A stretch of 36,961 nt of DNA from a virus: the IMG/VR virus record IMGVR_UViG_3300030104_005413, positions 1 through 36,961 of that record, one strand, 5' to 3'. The notes below the pieces were generated by a model, which had not been told where the DNA came from, made no database searches, and saw only the letters and a list, made by a program, of their open reading frames with translations. The number at the start of each line of letters is the position of its first letter. The first letter of the stretch is position 1. Shown piece after piece: positions 1 through 36,961 of the stretch. Made by a program: the position numbers and the translations under genes.

Positions 1-98
1 AGACGGGGATATATCCTCGTTCGTGTTGCTTGACCACTCGGGATAATTAGATTGATTAAATGACATGTGATCTAAAAATCTCGATGTATAATTTTGAG
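1..98. repeat. 98-bp terminal direct repeat, left copy
   Basis: Bases 1-98 are identical to 36863-36960. The final base of the window (36961, A) departs from base 99 (C). The connector gene reads straight through the joined ends, so the simplest explanation is a circular or circularly permuted genome whose assembly overlaps itself. A true short terminal repeat in the virion is possible but less likely, since it would lie inside a coding gene. Confidence 0.95.
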
Positions 99-471
99 CG
101 CGATCCCTTTCGATCTGAACTAATGATAAAAGTTCCTCTGAACTTATTTCTGAAGAATTTTCTGACGTTCTTTTATAAACGCCCTTATTAGAAACCGTGA
201 AAGGTGCTGACCTTAAAAACTCGGCTAATGCCAAGTGAATTAAAATCGGTTTAATGTAATTTTTTAAAAGAGTTAAGTAATTCCCTGTTAAGCTACTTGC
301 TGAAATATCGGAGGATAATTTATTATATAAATCCGTACCAATTATTTGTTTTAAACTATGAACTTGTGCCAAGTGCAAACTCGGTACAATTTTATCACTA
401 TCAATATTCCCGTCTAAATAAGGAGCTTGTCTTACTATATCATTTTTCGTACAAAATAGAACTGTTGCCAT
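1..471 (-). CDS. Head-tail connector (gp6-like, DUF6712-like), 5' part; gene crosses the circle junction
   Basis: ATG at 471-469. The frame is open to the window edge and, joined through the terminal repeat, continues to a TGA at 36832-36830, giving about 167 residues. It starts MATVLFCTKNDIVRQAP and carries a helical core with a phrase (LYNKL) typical of the connector proteins next to portal genes in Bacteroidota phages. It is expected to form the ring between the portal and the tail at the capsid vertex. It lies 17 bp downstream of the portal gene in transcription order. The family name is from memory and the connector role is inferred from position and helical character. It must be read on the circular molecule to be complete. 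Confidence 0.7.
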   Translation of the reverse strand, partial: MATVLFCTKNDIVRQAPYLDGNIDSDKIVPSLHLAQVHSLKQIIGTDLYNKLSSDISASSLTGNYLTLLKNYIKPILIHLALAEFLRSAPFTVSNKGVYKRTSENSSEISSEELLSLVQIERDRAQNYTSRFLDHMSFNQSNYPEWSSNTNEDISPS

Positions 472-487
472 TTTAATAATTAATTTT

Positions 488-2263
488 TTATCTCGGATTT
501 AAAAATCCTTTATTTTTCATGTTTTTAGGTTTCTGTCTAACTTTCGTCTCTTCGCCTATTCTTTGAGGGGGTTTAAAGCCATTTTTACGAGCCTCCTCGA
601 CAGTTACGGGGCTTGTTAAAGGGGATTTTACATCTGGAGCAATGTTATCGCGGTACATGAAAGTTTTTCTTACCCAATAATGACCACAATTGCCACCACC
701 TTTATATAGCCAAATACTATATTTATCCGTTCCACCAGGCCCCCAACCTTTGTTTACGATCAAATTTTCCATTAATAAAATATCTTCTTTGCGATAAAGC
801 TTTCTTGCATTAACCATTTTTTGGCAGAATTCTCTAGAATTTATTTTACCAGTATCAGGGTCTTTAGAAAGCGTTAAAGGAGCGTATTGATAAAGCACTT
901 TAAATTGAACTTTTTCACCGATTTGATCCTCTTTGCTTTTTGAATTCGGTCTTGCAACTCCCGTTGTTGTCGTTAATTTTATCATTTTATCAAGAGCCTC
1001 CTCATTATCATAATCAACGGCCCTTTCATCTACTAAATCATAATCTTTTAAATCCTCTTCATCAATAGCTAATTCATTTAAAGCATCAAAAACGTTATTG
1101 TCATCAAAAGCATGATTTAATTCAATAGATAATTTTTTACCCGTTTCCTCTTCAATCTCTTCTTTTGTTTGGTTTTCATCAACTTCAACGAACTCAATTG
1201 GAGTTAACGTTTGAACGAAAATATCAAGGGTAATCCCATTAATTGTTAAAATCTCTTTTAAGGCTTCAATTATATCATTTTGATAGGGTTTAATAACTAC
1301 GTTTTCAAAAAGATTATGAGCGTTTTGAATTTCTTCAGAGTTTGAACCTAACCCTTGGTTTCCGTCTCTTATTCCAACTAATAAAGGCGAAGTTATTCGA
1401 TGTCCTAATAAAAGTTTTCTTGTGCATTCTTCACTTATATAAGAATAAACATCGGCGGCATCACTGACAGAAATATCTTCAATAGTTGTTTTATTTTCGG
1501 GAGTATCTGAAAAACTAACGATAACTTTTTCTCCATTGCTACCCGTTAATTTATTCAAGATTTCATTTTTAATCATTTGTTGTTTCTCCGAAGATGGTAC
1601 ACCATTCGTGAAACTCACTAATTTGGTTCCCGAAAATGAATTTGAAACTTCATTCATGAGATACTCACTTATTTCACATTCTAATTTGGCGTAGTTTAAA
1701 CTACCAACCCAATCTGGTGGTGAATAATAATGCATCCCAGGAATATGTCTTCTAATAATATAAATTTCATTTTTACCCCCTGATCCAAAAGTTGGAATTC
1801 TTATCAATTTATCCCCTTTTGAATAATCTGACCATTTAGGGTGATAATAATAAGCGTTTATTTTTCCGTTTTTATCGCATTTTTCCGCTCTTAAAGTTTC
1901 TCTATTAAAGTGAGATATTTGAGCAACTTTTTTTCCACGATAGGTTATTTGAAGTGCGGCCTCACCTAATAATTTAAGGTCAAGTGCCACTCTTTTAAAT
2001 TCCTTGTCTTTAAATAAAGATTTGAATTTTGCATATTCGTTCGGTTTTCTATCGGCATCATGGCAGTGCAATCCTTTGCCAACGATCTGATTAACTACGC
2101 CCGTAATAATTGAATTTGAAGTCGGAGAATTCGAATAAGCATCAATTATTTCGTGGTAAAAAGAATTATCAGCGCCATAGCTTACGAAATCTTCTTTTGG
2201 GTCTTCAATAGCATCGGGCGTTTGATATGCTGATAATTCTAAAATGTGAAAATTATTATTCAT
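488..2263 (-). CDS. Portal protein with extra C-terminal Cys/His domain
   Basis: 591 residues. Residues about 1-375 resemble PBSX/HK97-type portals of Bacteroidota phages: an N-terminal SYGADNSFYHEIIDAY stretch, a central YIIRRHIPGMHYYSPPDW segment, and a helical stem region around GHRITSPLLVGIRDGNQG. The portal is the dodecameric DNA channel of the head. Residues about 375-430 are acidic. The last 150 residues form a separate module with CQKMV, RKEDI and YKGGGNCGHYWVRKTF, which I associate with the C-terminus of XkdF-type prohead proteins in related phages. The start overlaps the upstream 121-residue gene by 8 bp. The portal lies after the capsid and tube genes, which is unusual. Portal identity is fairly secure, the tail domain less so. 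Confidence 0.8.
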   Translation of the reverse strand: MNNNFHILELSAYQTPDAIEDPKEDFVSYGADNSFYHEIIDAYSNSPTSNSIITGVVNQIVGKGLHCHDADRKPNEYAKFKSLFKDKEFKRVALDLKLLGEAALQITYRGKKVAQISHFNRETLRAEKCDKNGKINAYYYHPKWSDYSKGDKLIRIPTFGSGGKNEIYIIRRHIPGMHYYSPPDWVGSLNYAKLECEISEYLMNEVSNSFSGTKLVSFTNGVPSSEKQQMIKNEILNKLTGSNGEKVIVSFSDTPENKTTIEDISVSDAADVYSYISEECTRKLLLGHRITSPLLVGIRDGNQGLGSNSEEIQNAHNLFENVVIKPYQNDIIEALKEILTINGITLDIFVQTLTPIEFVEVDENQTKEEIEEETGKKLSIELNHAFDDNNVFDALNELAIDEEDLKDYDLVDERAVDYDNEEALDKMIKLTTTTGVARPNSKSKEDQIGEKVQFKVLYQYAPLTLSKDPDTGKINSREFCQKMVNARKLYRKEDILLMENLIVNKGWGPGGTDKYSIWLYKGGGNCGHYWVRKTFMYRDNIAPDVKSPLTSPVTVEEARKNGFKPPQRIGEETKVRQKPKNMKNKGFLNPR

Positions 2264-2621
2264 AAACTAAATAATCGTTTGTGCTACTAGATTCGAAAGT
2301 ATATTCATTGGTATTTACTGAATAACTAGAAGCGGATTGATCCGTTGCTAAAATTTTATCTCTATATAAAATCTCGTTTGTTGAAGTATTAGAAATTTCT
2401 AATGTATAAGTTTGATCTTTGTTTGCATCAAAGCCAAATGTTGCCGTATAAGTATAATAATATTTTAAAGCCGTAAATGAACTAACCGTTTGGTTATAAA
2501 CCTCGGTGTTTTGTGCTTCGTTTTTAATTAATACTTTAAATATTGCACTTCCCGTTGGTGAATAAACTTTCGGGATAAAATTTAAAGTATGACTAGATTG
2601 TGTTCTGTCAAATAATACCAT
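2256..2621 (-). CDS. Small beta-rich virion-associated protein next to portal
   Basis: 121 residues, rich in Thr, Ser and Tyr, with alternating hydrophobic patterns expected of a beta sandwich. It overlaps the portal start by 8 bp, which suggests coupled translation. Similar short proteins ending in -VYE sit beside the portal in related Flavobacteriia prophages, as far as I recall. It has no signal peptide or membrane segment. A head-tail or capsid-associated role is inferred from position only. Confidence 0.55.
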   Translation of the reverse strand: MVLFDRTQSSHTLNFIPKVYSPTGSAIFKVLIKNEAQNTEVYNQTVSSFTALKYYYTYTATFGFDANKDQTYTLEISNTSTNEILYRDKILATDQSASSYSVNTNEYTFESSSTNDYLVYE

Positions 2622-2625
2622 TTTA

Positions 2626-2826
2626 TTATTGTATTAAATAAGTTGCCTTTTCCGTTTTAAGCCTTTTATTACTTTTTAAAATTTCTAAAGATTCTGCATC
2701 AATATCTTTGATAAAATCTCGTTCAGAAATTTCAATCCATTCATTTGAATCAAAAGATTTTTTTGTGATCTTATCTTCGTATTTAAATGGTTTAATTTTT
2801 TGTGATTCTTTTTTCTTTTTTGCCAT
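2626..2826 (-). CDS. Small lysine-rich protein of unknown function
   Basis: 66 residues, beginning MAKKKKESQKIKPFKYEDK. About a quarter of residues are lysine, with scattered acidic residues. It lies four bases upstream of the 121-residue gene and is preceded by an A-rich leader. It is co-directional with the head genes and follows a hairpin after the tube gene. A complementary-strand ORF (2708-2908) is a shadow. I do not recognise the family. Confidence 0.6.
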   Translation of the reverse strand: MAKKKKESQKIKPFKYEDKITKKSFDSNEWIEISERDFIKDIDAESLEILKSNKRLKTEKATYLIQ

Positions 2827-2842
2827 AATTTTTTTAATTAAA

Positions 2843-2897
2843 TTTTGTGTTTATTGGGGCGGATTTTTTATAACCCAACCCCAAACAAAACACAAAA
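2843..2897 (-). terminator. Imperfect stem-loop after the tail tube gene (attenuator or terminator)
   Basis: Arms 2843-2859 and 2879-2897 are near-complementary, ending in a GGGG/CCCC block at the loop side. On the leftward transcript the stem comes just after the tube gene stop and is followed by TTTAATTAAAA, a weak U tract. It could let capsid and tube mRNA exceed portal mRNA by partial termination. Confidence 0.5.
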
Positions 2898-2904
2898 AAG
2901 CATC

Positions 2905-3459
2905 TTAACTGTTCGTTCCAACAGTAATCGTTTCAGTACAATTCGTCCATCCCGCAGTTGGGTTAGATGAAGTTGCTCCGTCACAGAAATTCGGTGGTAA
3001 AACTTCTTCGGATTGGAATTCCATAACGTAACCGTTCATGTCACCCATGGCCCCACCAGTTGAAATAGTTGCGTTTGTTAACTCGCACCCGTGTTCTTTA
3101 CCGATTAATAAAAAATTTGAATTCCTGTCTTCCACAATAATTTGTGGCCTACCGTATGCAAGGAGTTTCAGTTCCTTCATATCTTCTTTGGTCAATTTTG
3201 GAAGTGTCACAGAAAGCGTAGTAGAAAAAAAAGCGCTTCCGTTATCTCTAGAAGTTGTCGCTGTTGTTTCCATGGTATTGGCTGACCCTTTCAAATCATA
3301 TTGAAAAAGTGTCGCCGTTCCCGTTGCGTCTGTAATTTCGTCATTTGATCCAAGGGTCATCGTGCCTAAACTATCAAAGTCAGTTATCCATATTCTAGAA
3401 ATCCCACCTTGATTGTCTTTACAGTTTAATGCACGTCCTTTTGATAAATTACAAGCCAT
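2905..3459 (-). CDS. Major tail tube protein (inferred)
   Basis: 184 residues, starting MACNLSKGRALNCKDNQGG. The middle has VTLPKLTKEDMKELKLLA followed by a hairpin-like IIVEDRNSNFLLIGKEHG. I recall this pattern from abundant structural proteins of Flavobacteriia phages that are predicted as tail tube subunits. The tube polymerises around the tape measure. The gene is 36 bp downstream of the capsid gene and is followed by a hairpin, both fitting a high-copy structural product. The Thr/Ser-rich C-tail may be exposed. The assignment is by resemblance and position, and a head decoration role is the alternative. Confidence 0.6.
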   Translation of the reverse strand: MACNLSKGRALNCKDNQGGISRIWITDFDSLGTMTLGSNDEITDATGTATLFQYDLKGSANTMETTATTSRDNGSAFFSTTLSVTLPKLTKEDMKELKLLAYGRPQIIVEDRNSNFLLIGKEHGCELTNATISTGGAMGDMNGYVMEFQSEEVLPPNFCDGATSSNPTAGWTNCTETITVGTNS

Positions 3460-3495
3460 TTGTTTTTATTTAAAAATTAATATTCAGTTAAACTA

Positions 3496-4428
3496 TTATG
3501 TATAATAAACGATTTCTGATCCGTTTACGATATTAACACCAGCACTTGCTCTTAAAACAAATCTTACGTTTTGAGAGCCATCTATTTTACTCATGTCAAT
3601 AATCGATACTTGATTCATTTCGCTAAACAAAGAAGTTGAGAATATTAAGTTTGAGGCTTTTGTTGCAATAGCATCGTTTGTTGGCATACCTGGAGCGTGT
3701 AAAACTTTTACACCTTCGAAATATATTTCTTGTTGCCCTCTGTACCAAGTTGGCCCTTGATCATTGATACCCGCCGCACCAAGACCACTAGCACCGAATC
3801 CTCCTAAACTAGAAAGGTAGCACTTAAAAATGTTAGTTGATGCATAAATATAAAGGTCATCAGCGCCCCAAACGGTGTTTGGAATATCTGCAGTAATTTT
3901 ACCTAACTCTGCAACGACGTTAGAACTTGTAACAGTTGTACCAGTTACGTCAACTACTGATGAATCCGCCGCCGCTAAAACAGTTATGCCGTCATAAACG
4001 CCAGTTGTTGCATTCGCACCTTGCCAAATGTTATTTTCTTGTGCCGCCGCAACTTTTTCGATTATATGTCTAACGACAAAATCTGATAAGTCTTTAGCGA
4101 TTCCACTTTTGATTCCTTTCATTTGAAGAGATTCCCAAGTTGTTCTATAATTTTTCGAGCACAGCTCTAGGTTTACTTGAAATTCTTCAGGCTGTAATAC
4201 GGCCTCAGTGGTTGTAAGTGTCCCAGTGGGTGTAAAATCACACGTGGCATCTTTTATAAGGTTAGCGTCACTAGCCATGATTTGAATTACTTCTTTTCCT
4301 TGAACGTTGTCTCTTATGTCAATTGCTCCAGAAGCGAGAGTTTTACCCGATAAAAGTGCCGCTTGAATGTATCCCGCCGCTTTTTTACCTGCGTAAGTAT
4401 TATCTGTAAATGTATGGGTTGTTGCCAT
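3496..4428 (-). CDS. Major capsid protein, HK97-fold type
   Basis: 310 residues. It starts MATTHTFTDNTYAGKKAAGY, a form I associate with capsid proteins of Bacteroidota siphophages. Alanine- and glycine-rich segments, a central helix (DLSDFVVRHIIEKVAAAQEN) like the HK97 spine helix, and the WQGANATTGVYDG loop are consistent with the fold. It lies directly after the acidic scaffold gene with a 29-bp gap, the classic scaffold-capsid pairing, and downstream of a candidate late promoter at 5095-5123. Confidence 0.8.
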   Translation of the reverse strand: MATTHTFTDNTYAGKKAAGYIQAALLSGKTLASGAIDIRDNVQGKEVIQIMASDANLIKDATCDFTPTGTLTTTEAVLQPEEFQVNLELCSKNYRTTWESLQMKGIKSGIAKDLSDFVVRHIIEKVAAAQENNIWQGANATTGVYDGITVLAAADSSVVDVTGTTVTSSNVVAELGKITADIPNTVWGADDLYIYASTNIFKCYLSSLGGFGASGLGAAGINDQGPTWYRGQQEIYFEGVKVLHAPGMPTNDAIATKASNLIFSTSLFSEMNQVSIIDMSKIDGSQNVRFVLRASAGVNIVNGSEIVYYT

Positions 4429-4457
4429 TTTTTAAAAAATTTAGTTTTTAGTTTTAA

Positions 4458-5072
4458 TTAGTTATTATATTGTGAGATTATGTCGTGAATCAATTGTTGA
4501 TTTGCTGAAACATAGTTCGCCGTAGCGCTTTTATTTGTTGATTCAGCTTCCGGATTGTGAGCAATTGGCTCAACTTTTTCCGCAACCTCTAATTCAACAG
4601 TCTCCGCTTCTTTAACCTCGATTTGCTTAACTTCAGAAAGTTCTTCTTTGACTTCTTCTTTTAAGTCTTCTTTTTTATCAATCATTGATTTTAATTCTTC
4701 AATCATTGATTTTAATTCCGTTAAATCTTCAATAGAAGCGAAAGTCGGTTCTTCAACCTCTTTGCTTGCTTCTACTTTTTCTTCAACTTCTTTTTCATCT
4801 TTTTTACCAGCTTCTTTAATTTCAGCGATTAAGCCTTCGTCAATTACTGATAAGATACGCGCATCTTCAAGTGTATATTCACCTTTTGGTAAAGCGATTA
4901 ACTCTTTTTCTTCACCAAGGATAAACACTTCGTTCCCAGCAGAAAACTCATCAGCTTGAAGGCGTGTTCCGTTGTCTAGCTTTAATGTTGCTAATTCAAC
5001 TTCCTTTTTTTCCGTACTCAATTCCATGCCGAGTACTTCTTTAATTTGATTTAATATCGCATTTGCTTTCAT
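4458..5072 (-). CDS. Capsid scaffolding protein (inferred)
   Basis: 204 residues, extremely rich in Glu and Lys. Residues about 1-85 form a small folded domain with LDNGTRLQADEFSAGNEV. Residues about 90-165 are predicted coiled coil with repeating ELKSMIEELKSMIDKKEDL, and the last 40 residues are less charged. Acidic coiled-coil proteins directly upstream of the capsid gene usually act as internal scaffolds removed by the prohead protease. It is preceded by a candidate late promoter. No direct family motif is visible. Confidence 0.65.
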   Translation of the reverse strand: MKANAILNQIKEVLGMELSTEKKEVELATLKLDNGTRLQADEFSAGNEVFILGEEKELIALPKGEYTLEDARILSVIDEGLIAEIKEAGKKDEKEVEEKVEASKEVEEPTFASIEDLTELKSMIEELKSMIDKKEDLKEEVKEELSEVKQIEVKEAETVELEVAEKVEPIAHNPEAESTNKSATANYVSANQQLIHDIISQYNN

Positions 5073-5090
5073 AATAATTAAAAAGATTAT

Positions 5091-5123
5091 ATAATATATA
5101 CGTTTGACCCTTGAAAATCGGTC
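5091..5123 (-). promoter_or_regulatory. Candidate late promoter upstream of scaffold and capsid
   Basis: On the leftward strand GACCGA (5123-5118) is followed after 12 bases by AAACGTATATA (5105-5095) and more TATA-like sequence. The same two blocks with a 13-base spacer occur at 16970-16941. Both copies sit in rare non-coding gaps upstream of structural genes, which argues for a late promoter. Confidence 0.55.
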
Positions 5124-5141
5124 ATATTTTTACACTTATTT

Positions 5142-5288
5142 TTAAGTGTTTCCTATCCCCTGGGCGTGCATTTCCCCTGTGCAACATTTACGATCATATG
5201 TACGGCCATCACGGCATAAACAAGCCCTATCCCCTCGAATTGGACTTGTTCGACTCGTAGTCGCGAGTTTTTTGTTTCTTTTATTCAT
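5142..5288 (-). CDS. Cys-rich mini-protein between protease and scaffold
   Basis: 48 residues using the ATG at 5288, which overlaps the protease stop (ATGAATAA). A longer in-frame start at 5345 would lie deep inside the protease gene and is less likely. The N-terminal 15 residues are basic. The rest contains CLCRDG, RKCCTGE and AQGIGNT, with four cysteines and Gly turns. I have seen similar C-x-C ... CC ... QGIG mini-proteins in capsid operons of Bacteroidota phages. The cysteines suggest a zinc knuckle or disulfide. Function unknown; capsid assembly is a guess from position. Confidence 0.65.
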   Translation of the reverse strand: MNKRNKKLATTSRTSPIRGDRACLCRDGRTYDRKCCTGEMHAQGIGNT

Positions 5289-5883
5289 CTTTTGATAATA
5301 TTTCTTTGATCGTTTCAATAAGTTTATTAGCTTCAGCTTGTTCAACTAAAGTTTTATCTTTAGGCCGTTCCATTTTGTCTGAAAAATACGCCTCAATAGA
5401 AAATCCGCGAACTTTGCCTTTTTTAACATACTCGTTCCATATTTCGTCAGAATCAACACGCATTGAAACCATCCAAGAACCAACGGGTAAATTCATATCA
5501 TAAAGAGCCGTTTTATCTTTTTTAGAATCCTCAACGATCCAACTTTCTACGACGGTTAAACCAGTTAATGGTAATTGATGTTCTAATGTGCTTTTATTTT
5601 GATTTCCTTTAACGAAAAATAATTCGGAGGCTTTTTTAACTGTATCTTTTGAGAAAAATATATAGTAATCCTCTTCGATACCTTTTCTAAAAATTGGTTT
5701 GTTTGGGATTAATGCGGGGCCTAGTAATATTCGCTTGTCTTTATCGACTTGAGCAAATTTTATTTCCTCTGTTTTTTTAAGAGCAACCCAATTTTCTTCT
5801 ATTGCCGGTTTTTCGACAAGTGAAATCGCAGTAATTCCGTTGTCCTCGTTTTCTTCGTCAATTATTAATTCAATTATTTTCAT
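5281..5883 (-). CDS. XkdF-like prohead serine protease (Peptidase S78-like)
   Basis: 200 residues. The start phrase ISLVEKPAIEENW (20-32) and the blocks LLGPALIPNKPIFR (53-66), LEHQLPL (100-106) and VRGFSIEAYFSDK (158-170) match the XkdF-like protease family. His102 and Ser162 are the likely catalytic residues. It should mature the prohead by cutting scaffold and capsid N-termini. It is short for the family and lacks the usual C-terminal Cys/His extension, which appears instead on the portal protein. It sits 19 bp after the tape measure gene and upstream of scaffold and capsid. Confidence 0.82.
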   Translation of the reverse strand: MKIIELIIDEENEDNGITAISLVEKPAIEENWVALKKTEEIKFAQVDKDKRILLGPALIPNKPIFRKGIEEDYYIFFSKDTVKKASELFFVKGNQNKSTLEHQLPLTGLTVVESWIVEDSKKDKTALYDMNLPVGSWMVSMRVDSDEIWNEYVKKGKVRGFSIEAYFSDKMERPKDKTLVEQAEANKLIETIKEILSKDE

Positions 5884-5902
5884 TTTTTTATATATTAAGT
5901 TA

Positions 5903-8257
5903 TTATCCTATTGTTGCGGCTTCTTCAATATTTCTTTGCAAGGCTTGTTCATTAGAAATTTCAGTTCCTACAACGTATGCTTTTATTGGTTTTTTATCTT
6001 CACTAGCAATCGTTTCAGCTAGTTGGTTTTGTGGGTTTGATCCTACGATATTAAAATCGGGTGCTTTTTGACCACTTCCGCTAGCTTTTAACCCTCCTAG
6101 GGATGGTGTTGAACCCCCCATTTTCGTCATTCTTTTTGCTTGTGAAACAGCGCTTGCTATTTGGGCAACTATTGGAATAATTTGAGCGGCATAAATACCA
6201 ATCGGAACTAAATTCGCGGGAGGTGGAGCAGAGGCCGCGGCTTTTGCTGAACCGGCGGCAATATCTACGGCCGCTTCCGAAGATTTTGCTGATACTTTTG
6301 CAATAGAAGCTTTAGCATTTGCAATCATTTCTTTTATTATAAGACCTTGTTTAACTAGAAATAAAGCCCTACCAACGGTTGTTTCCTGTCCTGCGATCAT
6401 CATTAATTGATCTAACCGTTCTTGATTGGCTTGAAGTCTCATTTTTCGCTCTTTTTCTATATTTTCAAGATTTTCAGCATCCGTTTTTACTTTTATTTCT
6501 GATCGTAAAAAATTATAATGATCAGCGATTTTTTTAATTAACTCTTGTTTTTGAGTTTCATTTACTTCAAGATTATTCAACTCCTGTAATCTTCTCTCTT
6601 CTGCAAGATTTATTTTCTTTAATTCGTCATTTGCTTTTGCGTCCTCTGATTCTCTATTTAATTTTTTTATAAAGGCCGCAATTGCTTCGGCTTTTTTCTT
6701 CATTTTATCTTTATCCTCTTCGGATAATTCACCCGATCCAGTATCTAAAGGGCCCTCTGAAGTTTCGGCTAATTCTTTTGTAATTTGTTTTTCTTGATTA
6801 TTTACTCTTAACATTAAAGCCCTTGCATATGCTGAAACTTTTGGCGCGAATGCTTTTGCTGTCATTGCAATACCTTCTTGAATTTGAGTTTGCGCGTCTA
6901 TTAATGTTAATTTCGCTTCATCTATTCTTTGCTGTGCGGCTTCTTTATCAATAGACCCCCCAATTATTGGAACTTTTGACATGGCAATAAGAGATTCATT
7001 GGCAAAAATTTTCATACTTGCCGTTAATTGTTTCAATTGACCGCTAATAACTTTTACGCTACCCATGGTTAGGTTTTTTGCAATTTCCCACATATCACCA
7101 AAAGTGAAACCGATAGTATCAATGGCAATACCTAAAGCTGAAATCGAATTTGTTAAGAATTGAATTGCGCCTCTAGAAATTGCATTCATAGTCCCCTCTC
7201 CGTCTTCGATGTCTAATAAAAAGCCCTCCCAAGCTGAGGCTAGTTTCGTCATATCACCCGCCAAATTATCAAGTCTGATTTCTGCAAGTGCTCTTGCCGC
7301 CCCTTCTGATCCCTCTAATGCCGTGGTTAATGTTTCAATTTTAGAACCTTGGTCGGCTAAATTCAATAATGTTTTTGCACCAACAATTCCGACAAGATCA
7401 ATTGCGGTATTTAATTTATTCGAAGAATTTCGAACTTTTTCCATGCCTTGTTCTAGAGTTAAACCCTCTTTTGAAAGCATTATAAATACTTTTGATAAAC
7501 CAGTACCGGCGATTGACCCTTTTAAACCCGAGTCAGCTAAAACACCCAATAATGCCGTTGTTTTTTCAACTGAAATACCTAAAGCTTTTGCAGTTGGTGC
7601 GGCTAATTTTAGAGATTCCCTTAATGCTTCAAAATTTAAAGCGGATAAAGATGTGCTCTTCGCAAGTGTATCAACAACCCTTTGTGTCTCCTCTGTGGTT
7701 AACCCAAATGATCGAACGACTGATCCGGCAAACATTGCCGCTTCGGATAAAGAAACTTCAAGTGAGGCACTTAAATCAAGTATTGCTGGAGTGGCGTTTT
7801 TAATATCACCAAGGGTAAAACCTAATTTTGCTAACTCCGTTTGAAGTGCAACAACCTCGGAAGCTGTAAAAGCTGTTGTTGATCCTAATAACTTGGCTTG
7901 ATCTGATAATAAAACAAGTTGATCTTTCGTTGCGCCTGTAATCGCTCTTAATCCCGCTAAAGATTTGTCGAATTCTGCACCCTTTCGAGCCGCAGAGCCA
8001 AAAATACCAATAATACCCGCCACAACTGCCGTAAAGGCATTCATTCCCGTTGCCGCAATTGCCATTCTTAAACGTCCAAAAATAGGGAGCGTATTGCTTA
8101 TTGCATCGCCCATACCCGTAAATGATGAAGTTAGTTTATTTCCTAACCCCGACGCGCTCTTTGCTGTTTGTGAAAATTTATTTTTTAATTTATCTACATT
8201 TTGAATTGCGCCTTTAACGACCGTGTCAACTTGTATTCTTATTTTTTCTAAAGCCAT
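5903..8257 (-). CDS. Tail tape measure protein, TP901 type
   Basis: 784 residues. Residues 1-55 are a helical lead. A hydrophobic segment lies near 70-85 (VVAGIIGIFGSAA). Residues about 85-350 match the TP901 tape measure core, with LRAITGATKDQLVLLSDQA and FEALRESLKLAAPTAKALG. A charged coiled coil covers about 500-620, and an Ala-rich hydrophobic segment about 640-700 may insert in the host envelope. It sets tail length and is ejected with the DNA; at about 1.5 A per residue this suggests a tail near 115 nm. The start overlaps the 50-residue upstream gene by 10 bp. Large opposite-strand ORFs over it are shadows. Confidence 0.9.
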   Translation of the reverse strand: MALEKIRIQVDTVVKGAIQNVDKLKNKFSQTAKSASGLGNKLTSSFTGMGDAISNTLPIFGRLRMAIAATGMNAFTAVVAGIIGIFGSAARKGAEFDKSLAGLRAITGATKDQLVLLSDQAKLLGSTTAFTASEVVALQTELAKLGFTLGDIKNATPAILDLSASLEVSLSEAAMFAGSVVRSFGLTTEETQRVVDTLAKSTSLSALNFEALRESLKLAAPTAKALGISVEKTTALLGVLADSGLKGSIAGTGLSKVFIMLSKEGLTLEQGMEKVRNSSNKLNTAIDLVGIVGAKTLLNLADQGSKIETLTTALEGSEGAARALAEIRLDNLAGDMTKLASAWEGFLLDIEDGEGTMNAISRGAIQFLTNSISALGIAIDTIGFTFGDMWEIAKNLTMGSVKVISGQLKQLTASMKIFANESLIAMSKVPIIGGSIDKEAAQQRIDEAKLTLIDAQTQIQEGIAMTAKAFAPKVSAYARALMLRVNNQEKQITKELAETSEGPLDTGSGELSEEDKDKMKKKAEAIAAFIKKLNRESEDAKANDELKKINLAEERRLQELNNLEVNETQKQELIKKIADHYNFLRSEIKVKTDAENLENIEKERKMRLQANQERLDQLMMIAGQETTVGRALFLVKQGLIIKEMIANAKASIAKVSAKSSEAAVDIAAGSAKAAASAPPPANLVPIGIYAAQIIPIVAQIASAVSQAKRMTKMGGSTPSLGGLKASGSGQKAPDFNIVGSNPQNQLAETIASEDKKPIKAYVVGTEISNEQALQRNIEEAATIG

Positions 8258-8400
8258 AACTTGAATTTAATTTGCTGGATACTTTCTTTGAAAGACATAG
8301 GGATTTTATTTTTTCCTACGGCAATTTTTGTAAGTTTACCCATGTTTTTAGAATCTTGTTTTTTTACTATTTCTAGCATTTCTATAATATTTTGAATCAT
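8248..8400 (-). CDS. 50-residue protein between tail hub and tape measure
   Basis: ATG at 8400 shares its A with the upstream TAA stop (TAATG). The TAG stop overlaps the tape measure start by 10 bp. The product starts MIQNIIEMLEIVKKQ and is basic overall, ending in LWL. Tight coupling on both sides and no other use for the gap make it a likely real gene. A small chaperone for the tape measure or hub is conceivable, but no family is recognised. Confidence 0.7.
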   Translation of the reverse strand: MIQNIIEMLEIVKKQDSKNMGKLTKIAVGKNKIPMSFKESIQQIKFKLWL

Positions 8401-11400
8401 TATGTAAATCTTTGAATGTTTTTAACTATTCCACCGACTAATTCCGCAGAAATCCCTTGATTCCACTCAATTGAGTTTCTATCTCTACTGACTTTCCAAG
8501 CCCAAACGCCATTACCTGAAATTCTCCACATAGCATAAAATCCGTCTGGTTGATAAGTGTCTAGAAATACGTAATCACTTGTTGTAGTATATAAAGCATA
8601 ACCCTCTCTTCTTAATGGGAAATTACCATCACTTGAAGAACTTGAATATTCCGTGCCCGTAACATAATTTGTAAAAGCAACTTTCTTAACACTCCCATCC
8701 GTTGCCAAAGTATTATCTCTTTTAGCTAATTCTTGAGCTTCCGTTCTAGATGTTGCGTGATAAAACACACCCGTTTGAGTTGAATACCCATAAATACCCG
8801 TATTTGATGCTGTTCCATTTGCAGTAAAAGTATAAGGTAATCCCTCAACGACGTAAGGAACAATTTTACTTAATATAGTTGCATAACCGCCAATCCCTTT
8901 ATAATCTACTAAATTATCTGAATTGTCTTTTATTCTAATAGTTCTAATATTACCCACCGTTGCTCCTGGAATAAAATCAGTTAATTGATATTTCGTAGGG
9001 TTCGTTGTGGTCGTATAGCTAATAGAAACAAAAGTTGAAGAGGCAAAAACATTTGAAATTGCATCAGCTTTGTCAAATGATGGTTTCGTATTTGTTCTGG
9101 CATAAAATCTCCAATATTTAGTTGCTGGATTTGTAAGTCCTGATATTTCAGTGCTTATAGTTCCCGCCTCAGTTTTCAAAAAATTTCTATTAGTAACCCC
9201 AGTTGTTCCGATTAAAGTATCAACGTCATCACTGCTTAATAAAGTAGCCTCTGAATCAGCAAATAAAAAACCAACGGATTCTAAAATATAAGCATCACAG
9301 ATTTTACCTGTTACAGAAACGGTATATTTAAACTTAACGCTAGTAGAAGTGTTTACTTCTTGCGTTGGTAAGGCTATAACGGGAGCTGTAACTTGACATG
9401 GATCATTTGCTTTTGGAGCGGGTTTATTGCTCGCAATAGCTGTAGGTACTTTCGTTATTATTGGAGCAATTTGAAAACCTCTAAAGTCTGCTGTTGCATC
9501 AATTGTTAATAATGTTGAATCTATTGAAACCGTAGAAAAAGCATTGTCAATTGAACCAATGCTTTCAGTTAAATCTTCAATAACAGGTCTTTCATCAACT
9601 ACGTTAATTAATTCTAAATTTGAAAATTCAGATTCGAAATTTGTAGAAATTTTATTTATTTTATAAACGCCGTCTCTAATAATTAATTTATCATTTAAAG
9701 CCAATTTATAAAGAAATTTCATTGGCAATTTTGCCTTAACTTTCGTTAATCTTCTGTCTTGTCTAAATACATCCTCAATATAGTTTTTATAATATTCATT
9801 AAATAGAGTTTTTTGGAAAGCATATTCAAATAAAAATTCATTAAATTCAGCATTAAAATTTATATTTTCAGAATTGGCATCTTTTAAAGTTCCACCTGAA
9901 TTATAAGTTGATAAAGTATATAAAGAATTACTTGGACAATAAACTCCATATTTAGCCACTTTTGTATTGCTTGCATTTATAACACAAACTGTTGTGTTTC
10001 TTAATTGAGGATAAAATAAAAGAGGTTTTCCAAGGTGAGAATTTTTATTAATATCAGCTCCCCAGCCCCATTGAATTTGAGTTCTATTAAGCGGTGCGCT
10101 TAAAGAAGAATTTTGATCGATTAATCTTTCATATTTCATATGCTCAAAAGGCACTTTAATTTCATATGTGCCCCCATCTGCGTCAGAGGAACTGTATTTT
10201 AAATCACCCCACCCTTTTTTGAATCTTTGCTCGTGATCTTTGGCGAAAAAGTTTTCTTTACCTTCAAATGAAAAATTAACTTGCTTGAAAGGGATCACAG
10301 AATCTACTTGTGAGGTATTTTTGTCAATATATTTTGTTATATCGTAATAATTTTCACTATCACTATAATATTGATCTAATGTTTTTATTTGAAGTACATT
10401 ATCTAAATCAATATAGGCCGTTAGATTAAACATTTTAAATAAACCAGTTAAAAAATCTATTATTTTCATTTTAGGCATATGCTCACCGGCCGAAACTTGT
10501 TGATTACTTAAAACTGTTGCCGTTCCCGTCCATTCGATGCGTCTTCTATTTTTATAACCATAAGGTTTATGAGCGTTAAAAGCAACGGAGAAACCAAGAG
10601 CGGATTTTGATTCTACGAAAAAAGTAAATTCTGAAGCTCCTTTACCTAATGTTAAGTCTTTTATATCACTATTTTCACCTGATAAACCTTTACTTCTGAA
10701 ATATTCTTCACCATCTTTTTTTATTATAAAATCATATTCAACGGTTAAATCTGCGGGTGTGATTGTTATGCTTATTTTTTTTGATTTTCCTGAAGTATAA
10801 GTCTCCAAAGATGACCCTTTGACTTTACCCATTTTTCTATGACCTTGGCTTTTTGTATTAGTTAATTGAAAATCTTTAAGCATTACCGCCATTGCGTCGT
10901 TAGTTTCAATTAAACCACCGGCTCTAGAATGCAACCATAAATAAAGATTATAAAAAGGTAAATTTGTTTTGCTAAAAAAGTCATCACTTATGATTATCCC
11001 TTTAGGTTTAAAATATTGATGTTCAATCGCTTTTATAACGGCATAAACTCGAATGGCGGGTTTTAATTGTAAATAATTAACGCCGTGGATTTCTGAGGCT
11101 GAAGAATGAGCTAAATTACCAGTACCAGCATCATTAGCCGATGTATCGTAAAATAGCCTATCAGTATGAGTAATAAGTGGAACGAGCAAAGCATCTTCAT
11201 AAGTTTCGAATCCTGAAGTAATATCTTGAGCATCGGACATGAGATTTAATATATTAGTGTCCGAATACTCAAAAGTAAAATGTTTAGTTAATAAATCTAA
11301 ATTATTTAAAGTTGCATCGCCTAGTTGATCTGCTAATTTAACTGTATTTCCAAAAAAAGTAATTTTATAACTCTGCGCTTTATTATCTTTTAAAGAAACC

Positions 11401-11678
11401 CCCTCTAATTTTATTTTACCATTCTTAAAAGGTTTATAATTTAAAAATAATTGTGCGTCTTTTTTAGTCCTTGCATCAAACCCATTTATGTGATAATTAT
11501 AAAAGTGTTTAAAAGCTTTATTATTTAATTTTGATGCTGGTACATTAAAAGTTTGAGTAAAGTCAGTAAATAGCTTTGAAATGTCTCTTACTTCCTGAAT
11601 GGATTGATTTAAAGTTACGCTTTCATCTTCAAACAATTCAATTTCTTGACCTTCAATAAATAATTGTATTGCTATCAT
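8400..11678 (-). CDS. Large tail hub / tip protein
   Basis: 1092 residues, the largest gene. Residues 1-150 (MIAIQLFIEGQEIELFEDE, then FTDFTQTFNVPASKLN) are characteristic of the large tail protein of Bacteroidota siphophages. Residues about 280-700 are mixed beta and include KIIDFLTGLFKMFNLTAYID, as in a baseplate-hub domain. Residues about 760-880 look like a fibronectin-like module. The end is Tyr/Thr-rich, possibly a receptor-binding domain. It likely closes the tail tube as the Tal counterpart. It overlaps the upstream gene by 4 bp. It precedes the tape measure gene, opposite to most siphophages. Confidence 0.7.
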   Translation of the reverse strand: MIAIQLFIEGQEIELFEDESVTLNQSIQEVRDISKLFTDFTQTFNVPASKLNNKAFKHFYNYHINGFDARTKKDAQLFLNYKPFKNGKIKLEGVSLKDNKAQSYKITFFGNTVKLADQLGDATLNNLDLLTKHFTFEYSDTNILNLMSDAQDITSGFETYEDALLVPLITHTDRLFYDTSANDAGTGNLAHSSASEIHGVNYLQLKPAIRVYAVIKAIEHQYFKPKGIIISDDFFSKTNLPFYNLYLWLHSRAGGLIETNDAMAVMLKDFQLTNTKSQGHRKMGKVKGSSLETYTSGKSKKISITITPADLTVEYDFIIKKDGEEYFRSKGLSGENSDIKDLTLGKGASEFTFFVESKSALGFSVAFNAHKPYGYKNRRRIEWTGTATVLSNQQVSAGEHMPKMKIIDFLTGLFKMFNLTAYIDLDNVLQIKTLDQYYSDSENYYDITKYIDKNTSQVDSVIPFKQVNFSFEGKENFFAKDHEQRFKKGWGDLKYSSSDADGGTYEIKVPFEHMKYERLIDQNSSLSAPLNRTQIQWGWGADINKNSHLGKPLLFYPQLRNTTVCVINASNTKVAKYGVYCPSNSLYTLSTYNSGGTLKDANSENINFNAEFNEFLFEYAFQKTLFNEYYKNYIEDVFRQDRRLTKVKAKLPMKFLYKLALNDKLIIRDGVYKINKISTNFESEFSNLELINVVDERPVIEDLTESIGSIDNAFSTVSIDSTLLTIDATADFRGFQIAPIITKVPTAIASNKPAPKANDPCQVTAPVIALPTQEVNTSTSVKFKYTVSVTGKICDAYILESVGFLFADSEATLLSSDDVDTLIGTTGVTNRNFLKTEAGTISTEISGLTNPATKYWRFYARTNTKPSFDKADAISNVFASSTFVSISYTTTTNPTKYQLTDFIPGATVGNIRTIRIKDNSDNLVDYKGIGGYATILSKIVPYVVEGLPYTFTANGTASNTGIYGYSTQTGVFYHATSRTEAQELAKRDNTLATDGSVKKVAFTNYVTGTEYSSSSSDGNFPLRREGYALYTTTSDYVFLDTYQPDGFYAMWRISGNGVWAWKVSRDRNSIEWNQGISAELVGGIVKNIQRFT

Positions 11679-12694
11679 CTAACATTATTAATTTTATTAA
11701 AGGCGAATTCGAATTCAACGGTATGGTTAATTAATCGATCATTTAATGAACTTTTATATTGAAAATCTTTTGTTTTGATAATAACAGGGAGGGTGTTATT
11801 TTCCCAAATAACCCATATGTATTCAGATAAGAATAACTCTTCCATCGTTGAATTAATATCTTCGCTAACGAAACCAGAATTAACCGTTAATTGAGTTGTT
11901 GCATTTACGTTAAATCTTTTATTTTGTGCCTCAACCGTATCATATGTTGCCGTTGAATTTGCAACCGTATTTCTTTTATATGATTCATCAGAGATTGAAA
12001 TATTTTCAATAGTTTTTTTGAAAAAATAAACGTCTTGGAATGCACCGAATTTATTTAAGAATACGAATTTAATTGGCGTGAATTTTACTTCACATTGATT
12101 TTCAATTGTAATTGTTTTTAAAAGCGTAGCATCGTCCGTATCATAAATTTGAATTGTTGAACTATTGGCTGGGATAGTTAAATATTGTATTTTTTGATTT
12201 GAGTTTCCGCTGTCCGTGATCTGGGTTGTTACTGAATCGATTATTACTTTTCCTACGCCCTCGGTAAATAATGGTAATTTTCCGGCTGTCGATTCAGGTA
12301 AATAAATTTTATTTGATGAAATTAAGGCGTTGCGAGATAATTCAGGATTTGCTCCGTCTTCAAAATCACCCCAACCGTCCAATGCTATAAAATTATTTGT
12401 TACGGGATTGCTATAAGTATAAGCAACGCCGTCCTCATCATAAAGAGTTGTAACTGCCGTTGCCCAAACGCATGGTGCTTTTAATGTTGAGGGAACGCTC
12501 CCAATATTATAAGTATTCGCATAATTATTAAAGGTTACATTTATATAATCTCGAACGAGTTCAGCAATTTCAAAAGTTATCTTGCTTTGCGTTGATATTA
12601 TTGTTTTTTCAATTTCATAATTAGGATCACCTGTATAAGAATTTTCAGTTCCCTCATAAACCCACAATTTCAATTCTGCTGTTTTTAATGCCAT
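11675..12694 (-). CDS. Distal-tail-like protein
   Basis: 339 residues, beta-rich throughout, starting MALKTAELKLWVYEGTENSY. It contains IAELVRDYINVTFNN (residues about 43-57) and ends with LNDRLINHTVEFEFAFNK. I recall this family directly upstream of the large tail hub gene in Flavobacteriia phages, where it plays the Dit-like role. The ATGA overlap with the hub gene supports co-assembly. No catalytic motif is visible. The Dit role is inferred from size and order. Confidence 0.6.
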   Translation of the reverse strand: MALKTAELKLWVYEGTENSYTGDPNYEIEKTIISTQSKITFEIAELVRDYINVTFNNYANTYNIGSVPSTLKAPCVWATAVTTLYDEDGVAYTYSNPVTNNFIALDGWGDFEDGANPELSRNALISSNKIYLPESTAGKLPLFTEGVGKVIIDSVTTQITDSGNSNQKIQYLTIPANSSTIQIYDTDDATLLKTITIENQCEVKFTPIKFVFLNKFGAFQDVYFFKKTIENISISDESYKRNTVANSTATYDTVEAQNKRFNVNATTQLTVNSGFVSEDINSTMEELFLSEYIWVIWENNTLPVIIKTKDFQYKSSLNDRLINHTVEFEFAFNKINNVR

Positions 12695-12704
12695 TTTATT
12701 TTTA

Positions 12705-13064
12705 TTATTTACTTGTTCTACGCCTTGAAGGTTTATTCACTTTAAAAGTTTTATCTAAAACCTCTATAACCTGTTCTTTGTCTAATTTTAATTGGAACGA
12801 TAAATCGGCAGTCCATTGAAATTTTAATTTCCCATCTATAATTAATATAATTACTGGAACTGCAGTAATACTCGCTTTTAATTTTGGAGCTTGATTTTCT
12901 AATAATGCATAGTCTTTTTTTATAGGAATACCGTTATACTCTTTTGGTAATGTGCTTAACTTCACATCATTCCTTTTGTTCCATTCGGCGTTTATTTCTA
13001 AAAGTTTTATTTCAGGTTGCTGAAAACTAAACAAGAACATCATTAAAATTGCTAAATAATTCAT
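12705..13064 (-). CDS. Secreted thioredoxin-fold protein without CxxC
   Basis: 119 residues. A hydrophobic start (MNYLAILMMFLFSFQ) looks like a signal peptide. The rest resembles a thioredoxin fold: an INAEWNKRND strand-helix where WCxxC would be, then ITAVPVIILIIDGKLKFQW with the cis-Pro strand and the DGK turn. No cysteine remains, so it cannot catalyse disulfide exchange. The C-terminus is basic (PSRRRTSK). It lies among tail genes with an ATGA overlap to the upstream membrane protein. It could be a structural or lysis-linked periplasmic protein. The fold call is by eye. Confidence 0.5.
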   Translation of the reverse strand: MNYLAILMMFLFSFQQPEIKLLEINAEWNKRNDVKLSTLPKEYNGIPIKKDYALLENQAPKLKASITAVPVIILIIDGKLKFQWTADLSFQLKLDKEQVIEVLDKTFKVNKPSRRRTSK

Positions 13065-13351
13065 CTCTTCTTTTTTGTTGTGTTAATCTCGTATAATCTC
13101 TCTTCTATCTTATCTAAAGTTTTACCATTTTCATCCACCTTTTTTTCTGTATTTAAAATAGTCTCTCTAATAAGTTGGTCTTTTAAATCATATTCAGTTC
13201 TACTTACTTCTGGTTTTGGCAGTTCCTTAGCCTCTTCAATATCAGCCTGTAAGGCAAACCAAAAACCTACTAAAGTGAATATACCTACAGCTATTGCTAT
13301 TAAAGTTTTTATACTTACTTGAAACTTTGTCTCTTCATTTAACTCTTTCAT
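13061..13351 (-). CDS. Small single-pass membrane protein with coiled coil
   Basis: 96 residues. Residues about 15-35 (TLIAIAVGIFTLVGFWFAL) form one membrane span. Residues 40-90 are charged and likely coiled coil (LNTEKKVDENGKTLDKIEER). I recall close counterparts in Flavobacteriia phages at this position. It overlaps the thioredoxin-like gene by 4 bp. A spanin- or holin-like accessory role in lysis or DNA entry is possible. The opposite-strand ORF at 13080-13322 is a shadow. Confidence 0.6.
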   Translation of the reverse strand: MKELNEETKFQVSIKTLIAIAVGIFTLVGFWFALQADIEEAKELPKPEVSRTEYDLKDQLIRETILNTEKKVDENGKTLDKIEERLYEINTTKKKR

Positions 13352-13367
13352 AATTTTAATTTAATTT

Positions 13368-14885
13368 TTATAATGCTCCACCAATTTTAGTACCCCCAAC
13401 GCATTGAGTAGCCTCAACGCTTTGAATTATCCCCTCTGCGTCTATTTGCCATAATGTAAACCAGCCTGAGCCTATCCCCACGCCATTATTAAGTCTATTC
13501 ATGCTGACGGCGTAATATAGATTTCTTCCATCCATTGCACTATTAGATAAACATACTCTTGTTCCTAATGCTCCAGGAGGGTAAGTTCCTTCTACCTTAA
13601 CCTCTCTAGTAACCGTATAAGTCCCAGAACAGAAATCATCTGGACTTGATTTACCTGAAGATAAATAAGCTGTATTTGAACCGCATGTAGCCGTAAAAGC
13701 TGGTTGAGTTATTGAAGATATTGTGCAAGTTATATTACTTCCAGCATTGGAATAACCTGAAGGTGCAGTTACAACGATTGCTAATGTTGTTCTTGCTGTA
13801 TCTGTGCTAACTTGAGCGAATCTTGCGGGCGTAAAGTTTACAATAGTTCCCTCTCTAGCGCTTCCTGAATTAACTACGCCCTCTGAAGAGATTTGCTGTC
13901 CATATAAACCAGCATCTGAACAAGTAAAAGCTGAAGGGGCGGTTCCCGCTTGTTGAATAGCAAAAGGACACCAAATAGAACTCCCAGCGTTAGAATAGTT
14001 TGCGGGAGCAGTTAGTTCCCAGTATAAAGTTACTGATCTAGAAGATGAACTCGAATTTACATCATAACTTGTAATTATATCGCCTCCTGAATCTGTTTTG
14101 CTAATTCTTGTTATAACTGCGGCACTATTCGGATTAGTGATCGTTCCATTTGCCGCAATTGATCCCTGAGAAAAGCCAGCCTCAGCACATGCAAAAGCAG
14201 AACAGCCATTAACAATAACTTGAATAGCTTGAGTTGAAGAACAAGAGTTTGAAGAAGTATCGTAAGCCTCGGCATATATATAAACTGTTTGACAAACTGT
14301 TTGAGCTGATAATGTTAAATTACTTCCAGAGAGTGAATGAGCAACGGTATTTGGATAATTATTAAATATATTATACCCTGTTATTGCCACCGTTCCTTGG
14401 GTAAAATAACTAGACAAATCAATTGTGGTTGATCCACTTCCAGCCGCTAAAGTTTGAGCTGGAACACTTCCAGTTGCAGTCGGCCCATTTACGCAAGTTT
14501 GAGCTGGCTGTCCAGCTGGTGGAGTTACCGCTGGTTGATAAGCTGGTTGAACGGCTGTAACATCACAATTAAATGTACCATCTGAAGAGTTAGAAAATCC
14601 AGTAGGTATTGCAATTGTTAATGTTATCGTTCTCGTTGTATCTGCTGTAACTGTAGCGTATTTATCATTTGAGAAACCACTATCTGAAGAAGTTATACTC
14701 ATAATCGTACCAAACTCTAAATTAGGATAGGTTATAACGCCTTGCTGGTTTACATCAAATTGATTTGCACTGCCATCCGAATCACTTGTTGGATTAGCAA
14801 CGTCGCAAGTAAAAGCTGGAGTAGGAACTGTTGGTTCTGCATAATTTAAATAAAAAGGTGATCTTACATTAATTTTTGTACTCAT
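13368..14885 (-). CDS. Cys-containing triple-repeat beta protein, probable tail or adhesin component
   Basis: 505 residues, starting MSTKINVRSPFYLNYAEP, a start I associate with Bacteroidota phage structural proteins. Three related units of about 80 residues begin FTCDVA (residue about 25), FACAEA (about 231) and FTCSDA (about 320). Each carries a buried Cys pair and a GFSN, NYSN or GYSN turn followed by Ser and Cys. A cadherin- or Ig-like stretch (TIDLSSYFTQGTVAITGY) lies between units 1 and 2. The last 110 residues differ and may be a lectin-like head. It probably decorates the virion or binds host surface. The repeats are visible; the function is inferred. Confidence 0.6.
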   Translation of the reverse strand: MSTKINVRSPFYLNYAEPTVPTPAFTCDVANPTSDSDGSANQFDVNQQGVITYPNLEFGTIMSITSSDSGFSNDKYATVTADTTRTITLTIAIPTGFSNSSDGTFNCDVTAVQPAYQPAVTPPAGQPAQTCVNGPTATGSVPAQTLAAGSGSTTIDLSSYFTQGTVAITGYNIFNNYPNTVAHSLSGSNLTLSAQTVCQTVYIYAEAYDTSSNSCSSTQAIQVIVNGCSAFACAEAGFSQGSIAANGTITNPNSAAVITRISKTDSGGDIITSYDVNSSSSSRSVTLYWELTAPANYSNAGSSIWCPFAIQQAGTAPSAFTCSDAGLYGQQISSEGVVNSGSAREGTIVNFTPARFAQVSTDTARTTLAIVVTAPSGYSNAGSNITCTISSITQPAFTATCGSNTAYLSSGKSSPDDFCSGTYTVTREVKVEGTYPPGALGTRVCLSNSAMDGRNLYYAVSMNRLNNGVGIGSGWFTLWQIDAEGIIQSVEATQCVGGTKIGGAL

Positions 14886-15457
14886 TTAATAATATTTTTT
14901 ATAGGGTATTTAACTTTTAAAAAGTTTTTAATAGTTAGCGCAAAGGCTTTTGATAATTTTTTCGGTAATTTTCTGAATTCAGATTCAAAGGGTTTCGTAA
15001 AAAATAGACTTGGTTTTAATCCTGATAAATAAATACTTCTAGATATTAAAAAAACAAGACTTTTTCTTTTAATAAATTGCCCTTTATCGTCTCTAGTTTG
15101 AGTTAAAAAATTCTTATTTCTTAAAACGTATTTATCAATAGCCCCCCTTAAAGTTCCTTTGCCTTTGCTTTTACCTGAACCAAATTTAAAAGGGCTTCGT
15201 CTGCCTCTTTGTTTCCCGTATTGTTTTGCTCCTTTTGGTAAATCCATAGGGTTTTTACCTTTAACCCCTTTATCATAATAGATACCATATTCAGGCATTA
15301 AAAATGATAATTGAACTTCACTAGGCGTTTGCTTTATTCTCTTTTTTAATTTTTTGGCTATATTTTTACCCTTGGCATTTATCCTCGATCTTAAAATGAC
15401 CCTTTTTCCAAAATCATTTAAAGCTTTTTTAATAAATATTAATTCTTTAGTTTTCAT
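14882..15457 (-). CDS. HK97 gp10-like tail completion protein
   Basis: 191 residues from the ATG at 15457, which overlaps the upstream TAA (TAATG). A longer frame start at 15508 lies inside the neighbour and is rejected. The protein is very basic, with IAKKLKKRIKQTPSEVQLSF, a Gly/Lys linker (KFGSGKSKGKGTLRGA) and a C-terminal helix. Its size, charge and place before the terminator-like gene fit the HK97 gp10 neck/tail completion family. The basic linker may touch DNA or the tail lumen. Assignment is moderate. Confidence 0.6.
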   Translation of the reverse strand: MKTKELIFIKKALNDFGKRVILRSRINAKGKNIAKKLKKRIKQTPSEVQLSFLMPEYGIYYDKGVKGKNPMDLPKGAKQYGKQRGRRSPFKFGSGKSKGKGTLRGAIDKYVLRNKNFLTQTRDDKGQFIKRKSLVFLISRSIYLSGLKPSLFFTKPFESEFRKLPKKLSKAFALTIKNFLKVKYPIKNIIK

Positions 15458-15912
15458 TAACAACTCGTCATAGTATTTGGAATTGTAATCGAAAATGAAA
15501 CCGCCCAACCGGCTAGGTTATTGTCAAATCTTTCAGTAAATGGTTCGCAAGTAAAAGCACCCTCCAATTGATAGTCGTCTTTAAATGATGAATTTCTTAA
15601 AATTGAAGCTTGTAATCTATTGGCTACGGCTAGTTGAGTATTTAAAACATCCATTTCATTGTTATTGCCTCTTATATCGTCAGAGGGGGCTTCTTTTGAA
15701 TGGTCTGTTATATCCATTAATAAAATAGAAATATCAATTGATACGGATGTTTCTTCAATCTCTACGTTTCCGATGGTTAAATGACATAAAGGAAAAATCG
15801 TTGTTTGGTTCAGATCATGTTCCAGTATATCCCCTTGCGTAACCGTATTGATAAACGGTTCAGCTATTGCAGAAGTTTTTAAATCTTCAATAACTTTAAA
15901 ATATGAATTCAT
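15457..15912 (-). CDS. Tail terminator-like protein
   Basis: 151 residues with alternating strands and helices. The end, GWAVSFSITIPNTMTSC, is a phrase I recall from Bacteroidota phage tail proteins in the slot of the tail terminator. The terminator ring caps the tail tube and joins it to the head. It shares ATGA with the upstream 94-residue gene and TAATG with the gp10-like gene, so the three are translationally linked. Role inferred by position and fold pattern. Confidence 0.55.
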   Translation of the reverse strand: MNSYFKVIEDLKTSAIAEPFINTVTQGDILEHDLNQTTIFPLCHLTIGNVEIEETSVSIDISILLMDITDHSKEAPSDDIRGNNNEMDVLNTQLAVANRLQASILRNSSFKDDYQLEGAFTCEPFTERFDNNLAGWAVSFSITIPNTMTSC

Positions 15913-16193
15913 AAAGTTTTAACAAATAATGGGGTTAATGTCTCTAAATTGTCAATTTTTTCCTTTGAAAAATCTTCCATCCAAACAAGAGCCTCGTCAA
16001 AAGTTAAATGTTCATTTTGTTTTAATAATAAATCCAAAGCCTTCCAGAAATCATATATTGCAATTTTTTCCATTCCAGCAGAAACGCCGATTAAAGCTTC
16101 CTCGAATCCATCTGACAAAATAATTTCTTCGTCATCATTAACTAAAGCGCGGTCGTATAATTCGTCAACTAATTTGTTTTTATTTTTTGGCAT
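15909..16193 (-). CDS. Small acidic phage protein of unknown function
   Basis: 94 residues. The phrase DGFEEALIGVSAGMEKIAIYDF (residues about 28-49) and the later LTFDEALVWMEDF resemble a widespread small phage protein seen in many tailed phages. It is helical and acidic with no membrane segment. Its ATG lies inside the end of a -1 extension of the upstream chaperone-like gene. It overlaps the terminator-like gene by 4 bp. Function is unknown. Confidence 0.6.
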   Translation of the reverse strand: MPKNKNKLVDELYDRALVNDDEEIILSDGFEEALIGVSAGMEKIAIYDFWKALDLLLKQNEHLTFDEALVWMEDFSKEKIDNLETLTPLFVKTL

Positions 16194-16280
16194 CTTTTAT
16201 TTTTTTATTTTCTATTTCAATTTTTTCCTTCTCAAATGCTAGAAACGTCAAGCAAGTGGTAAGATGTAATTTTTCTACTT
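16180..16280 (-). other. Possible -1 frameshift extension of the tail chaperone-like gene
   Basis: Just before its TAG stop the 215-residue gene reads TTG AAA AAG TAG. A -1 slip on G-AAA-AAG gives GTA GAA AAA and a frame open for 32 more codons to a TAA at 16182-16180, ending over the start of the next gene. The extension includes HLTTCLTFLAFEKEK. Tail assembly chaperones commonly use -1 frameshifting. The heptamer is not the strongest type, so this is a candidate only. Confidence 0.35.
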
Positions 16281-16922
16281 TTTCAAATCGGCAAGGATTC
16301 GAGCCAGACAATGCGTATAAGCTGGAGTACCAACCCCAATTCTTTGTAAATGCTCCTTCTGCCGTGGTGTCAACTTCATTAGTTTCTCCCTTGAAAAGTT
16401 GAGGATATGACTCGTGAGTTCGCTGTGCAAATTCGATAAAAAAAAAAGAGCACCCAAAGCAACATCTAACGGCATTTTATCCATATAATTTTCATTATCC
16501 GAATCATAATCCTCAATTAAATATCTTTTACCTTTTTTGTATTTTATTGGTCTATATAAAACTGACATTGCTTTGTCAACGGAATCCCAGTCGCTTATCG
16601 TTGAATCAATATCAACGTACTCACCGAAAGTTATATCGTCAATCTTTGGAATCATTCCATACTCTTTATCATTCATTTTAAAAGTTGAAATCAATTTCGG
16701 TTTGACTTCAAACATTTTATTTAAAATATTGACGACTTTCTTTATTGATGAATATTTAATATTATTTACGTCCTTTAATTCAACGTGACAGAAAATTTCA
16801 ATCATTTTTTTCTCAAGAAAATCTTTGTCAACTTTATCTGTGCTAATTTTTGCAAACTTTTGGTATTGCCCGATAGTTATATCGGATAGCTTATTGGGAA
16901 CGAGTAGGGTTTTTGATGCCAT
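16275..16922 (-). CDS. Putative tail assembly chaperone
   Basis: 215 residues, helical and charged, starting MASKTLLVPNKLSDITIGQYQ. Internal phrases DDITFGEYVDID and AMSVLYRPIKYKKGK recall a Bacteroidota phage family with two similar ITxGQ/TFGEY blocks. It lies directly downstream of the large terminase gene and a candidate late promoter. Its position before tail-completion genes, and the open -1 frame over its stop, suggest the tail assembly chaperone, but no direct motif proves it. The C-terminus (LTPRQKEHLQRIGVG) is helix-rich. An unrelated structural role is possible. Confidence 0.45.
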   Translation of the reverse strand: MASKTLLVPNKLSDITIGQYQKFAKISTDKVDKDFLEKKMIEIFCHVELKDVNNIKYSSIKKVVNILNKMFEVKPKLISTFKMNDKEYGMIPKIDDITFGEYVDIDSTISDWDSVDKAMSVLYRPIKYKKGKRYLIEDYDSDNENYMDKMPLDVALGALFFLSNLHSELTSHILNFSREKLMKLTPRQKEHLQRIGVGTPAYTHCLARILADLKK

Positions 16923-16940
16923 TTTAAATACTTATTATAT

Positions 16941-16970
16941 TATATACGTTTAGGGGGTTCATTTTCGGTC
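16941..16970 (-). promoter_or_regulatory. Candidate late promoter upstream of tail genes
   Basis: The leftward strand has GACCGA (16970-16965), a 13-base spacer, and AAACGTATATA (16951-16941) leading into ATATAAT. The block matches the copy at 5123-5095. It occupies the 55-bp gap after the large terminase gene, and transcription would begin just before the chaperone-like gene. Confidence 0.55.
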
Positions 16971-16977
16971 TAGCTTT

Positions 16978-18129
16978 TTACATTATATGATATTGACCAG
17001 CGTATGGATTCGCTAATTGAAATGAAATTGCATACCTGAGGGCGTCAATTGTATGATTAAAGGCATCGATTGGTGTTTGACTTTTTTTCTCTAACCAAAC
17101 GTAATTTTTTAATTCTCTTTGTAAATTTTTACTATCAGGATCAACGATCAGATCGTAGTCTTGAATCATGCTTATACCAAAATTTACAGAACCTTGACCT
17201 TTAATGCTTGGTTTAATATTTGAATCTTTCGATAATTCTTTTATTAACCTCATTTCAGCACTATCCGCAATTATTAAATTATCTTTTGCAAAAACTCTAT
17301 TTAAGCGGGCTATTTCGGAAGTCAATAGATTGCTTTTATAAAAACATTCTTTAACGTAAATTAATTTTCTGCCTTTATCAATTGATGTTTGAATAAGAGT
17401 TGTTGGATCATTCATTCCAAAATCTTGTCCGAATACTGATTTGCTAACTTCTTTAAATTCTCCAATTGACCAATTTTGAAATATAGCCCCCTGTAATTGA
17501 CCGATTAATCCTTTGCCATAAACCCGATACCAATTTTGCCAATAATTATTACCACGATCAGCTTTTGTTTTTGCTTTTAATATTTCATTAACGGAGGCCT
17601 CTGGTGCGGCTTCATTATCCTTATATGTTAATATTAACCATTCGGATTCGGGATCATTTTCCAACTCAGTATGTGCCCAAAATTCAGCGGTAGGATTAAA
17701 GTCAATAAATATAAATCCAGATGTTCTTACGGCTAATTGCAAGTAAGCCTCCCAGGGAATGGAATTCGCTTCATTAATAAATAAAATATCACGTCTAGCC
17801 CCTCGAAGTTTTGATTCAATATCTGCGGAAAAAAATTCCATTGTTGAGCCGTTTAAAAAACTATATTTTAATAATGATTTATTAAAGCGATCAGGAAACC
17901 AACGGTTAGTGATTTCCATAATCTTTTTAAAATCTCGTAATGATCCTCTTCTTAAATGGGGAACAGTTTCAGCAACAACGGAACAGTCAAGCCCTGGGTT
18001 CTTTGCTAAATGATCAATTAAAATTGCAAGGATTCCAAAAGTTTTTGACGCTGATGTACCCCCTTGAACAACTCTAATCCTCTTCTTTAGCGTCTGTATT
18101 TTCTTTATCGCTGTCGTCTTTTGGAACAT
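16978..18129 (-). CDS. terL: Terminase large subunit
   Basis: 383 residues. The ATPase half shows Walker A GGTSASKT (23-30) and Walker B ILFINE (115-120), followed by a coupling segment with FIDFNPT (141-147). The nuclease half shows acidic residues in FGQDFGMNDP (Asp236), IIADSAE (Asp289) and HTIDALRYA (Asp362), the usual RNase-H-like triad. It powers DNA packaging and cuts the concatemer. The start lies 56 bp inside the small subunit gene, and no later Met precedes Walker A. It is a compact form of the PBSX/Terminase_6 group. Confidence 0.93.
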   Translation of the reverse strand: MFQKTTAIKKIQTLKKRIRVVQGGTSASKTFGILAILIDHLAKNPGLDCSVVAETVPHLRRGSLRDFKKIMEITNRWFPDRFNKSLLKYSFLNGSTMEFFSADIESKLRGARRDILFINEANSIPWEAYLQLAVRTSGFIFIDFNPTAEFWAHTELENDPESEWLILTYKDNEAAPEASVNEILKAKTKADRGNNYWQNWYRVYGKGLIGQLQGAIFQNWSIGEFKEVSKSVFGQDFGMNDPTTLIQTSIDKGRKLIYVKECFYKSNLLTSEIARLNRVFAKDNLIIADSAEMRLIKELSKDSNIKPSIKGQGSVNFGISMIQDYDLIVDPDSKNLQRELKNYVWLEKKSQTPIDAFNHTIDALRYAISFQLANPYAGQYHIM

Positions 18130-18475
18130 CTTCGAATAATGGTTGTTCGGCTATTTGGTTAACATCAATCGTTTCACGTGCTTGACCCCATGAATAGTCC
18201 ATTAATGCACGAAAGGCCGACGTATCTTTATTAGAAACAACTTTGTGGCTTAAGCTTAAAACCATGCTATCCAATAAAGTCATTTTTTCCTCTAGTCCTG
18301 TTTCGGGATTAACTCTAGTTACTTTTGCTGAAAGCCATTTTTTAATAACTGTTGATCTATTTTCAGACCCTTTCGGTCTGCCATTTGTTGGATTACCCTC
18401 TTCGTCTTTGGGTTGAAATTTTTTACTAAATTTTTTTAAATTCTTTTTTGAATTTTCGTTATCACCTGAAGCCAT
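18074..18475 (-). CDS. terS: Terminase small subunit (putative)
   Basis: 133 residues, ending inside the large subunit gene. Residues about 20-50 carry the basic QPKDEEGNPTNGRPKGSENR element that often begins phage terminase small subunits, followed by helices (TLLDSMVLSLSHKVVSN, FRALMDYSWGQARET). The last 30 residues are very acidic. It should form a ring that recognises packaging DNA and recruits the large subunit. Position and the basic motif support the call. The upstream 11-bp tandem repeat could be part of its recognition site, but that is only a thought. Confidence 0.75.
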   Translation of the reverse strand: MASGDNENSKKNLKKFSKKFQPKDEEGNPTNGRPKGSENRSTVIKKWLSAKVTRVNPETGLEEKMTLLDSMVLSLSHKVVSNKDTSAFRALMDYSWGQARETIDVNQIAEQPLFEDVPKDDSDKENTDAKEED

Positions 18476-18489
18476 TTTATTTTAATTTT

Positions 18490-18511
18490 TCTCGTTATTT
18501 TCTCGTTATTT
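18490..18511. repeat. Tandem 11-bp repeat upstream of terminase genes
   Basis: TCTCGTTATTT occurs twice in direct succession (18490-18500 and 18501-18511), about 15 bp upstream of the small terminase start. It might be a packaging-initiation or regulatory site; the sequence shows only the duplication. Confidence 0.55.
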
Positions 18512-18518
18512 TTATTTG

Positions 18519-18591
18519 AGCGTGGTGGTGGAATCGCACCCCTTCTTTTAACTGGATTGTTAAATGCATTAACTAAATATGCTAACCACGC
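18519..18591 (-). other. Degenerate tRNA-like sequence
   Basis: The leftward strand forms a perfect 7-bp acceptor stem, GCGTGGT (18591-18585) with ACCACGC (18526-18520), then TA at positions 8-9, a 4-bp GCAT/ATGC D stem, a 6-bp TTTAAC/GTTAAA stem with a 6-base loop AATCCA, and a T-arm remnant with GCGATTCCACC. The D loop lacks GG and the T stem is shortened. The total of 72 nt is tRNA-sized. It overlaps the end of the Mom-like gene, whose TAG stop is in the acceptor stem. It may be a decayed tRNA or a tRNA mimic. Confidence 0.5.
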
Positions 18592-19244
18592 TTTAATTCA
18601 ATTTCTCTTTTTTTTCCTTTATACATTCCCGCACCTTTTTTATTTATTTCTGAAAAATTTATCAGATCTGGAACTATTTTTGCCTTCTGATCTATAAGGA
18701 GTATATATCTATTTTGAAACCCTTTTAATGGTTTTGCTCCTTGAAAGTTGTATTTTGAATCACCTCTTTTTGCTACTACTTTACCACTTGCTAATTTCCA
18801 AATCGTTGAGTTTTTATTTATCTGTGTTAATTTAAATCCCGAAGCTCTATAAATTGTTCCGTCTCCACATTGCGTTGCATCTGAATAAGATAAAAGCCAT
18901 TTAATTTGAGGTGCATTCTTTTTAATTAATCTAACGGCGATACTGATACATCTACTTTCTGAATTCCTAGGCAAAAAGTCATCGAAAGCCATGCGGTTAA
19001 GTTCAAGCATCTCATTCCACTTATCATTAATCGTTTTATTTTCTGTTTCTACTAACTCGAGAACGTTTCTTTTATCCATAGGTGGGCCGAAAGACATAAC
19101 CCCATGAAGTTGATTATCTAAAAAACATCCAAAATGTAGTGAGGAGAGGTTTACCACTTTACCGCTGTAGTGATGTTTTTTTATAAAATCATTAGCGATT
19201 TTTGAATTGATAACTTTTACTTTTATTTCTTTCGCTCTACCCAT
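18582..19244 (-). CDS. Mom-like DNA modification protein (GNAT-fold)
   Basis: 220 residues with the family blocks of phage Mom-like proteins: KKHHYSGKVV (22-31), GVMSFGPPMDKR (48-59), ELNRMAF (81-87), NSESR (94-98) and SYSDATQCGDGTIYRASGF (119-137). Mom of phage Mu modifies adenine to an N6-carbamoylmethyl form and blocks many restriction enzymes. The same or a related base change is expected here, made on phage DNA in the cytoplasm. It overlaps the ParB-like gene by 22 bp, and a cytosine methyltransferase lies in the same operon. The precise product cannot be read from sequence. Confidence 0.8.
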   Translation of the reverse strand: MGRAKEIKVKVINSKIANDFIKKHHYSGKVVNLSSLHFGCFLDNQLHGVMSFGPPMDKRNVLELVETENKTINDKWNEMLELNRMAFDDFLPRNSESRCISIAVRLIKKNAPQIKWLLSYSDATQCGDGTIYRASGFKLTQINKNSTIWKLASGKVVAKRGDSKYNFQGAKPLKGFQNRYILLIDQKAKIVPDLINFSEINKKGAGMYKGKKREIELKRG

Positions 19245-19813
19245 TTTTTAAATATTAAATAAAGTGCATTCCCGTTGCCGTTTTCATTCCCGAATCTTTC
19301 AACGTTTTTATAATCTTCCGTCTTTTTAATTTTAGATAAAGTATCTTTTATCAAATCAACTTGAACGTCGGATAAAATAAATTTCATTTGCTGAAAGGGT
19401 TCTTTTTTTCCCTCTGATAATTCAAAAGAATCTTTCGTTTCTAGATCGTCCATATTTAACCAAGCATCTACGCCCCATGATTCAAGTTTAACGGAATCCC
19501 ATTCATTGGCAAGTGCATCCCAATCCCAATCACCAAATTTTGCATTATCTTTAATCATGAATTCTTTTTGTTTCTCCTCTGACCAATCCACGATGACAAC
19601 GCCTATTTCTTTTACTTTTAATTCTTTTAATGCTGAAAGCCTCTGGTTGCCTCCAATGACTTGTAATTTTTTATTACAGACTAAAGGCCTAGCCGTTAGC
19701 ATCTCGGGAAAACCTTTTAAAGATTCTAATAACTTTTTATATTTTTCGTCTTTTATTATCCTAGGGTTATTAGGATGTTTTTTTAATTGACTTATTTTTT
19801 TATTTATCGTCAT
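19223..19813 (-). CDS. ParB/Srx-domain protein
   Basis: 196 residues from the ATG at 19813, which overlaps the upstream stop. A start at 19849 would sit deeper inside the neighbour. The ParB-type domain shows LKKHPNNPRII (10-20) and VIGGNQRLSALKEL (52-65), followed by VDWSEEKQKEFMIKDN and GDWDWDALANEW. Such stand-alone ParB-like domains act as CTP- or ATP-binding DNA proteins and are common in phage modification operons. Partitioning is unlikely since there is no ParA. It may work with the Mom-like protein just downstream. The C-terminal 60 residues are helical and unassigned. Confidence 0.78.
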   Translation of the reverse strand: MTINKKISQLKKHPNNPRIIKDEKYKKLLESLKGFPEMLTARPLVCNKKLQVIGGNQRLSALKELKVKEIGVVIVDWSEEKQKEFMIKDNAKFGDWDWDALANEWDSVKLESWGVDAWLNMDDLETKDSFELSEGKKEPFQQMKFILSDVQVDLIKDTLSKIKKTEDYKNVERFGNENGNGNALYLIFKKWVERKK

Positions 19814-20168
19814 ATCTATACTGATTATATTCGTTTCGTAAATTTTCAACTAGAGTATTTAAACAAGAGGAACAGCTTGTAGGTTTATCCGCTCTGTCAA
19901 AAACTCTATTACTTATCTGATATAACATATTACGCTCCTGTTCATTCTTTAAATTTTTGCCGTTATAATTATCAAAAAAGTGTTCTAGATAATCGAAATC
20001 AGATTGACCGAGCCTCCCTTTATAAGTCCATAATTTGTTTAATGCTTTTTTTCTTTTTTCACACCCACAATCTTTGCCCGTAGCTTTAGAGATTTTATCA
20101 ACTACTTTTTTAATTCCCGTTGCTTTTGTTATTTTTTCTATTGTATCCCCGAGGCCTTTACTTTTCAT
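19800..20168 (-). CDS. Small Cys-containing protein, C-G-C and SCSSC motifs
   Basis: 122 residues. The N-terminal 33 residues (GLGDTIEKITKATGIKKVVD) are an amphipathic helix pair ending in GKDCGCEKRK. A later SCSSC and a helical centre follow. The four cysteines could bind zinc. I recall similar N-termini in many Flavobacteriia phage proteins but no assigned role. It overlaps the sigma-like gene upstream and the ParB-like gene downstream, so all three are probably translated together. It could be an RNA polymerase or sigma partner, but that is speculation. Confidence 0.6.
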   Translation of the reverse strand: MKSKGLGDTIEKITKATGIKKVVDKISKATGKDCGCEKRKKALNKLWTYKGRLGQSDFDYLEHFFDNYNGKNLKNEQERNMLYQISNRVFDRADKPTSCSSCLNTLVENLRNEYNQYRYDDK

Positions 20169-20733
20169 AGTATTGATCTTTGAATTTATTTTTAATTAAT
20201 ATTTTCGTTCTTCTTACGGTTCTATAAATCGTAGAAATTGAAATTTTTGTTTTCTTACTCATTTTTCCAGTATGAGTTTTGAAATCATACCGCCAAACGT
20301 TAAACAGTTTTTTATCGAACCAATAGAAAGTTTTTACATAATCATTGATTTGATCAGATAATTTTTTTTCTTTTGATCCAACTAAATCTTTGGGCATTTC
20401 AACGAGTTTTGATTTTTCATTTTCATTAAGTCTAACCTTATCAAAAGAGACATATTTCTTGTCTCTGCGAAAATTATCAATCAATAACTGCTTAATGCTT
20501 TGATATAAATACGTTTTGCTTTTAGTATATCGGTCTAGTAATTTGAAAATTTCTGTTGGTTCTTCTTTTGTTTTTTCTAACTCTTCATAGATTTTTAAAT
20601 ATAAATCTTGAGTTACATCTTGGTGATACATCCCCTTATTGTTTGAAAAATATTTGTTTTCAGTATCTAAAGCCGTCTTTTTAAATTCATTGAATTTTTT
20701 AGCTAGATACTCCATTGCTTGTTTAATAGTCAT
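20158..20733 (-). CDS. Sigma-factor-like protein, candidate late transcription factor
   Basis: 191 residues. Residues about 35-95 (DVTQDLYLKIYEELEKTKEE, then LYQSIKQLLIDNFRRDKKY) resemble sigma-70 region 2. Residues about 155-180 (TKISISTIYRTVRRTKILIK) look like the region 4 helix-turn-helix. No region 1 or 3 is evident, as in ECF-type or phage sigma factors. It is expected to bind host RNA polymerase and direct it to phage promoters; the GACCGA/AAACGTATATA sites upstream of structural genes are the natural candidates. It overlaps the methyltransferase gene by 4 bp. Confidence 0.65.
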   Translation of the reverse strand: MTIKQAMEYLAKKFNEFKKTALDTENKYFSNNKGMYHQDVTQDLYLKIYEELEKTKEEPTEIFKLLDRYTKSKTYLYQSIKQLLIDNFRRDKKYVSFDKVRLNENEKSKLVEMPKDLVGSKEKKLSDQINDYVKTFYWFDKKLFNVWRYDFKTHTGKMSKKTKISISTIYRTVRRTKILIKNKFKDQYYEK

Positions 20734-21656
20734 AATTTTATAATTTTTTGAGCTACTGCCTCAACGACATCAACCGTAACGGCATTGCCGAGAAGTTTGT
20801 ACCTCTGTGAATCTGATATTATGCCCTTTGTACCTTGCTTTGTCCAATCGTCTGGAAATCCCTGAAGTCTTTCACATTCAATTGGTGTTAATCTTCTTGT
20901 TTTATTTATAAATAATTTTTCTTTTGTTTTTGTATGAAGCGTCGGACAGATTCCGTCTTTTCTAATTCTATAACCTTCATCATATCGAAAGTCTCCTACT
21001 TCGGCTTTCTGCTGTTCACGTTCAATAACATATGATCCGTTTCCGATTCCTGCGTAGTTTTTGGTAATTGTATTGGCGTGAGCTTGTTGTCTTTGTAACT
21101 GTTTAGTCTTTTGATCGTTTTTTCCGATAGGAAATACTTCTCGTCCACTTCGCTCTCCAGTATATCCGACAAGGTAAATTCGCTCTCGATTTTGGGGTAG
21201 AAACCAGCTTGTATTAAGCAATTGCCATTCAAGTCGATAACCCCCAACGTTGGTAAACGCTTGCAAGATCGCCGCAAAGTCTTCGCCAGAGTTTGAGGAG
21301 TAAGTTCCTTTAACATTTTCCCAGATAAAAAAATCAGGTCGGCACTCTTTGATAAGCCTAATTGCTTCAATGATAAGGCTTGATCTTTCTCCGTCCATTC
21401 CTTTACGATCCCCAGCAATCGAGAAGTCTTGACAAGGGCTTCCGAAAGTGATTCCGTTGATCCTTGGAAGCTGTGATCCTGAAACATCTTTAACTGATCC
21501 GACATATTTTGAATCTTTAAAATTATATTTATAACAATCTATTGCGTATTTATCAATTTCAGAATTATAAGACTTTATCTTAAACCCCGCTTTTTTTAAT
21601 CCTAAATGAAAGCCACCAATCCCACTAAATAAATCTAGTAGGGTTATTTTTTTCAT
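20730..21656 (-). CDS. dcm: DNA (cytosine-5) methyltransferase
   Basis: 308 residues with all main C5-methyltransferase motifs: DLFSGIGGF (8-16, SAM binding), GSPCQDFSIAG (72-82, catalytic Cys75), WENVKG (112-117), QNRERIYLVG (155-164), a target recognition region around 170-250, RLTPIECERLQGFP (255-268) and GNAV (290-293). It methylates cytosine in phage and possibly host DNA, probably against restriction. No cognate restriction enzyme is nearby, so it is an orphan. It overlaps both neighbours by 4 bp. A 170-codon open frame on the same strand lies inside it (20996-21505). Confidence 0.93.
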   Translation of the reverse strand: MKKITLLDLFSGIGGFHLGLKKAGFKIKSYNSEIDKYAIDCYKYNFKDSKYVGSVKDVSGSQLPRINGITFGSPCQDFSIAGDRKGMDGERSSLIIEAIRLIKECRPDFFIWENVKGTYSSNSGEDFAAILQAFTNVGGYRLEWQLLNTSWFLPQNRERIYLVGYTGERSGREVFPIGKNDQKTKQLQRQQAHANTITKNYAGIGNGSYVIEREQQKAEVGDFRYDEGYRIRKDGICPTLHTKTKEKLFINKTRRLTPIECERLQGFPDDWTKQGTKGIISDSQRYKLLGNAVTVDVVEAVAQKIIKL

Positions 21657-21994
21657 TTTACTAAAATCAATTTTGCGTTTGGTTCAATTTCATCCAGCAA
21701 AGCCTCCGTTAATTTCCATTTTAAACGCCAAACTTGAGTTTCCATTCCTTTTACTTCAATCAATTCTTTTGATCCATCAGGTAGAATGCAACAGAAATCA
21801 ATATAATAGTTGCATATTTTTTTACCATTCACATAAAGTCTCAAAGGATATTGATTTATTATCTCTTTTATTTCACCCGCAAGGAGTCTTTTATCTAATT
21901 CAATGCGATATGCGGCTTCCTTTTTTGAGTGATAAGAATATCCGTTAACAGTTTGTTTAACTGCTCCGTATTTATTCTGTTTTCTTCTAATCAT
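21653..21994 (-). CDS. DUF1064 PD-(D/E)XK endonuclease-like protein
   Basis: 113 residues. YGAVKQTVNGYSYHSKKEAAY (9-29), YYIDFCCILPDG (63-74) and LIEVKGMET (78-86) match DUF1064, a phage nuclease-like family. Glu26, Asp66 and the Glu80-x-Lys82 pair fit the PD-(D/E)XK site. It may process recombination or replication intermediates, as RusA/RecU-type resolvases do in other phages. It is the first gene of the leftward block. A 6-bp inverted repeat ends directly at its ATG and may control it. Substrate is not determinable here. Confidence 0.8.
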   Translation of the reverse strand: MIRRKQNKYGAVKQTVNGYSYHSKKEAAYRIELDKRLLAGEIKEIINQYPLRLYVNGKKICNYYIDFCCILPDGSKELIEVKGMETQVWRLKWKLTEALLDEIEPNAKLILVK

Positions 21995-22027
21995 GTCCGT
22001 TTTATTGTTTACGGACTACGTGGAAAT
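21995..22027 (-). promoter_or_regulatory. Inverted repeat at the start of the leftward late block
   Basis: GTCCGT (21995-22000) and ACGGAC (22011-22016) can pair over a 10-base loop directly against the DUF1064 ATG. Just beside it, 22016-22027 (CTACGTGGAAAT) is repeated exactly, in inverted orientation, at 26890-26901. An operator or start-blocking RNA hairpin is likely; no clear TTTG/TAnnTTTG promoter is seen for this gene. Confidence 0.5.
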
Positions 22028-22129
22028 GTAAAATTAGAGATAAAAAGAAGTGAAAACCTAGTAAAAAATGTTGGCAAGCCCTGTTTTTCTTAACAATATT
22101 GAAATTTTTTAAAAAAAAATTAAAAAAAG

Positions 22130-22161
22130 TTTGTATATTCTATATAAATTCTATATATTTG
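22130..22161 (+). promoter_or_regulatory. Early rightward promoter 1, Bacteroidota type
   Basis: TTTG at 22130-22133 and TATATTTG at 22154-22161 with a 20-base spacer match the Bacteroidota -33/-7 consensus TTTG...TAnnTTTG. Transcription would start near 22168, about 25 bases before the ATG at 22192. A near copy of the whole leader stands in front of the next gene. Confidence 0.75.
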
Positions 22162-22191
22162 ATACATAATAAAACGCTAAATAAAAAAACA

Positions 22192-22398
22192 ATGGAAAAA
22201 ATAAAAAATTATACTGAATTTAAATTTAAAGCACTAGATATATTAGAAGAAGAAAACGAAATCATTGGAAAAGTTGAAATGAAATTCGCTTATATTATTT
22301 ATATAAACTTTGATATATCAATTAAAGAATCTTTAGAGATTTCTAAAGAAGATATAACACCACAATTTGATGAAAGATTAAATAAAAATAAAATATAA
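22192..22398 (+). CDS. Small early protein, unknown function
   Basis: 68 residues starting MEKIKNYTEFKFKALD. The ATG at 22192 is chosen because an upstream in-frame start (22099) lies before the promoter. The leader has the recurring ACGCTAAATAAAAAA element one base before the start. The product is acidic and mixed helix/strand (MKFAYIIYINFDISIKES). As the first gene after promoter 1 it is likely expressed at once after infection. No family is recognised. Confidence 0.65.
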   Translation: MEKIKNYTEFKFKALDILEEENEIIGKVEMKFAYIIYINFDISIKESLEISKEDITPQFDERLNKNKI

Positions 22399-22402
22399 AA
22401 AG

Positions 22403-22434
22403 TTTGTATATTATATAGAATTTCTATATATTAG
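22403..22434 (+). promoter_or_regulatory. Early rightward promoter 2, near copy of promoter 1
   Basis: TTTG at 22403-22406, a 20-base spacer, and TATATTAG at 22427-22434. The surrounding leader from about 22396 to 22464 closely matches that of promoter 1, including the ACGCTAAATAAAAAAAC element, so the segment looks duplicated. The -7 box has one change from TAnnTTTG. Confidence 0.65.
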
Positions 22435-22464
22435 ACACATAATAAAAACGCTAAATAAAAAAAC

Positions 22465-22800
22465 ATGAAAACAATAATAAAATTACCAACAAAAAACGAA
22501 AGATTTAATTTTACTCAAGAATTTCTTTGGAGCAGAAAACCTTGTGATATTAAAACGGACGTAAATCAAATGATTTCTTACAATCAATTAAACGGAAGAG
22601 AAAACAACTTACCTATAATTGAGGATAACGGAAATAAAATCGTAAATAAAGAAGGTGAAATTAATTTTGATACTTCTGAATATATTAATTCTGATAAATA
22701 CCAATATTATATTTTAAAAACTAATGGGTTCGGTGACTTTTTAGTAGATAATCAAGGATACGATTACCCTAGATATATGGTAAGAATTGAAAATTATTAA
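22465..22800 (+). CDS. Early protein, unknown function
   Basis: 111 residues, starting MKTIIKLPTKNERFNFTQEF. It is rich in Asn and Tyr, with LKTNGFGDFLVDNQGYDYPR near the C-terminus suggesting a small alpha/beta fold. Its own promoter copy lies just upstream and the ATG directly follows the ACGCTAAATAAAAAAAC element. No Cys or membrane segment. Probably a host-takeover or regulatory factor by location; no family is recognised. Confidence 0.6.
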   Translation: MKTIIKLPTKNERFNFTQEFLWSRKPCDIKTDVNQMISYNQLNGRENNLPIIEDNGNKIVNKEGEINFDTSEYINSDKYQYYILKTNGFGDFLVDNQGYDYPRYMVRIENY

Positions 22801-22825
22801 TAATAAAAACGCTAAATAAAAAACA

Positions 22826-23134
22826 ATGGAAAAAACAAAAAAATATAAAGGATATACAAATTATGCAACTTGGAAAGTGCAAGAAGAATTATTTAAAGAT
22901 TATGATTTTTTTCAAGATGATTATTTTCTTGAAGAACCAACTATTGAAACACTTGTAGATTTGGTTGAAAATTGGGTTTTTGAAAATCATACAGGTAATC
23001 TTGGTTTAATAGAAGAATTCGCAAGAGCATTTCTTGCTGATGTAAATTATCATGAAATATTAGAACATATATTAGAAGATTTTTCTAATGAAGATCAATC
23101 TAGAGAATTTTTAAATAAACAAAACGCTAAATAA
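22826..23134 (+). CDS. TNYxTW-type early phage protein
   Basis: 102 residues, beginning MEKTKKYKGYTNYATWKVQEE. The GYTNYATW start is a phrase I associate with a phage family (DUF7249-like) seen in many unrelated phages without known function. The rest is acidic and helical (LIEEFARAFLADVNYHEILE). It is preceded by ACGCTAAATAAAAAAC, and its own last codons form the same element for the next gene. Confidence 0.6.
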   Translation: MEKTKKYKGYTNYATWKVQEELFKDYDFFQDDYFLEEPTIETLVDLVENWVFENHTGNLGLIEEFARAFLADVNYHEILEHILEDFSNEDQSREFLNKQNAK

Positions 23135-23140
23135 AAAAAG

Positions 23141-23470
23141 ATGGAAAAAACTGGAACAAATGCAAAAATTAAAATAGGTGATATATTCTCATGTTCTTGG
23201 GGATATGAACAAACTAATATCGATTTTTATATCGTAGTTGGTTTGGCTGGTAAAACAATGATTTACCTTCAAAAAATAGGGTCAAAAAATCATGAGGTTG
23301 GTCAATATTCAGACCTAGTTTTACCGAATGCTTCAGATATAAAAGGGGTAAAAATTAAAAGAAAGGTTTATGATTATAATTCCCCTGGAGTTATGATAAG
23401 CAGTTTTCAATGGGCTAGCTTATGGGATGGTAAACCTGAAGAACAAACAAACTCACTTTATGGTCATTAA
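23141..23470 (+). CDS. Early protein, small beta-rich
   Basis: 109 residues. IKIGDIFSCSWGYEQTNIDF (residues about 9-28) and YIVVGLAGKTMIYLQKIGSK have the pattern of an SH3-like or similar small beta barrel. I recall related IFxxSWGYEQTNVDFY proteins in phages and plasmids, without a defined role. The ATG directly follows the recurring A-rich element. No catalytic motif is visible. Confidence 0.6.
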   Translation: MEKTGTNAKIKIGDIFSCSWGYEQTNIDFYIVVGLAGKTMIYLQKIGSKNHEVGQYSDLVLPNASDIKGVKIKRKVYDYNSPGVMISSFQWASLWDGKPEEQTNSLYGH

Positions 23471-23497
23471 TATAACGCTAAATAAAAAACAGAAATC

Positions 23498-23659
23498 GTG
23501 GAATATAAAAACGGAGAACCTTATTACGAGGAATTTCCCGAATATTGTGAACAATGCCAAAGGGAGGGGTTTCTCTTTTTTGGAAGTCATAAAGTGGGAA
23601 ATTCGAGCCTTTGCTCAATACATTTAAAAGAATTTTATAATAAAATAAAAATTAAATAA
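23498..23659 (+). CDS. 53-residue zinc-finger-like protein, GTG start
   Basis: GTG at 23498, eight bases after an ACGCTAAATAAAAAAC element. The product starts MEYKNGEPYYEEFPEY and has CEQC (17-20) and CSIH (39-42), a CxxC...CxxH zinc-binding pattern. The stop is one base before the next ATG. A competing frame at 23427-23627 overlaps it but has no leader element. A small nucleic-acid or protein-binding factor is likely. Confidence 0.62.
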   Translation: MEYKNGEPYYEEFPEYCEQCQREGFLFFGSHKVGNSSLCSIHLKEFYNKIKIK

Positions 23660-23660
23660 A

Positions 23661-23768
23661 ATGGAAAAATACAATTCAAAAGAATTAAAAGAAATGCAAG
23701 ATTTTATTGATAAAATAAAAGAAATTAAAAAATTACAAAAAGAAATTAATGAATCTAAAATTAAATAA
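23661..23768 (+). CDS. 35-residue lysine/glutamate helix
   Basis: Starts MEKYNSKELKEMQDFIDK and consists of one charged helix (KIKEIKKLQKEINES). The ATG is one base after the preceding stop, and the stop is one base before the next ATG. The spacing and shared TAAATAAAATGG junctions on both sides support translation. It may be a coiled-coil partner of a neighbour. No family. Confidence 0.5.
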   Translation: MEKYNSKELKEMQDFIDKIKEIKKLQKEINESKIK

Positions 23769-23769
23769 A

Positions 23770-23922
23770 ATGGAAAAAATAAAAGACAGTTTTAAAAAAG
23801 GAAATAAAGTTCAATATACTTTTGCAATTGATCCGAAAGTTTTAGAAAAATGTAAAGCTAATGCAAAAAAAGACGGCAGAAGTTTTAATAATTATATCGA
23901 AAATCAGTTAGGTAAATTATAA
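23770..23922 (+). CDS. Ribbon-helix-helix DNA-binding protein
   Basis: 50 residues. VQYTFAIDPKVLEKCKANAK (14-33) gives the strand and first helix, and KDGRSFNNYIENQLGKL (34-50) the turn and second helix of an Arc/MetJ-type ribbon-helix-helix. The strand residues Gln15, Thr17 and Ala19 would contact DNA. Probably a dimeric early regulator. It is tightly packed between two other small genes. Confidence 0.7.
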   Translation: MEKIKDSFKKGNKVQYTFAIDPKVLEKCKANAKKDGRSFNNYIENQLGKL

Positions 23923-23926
23923 TATT

Positions 23927-24127
23927 ATGAAAAAAGAAATAAACAAAGACACTATAATGACCGGTATAAAATGCAAGAAATGTAAAAAATCATTTACCGT
24001 AAGAGCCTTTGACCATATAGGAATGAATGAAGAAAAAGTATCTTACGGATGTCCAACTTGTCAAGATCATATTAGACCGCATAAAAGTATTTTAGATGAA
24101 ACAGAAAATTATAAAATTATATCATGA
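23927..24127 (+). CDS. Zinc-ribbon-like small protein
   Basis: 66 residues with CKKC (16-19) and CPTC (42-45), two CxxC knuckles 22 residues apart, as in zinc ribbons. The middle (FTVRAFDHIGMNEEKVSYG) would form the ribbon strands. It could bind nucleic acid or host RNA polymerase. The stop overlaps the next start (ATGA). Confidence 0.65.
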   Translation: MKKEINKDTIMTGIKCKKCKKSFTVRAFDHIGMNEEKVSYGCPTCQDHIRPHKSILDETENYKIIS

Positions 24128-24258
24128 GTATATTTGACCATTCACATTTAAGCCCTGAAGTAAGAAAGTTATTAGAAGAAAAATTAAAAAAAGAATTTAA
24201 TAAGAAGGAATCTAATAAAAATAAAAAACCCCCCAAATCTTCAAAAAAAGGGGGGTAA
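24124..24258 (+). CDS. 44-residue protein whose end overlaps a terminator
   Basis: ATG at 24124 within ATGA. It starts MSIFDHSHLSPEVRKLLEE, a helical charged protein with a basic tail ending KKPPKSSKKGG. The codons for PP and GG are the C6 and G6 arms of the terminator for the opposite operon. The coding start looks sound because of the coupled junction, while the tail may be shaped by the terminator. Function unknown. Confidence 0.55.
   Translation: MSIFDHSHLSPEVRKLLEEKLKKEFNKKESNKNKKPPKSSKKGG
24217..24255 (-). terminator. Rho-independent terminator of the leftward replication operon
   Basis: On the leftward strand CCCCCC (24255-24250), a 15-base loop and GGGGGG (24234-24229) are followed by TTTTTTATTTTTATT. 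It lies about 60 bp past the SSB-like gene stop. In the rightward direction there is no U tract. Confidence 0.82.
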
Positions 24259-24313
24259 AACTATGAAAAATATTTATTAAACTAACCATATAAAGGCTGG
24301 CCAAACCTATTTT

Positions 24314-24703
24314 TTAAAAAGGTAAATCGTCTTTAGATTCTACCTCCGCTTGTTCCGCTTTTGCTTGATCAACTCTTTCGAACATTTTATTGTCTCTAGC
24401 TTGTTGCGAATCTAATTCACTTGTAATTGCTATTTTCCAAGCATCTAGAGTATTAAAATAAATTGTTTCTCCTTTCGGGCTAACCCATGATCTGCCTCTT
24501 AAATTATAACTTACAACTACAAAGTCTCCCTCTGATCTATTGTCAAGTTGATGAAAATACTTTTCAATAACTTCAAATTTTATTTCTTGGGGATAATCTT
24601 CGTCGTCTGTTTTTATTGCAAATTCTCTTTTTATAAAACCATTTTTGTTTATAATATCAGATATATATATTAATTGGCCTCTTAATGTTTTTTCTTCTTT
24701 CAT
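24314..24703 (-). CDS. DUF3127 single-strand DNA-binding-like protein
   Basis: 129 residues. REFAIKTDDEDYPQEIKFEV (26-45), GDFVVVSYNLRGRSWV (59-74) and LDAWKI (87-92) match the Bacteroidota DUF3127 OB-fold family. The acidic tail ends SKDDLPF, the SSB-type tip that recruits partner proteins. It should coat single-stranded DNA at the phage fork. It is the last gene of the leftward replication operon, just before the terminator. Confidence 0.8.
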   Translation of the reverse strand: MKEEKTLRGQLIYISDIINKNGFIKREFAIKTDDEDYPQEIKFEVIEKYFHQLDNRSEGDFVVVSYNLRGRSWVSPKGETIYFNTLDAWKIAITSELDSQQARDNKMFERVDQAKAEQAEVESKDDLPF

Positions 24704-24708
24704 GATTA

Positions 24709-25158
24709 TTAATTTATTGTTGCTATTTTTTTGTAATTATTTAATTCTCTTAAATTTTTGTTGTATTCTTTTTTTATGATCCTTAATGAATCAATAGAAA
24801 TTTCACTTTTTTGCATATCATATTTAAGATTTGCAAGCAGTCTTTCTTTTTTTTGAATCATATCATTTGCGTTTATATGTCTAGAAATCTCATTTGTTTC
24901 GATATATGTCGATCTTAAATGCCTTGTATCCATATCTTTTTTATAACCAGATATTTCTATCAAGCATAGTTCTCGAAGTTCTTTTAATCTTCCCGTAACT
25001 TGGTTTATTGGAATCTCTAATACATTAGCGATTTCTTGTGCTGTTATTGGTATATTTGAATTTTGAATAGCTTTTAAAACTCTTCTTTGTTTATTTCCTA
25101 TTCTGTCCTGGATTTTCCAGTAAGATTCATTGCGATTTTGTATTGATGTTTGTTGCAT
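24709..25158 (-). CDS. Winged-helix DNA-binding protein with coiled coil
   Basis: 149 residues. Residues about 20-75 (RRVLKAIQNSNIPITAQEIA, then PINQVTGRLKELRELCLIEI) form a winged helix-turn-helix of MarR/ArsR style. Residues about 98-145 are a charged coiled coil likely for dimerisation. It may control the early or replication genes. The ATG is preceded by the AACGCTAAATAAAAATAAA element. It lies between the replication genes and the SSB-like gene. Confidence 0.65.
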   Translation of the reverse strand: MQQTSIQNRNESYWKIQDRIGNKQRRVLKAIQNSNIPITAQEIANVLEIPINQVTGRLKELRELCLIEISGYKKDMDTRHLRSTYIETNEISRHINANDMIQKKERLLANLKYDMQKSEISIDSLRIIKKEYNKNLRELNNYKKIATIN

Positions 25159-25175
25159 TTTATTTTTATTTAGCG

Positions 25176-25721
25176 TTAATATTTATTTTTTGACGACCTA
25201 GGCGCGTCTGGCTGATTAGCTTTAAACTCCTCATGCCTCCTTTTATTTATATCATAAGCTATTTCCATTCTAGCCTCTGAATACATTCTTATTATTTTTA
25301 ACAATCTATCTAAAGTCAATCCATCATATAAATCATAATAGCCGTGTAGAATTCTTTTAAAAATTATTGTCAGATCTGAAATCTTATTATAACCATAGGA
25401 TTGAAGAATTTCATGGGCCGCGATTCTGATTTGATCTTCAGACATTGAAGTTTTACGATCTAAAGTTTTATTTAAAAAGACGATCCAGCCCATTATTAAA
25501 CCTTTAGCCCACCCATAACCAAAACCTCCATTTTCTTCAGTTCTGGCTAATTTATTTAATGTATCCGTTTCACTGTTTATTGATTCCTCAACGGTCATAA
25601 ATGCCGTATTGGTAATATTTTCATAAGGATCATATTTCCTTAAATACTTGTTCGTTTGCACCTCTTTGGATTTCTTCGAGGAACTCATTTGAGTATTTTG
25701 TTCTTTTTTTATTATTTTCAT
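25176..25721 (-). CDS. Replication-associated protein (DUF6633-like, possible helicase loader)
   Basis: 181 residues. The N-terminal 30 residues are polar. Residues about 90-165 hold DLTIIFKRILHGYYDLYDGL and LLKIIRMYSEARMEIAYDINKR, which resemble DUF6633-type proteins beside initiator genes in Bacteroidota phages. A helicase-loader role is a guess from its place directly after the initiator. It overlaps that gene by 92 bp if ATG 25721 is used; ATG 25688 is the alternative. The 25721 start lies inside a variant ACGCTAAATGAAAA of the recurring element. Confidence 0.55.
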   Translation of the reverse strand: MKIIKKEQNTQMSSSKKSKEVQTNKYLRKYDPYENITNTAFMTVEESINSETDTLNKLARTEENGGFGYGWAKGLIMGWIVFLNKTLDRKTSMSEDQIRIAAHEILQSYGYNKISDLTIIFKRILHGYYDLYDGLTLDRLLKIIRMYSEARMEIAYDINKRRHEEFKANQPDAPRSSKNKY

Positions 25722-26349
25722 TTAGCGTATTATTATATATTATTTCATCTAACCAAGCTTTTTGATTTAAAAAAACTTCGGGGTTTTTCCTGTATTTTTT
25801 TTCAGGTTGAGCCAATTTATATTTTGGTATGTATTCAATTATTTCCACTTTAGTTTTATAAGGAAGTTTATTCCACTTTTTTTCGCATCGATCTTTACTT
25901 ACTTTTTTGTCGTATAAATCCCAAAATTCAGTAAAATCCGGGCGAATGTATTGTTTAGTTTCATCTTCATTTTTATTTACATCTTCATTTGCATTTGCAT
26001 TTACCATATGATTAACATATGTTTTTGATATGTTTAACATATGATCTTTTGTTTTACCTAATCTGTTGTTTCTTCTAGATTCAGAATAGTTTTTCCTTTT
26101 TTCTGATTCTTTAATCATTCTATTGTTAAAGTATTTGTTATCCTGGGTTTTTTTAAAAAAATTTTCGATCAGATATTCCGAAGGATCATGATTCCTTAAA
26201 ACTCTTTTAATAGTTTCTAAAGATAAAGGCCCCTCAATATGTTGCTCATTCATTAAGAGAATTAACATTCCTATTTCTTCAAGATTTAATTTTTGCGTTC
26301 CAGCATTAAAATCTTTAGCATACATTAAATAGGCGGGGTCTTTGCTCAT
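25630..26349 (-). CDS. DUF1376-type replication initiator
   Basis: 239 residues. Residues 1-60 (DPAYLMYAKDFNAGTQKLNL) match DUF1376/YdaU-like proteins of phage replication modules. Residues about 75-130 are a charged linker with Asn repeats, and residues about 135-210 (FTEFWDLYDKKVSKDRCEKK) match the DnaD/DnaT-like initiator C-terminus seen in similar phages. It likely binds the origin and recruits host DnaB or a loader. Four 11-bp repeats lie inside the linker-coding part (26005-26048), as lambda's origin lies in O. It overlaps the DnaA-like gene by 4 bp. Confidence 0.7.
   Translation of the reverse strand: MSKDPAYLMYAKDFNAGTQKLNLEEIGMLILLMNEQHIEGPLSLETIKRVLRNHDPSEYLIENFFKKTQDNKYFNNRMIKESEKRKNYSESRRNNRLGKTKDHMLNISKTYVNHMVNANANEDVNKNEDETKQYIRPDFTEFWDLYDKKVSKDRCEKKWNKLPYKTKVEIIEYIPKYKLAQPEKKYRKNPEVFLNQKAWLDEIIYNNTLNENNKKRTKYSNEFLEEIQRGANEQVFKEI
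26005..26048. repeat. Four 11-bp iterons, candidate replication origin
   Basis: CATATG begins at 26005, 26016 and 26038 and GATATG at 26027, all exactly 11 bp apart, with similar flanks (ATTAA, TTTTT, TTTAA, ATCTT). Eleven is not a multiple of three, so coding constraint does not explain it. Direct repeats TCTTCATTT and GCATTT adjoin at 25964-26002. Helically phased sites inside an initiator gene are typical of a lambda-like origin. Confidence 0.65.
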
Positions 26350-26837
26350 AATATTTCAGCATTTACGTTAATTTGATTTAAATATTTAGATTGAATAAAA
26401 GAAATTACTTCAAGCCGTTGTTCTTCGGTTAATTTTTTTATTTCTTTTTTTAAGGTATCTAGATGTTTGTCTTCATTATCAAGGCCGTCATAACCTTTAA
26501 ACTTCATTCTCCAGAGTTTAGCTAAATTTCGAAACTCTTCATCAAAATTATATAAATTGTCATAGGTTCTGCAATGATATAAAACCGTAGCGTGATCTCG
26601 ATTTAAATATCTACCTATACCTGAAAGGGATAGTTTTAAATCAAACCTCGCATATTTGCAAAAGATTTTTAATAAATTAATTTTTGCTCTAAACCTACCT
26701 TCTTGTTCTTTTAAATCCCAAGAGGTTTCTTCAAAAATAGGTTTATAATATTGATCTAATATTCTTGATGTTACTTGTGTGATTGAATCGGCTTGTTTTT
26801 GTCGAATCGATTCTTTTGAATTATTATTTGTTTCCAC
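26346..26837 (-). CDS. DnaA domain IV-like replication protein
   Basis: 163 residues with a GTG start at 26837. Residues about 58-92 (KYARFDLKLSLSGIGRYLNR, DHATVLYHCR) match the DnaA signature helix-turn-helix that reads DnaA boxes. No ATPase domain is present. The C-terminal 60 residues are charged helices. Probably a phage origin-binding factor that works with the initiator encoded next to it, or an element that uses host DnaA sites. It follows a TCGCTAAATAAAAAATAAA leader. Confidence 0.8.
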   Translation of the reverse strand: METNNNSKESIRQKQADSITQVTSRILDQYYKPIFEETSWDLKEQEGRFRAKINLLKIFCKYARFDLKLSLSGIGRYLNRDHATVLYHCRTYDNLYNFDEEFRNLAKLWRMKFKGYDGLDNEDKHLDTLKKEIKKLTEEQRLEVISFIQSKYLNQINVNAEIL

Positions 26838-26867
26838 TATCTTTATTTTTTATTTAGCGATAAAAGT

Positions 26868-26925
26868 GGGAAGGGATTTTTTGGTTGCTATTTCCACGTA
26901 GCCATTGAACCCTTCCCTTTTTTAT
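26868..26925. terminator. Bidirectional terminator-like hairpin
   Basis: GGGAAGGG (26868-26875) pairs with CCCTTCCC (26910-26917). TTTTTTAT follows on the plus strand and ACTTTTATC on the minus strand. An inner stem, GGTTGCTA with TAGCCATT, holds a TTTCCACG loop. It separates the 28679-26922 genes from the replication genes and could act as an attenuator; its strong T tract faces rightward, against known transcription. Confidence 0.55.
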
Positions 26926-27233
26926 AAATGTATTGTAAATAACTTTATAAACTTTGCATATTTTTTATTTGAATATTTCTGTATCAAATCAATTCTAAAA
27001 TTGATTTCATCTAAAGGAAATTTTTCATTTAAAGTATTTATAAATTTTAATCTACTTTTTTCTGTTCTGTTTCCTGATCTGATAAACTCTAGATATTTTT
27101 CTTTATTATCTTTACGTTCCTTTAATAATATGTTAAGAATTTCAAGCGATAAAATCACGATTCTATTTCCAACATATTTAATGTGTCTTTTTTTTCTAAA
27201 AACATTAAAAGGAAAAAAATTTAATAAAAGCAT
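26922..27233 (-). CDS. Small basic protein, unknown
   Basis: 103 residues from ATG 27233, one base after the upstream stop; an in-frame ATG at 27257 would overlap that gene. It is very basic with hydrophobic N-terminal residues (LLLNFFPFNVFRKKRH) but no clear membrane segment. Mid-part LEILNILLKERKDNKEK is helical. A plus-strand ORF over it (26905-27273) is a low-complexity shadow. No family is recognised. Confidence 0.5.
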   Translation of the reverse strand: MLLLNFFPFNVFRKKRHIKYVGNRIVILSLEILNILLKERKDNKEKYLEFIRSGNRTEKSRLKFINTLNEKFPLDEINFRIDLIQKYSNKKYAKFIKLFTIHL

Positions 27234-27234
27234 G

Positions 27235-27468
27235 TTAAAAAGGTCTTTCGTTTTCAAACTCTTTATCCTCTAGAGTGCGTTTAATTGTCCAAAGAAAATC
27301 TTTGTTATTATCTGGAGAATTTTCTTGTTCTTGGAATAGAATTTTTAAAAGTTCTCTTTTTAATTCACCTTTAAGTGGCAAATCTTCGATATTAAAAACC
27401 GTTGTTTCTTCTTGTTCGCATACATTTTCCCAATGCATTACTAATTGAACTTCTTTGATTTTTGCCAT
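27235..27468 (-). CDS. Small acidic early protein
   Basis: 77 residues, starting MAKIKEVQLVMHWENVCEQE. The pattern suggests a short strand followed by helices (LKRELLKILFQEQENS). It lies in the leftward early operon just before the basic protein and nine bases after the OB-like gene. No family is recognised. Confidence 0.55.
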   Translation of the reverse strand: MAKIKEVQLVMHWENVCEQEETTVFNIEDLPLKGELKRELLKILFQEQENSPDNNKDFLWTIKRTLEDKEFENERPF

Positions 27469-27477
27469 AACTTTAAA

Positions 27478-27846
27478 TTAATTTCCAGTTAAACAATAAG
27501 CTTCAAACCTCTTTGAAGTTTCAATAACTTTTTCTGCGTCTGCTGTATTTTTACTTGCAGTAAATAAAGTTGAGGCCGCTTTGAGACATCCACATCTTAA
27601 AATTTTCATTTCCTTCTCATATTCTGCATTACTTACTTCTTTTAAAGTTCCATTTTGGGCTTTTTCAAGATCATAGGTAACAGTATCTCCTTCAACTTTT
27701 TTCCAAGGAATATCTTCAAGTTGAAATTTATTAAGAACTAAATCGTTATCGAGGACGACTTCGAATTTATTAAATACTTTGCCGTCTCCCGTTTTCCATT
27801 GTCCGTTTGGTTGCTTTGATTTTATTTTTGCTGTTGCTAATTCCAT
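27478..27846 (-). CDS. OB-fold-like early DNA-metabolism protein
   Basis: 122 residues. Residues 1-70 (ATAKIKSKQPNGQWKTGDGK, FNKFEVVLDN) have alternating strands as in a small OB fold, followed by VEGDTVTYDLEKAQNG. The C-terminal half is a helix with KILRCGCLKAAS. It could bind single-stranded DNA and aid recombination or replication. No aromatic SSB signature is complete, so the assignment is tentative. Confidence 0.5.
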   Translation of the reverse strand: MELATAKIKSKQPNGQWKTGDGKVFNKFEVVLDNDLVLNKFQLEDIPWKKVEGDTVTYDLEKAQNGTLKEVSNAEYEKEMKILRCGCLKAASTLFTASKNTADAEKVIETSKRFEAYCLTGN

Positions 27847-27848
27847 GG

Positions 27849-28307
27849 CTATTTTTTATTTATAAGATTAGACTTCCAGTTTTCAATATCTCGATCTAAA
27901 AAATACCATTTACCTGACATGGCAACTCTTTTAAGATTCCCTTTTTGAACTTCCTGTCTTATTAAATAAGCAGAAAAACCCGTTTCATTTTGAACATCTT
28001 TTAAGGTCTTTAAATTTTTTCTTGAAAGGTTATTTACGAAATCAGATTCATTTATTTTCTTAATATCTTCGTATTCTATAATATCTGGTGAAGATTTTGA
28101 AAATATAGAACCAATCAAATCGTTATTTTCTAAATATTTAGCGATCTTATCTTGTTGTTCTTTAATTTCAGTTAACTTAATTTCTAATTTATCAAGTTTA
28201 ACTAGACTAGTATCCATTATTTGTTGTTGTTCAAAAGCCATATTTTTAAAAGTTTTAATCGGCTTTTTGGTAATTATATTACCTTTTTTATTTAGCGTAT
28301 AATCCAT
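27849..28307 (-). CDS. Coiled-coil protein with excisionase-like HTH
   Basis: 152 residues. Residues about 30-65 are coiled coil. Residues about 100-145 (LKDVQNETGFSAYLIRQEVQ, KWYFLDRDIENW) resemble a MerR/excisionase helix-turn-helix of the HTH_17 type. It may be an Xis or an early regulator. ATG 28307 is used, but a palindrome and the recurring element lie just after it, so the Met at 28241 is a real alternative. It is the second gene of the leftward early operon. Confidence 0.6.
   Translation of the reverse strand: MDYTLNKKGNIITKKPIKTFKNMAFEQQQIMDTSLVKLDKLEIKLTEIKEQQDKIAKYLENNDLIGSIFSKSSPDIIEYEDIKKINESDFVNNLSRKNLKTLKDVQNETGFSAYLIRQEVQKGNLKRVAMSGKWYFLDRDIENWKSNLINKK
28269..28283. promoter_or_regulatory. 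15-bp palindrome, possible operator
   Basis: GGTAAT-TAT-ATTACC is a perfect inverted repeat with 6-bp arms. It lies just upstream of the alternative start of the excisionase-like gene and beside an ACGCTAAATAAAAAA element. It could be the binding site of a dimeric regulator. Confidence 0.45.
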
Positions 28308-28319
28308 TTTTTTTGTGTT

Positions 28320-28679
28320 TTAATTATTATTAATTTTTTGCAACTCATTCTCTATATTTTTTTCCACCGAGTTATAAATTGCTGTTTTCATTTCTGAATG
28401 TTGATATTTAGTAAATTTTTGTTCAATTTCTGAACTATCATACAAACTTAATGTTAAAAACATTTTATGGGATTCTAATTTGTGTTTATTTTTTCGATCA
28501 TATTTATTAATTTGTTCCACGATTCCTGATAATATTAATTTATCAGAACCCAAATCAAAAGTTTGAGGCTTTATGTCGATATTTACTAGGTCTCCGTTTC
28601 GTCTAACATTAGATAAATCTAATTTAATGTTGACATCTTTTAATTTATTTAATCTTCTTTTATATTCATTTATGTTCAT
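28320..28679 (-). CDS. First gene of leftward early operon, unknown function
   Basis: 119 residues, starting MNINEYKRRLNKLKDVNIKL. The middle has alternating strands (LILSGIVEQINKYDRKNK, HKMFLTLSLYD) and the end is helical. It lies nearest to the leftward early promoter at the repressor/early switch, a position often used for a Cro-like or anti-repressor product, but there is no HTH. The family is not recognised. Confidence 0.55.
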   Translation of the reverse strand: MNINEYKRRLNKLKDVNIKLDLSNVRRNGDLVNIDIKPQTFDLGSDKLILSGIVEQINKYDRKNKHKLESHKMFLTLSLYDSSEIEQKFTKYQHSEMKTAIYNSVEKNIENELQKINNN

Positions 28680-28703
28680 AATTTTGTATATTGTTTTGTC
28701 AAT

Positions 28704-28800
28704 ATTTAGTTAATTCTAATTTGACTAAATTTTAACATATTTTGTATATATTTTAATTAAATTTTAACTAAATATAAACTAAATTTTTAAAAACAACAAA
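28704..28800 (-). promoter_or_regulatory. Leftward early promoter with ACTAAAT operators
   Basis: The leftward strand has TTTG (28800-28797), a 20-base spacer, and TATATTTA (28776-28769). ACTAAAT occurs at 28724, 28767 and 28778 and its complement ATTTAGT at 28704. Two copies, 11 bp apart, cover the -7 box and spacer, so repressor bound there would block the promoter. The rightward repressor promoter in this gap is not clear. Confidence 0.65.
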
Positions 28801-28831
28801 AAAAAATAAAAAAAAATAAAAATAACATAAA

Positions 28832-29710
28832 ATGGCATATAATACATTGACACTTAGTGATAAACGTAAAGATCAAAATTCAGAAAGGATGCTTAAAATA
28901 ATAGAGTGGAGTGGTCTCCCTGTATATGCATTCGCTAAAACTTGTAAAATTTCATCAGCCTCCTCAATAAATAACGTAATTAAAAAAGGAGTAACCCCAA
29001 GTGAGGCAGTTATAAGTAAAATTGTGAATAGATTCCCGCAATTATCTTACGATTGGATACTTACCGGATCGGGCACAATGTTAACAATTTCAAGTGATGA
29101 AAATTCTTCGGAATATTCTCAAAAAACATCTAGAGACGCAACATTCAACCAAATATTAAAAAAACTAGAGTCTCATGAAATGGCTCTAGAAGGGGTTTTT
29201 AAAAAATCTGATTCATTAATTGAAAAAATGAATTCAATCATGTTATTGATTAGTGAAAACCAAGCGATGACAACTTTGAAATTTGATAAATTAATTAATT
29301 ATTTTACGGAATATGTTACCAAACAAAGAGAGCAAAACTCACAGGCAATAGAAGATTTTACAAAAATGATAAACACTATAGTTAAATCTCAAAATGCAGC
29401 AGATGATAGGTCAGATGAAAGCCTAAAAGCTGGTATGGCTTTAGTTAAATCAATAGAACAAACTAAAATAGAAGGTGTAGCAATGATAAAAGCTGTACAT
29501 GAGCAATCTAACAGAGCTTTAGAACTTGGCGAAAGGGCTTTAGATGAAAACACAAAAGCCTTACAGAGTTTCGAAAAAGGTTTAGAAGGTTATGCTACAG
29601 AGAGAGACAAAAAAGCAGAAGAGATTACTCTTGTTAATGTAGAAAAATTATTTAGAGAATTAATAGAACAAAAAGGGCTAGGCACTTATACTAAATATAA
29701 AAAGATTTAA
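28832..29710 (+). CDS. Phage repressor-like protein with coiled-coil C-terminus
   Basis: 292 residues. Residues about 18-78 (RMLKIIEWSGLPVYAFAKTC, then FPQLSYDWILTGSGTML) match the N-terminal helix-turn-helix of Bacteroidota phage repressors. The usual C-terminal S24/LexA protease is missing. Instead residues about 100-290 are a long charged helix with heptads. It is divergent from the early operon across operator repeats, and convergent with integrase (4-bp overlap). Likely maintains lysogeny, but without self-cleavage; induction would need another signal. An anti-repressor is the alternative. Confidence 0.7.
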   Translation: MAYNTLTLSDKRKDQNSERMLKIIEWSGLPVYAFAKTCKISSASSINNVIKKGVTPSEAVISKIVNRFPQLSYDWILTGSGTMLTISSDENSSEYSQKTSRDATFNQILKKLESHEMALEGVFKKSDSLIEKMNSIMLLISENQAMTTLKFDKLINYFTEYVTKQREQNSQAIEDFTKMINTIVKSQNAADDRSDESLKAGMALVKSIEQTKIEGVAMIKAVHEQSNRALELGERALDENTKALQSFEKGLEGYATERDKKAEEITLVNVEKLFRELIEQKGLGTYTKYKKI

Positions 29711-30903
29711 TTCCAAATTTTATTTACGGAATCCTTTAAACTTTGGTGATCGTCAATGTCATAATTTTGAAGCGTTTTAACTTCTCTAATACCTGTTATT
29801 CTCATTATATCTGAATATGATAAACCCTTTTGAGTTGAGATCGTTATGAAAGTCCTACGAGCTGTGTGGCTACCTATTTTTTGCCATTTAAAAAATGTTT
29901 TTGAAATTTTCTTCGATCCATAAAAAGTATCCACAACGATAGGGGTATCAATACCGATAATTTTACATATTTTTTGGATGTTCTTATTGAATTTTTGAGA
30001 ACTGATCCTTGGGTATGAATAATCGTATTTCTCTAATAATGATCTTAATTTATCATGTAAAGGAATTTTACAAATATGATTCGTCTTCTTTTGTCTAATT
30101 TCTAAATGATCGCTTTTTAAATTAGCTTTTGAAATTTTTGAGTAATCTGAAAACCTCTGTCCTGAATAAATTCCAATCAAAAAAACGTCTCTATTAAAAC
30201 TAAGTCTTTCATCTAGTTGGGCGTTTTCTAATTTTTCAATCTCTATTGAAGTTAAAGCAACGTGGCTTGTTTCTCTTTTTTTTATTTGATGTTCTTTATA
30301 CTCTAAATTATCCGTGTGATTATTTTTAACCGCCCAATTCAAAAAAGTTTTAAAAAAGCCTAAATATCGATGTAACGTATTATCAGATAATTCATGTATT
30401 GTTCTTAAATAAGAAATAAAATCAATAAAAAAAGAAGAATTTAATTCTTCAAAATCAATCAGATCAGATTTAAATTGAAACAGTTTTTTATAAACTCTTT
30501 TATATTTTTCTATTGATGTTTTATTAAATGATCCTAGGGTTTGTTTTTCTTTAATAAATAATTTAAAACAATCCGAAACCGTTCCCGTTTGAATATCTTC
30601 ATTAATTTTTTTAAAAGTTTTATCAAACTCCCTTTTAATTATTTCTTGAGTTAAATTTTTGCCGTGATATTCTTTTAATAAATCTAAAACCTCGTCATAT
30701 TCATTTAATATTTTTGAAAGCTTTCTATTTTGATCACCCTCTTTGCCTCTTTTTATTTTTGGTCTGTGCGTATTTTTATCCCAATTATTAGGGTCTATTT
30801 TTAAACCCGTATAATATTTATAAACATTATTATATTTAGAAATATATATTTGACATTGAATGATTGAAATTTCATTTTTTGGATCACGTAAGAAAAATCC
30901 CAT
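29707..30903 (-). CDS. int: Tyrosine-family integrase
   Basis: 398 residues. Residues about 110-205 form the SAM-like core-binding domain. The catalytic domain has Arg250 (GIYSGQR), Lys near 273 (QKKTNH), HTARR with His346 and Arg349, and the nucleophile Tyr381 (LQNYD). The sixth conserved position (His/Trp) appears as Arg373 in GIREVKT. It should integrate the phage at a tRNA-type attB using the attP region just upstream of its start. The ATG follows GCTAAATAAAAA. Confidence 0.9.
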   Translation of the reverse strand: MGFFLRDPKNEISIIQCQIYISKYNNVYKYYTGLKIDPNNWDKNTHRPKIKRGKEGDQNRKLSKILNEYDEVLDLLKEYHGKNLTQEIIKREFDKTFKKINEDIQTGTVSDCFKLFIKEKQTLGSFNKTSIEKYKRVYKKLFQFKSDLIDFEELNSSFFIDFISYLRTIHELSDNTLHRYLGFFKTFLNWAVKNNHTDNLEYKEHQIKKRETSHVALTSIEIEKLENAQLDERLSFNRDVFLIGIYSGQRFSDYSKISKANLKSDHLEIRQKKTNHICKIPLHDKLRSLLEKYDYSYPRISSQKFNKNIQKICKIIGIDTPIVVDTFYGSKKISKTFFKWQKIGSHTARRTFITISTQKGLSYSDIMRITGIREVKTLQNYDIDDHQSLKDSVNKIWN

Positions 30904-30924
30904 TTTTTATTTAGCTTTTTTTAT

Positions 30925-31164
30925 TTTGTGGATAGTTTTGTGGATAGAAAAATATAAATTAAATCAATAAAAAACAATTAAAAAAAACAAAAGAAATAAA
31001 AAAAGGTTAAAGAAGCCTTGAAAATACTCATGTTTTTTTAATGGGGTTTAATTTTTTTTTATTTCCTTAATATAAGGGTTCGATTCCCGTCCAGACCGCA
31101 ACCATAACTCTAAACCCCTGTCAATGCTAGGGGTTTATTTTTTTGTGGATAGATTTGTGGATAG
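30925..31164. other. attP: attP region: paired arm sites around a tRNA 3'-end core
   Basis: TTTGTGGATAG occurs at 30925-30935, 30937-30947, 31142-31152 and 31154-31164, two direct pairs each with a 12-bp step, probably arm-type integrase sites. Between them, 31076-31099 reads as a tRNA T-arm and acceptor end (GGGTTCGATTCCCG, then CCAGACCGC). That end fits a Bacteroidota tRNA-Asp as I remember it. This gap otherwise holds only AT-rich sequence and a terminator. Confidence 0.78.
31112..31143 (+). terminator. Terminator following the attP tRNA fragment
   Basis: AAACCCCT (31112-31119) and AGGGGTTT (31129-31136) pair over a 9-base loop and are followed by ATTTTTTTG. The orientation matches the tRNA end, so on integration the phage would supply both the tRNA 3' end and its terminator. 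Confidence 0.75.
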
Positions 31165-31175
31165 AACTCGAATTT

Positions 31176-31883
31176 TTAGAGACTCATTAAACAATTAAAA
31201 GCGATATTTCCACCTAAAATAACACCGCACCCAATAGCTTGTTTTTTGAAGTGCTTTGCATAGGCCGCCGCATAAGAAGTTGTATCGATACCGCAACCCG
31301 TCTGAAGAGCAAATATACGGAAATTTCTACCAACGAGCCACTCGCAATAGGCTTGCGTATGGATATGGCCCTGAACCGTTGACATCATATCATTTTTTGC
31401 TTTAGTTCTTGCCGTTCCACCTTCGCCGTGAATATATTGAACGTTATCATAAACGACCCGTTCACTCCATTTCCATTTTGGAGTTTGCAAGACTTCATTA
31501 TATTCTTTTATCCATTGAATAGGAATTCCACCCGAGAATGATTTACGGCAAATTATACGATCATGATTTCCCGTTATTATATCTGCGTTTGGAAATGCTT
31601 TGTACCAATCTTGAATTTTTGTGATTGCAAATTCCAATTCATCACCGGCCGACATACCATTTGGGTCAGTTTCATGGTATGAAGAAAAATGGTTATCGAT
31701 CAGATCACCAATAAATATTACTTGATTACAATTCCAATTAGCGTAAGTTTCCTTGCAGAAATCTAAATAACCGTCTAACTCAAATGGGCAATGTAAATCG
31801 CCAATTACTAAAATCCGTCTTTCTTTTTTGTTTAAATTATTCCAAGCAAGTTTTTTATTCCCTTTAATCCTTGGTCTTATCAT
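31176..31883 (-). CDS. Calcineurin-like metallophosphoesterase
   Basis: 235 residues with all metal-binding blocks: GDLHCP (28-33), FIGDLID (57-63), GNHDRI (105-110), HGEGGT (152-157) and GHIHTQ (172-177). Ligands include Asp29, His31, Asp60, Asn106, His107, His152, His173 and His175. It hydrolyses phosphodiester or phosphomonoester bonds; the substrate is unknown. Similar enzymes are carried by many marine phages. It lies last in the late block next to attP, a usual place for accessory cargo. Confidence 0.82.
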   Translation of the reverse strand: MIRPRIKGNKKLAWNNLNKKERRILVIGDLHCPFELDGYLDFCKETYANWNCNQVIFIGDLIDNHFSSYHETDPNGMSAGDELEFAITKIQDWYKAFPNADIITGNHDRIICRKSFSGGIPIQWIKEYNEVLQTPKWKWSERVVYDNVQYIHGEGGTARTKAKNDMMSTVQGHIHTQAYCEWLVGRNFRIFALQTGCGIDTTSYAAAYAKHFKKQAIGCGVILGGNIAFNCLMSL

Positions 31884-31894
31884 TTTTTGATTAT

Positions 31895-32020
31895 TTAACG
31901 GCCTTGTCCTCTGTATTTTTTCTTATATCCCGTTTGGCCTTTTGATGCGTTTTTTGAATGTTTTCCAGGTCTTTTTTTTCTTTTTGAAGGTCTATAAATA
32001 CTGATCGTTCTTTTAGCCAT
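31895..32020 (-). CDS. 41-residue highly basic protein (RPGKHSKN...YRGQGR)
   Basis: ATG at 32020 overlaps the holin stop (TAATG). The product holds RPSKRKKRPGKHSKNASKG and ends YKKKYRGQGR. I recall small basic proteins ending in YRGQGR across marine phages of unrelated hosts, usually near structural or lysis genes. It is likely DNA- or RNA-binding, or packaged in the capsid. Function is unknown. Confidence 0.7.
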   Translation of the reverse strand: MAKRTISIYRPSKRKKRPGKHSKNASKGQTGYKKKYRGQGR

Positions 32021-32436
32021 TATTTAGGAAATTTAACACCTATTTTATCTGCCGTTCTAGCTCCAAAATAACCGCAGAGAACCCATGTGAGCAAGCCCGC
32101 CGTATCGCTAGTATCATAACCCATATACCAACCGCCGACATATGAAAGAACGAGAATGCAACAAGTGAGGGGTCTAATATTTCTAGCTAAAAAACTTTGT
32201 GATCTAGAATCAGCGACCCACCTTTTTGTTACTCCGTCAATTTCTGCGCGTTCTAACTTTAATTTTTCCAAGGCAATTAATTTATCTTGATCTGATAATT
32301 GGTTATTACCAGAAATTAACTCAGAAATTACATTCCCTGGAAGGATGGCGTCTCCGACAATTCCTAAAATTGAAGGTGCTTTATCAATTAAAAACTTGCC
32401 AACCCCTGTTTCTTTAAATGGTTTCTTTTTTTTCAT
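32020..32436 (-). CDS. Holin, three-TM family type
   Basis: 138 residues. Residues about 15-45 are helical and partly hydrophobic. SFLARNIRPLTCCILVLSYV (81-100) and AGLLTWVLCGYFGARTADKI (113-132) are the two clear membrane segments, with the NIRPLT phrase typical of 3TM holins. It should permeabilise the inner membrane and release the endolysin. It is directly downstream of the endolysin gene and coupled to the basic 41-residue gene. Confidence 0.75.
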   Translation of the reverse strand: MKKKKPFKETGVGKFLIDKAPSILGIVGDAILPGNVISELISGNNQLSDQDKLIALEKLKLERAEIDGVTKRWVADSRSQSFLARNIRPLTCCILVLSYVGGWYMGYDTSDTAGLLTWVLCGYFGARTADKIGVKFPK

Positions 32437-32459
32437 ATTTTAATGTTGAACCAACCGTA

Positions 32460-32828
32460 TTAGTAAGTCCAAATAACCTTTGGTGATTTTTCACCGCCTT
32501 TATCCGTTCCATCGGAATCAACATGAATGAAATTGTCCGCAATTCCAATTCTAGTGAATCCCGCTTCGATAAGAGCGGCAAGTATGATGTGTCTTTCCCT
32601 CGAATTATTGCAAGCCAAGTCGACCGCTTTTCCAACGAGATGGCTCGAAGCCGGTTTGCCTCCAACTTTTTCATTATGTTCTTTTGTTCTATAACCTGAG
32701 GTGATTTTAAAAGGGATACCCGCCAATGTCCTAGCAAAGTCGAGCAATTCCAAAAACTCAGGACACATATTGCGACCGCTGTTCGGTAAATCAGGCGAAT
32801 CAAACTCTTTATAAAGAAAGTATTGCAT
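32460..32828 (-). CDS. Endolysin, peptidase M15 type
   Basis: 122 residues. ITSGYRTKEHNEKVGGKPAS (42-61), SSHLVGKAVDLA (61-72) and NFIHVDSD (99-106) match the M15 D-Ala peptidase family. The zinc ligands are His63, Asp70 and His102. It should cut peptidoglycan stem or cross-link peptides. It has no signal peptide, so export depends on the holin. A longer ORF in another frame (32414-32854) is a shadow of this one. Confidence 0.9.
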   Translation of the reverse strand: MQYFLYKEFDSPDLPNSGRNMCPEFLELLDFARTLAGIPFKITSGYRTKEHNEKVGGKPASSHLVGKAVDLACNNSRERHIILAALIEAGFTRIGIADNFIHVDSDGTDKGGEKSPKVIWTY

Positions 32829-32840
32829 AATTTATTTATT

Positions 32841-32972
32841 TTAGAAAAAAGCATTTATAATTTTAAATATGATTATTAAACCAAAAAACCCGTGAATCAT
32901 TAACATTGCGGGTTGATTTATTATCCAATATTCTAAATACTTCTGTTTAATTTTTTTTATTATATTTTTCAT
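32841..32972 (-). CDS. 43-residue membrane protein in lysis cassette
   Basis: ATG at 32972 overlaps the upstream TGA (ATGA). It starts MKNIIKKIKQKYLEYW, then a hydrophobic stretch MLMIHGFFGLIIIFKIINAF spans the membrane once. Lysine-rich start and a single span suggest inner-membrane insertion. It may be a small holin or holin regulator. Position and coupling support it as real. Confidence 0.62.
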   Translation of the reverse strand: MKNIIKKIKQKYLEYWIINQPAMLMIHGFFGLIIIFKIINAFF

Positions 32973-33370
32973 ATCCGTGTTTTATTATTTTTATCGTCAA
33001 AATCCATCGCACTCTTTAATATTATCCTATCAAGAATATTATCGTAATTCTCCACCATTTGATTTTGTAGATTGATTATCATTTTTTCGTATTCGTCTTT
33101 ATTTTTGTGTAAATTTTCTATTGTTAATTCTAATTTTTCAATTTTACTTTTTAAAGCATCAATATCGTCGGGTTTACTTCCAGTAATTGTAGAAACGACC
33201 ATGGCGAGGGAAGCCGAGAGTGTGCCGACGAGCATCATAACGACCTCTTTGTTGGAATCTAAAACGGGAAATTGAATAAACCCAATGACTAAAGCCACTA
33301 TAAAAAAGAATATTATAAGTGCTCCTACATATCCACGAATCTCTTTGGCAACTCCATTTTTTGGCATCAT
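32969..33370 (-). CDS. Membrane protein with coiled-coil tail, holin-like
   Basis: 133 residues (ATG 33370; ATG 33367 is possible). Two membrane segments, YVGALIIFFFIVALVIGFIQ (14-33) and VVMMLVGTLSASLAMVVSTI (43-62), are followed by GSKPDDI and a coiled coil to residue 110. I recall related proteins in lysis cassettes of marine phages. The tail may hold a cytoplasmic partner. It overlaps its neighbours on both sides by a few bases. Confidence 0.6.
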   Translation of the reverse strand: MMPKNGVAKEIRGYVGALIIFFFIVALVIGFIQFPVLDSNKEVVMMLVGTLSASLAMVVSTITGSKPDDIDALKSKIEKLELTIENLHKNKDEYEKMIINLQNQMVENYDNILDRIILKSAMDFDDKNNKTRI

Positions 33371-33510
33371 TTTTTAATCTTTTTTGTTATTGAAATTATC
33401 GTGTATATAGCTGTAAGCACTAGAACAATAAACTGAAGGATTACATTAGCCTCTTCCATTAAGCTAAATAGCAAAGCAAAACCTGAAGCCATGTAAATTC
33501 TTAAATCCAT
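33367..33510 (-). CDS. 47-residue small membrane protein
   Basis: ATG at 33510, TGA at 33369-33367. It starts MDLRIYMASGFALLFSLMEE, followed by VILQFIVLVLTAIYTIISIT, one or two membrane passes and a basic end. The stop overlaps the start of the next membrane protein. It begins the lysis cassette and follows the adhesin gene by two bases. Probable holin-related factor, but no family is recognised. Confidence 0.6.
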   Translation of the reverse strand: MDLRIYMASGFALLFSLMEEANVILQFIVLVLTAIYTIISITKKIKK

Positions 33511-33512
33511 TT

Positions 33513-35291
33513 TTATTTAAATGCTAAATACATATATTTTTCTCCACTACCATTTGTCATTCCACTCGAAGACGGTACAGTAAATCCACCAGTATTTGTA
33601 GAATCAAAAGAAAATGGGCTAAATGAAGAACTTGTATCAGTTTTATTCAAATACATAACCTCTTCGCCTCTTACGTTATCAAATACAGCCCAGTCTTCAT
33701 TTGAGGTTATTGATTTAATTATAACCATTGAGGGTTGGAATCCTGTTACAATTTGTTGAGAACTTCCAGTACCATCATAAGTGCCGACTTTTGACACTCC
33801 AGCAACGCTTGCAAAAGAATAAACAACAAAATATTGTCCACTTGCACTAGTATTTTGTAATACTTTGTTTCCATTAAACCAATTAGAACTATCTGAGATA
33901 AAAGCATTACCATCTAACGGATTGTATTTACTTTCTGAATCTAACCAACAAAACCAGTCATTAGTCGCATCTAATCTTTTCCACATAGCAAATTCAGGTG
34001 TAATACCTACTCCCACATAAGTAGATGCAGAAGCTCCAGTAATAGATTGATAACCAGTAACAGAAAATGAGCCATTGCTATTAGCATAAACTGAACTTCC
34101 CACATCTCCAACGCTATTACTTACAGCTACACCCTCTGAGCCTTTAAAACCATAAGCCATATATGTATCACCACTTTTATTTGTTCCCCACGAACCTAGA
34201 CCATTATCAATAGCAATAATTGTGTTTGTAGAAACCCCAACACCTGGAGTACCAGCTGGAGTACAAGAAGTTGGAGTATTAGGAAAACCAGTTGCACAGC
34301 CACTTCCATTTCCAGAAGTTGAATTAAAGTATATATAATTATAATTAGCTCTGTAACTATCTCCCACAACCCAGCTAGCAGCTGTATCAGTATTTTTTAC
34401 AAAATACAAATCTGGAGTAAAATTTATATTCCCTTCAAAAGCAAGTTGATTTGCTCCACTTCCATTATAAGTACCTGATACATCTGTAATATCGCCATCA
34501 AACCTATACAAAGACTTTGCAGTTTTACCAGTAGGAAAATTAAGATTAGAAGAATCAGCATAGGTTTCATTGTATAGTGCTGTTACTTCAGTGGAACTTA
34601 AAGCTGAGTCATATATTCTTAATTGATCCATTTGACCCCAATAACCGTAACTGCTTGTATAATCTGCTGGATTGTACATTCCTACGCAGTGGGTGTTTGA
34701 TAAAGTTTGACCCCCATATGATGTATCTAAAACATAAGAAGAACCAGTGGCACTTCCATTGTGATAAACTTGAACAGAAGACGAAGAGCCTGTATAAACT
34801 AAAGCTACATGATACCAAGTATTTGCACTATAAGTAAATTTAGCTTCTGTGCTATAATTATCACTATAATTTTGAGTACTACTAAAATACCTTTCAACGC
34901 TATGAGCTGTGCCATCTGCATTGTTATAAAAATTTAAACCTACAGGGCCATAAACTGCACTAGTACTAGTGCCAAACATTCCAAATAAAAATCCTGTACC
35001 TGAAGGCAATGTATCACCAAAATTTAGCCAAAACGAATAAGTAAAATCAGTGTTACTAGCTGTGGAAATAGGCGATTCAATATCAAAATGAGCTGAAGCA
35101 TGAGCAAAATCTACAGCACCCCCCAAATTACCACTCCCAATGTTAGTAGTTCCACAGCTACCATTACCAGCTCCACAATAAGAAGAGCCTGTACCCTCAC
35201 CAGTATATGATGCTAAAGTTAAAACCTCACCACCTCCACCACCACCACTAGAGTCTGCTGTTTTATTTAAAAACTTTTTATTTAATGACAT
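33513..35291 (-). CDS. Tail adhesin with LamG-like domain
   Basis: 592 residues. The N-terminal 22 residues include a run of glycines (SSGGGGGGE). Residues about 55-235 form a LamG/concanavalin-like lectin (FTYSFWLNFGDTLPS, WYHVALVYTGSS, MDQLRIYDSALSSTEV). Residues about 285-590 are a second repeat-rich module (FTPDLYFVKNTD, GDTYMAYGFKGS) of the DUF7483 kind found in marine phage fibres. It probably binds cell-surface glycans as the receptor-binding protein. It overlaps the assembly-like gene upstream by 1 bp. High Ser/Gly/Thr content may reflect domain diversification. Confidence 0.75.
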   Translation of the reverse strand: MSLNKKFLNKTADSSGGGGGGEVLTLASYTGEGTGSSYCGAGNGSCGTTNIGSGNLGGAVDFAHASAHFDIESPISTASNTDFTYSFWLNFGDTLPSGTGFLFGMFGTSTSAVYGPVGLNFYNNADGTAHSVERYFSSTQNYSDNYSTEAKFTYSANTWYHVALVYTGSSSSVQVYHNGSATGSSYVLDTSYGGQTLSNTHCVGMYNPADYTSSYGYWGQMDQLRIYDSALSSTEVTALYNETYADSSNLNFPTGKTAKSLYRFDGDITDVSGTYNGSGANQLAFEGNINFTPDLYFVKNTDTAASWVVGDSYRANYNYIYFNSTSGNGSGCATGFPNTPTSCTPAGTPGVGVSTNTIIAIDNGLGSWGTNKSGDTYMAYGFKGSEGVAVSNSVGDVGSSVYANSNGSFSVTGYQSITGASASTYVGVGITPEFAMWKRLDATNDWFCWLDSESKYNPLDGNAFISDSSNWFNGNKVLQNTSASGQYFVVYSFASVAGVSKVGTYDGTGSSQQIVTGFQPSMVIIKSITSNEDWAVFDNVRGEEVMYLNKTDTSSSFSPFSFDSTNTGGFTVPSSSGMTNGSGEKYMYLAFK

Positions 35292-35809
35292 TATAAATTA
35301 TTGGGTAAAATATATTTTGCGACATCTTGCTTTGATTTAAGTGAGTTAATTTCACCTTCTTTTGTATCGCATTCACTTCTTAAATTTGCTCTAGCATCTA
35401 ATACTGTTTGTTCGGTTGAATTACCTAGCTCTTTGTCTCTTATTATTATCCAATCTGTTTTAGATAATTTTTGGTTATATACGTTTTTTAAACTCGATAT
35501 TTTTGAAGCCTTCATATCTGAAAGACTAGAACTTAAAGGCTTATTGATTTTAGAAAATTTAAAAACTTTATTATCTGCATCATAAGACAAAGCACCTTTT
35601 TCATGTACTCTTACATTATAATCAGAGTGTGTAATTTCTATTGGCTCAACATTATAAAACCCATACTCTTCCAGCTCTGAGTCTGATAATTTATCAAACC
35701 CAGCTATAATATTTGAATAACTTTTAGGTAAAATTTTATATTGTGTTATTTTTTCAACGGTTTTATCTCCAGTTTTAGGGTCAATCAATAATATTCTTTT
35801 TGCTTTCAT
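35291..35809 (-). CDS. Tail fibre assembly/attachment protein (DUF4376-like)
   Basis: 172 residues. The central part has KISSLKNVYNQKLSKTDWII and RDKELGNSTEQTVLDARANL, the DUF4376-like pattern of fibre assembly proteins (TDW ... R ... helix). It lies between two fibre genes and overlaps the adhesin start by 1 bp. It likely chaperones or links the adhesin to the tail. The N-terminal 60 residues may be structural. Confidence 0.6.
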   Translation of the reverse strand: MKAKRILLIDPKTGDKTVEKITQYKILPKSYSNIIAGFDKLSDSELEEYGFYNVEPIEITHSDYNVRVHEKGALSYDADNKVFKFSKINKPLSSSLSDMKASKISSLKNVYNQKLSKTDWIIIRDKELGNSTEQTVLDARANLRSECDTKEGEINSLKSKQDVAKYILPNNL

Positions 35810-35828
35810 ATTTTTTATTTTTTATCTA

Positions 35829-36653
35829 TTAACTTGGAGTTGTGTCAGAAGTATAAGCCGCAACTGAATAATTAAAAATTGCATTTGTTGAATCGTCAAT
35901 ACATTCCACCTGAATCATATTTGTAGAACCCCCATCATAATCAACAGCACCAACTTTGTTAAAAGTTTCACTAGTTCCAGCATCACTATCAAAAGTTATA
36001 GTTTGACTTCCTGTTAAATTATAGAAAGTAATAACTTGCCCCTGTTTAAAGTTTGTAAAATCAAACTCTATTGCTCCTGTTAAGCTACTTCCCATTTTAA
36101 AAGTTGTTCCAGTTGACCAGTCAATACTTACTGCTCCTGTGTATGTAGTTATATCAACTTTAGCTGTATATCTATTCTCAATTTTTGCGTGAGATATTTG
36201 GTCATCTGCAATATGAGCTGTATCAATAGAGCCATCTGTATAATGTTCTGAATTAATTGCATCGTCAGCTATTTTAGTGCCATCTACTGCATCTGAAGCA
36301 ATCATAGCAGTAGCTACTTGTACTTCAGCAATAACGCCAGTAGAAGTGTTTCCTAGAACCCTGTTAGCAGTTCCTAAGTTTTGCATTTTGGCATAAGTAA
36401 CAGCATCGTCAGCAATAGTTAAAGCTGTAGTTCCTGTTACATCTCCAGTATGAGTATCAAGGCTTACAGTTACAGCTCCTACGCTTTGGTCAACTGATAA
36501 ACCTGTTCCTCCTGTTATTGAATTTACTTCGCCAGTGGTTTCGTCTCCATAGATTTCATCAAAGTTTGATTGAATCTTAACCATGGCCGCCCTGAGGCTA
36601 TCACCTGTACCATCGTTGGCAGAAGTTCCTGTATTTAAATTTTGTTGTGCCAC
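35829..36653 (-). CDS. Tail fibre-like structural protein
   Basis: 274 residues. It starts with LNTGTSANDGTGDSLRAAMV, a fibre-base phrase seen in many phages. Residues about 75-150 contain repeated short units such as LTIADDAV and IADDAINSEHYTDG that suggest a trimeric beta-helix shaft. The C-terminal third (SIDWSTGTTFKMGSSLTGAI) is beta-rich. Likely a fibre or capsid-decorating trimer upstream of the assembly protein. Confidence 0.7.
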   Translation of the reverse strand: MAQQNLNTGTSANDGTGDSLRAAMVKIQSNFDEIYGDETTGEVNSITGGTGLSVDQSVGAVTVSLDTHTGDVTGTTALTIADDAVTYAKMQNLGTANRVLGNTSTGVIAEVQVATAMIASDAVDGTKIADDAINSEHYTDGSIDTAHIADDQISHAKIENRYTAKVDITTYTGAVSIDWSTGTTFKMGSSLTGAIEFDFTNFKQGQVITFYNLTGSQTITFDSDAGTSETFNKVGAVDYDGGSTNMIQVECIDDSTNAIFNYSVAAYTSDTTPS

Positions 36654-36665
36654 TTGTTTATATTT

Positions 36666-36833
36666 TTAATATTCTGTATTATCTATTGTTGTTGTTGTAC
36701 TATCGCATAAAAGCGAAGTAATATCTATTGTTAATGTTGAACCGTCAGCAGTTGCTGGATATATTGCCCCCCATACCGAGTCAGCATTTACCTCACCAAA
36801 CCAACTGATTTTATATATTTCACCCCAACTCAT
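36666..36833 (-). CDS. 55-residue fibre- or virion-associated mini-protein
   Basis: ATG at 36833 overlaps the connector stop (ATGA). It starts MSWGEIYKISWFGEVNADSV, with SWGEIY as a phrase I recall from short structural proteins in Bacteroidota phages. The rest is Thr/Asp-rich (DITSLLCDSTTTTIDNTEY). No membrane segment. It links the head connector to the fibre genes in order. Function is unknown. Confidence 0.6.
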   Translation of the reverse strand: MSWGEIYKISWFGEVNADSVWGAIYPATADGSTLTIDITSLLCDSTTTTIDNTEY

Positions 36834-36961
36834 AATACCCAGTCTGTTCCAAAAGATTCATAAGACGGGGATATATCCTCGTTCGTGTTGCTTGACCACT
36901 CGGGATAATTAGATTGATTAAATGACATGTGATCTAAAAATCTCGATGTATAATTTTGAGA
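36830..36961 (-). CDS. Head-tail connector, 3' part (continues at base 1)
   Basis: This is the end of the connector that starts at 471. Read through the 98-bp repeat it gives the last residues (ISPSYESFGTDWVL) and the TGA at 36832-36830. The final base of the window does not match base 99, so the last codon here is unreliable. The stop overlaps the next ATG. Confidence 0.7.
   Translation of the reverse strand, partial: SQNYTSRFLDHMSFNQSNYPEWSSNTNEDISPSYESFGTDWVL
36863..36960. repeat. 98-bp terminal direct repeat, right copy
   Basis: Exact copy of bases 1-98, which closes the genome into a circle. Base 36961 breaks the match. Confidence 0.95.

Follow-up and report, generated by a model that had tools for sequence, protein, structure and literature searches.

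What could evenly spaced palindromic hexamers be doing inside the reading frame of a putative replication initiator? In a virus record of 36,961 bases, all of which was analyzed and is called the window here, four copies of CATATG or a close variant start exactly 11 bp apart in such a gene. An earlier note on this DNA had described these four hexamers and suggested that they resemble a lambda-like origin and may be a new iteron type. Their positions proved exact to the base (Table 1), and the array is the only one of its kind in the window. Written in the sense of the gene, it is CATATG TTAAA CATATC AAAAA CATATG TTAAT CATATG, the second copy being CATATC in the nearest relatives as well. The array encodes H-M-L-N-I-S-K-T-Y-V-N-H-M, and the hexamer is therefore read in all three frames. 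When up to one mismatch is allowed, CATATGN5CATATG has three matches in the window, all within the array, against an expectation of 0.09, and none of 100 shuffles of the window reached three. Lone CATATG is not clearly enriched (13 occurrences versus 7.7 expected, with 4/100 shuffles having as many), and thus it is the phasing that makes the array unusual.

In gene sense, the array is immediately followed by a feature that the earlier note did not mention: a tail of seven 6-bp units (on the minus strand, GTAAAT GCAAAT GCAAAT GAAGAT GTAAAT AAAAAT GAAGAT), which is a candidate unwinding element. Of 47 genes scored for both, 44 have their tail on the downstream side of the iterons, and in 44/47 scored genes it is less stable than its own gene. 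In the window, the duplex stability of the tail is at the median of its AT-rich gene, and it is not unusually unstable.

Table 1. Positions in the window of the initiator gene, its neighbors, the iterons and the hexamer tail.
Feature	Position	Strand	Details
DUF1376-like replication initiator gene	25630..26349	-	239 aa
DnaA-domain-IV-like gene	26346..26837	-	directly upstream, 4-bp overlap; PF08299 24.6 bits, cut-off 31.5
Single-strand-binding-protein-like gene	24314..24703	-	downstream, same operon; phrog_4932, E = 6e-26
Iteron 1 (gene sense)	26038..26043		CATATG; His-Met codons 103-104; basis: sequence
Iteron 2 (gene sense)	26027..26032		GATATG on + / CATATC on -; across codons AAC ATA TCA
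Iteron 3 (gene sense)	26016..26021		CATATG; across codons ACA TAT GTT
Iteron 4 (gene sense)	26005..26010		CATATG; His-Met codons 114-115; adjoins tail
Hexamer tail	25963..26004	-	seven GNAAAT-like 6-bp units; candidate unwinding element

The gene that houses the array encodes a protein with an N-terminal domain (residues ~10-97), a linker (~100-138) and a C-terminal module (~139-205), and the array corresponds to residues 103-115, in the opening part of the linker, predicted to be flexible, that joins the two predicted domains. In the AlphaFold model, the N-terminal domain is confident and the C-terminal module is helical, with the linker predicted to be disordered (pLDDT <50 at 110-113 and 116-134). 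DUF1376 is still labelled a domain of unknown function. The Pfam DUF1376 family (PF07120) matches the window protein with 23.6 bits (E = 7e-5), which is under the curated cut-off of 30.1, and we therefore refer to it as DUF1376-like rather than as a filed Pfam member. Its PHROGs matches include a primosomal protein (E = 2.8e-9) and a replication initiation protein (5.5e-9), with phrog_270 'replication initiation protein' among them. With this qualification, the assignment of the gene to a DUF1376-type initiator holds, as does that of its DnaA-domain-IV-like neighbor, for which the PF08299 match is also below the cut-off. Fold searches with the whole model and with the N-terminal domain alone returned nothing at E <= 0.001 among solved structures, with only a weak resemblance to MarR/MotA winged helices, and a sequence search of solved structures yielded nothing useful. 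The gene that follows the initiator (25176-25721) has no informative Pfam or PHROGs match, and no helicase or loader gene was recognized beside the initiator gene in the window. Among deposited phages, there is no DNA match to the replication region of the window and no match to the DnaA-domain-IV-like protein.

A search for the four-copy phased pattern returned 46 viral-contig stretches, most of which lie inside DUF1376-like genes. A sample of clade A1 was picked by alignment of the N-terminus only, so that selection was not on the array; it consists of the best 80 of at least 592 relatives and includes 78 complete genes. In 76/78 of these complete genes, which represent the best N-terminal matches rather than all relatives, we find at least three 11-bp-phased copies of CATATG (<=1 mismatch), located in the linker, in N-terminal-domain codons or in both. 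Across 57 distinct genes, neighboring exact copies of CATATG are separated by 11 bp 74 times, by 12 bp 12 times, by 22 bp seven times and by 33 bp twice; all other distances are at least 78 bp, and control palindromes of similar composition produce no pairs below 40 bp. Arrays are present in 29/31 related contigs (26-58 kb), in almost every case confined to the DUF1376 gene, and a reversed-pattern control gives 0 in all 31. In an alignment of 25 proteins, four of the eight invariant columns fall in the linker motif, and the C-terminal modules that come after it fall into several types that look unrelated. Among the relatives, the phased hexamers persist despite changes in the spacer bases, in the flanking residues and in the entire C-terminal domain; the earlier note had proposed to check whether the 11-bp spacing outlives protein changes, and it does. 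The case named as refuting this, a relative that encodes this linker with no repeats in it, did not turn up: where the array is lacking, the linker is of another kind, for example Pro/Lys-rich. The proposal of a new iteron type needs to be restated, because the motif is not peculiar to the window phage and is one of several in a widespread family.

A search with the whole window protein retrieved only C-terminal relatives with other N-termini and, in genome contigs, no relative. A search of genome contigs with the CATATG pattern found mostly unrelated chromosomal repeats, notably in Rhodobacterales, and only four loci with a DUF1376-like gene. Many 11-bp CATATG arrays, several per genome, occur in Rhodovulum, Phycocomes and other Rhodobacterales chromosomes in a TTCATATGNRA-like context with no DUF1376 gene nearby (L075, L081, L082, L088, L089, L091, L092, L094, L101, L113, L115, L116 and L118).

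Several variations within the relatives deserve mention. Linkers of the HMSQHMSTHMSIHM type (L145, L148, L181, L183 and L185) have a CATATG step of 12 bp, a codon multiple, although in L185 this applies to only one of the two steps; such in-frame spacing means that strict helical phasing is broken in some relatives. Many genes in the range L028-L196 have a second 11-bp-phased array of CATATG/GATATG at codons ~42-58, in the N-terminal domain and without a tail. This second array is found in clades A1 and A4 and is unexplained by the origin model proposed below. The L197 gene, which has no CATATG arrays, contains TTAGGTT at nt 139 and 150 (11 bp apart) and once in the linker; this is perhaps another iteron word. 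Differences in reading frame between relatives (L027/L039/L071 and L050/L062) were considered as fully independent proof and dropped, because an 11-bp unit, when repeated, inevitably passes through each of the three frames; these differences show only a different phase of entry.

Is it the DNA or the protein that is being kept? For the window gene alone, shuffling synonymous codons with the protein fixed gives p = 0.023 for the phasing, which taken alone is suggestive. Across the family the signal for phasing at the DNA level is very strong: the same shuffles, run within each of 55 genes, yield p < 0.05 in 64% of them. In 31/31 aligned linkers, Ile is ATA (26% elsewhere in the genes), Tyr is TAT (background 0.56), His is CAT (background 0.60) and Ser/Thr is NCA, and the codon preceding the last linker His ends in A whatever the residue. 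These genes are related and the codon counts are not independent, a weakness from which the non-coding arrays described next are free. The earlier inference that an 11-bp period, not being a codon multiple, implies conservation of the DNA itself is borne out by the fixed synonymous sites and by arrays found in non-coding DNA. As far as comparison of sequences can establish it, there is selection on the array at the DNA level.

Array and tail demonstrably change place as one element, which can lie outside the gene. The linkers of L103 and L109 lack the array, and array and tail are found 153 and 119 bp upstream, respectively, in non-coding DNA. In G001, G002 and G012, the last of which was retrieved by protein alone, the linker again lacks the array, and array and tail are intergenic, kilobases away elsewhere in the contig. 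The main non-coding arrays, phage and chromosomal, have a 6-bp periodic tail on exactly one side in 9/9 measured cases, with a lag-6 identity of 0.64-0.92 versus a background of 0.28. One contig (L222 5230, G003) has both an array in the linker and, ~18.7 kb away among structural genes, a second non-coding array with a tail.

Arrays with hexamer tails also appear in intergenic chromosomal DNA, in the Clostridia MAG G005 (L214 3609, L215 5853 and L216 6159) and in MAG G004 (L218 6258). No DUF1376 gene is nearby at any of these sites, and the neighbors, judged by eye, are genes such as argG and hrcA. At three intergenic sites of one Clostridia MAG, the copies are 83-85% identical to the putative origin region of its prophage; the intergenic MAG copies are absent from the 58 other family genomes sampled with a related pattern. 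It is possible that the chromosomal copies are decoys, satellites or remnants, and a binning error is not excluded. Because ectopic lambda origins block lambda replication (PMC4488673), decoy activity is conceivable for them, with no activity data available, and it is speculation that copies in host chromosomes act, to the harm or benefit of the phage, as decoy origins or satellite handles.

Two further clades of DUF1376 genes, A3 and A4, were likewise sampled by the N-terminus only. In a motif-free test of periodicity, the linker DNA of each of the three clades has peaks at 11, 22 and 33 bp, and also at multiples of 6 bp (A1 and A4) or 7 bp (A3); the same test on C-terminal codons gives no peaks in the three clades. 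Tested against shuffled codons, lag 11 is significant in 71% of the distinct linkers of A1 and in 75% and 92% of those of the other two clades. The control lags 9 and 13 reach significance in 0-8% of distinct linkers and lag 10 in 3-25%, with lag 12 raised only in the clades that have a 6-bp tail. Direct repeats in phase with the helix are thus present with an 11-bp period in three clades, but the iteron word differs by clade (CATATG; GTTCAAC / AACGACCGTT; others) while the period stays constant. DUF1376 genes from Pseudomonas, Moraxella, Bordetella and an environmental phage have AACGACCGTTC-like linker repeats at 11- or 22-bp spacing. Most simply, and by inference, the 11-bp step would be a property of the nucleoprotein complex that DUF1376 forms, and the word would be set by the recognition surface of each clade. 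A putative origin architecture common to the DUF1376 clades is well supported by the alignments. The wider generalization, that DUF1376 initiators across phages of several bacterial phyla share palindromic sites at an 11-bp step with a 6/7-bp tail as a mobile element, copies of which serve as decoys or satellites in hosts, is rather unlikely to hold in full.

Since many relatives retain the spacing with a different word, protein or position, the stretch is most likely the start site of genome copying. Array and tail very probably form a lambda-like intragenic replication origin. We read the element this way from its lambda-like anatomy, the gene order in relatives, the C-terminus of YdaU, and the position and stability of the tail. 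The anatomy, the single place per genome in most phages, the clade-wide architecture and the synteny with replication genes in relatives are observed; protein binding, melting and origin firing at the array are inferred. The lambda-like origin put forward in the earlier note is therefore the best-supported reading of the anatomy, but no origin has been mapped, and GC skew, one of the checks that the note had proposed, follows gene strand along the window and locates no origin. Mechanistically, the DUF1376-like N-terminal domain would bind one palindromic hexamer in each helical turn, with the sites on a single face of the DNA. The resulting complex would strain the adjacent 6-bp-periodic tail until it opens, and the C-terminal module may then recruit either the helicase or a helicase loader. 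The element would double as code for the flexible linker, which would tolerate the residues dictated by the iterons (HMLNISKTYVNHM).

The element can be compared with several known systems. The lambda origin lies inside O, where iterons bound by O sit beside an AT-rich tract that is opened on O binding (PMC7466680, PMC5043065). As in lambda, the repeated sites here are inside the initiator gene between the N- and C-terminal domains, and relatives have the initiator-loader order: the gene after the DUF1376 gene encodes DnaC, a helicase loader or replication protein P, or else a Toprim-DnaB helicase, in which case YqaJ, RecT and SSB precede the DUF1376 gene. In lambda, O dimers bind iterons that are inverted repeats of 19 bp (PMC5043065), whereas we observe 6-bp palindromes every 11 bp, a DUF1376-like rather than an O-type N-terminal domain, a tail built of 6- or 7-bp tandem repeats, and an element that can leave the gene. 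Helix-phased direct repeats are shared with iteron plasmid origins of the P1, RK2 and R6K type, in which they sit by an AT-rich region (PMC5043065); unlike these, the unit is a palindromic hexamer with an 11-bp step, no DnaA boxes are nearby, and the array is inside a phage initiator gene. The E. coli Rac prophage provides a further comparison: its DUF1376 gene, ydaU, has four 14-nt repeats in the linker at spacings of 33, 33 and 12, then a 6-bp repeat. The order of linker repeats and 6-bp repeat is as in the window gene, although the motif is another and the spacing mostly 33 bp. For the C-terminus of YdaU, the match is 'replication initiation O-like' (E = 2.5e-24). An active origin, oriJ, is present in Rac (PMC3945230), but we found no source that maps it to ydaU. 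Finally, in gene 4 of the Bartonella run-off replication region, palindromes in an O-like gene were read as a lambda-like origin (PMC3610622). The resemblance to the window consists of palindromic repeats in an O-like gene upstream of a helicase, but neither 11-bp iterons nor DUF1376 is reported there (PMC3610622).

An origin is not the only way to account for the array. The window is AT-rich and contains other short tandem repeats, among which the array could in principle have arisen by chance; this can practically be set aside, being refuted by the shuffles of the window, none of which equals the array, and by the 46 matching viral stretches, most of them in DUF1376-like genes. That a conserved linker (HMxxI[CS]x[ST]YxxHMENENEN) and low-complexity coding sequence gave rise to the repeats as a by-product is very improbable. 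The linker residues are nearly invariant, as such a by-product would have it, and the synonymous test on the window gene alone is merely suggestive, but the synonymous positions fixed in every one of the 31 linkers speak for the DNA, neither 11 bp nor the 7 bp of clade A3 is a codon multiple, and the linker holds its invariant columns despite being predicted to be disordered. The occurrence of array and tail as non-coding DNA contradicts the by-product reading outright.

Explanations that grant the array a function are harder to dismiss. It could be an operator that autoregulates the replication operon, for which the arrays upstream of the gene in L103 and L109 are plausibly positioned and with which the second array early in the gene in many relatives would agree. 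We nevertheless consider this improbable: most phages have the array in mid-gene, or kilobases off as in G001, G002 and G012, the periodic tail adjoins it even where non-coding, and its position matches that of a lambda-type origin. Unlikely as well, if by a slightly smaller measure, is that the origin is bound by some other protein, such as the DnaA-domain-IV-like neighbor, with the DUF1376 gene only housing the array. This neighbor is directly upstream in the window and in several relatives, yet PF08299 matches occur in only 18/31 related contigs (13 over the cut-off) versus arrays in 29/31, and it is thus probably not the main iteron binder. Furthermore, CATATG is unlike a DnaA box, and there is no convincing box near the array, the nearest TTATCCACA-like site being 1.4 kb off and the frequency of such sites at chance, whereas the iteron motif shifts with the DUF1376 clade and keeps its 11-bp period. 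We infer, without binding data, that the DUF1376 protein is the better candidate for the binder; the DnaA-domain-IV-like protein may assist in some phages.

Among the open papers searched, we found none that pairs DUF1376 with iterons and none on comparable phage iterons with CATATG or an 11-bp step; a partial anticipation, for instance in the 2006 review 'Bacteriophage replication modules', is possible. If the intragenic origin proposed here is real, a very common phage gene family would consist of origin-binding initiators, and origins could be read from sequence by the 11-bp phase and tail in the linker. It would also account for a disordered linker being among the most conserved parts of the protein. 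Protein clades and iteron words would then form testable recognition pairs, relatives would offer natural experiments on helical phasing (11 versus 12 bp) and on an origin leaving its gene, and copies of the origin carried by host chromosomes may disturb the replication of phages.

The window has two other sets of repeats. At 28720-28787, between the leftward early operon and a rightward gene at 28832 that is repressor-like by eye, there are 6.3 tandem copies of an AT-rich 11-bp unit (TTTAACTAAAT); these are possibly phased operators or bent promoter DNA. Beside the integrase gene, paired TTTTGTGGATAG repeats at 30924-30947 and 31142-31165 flank an apparent tRNA 3' end (~31077-31100), and this region is probably attP with integrase arm sites. 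The TTTTGTGGATAG repeats resemble DnaA boxes with one mismatch.
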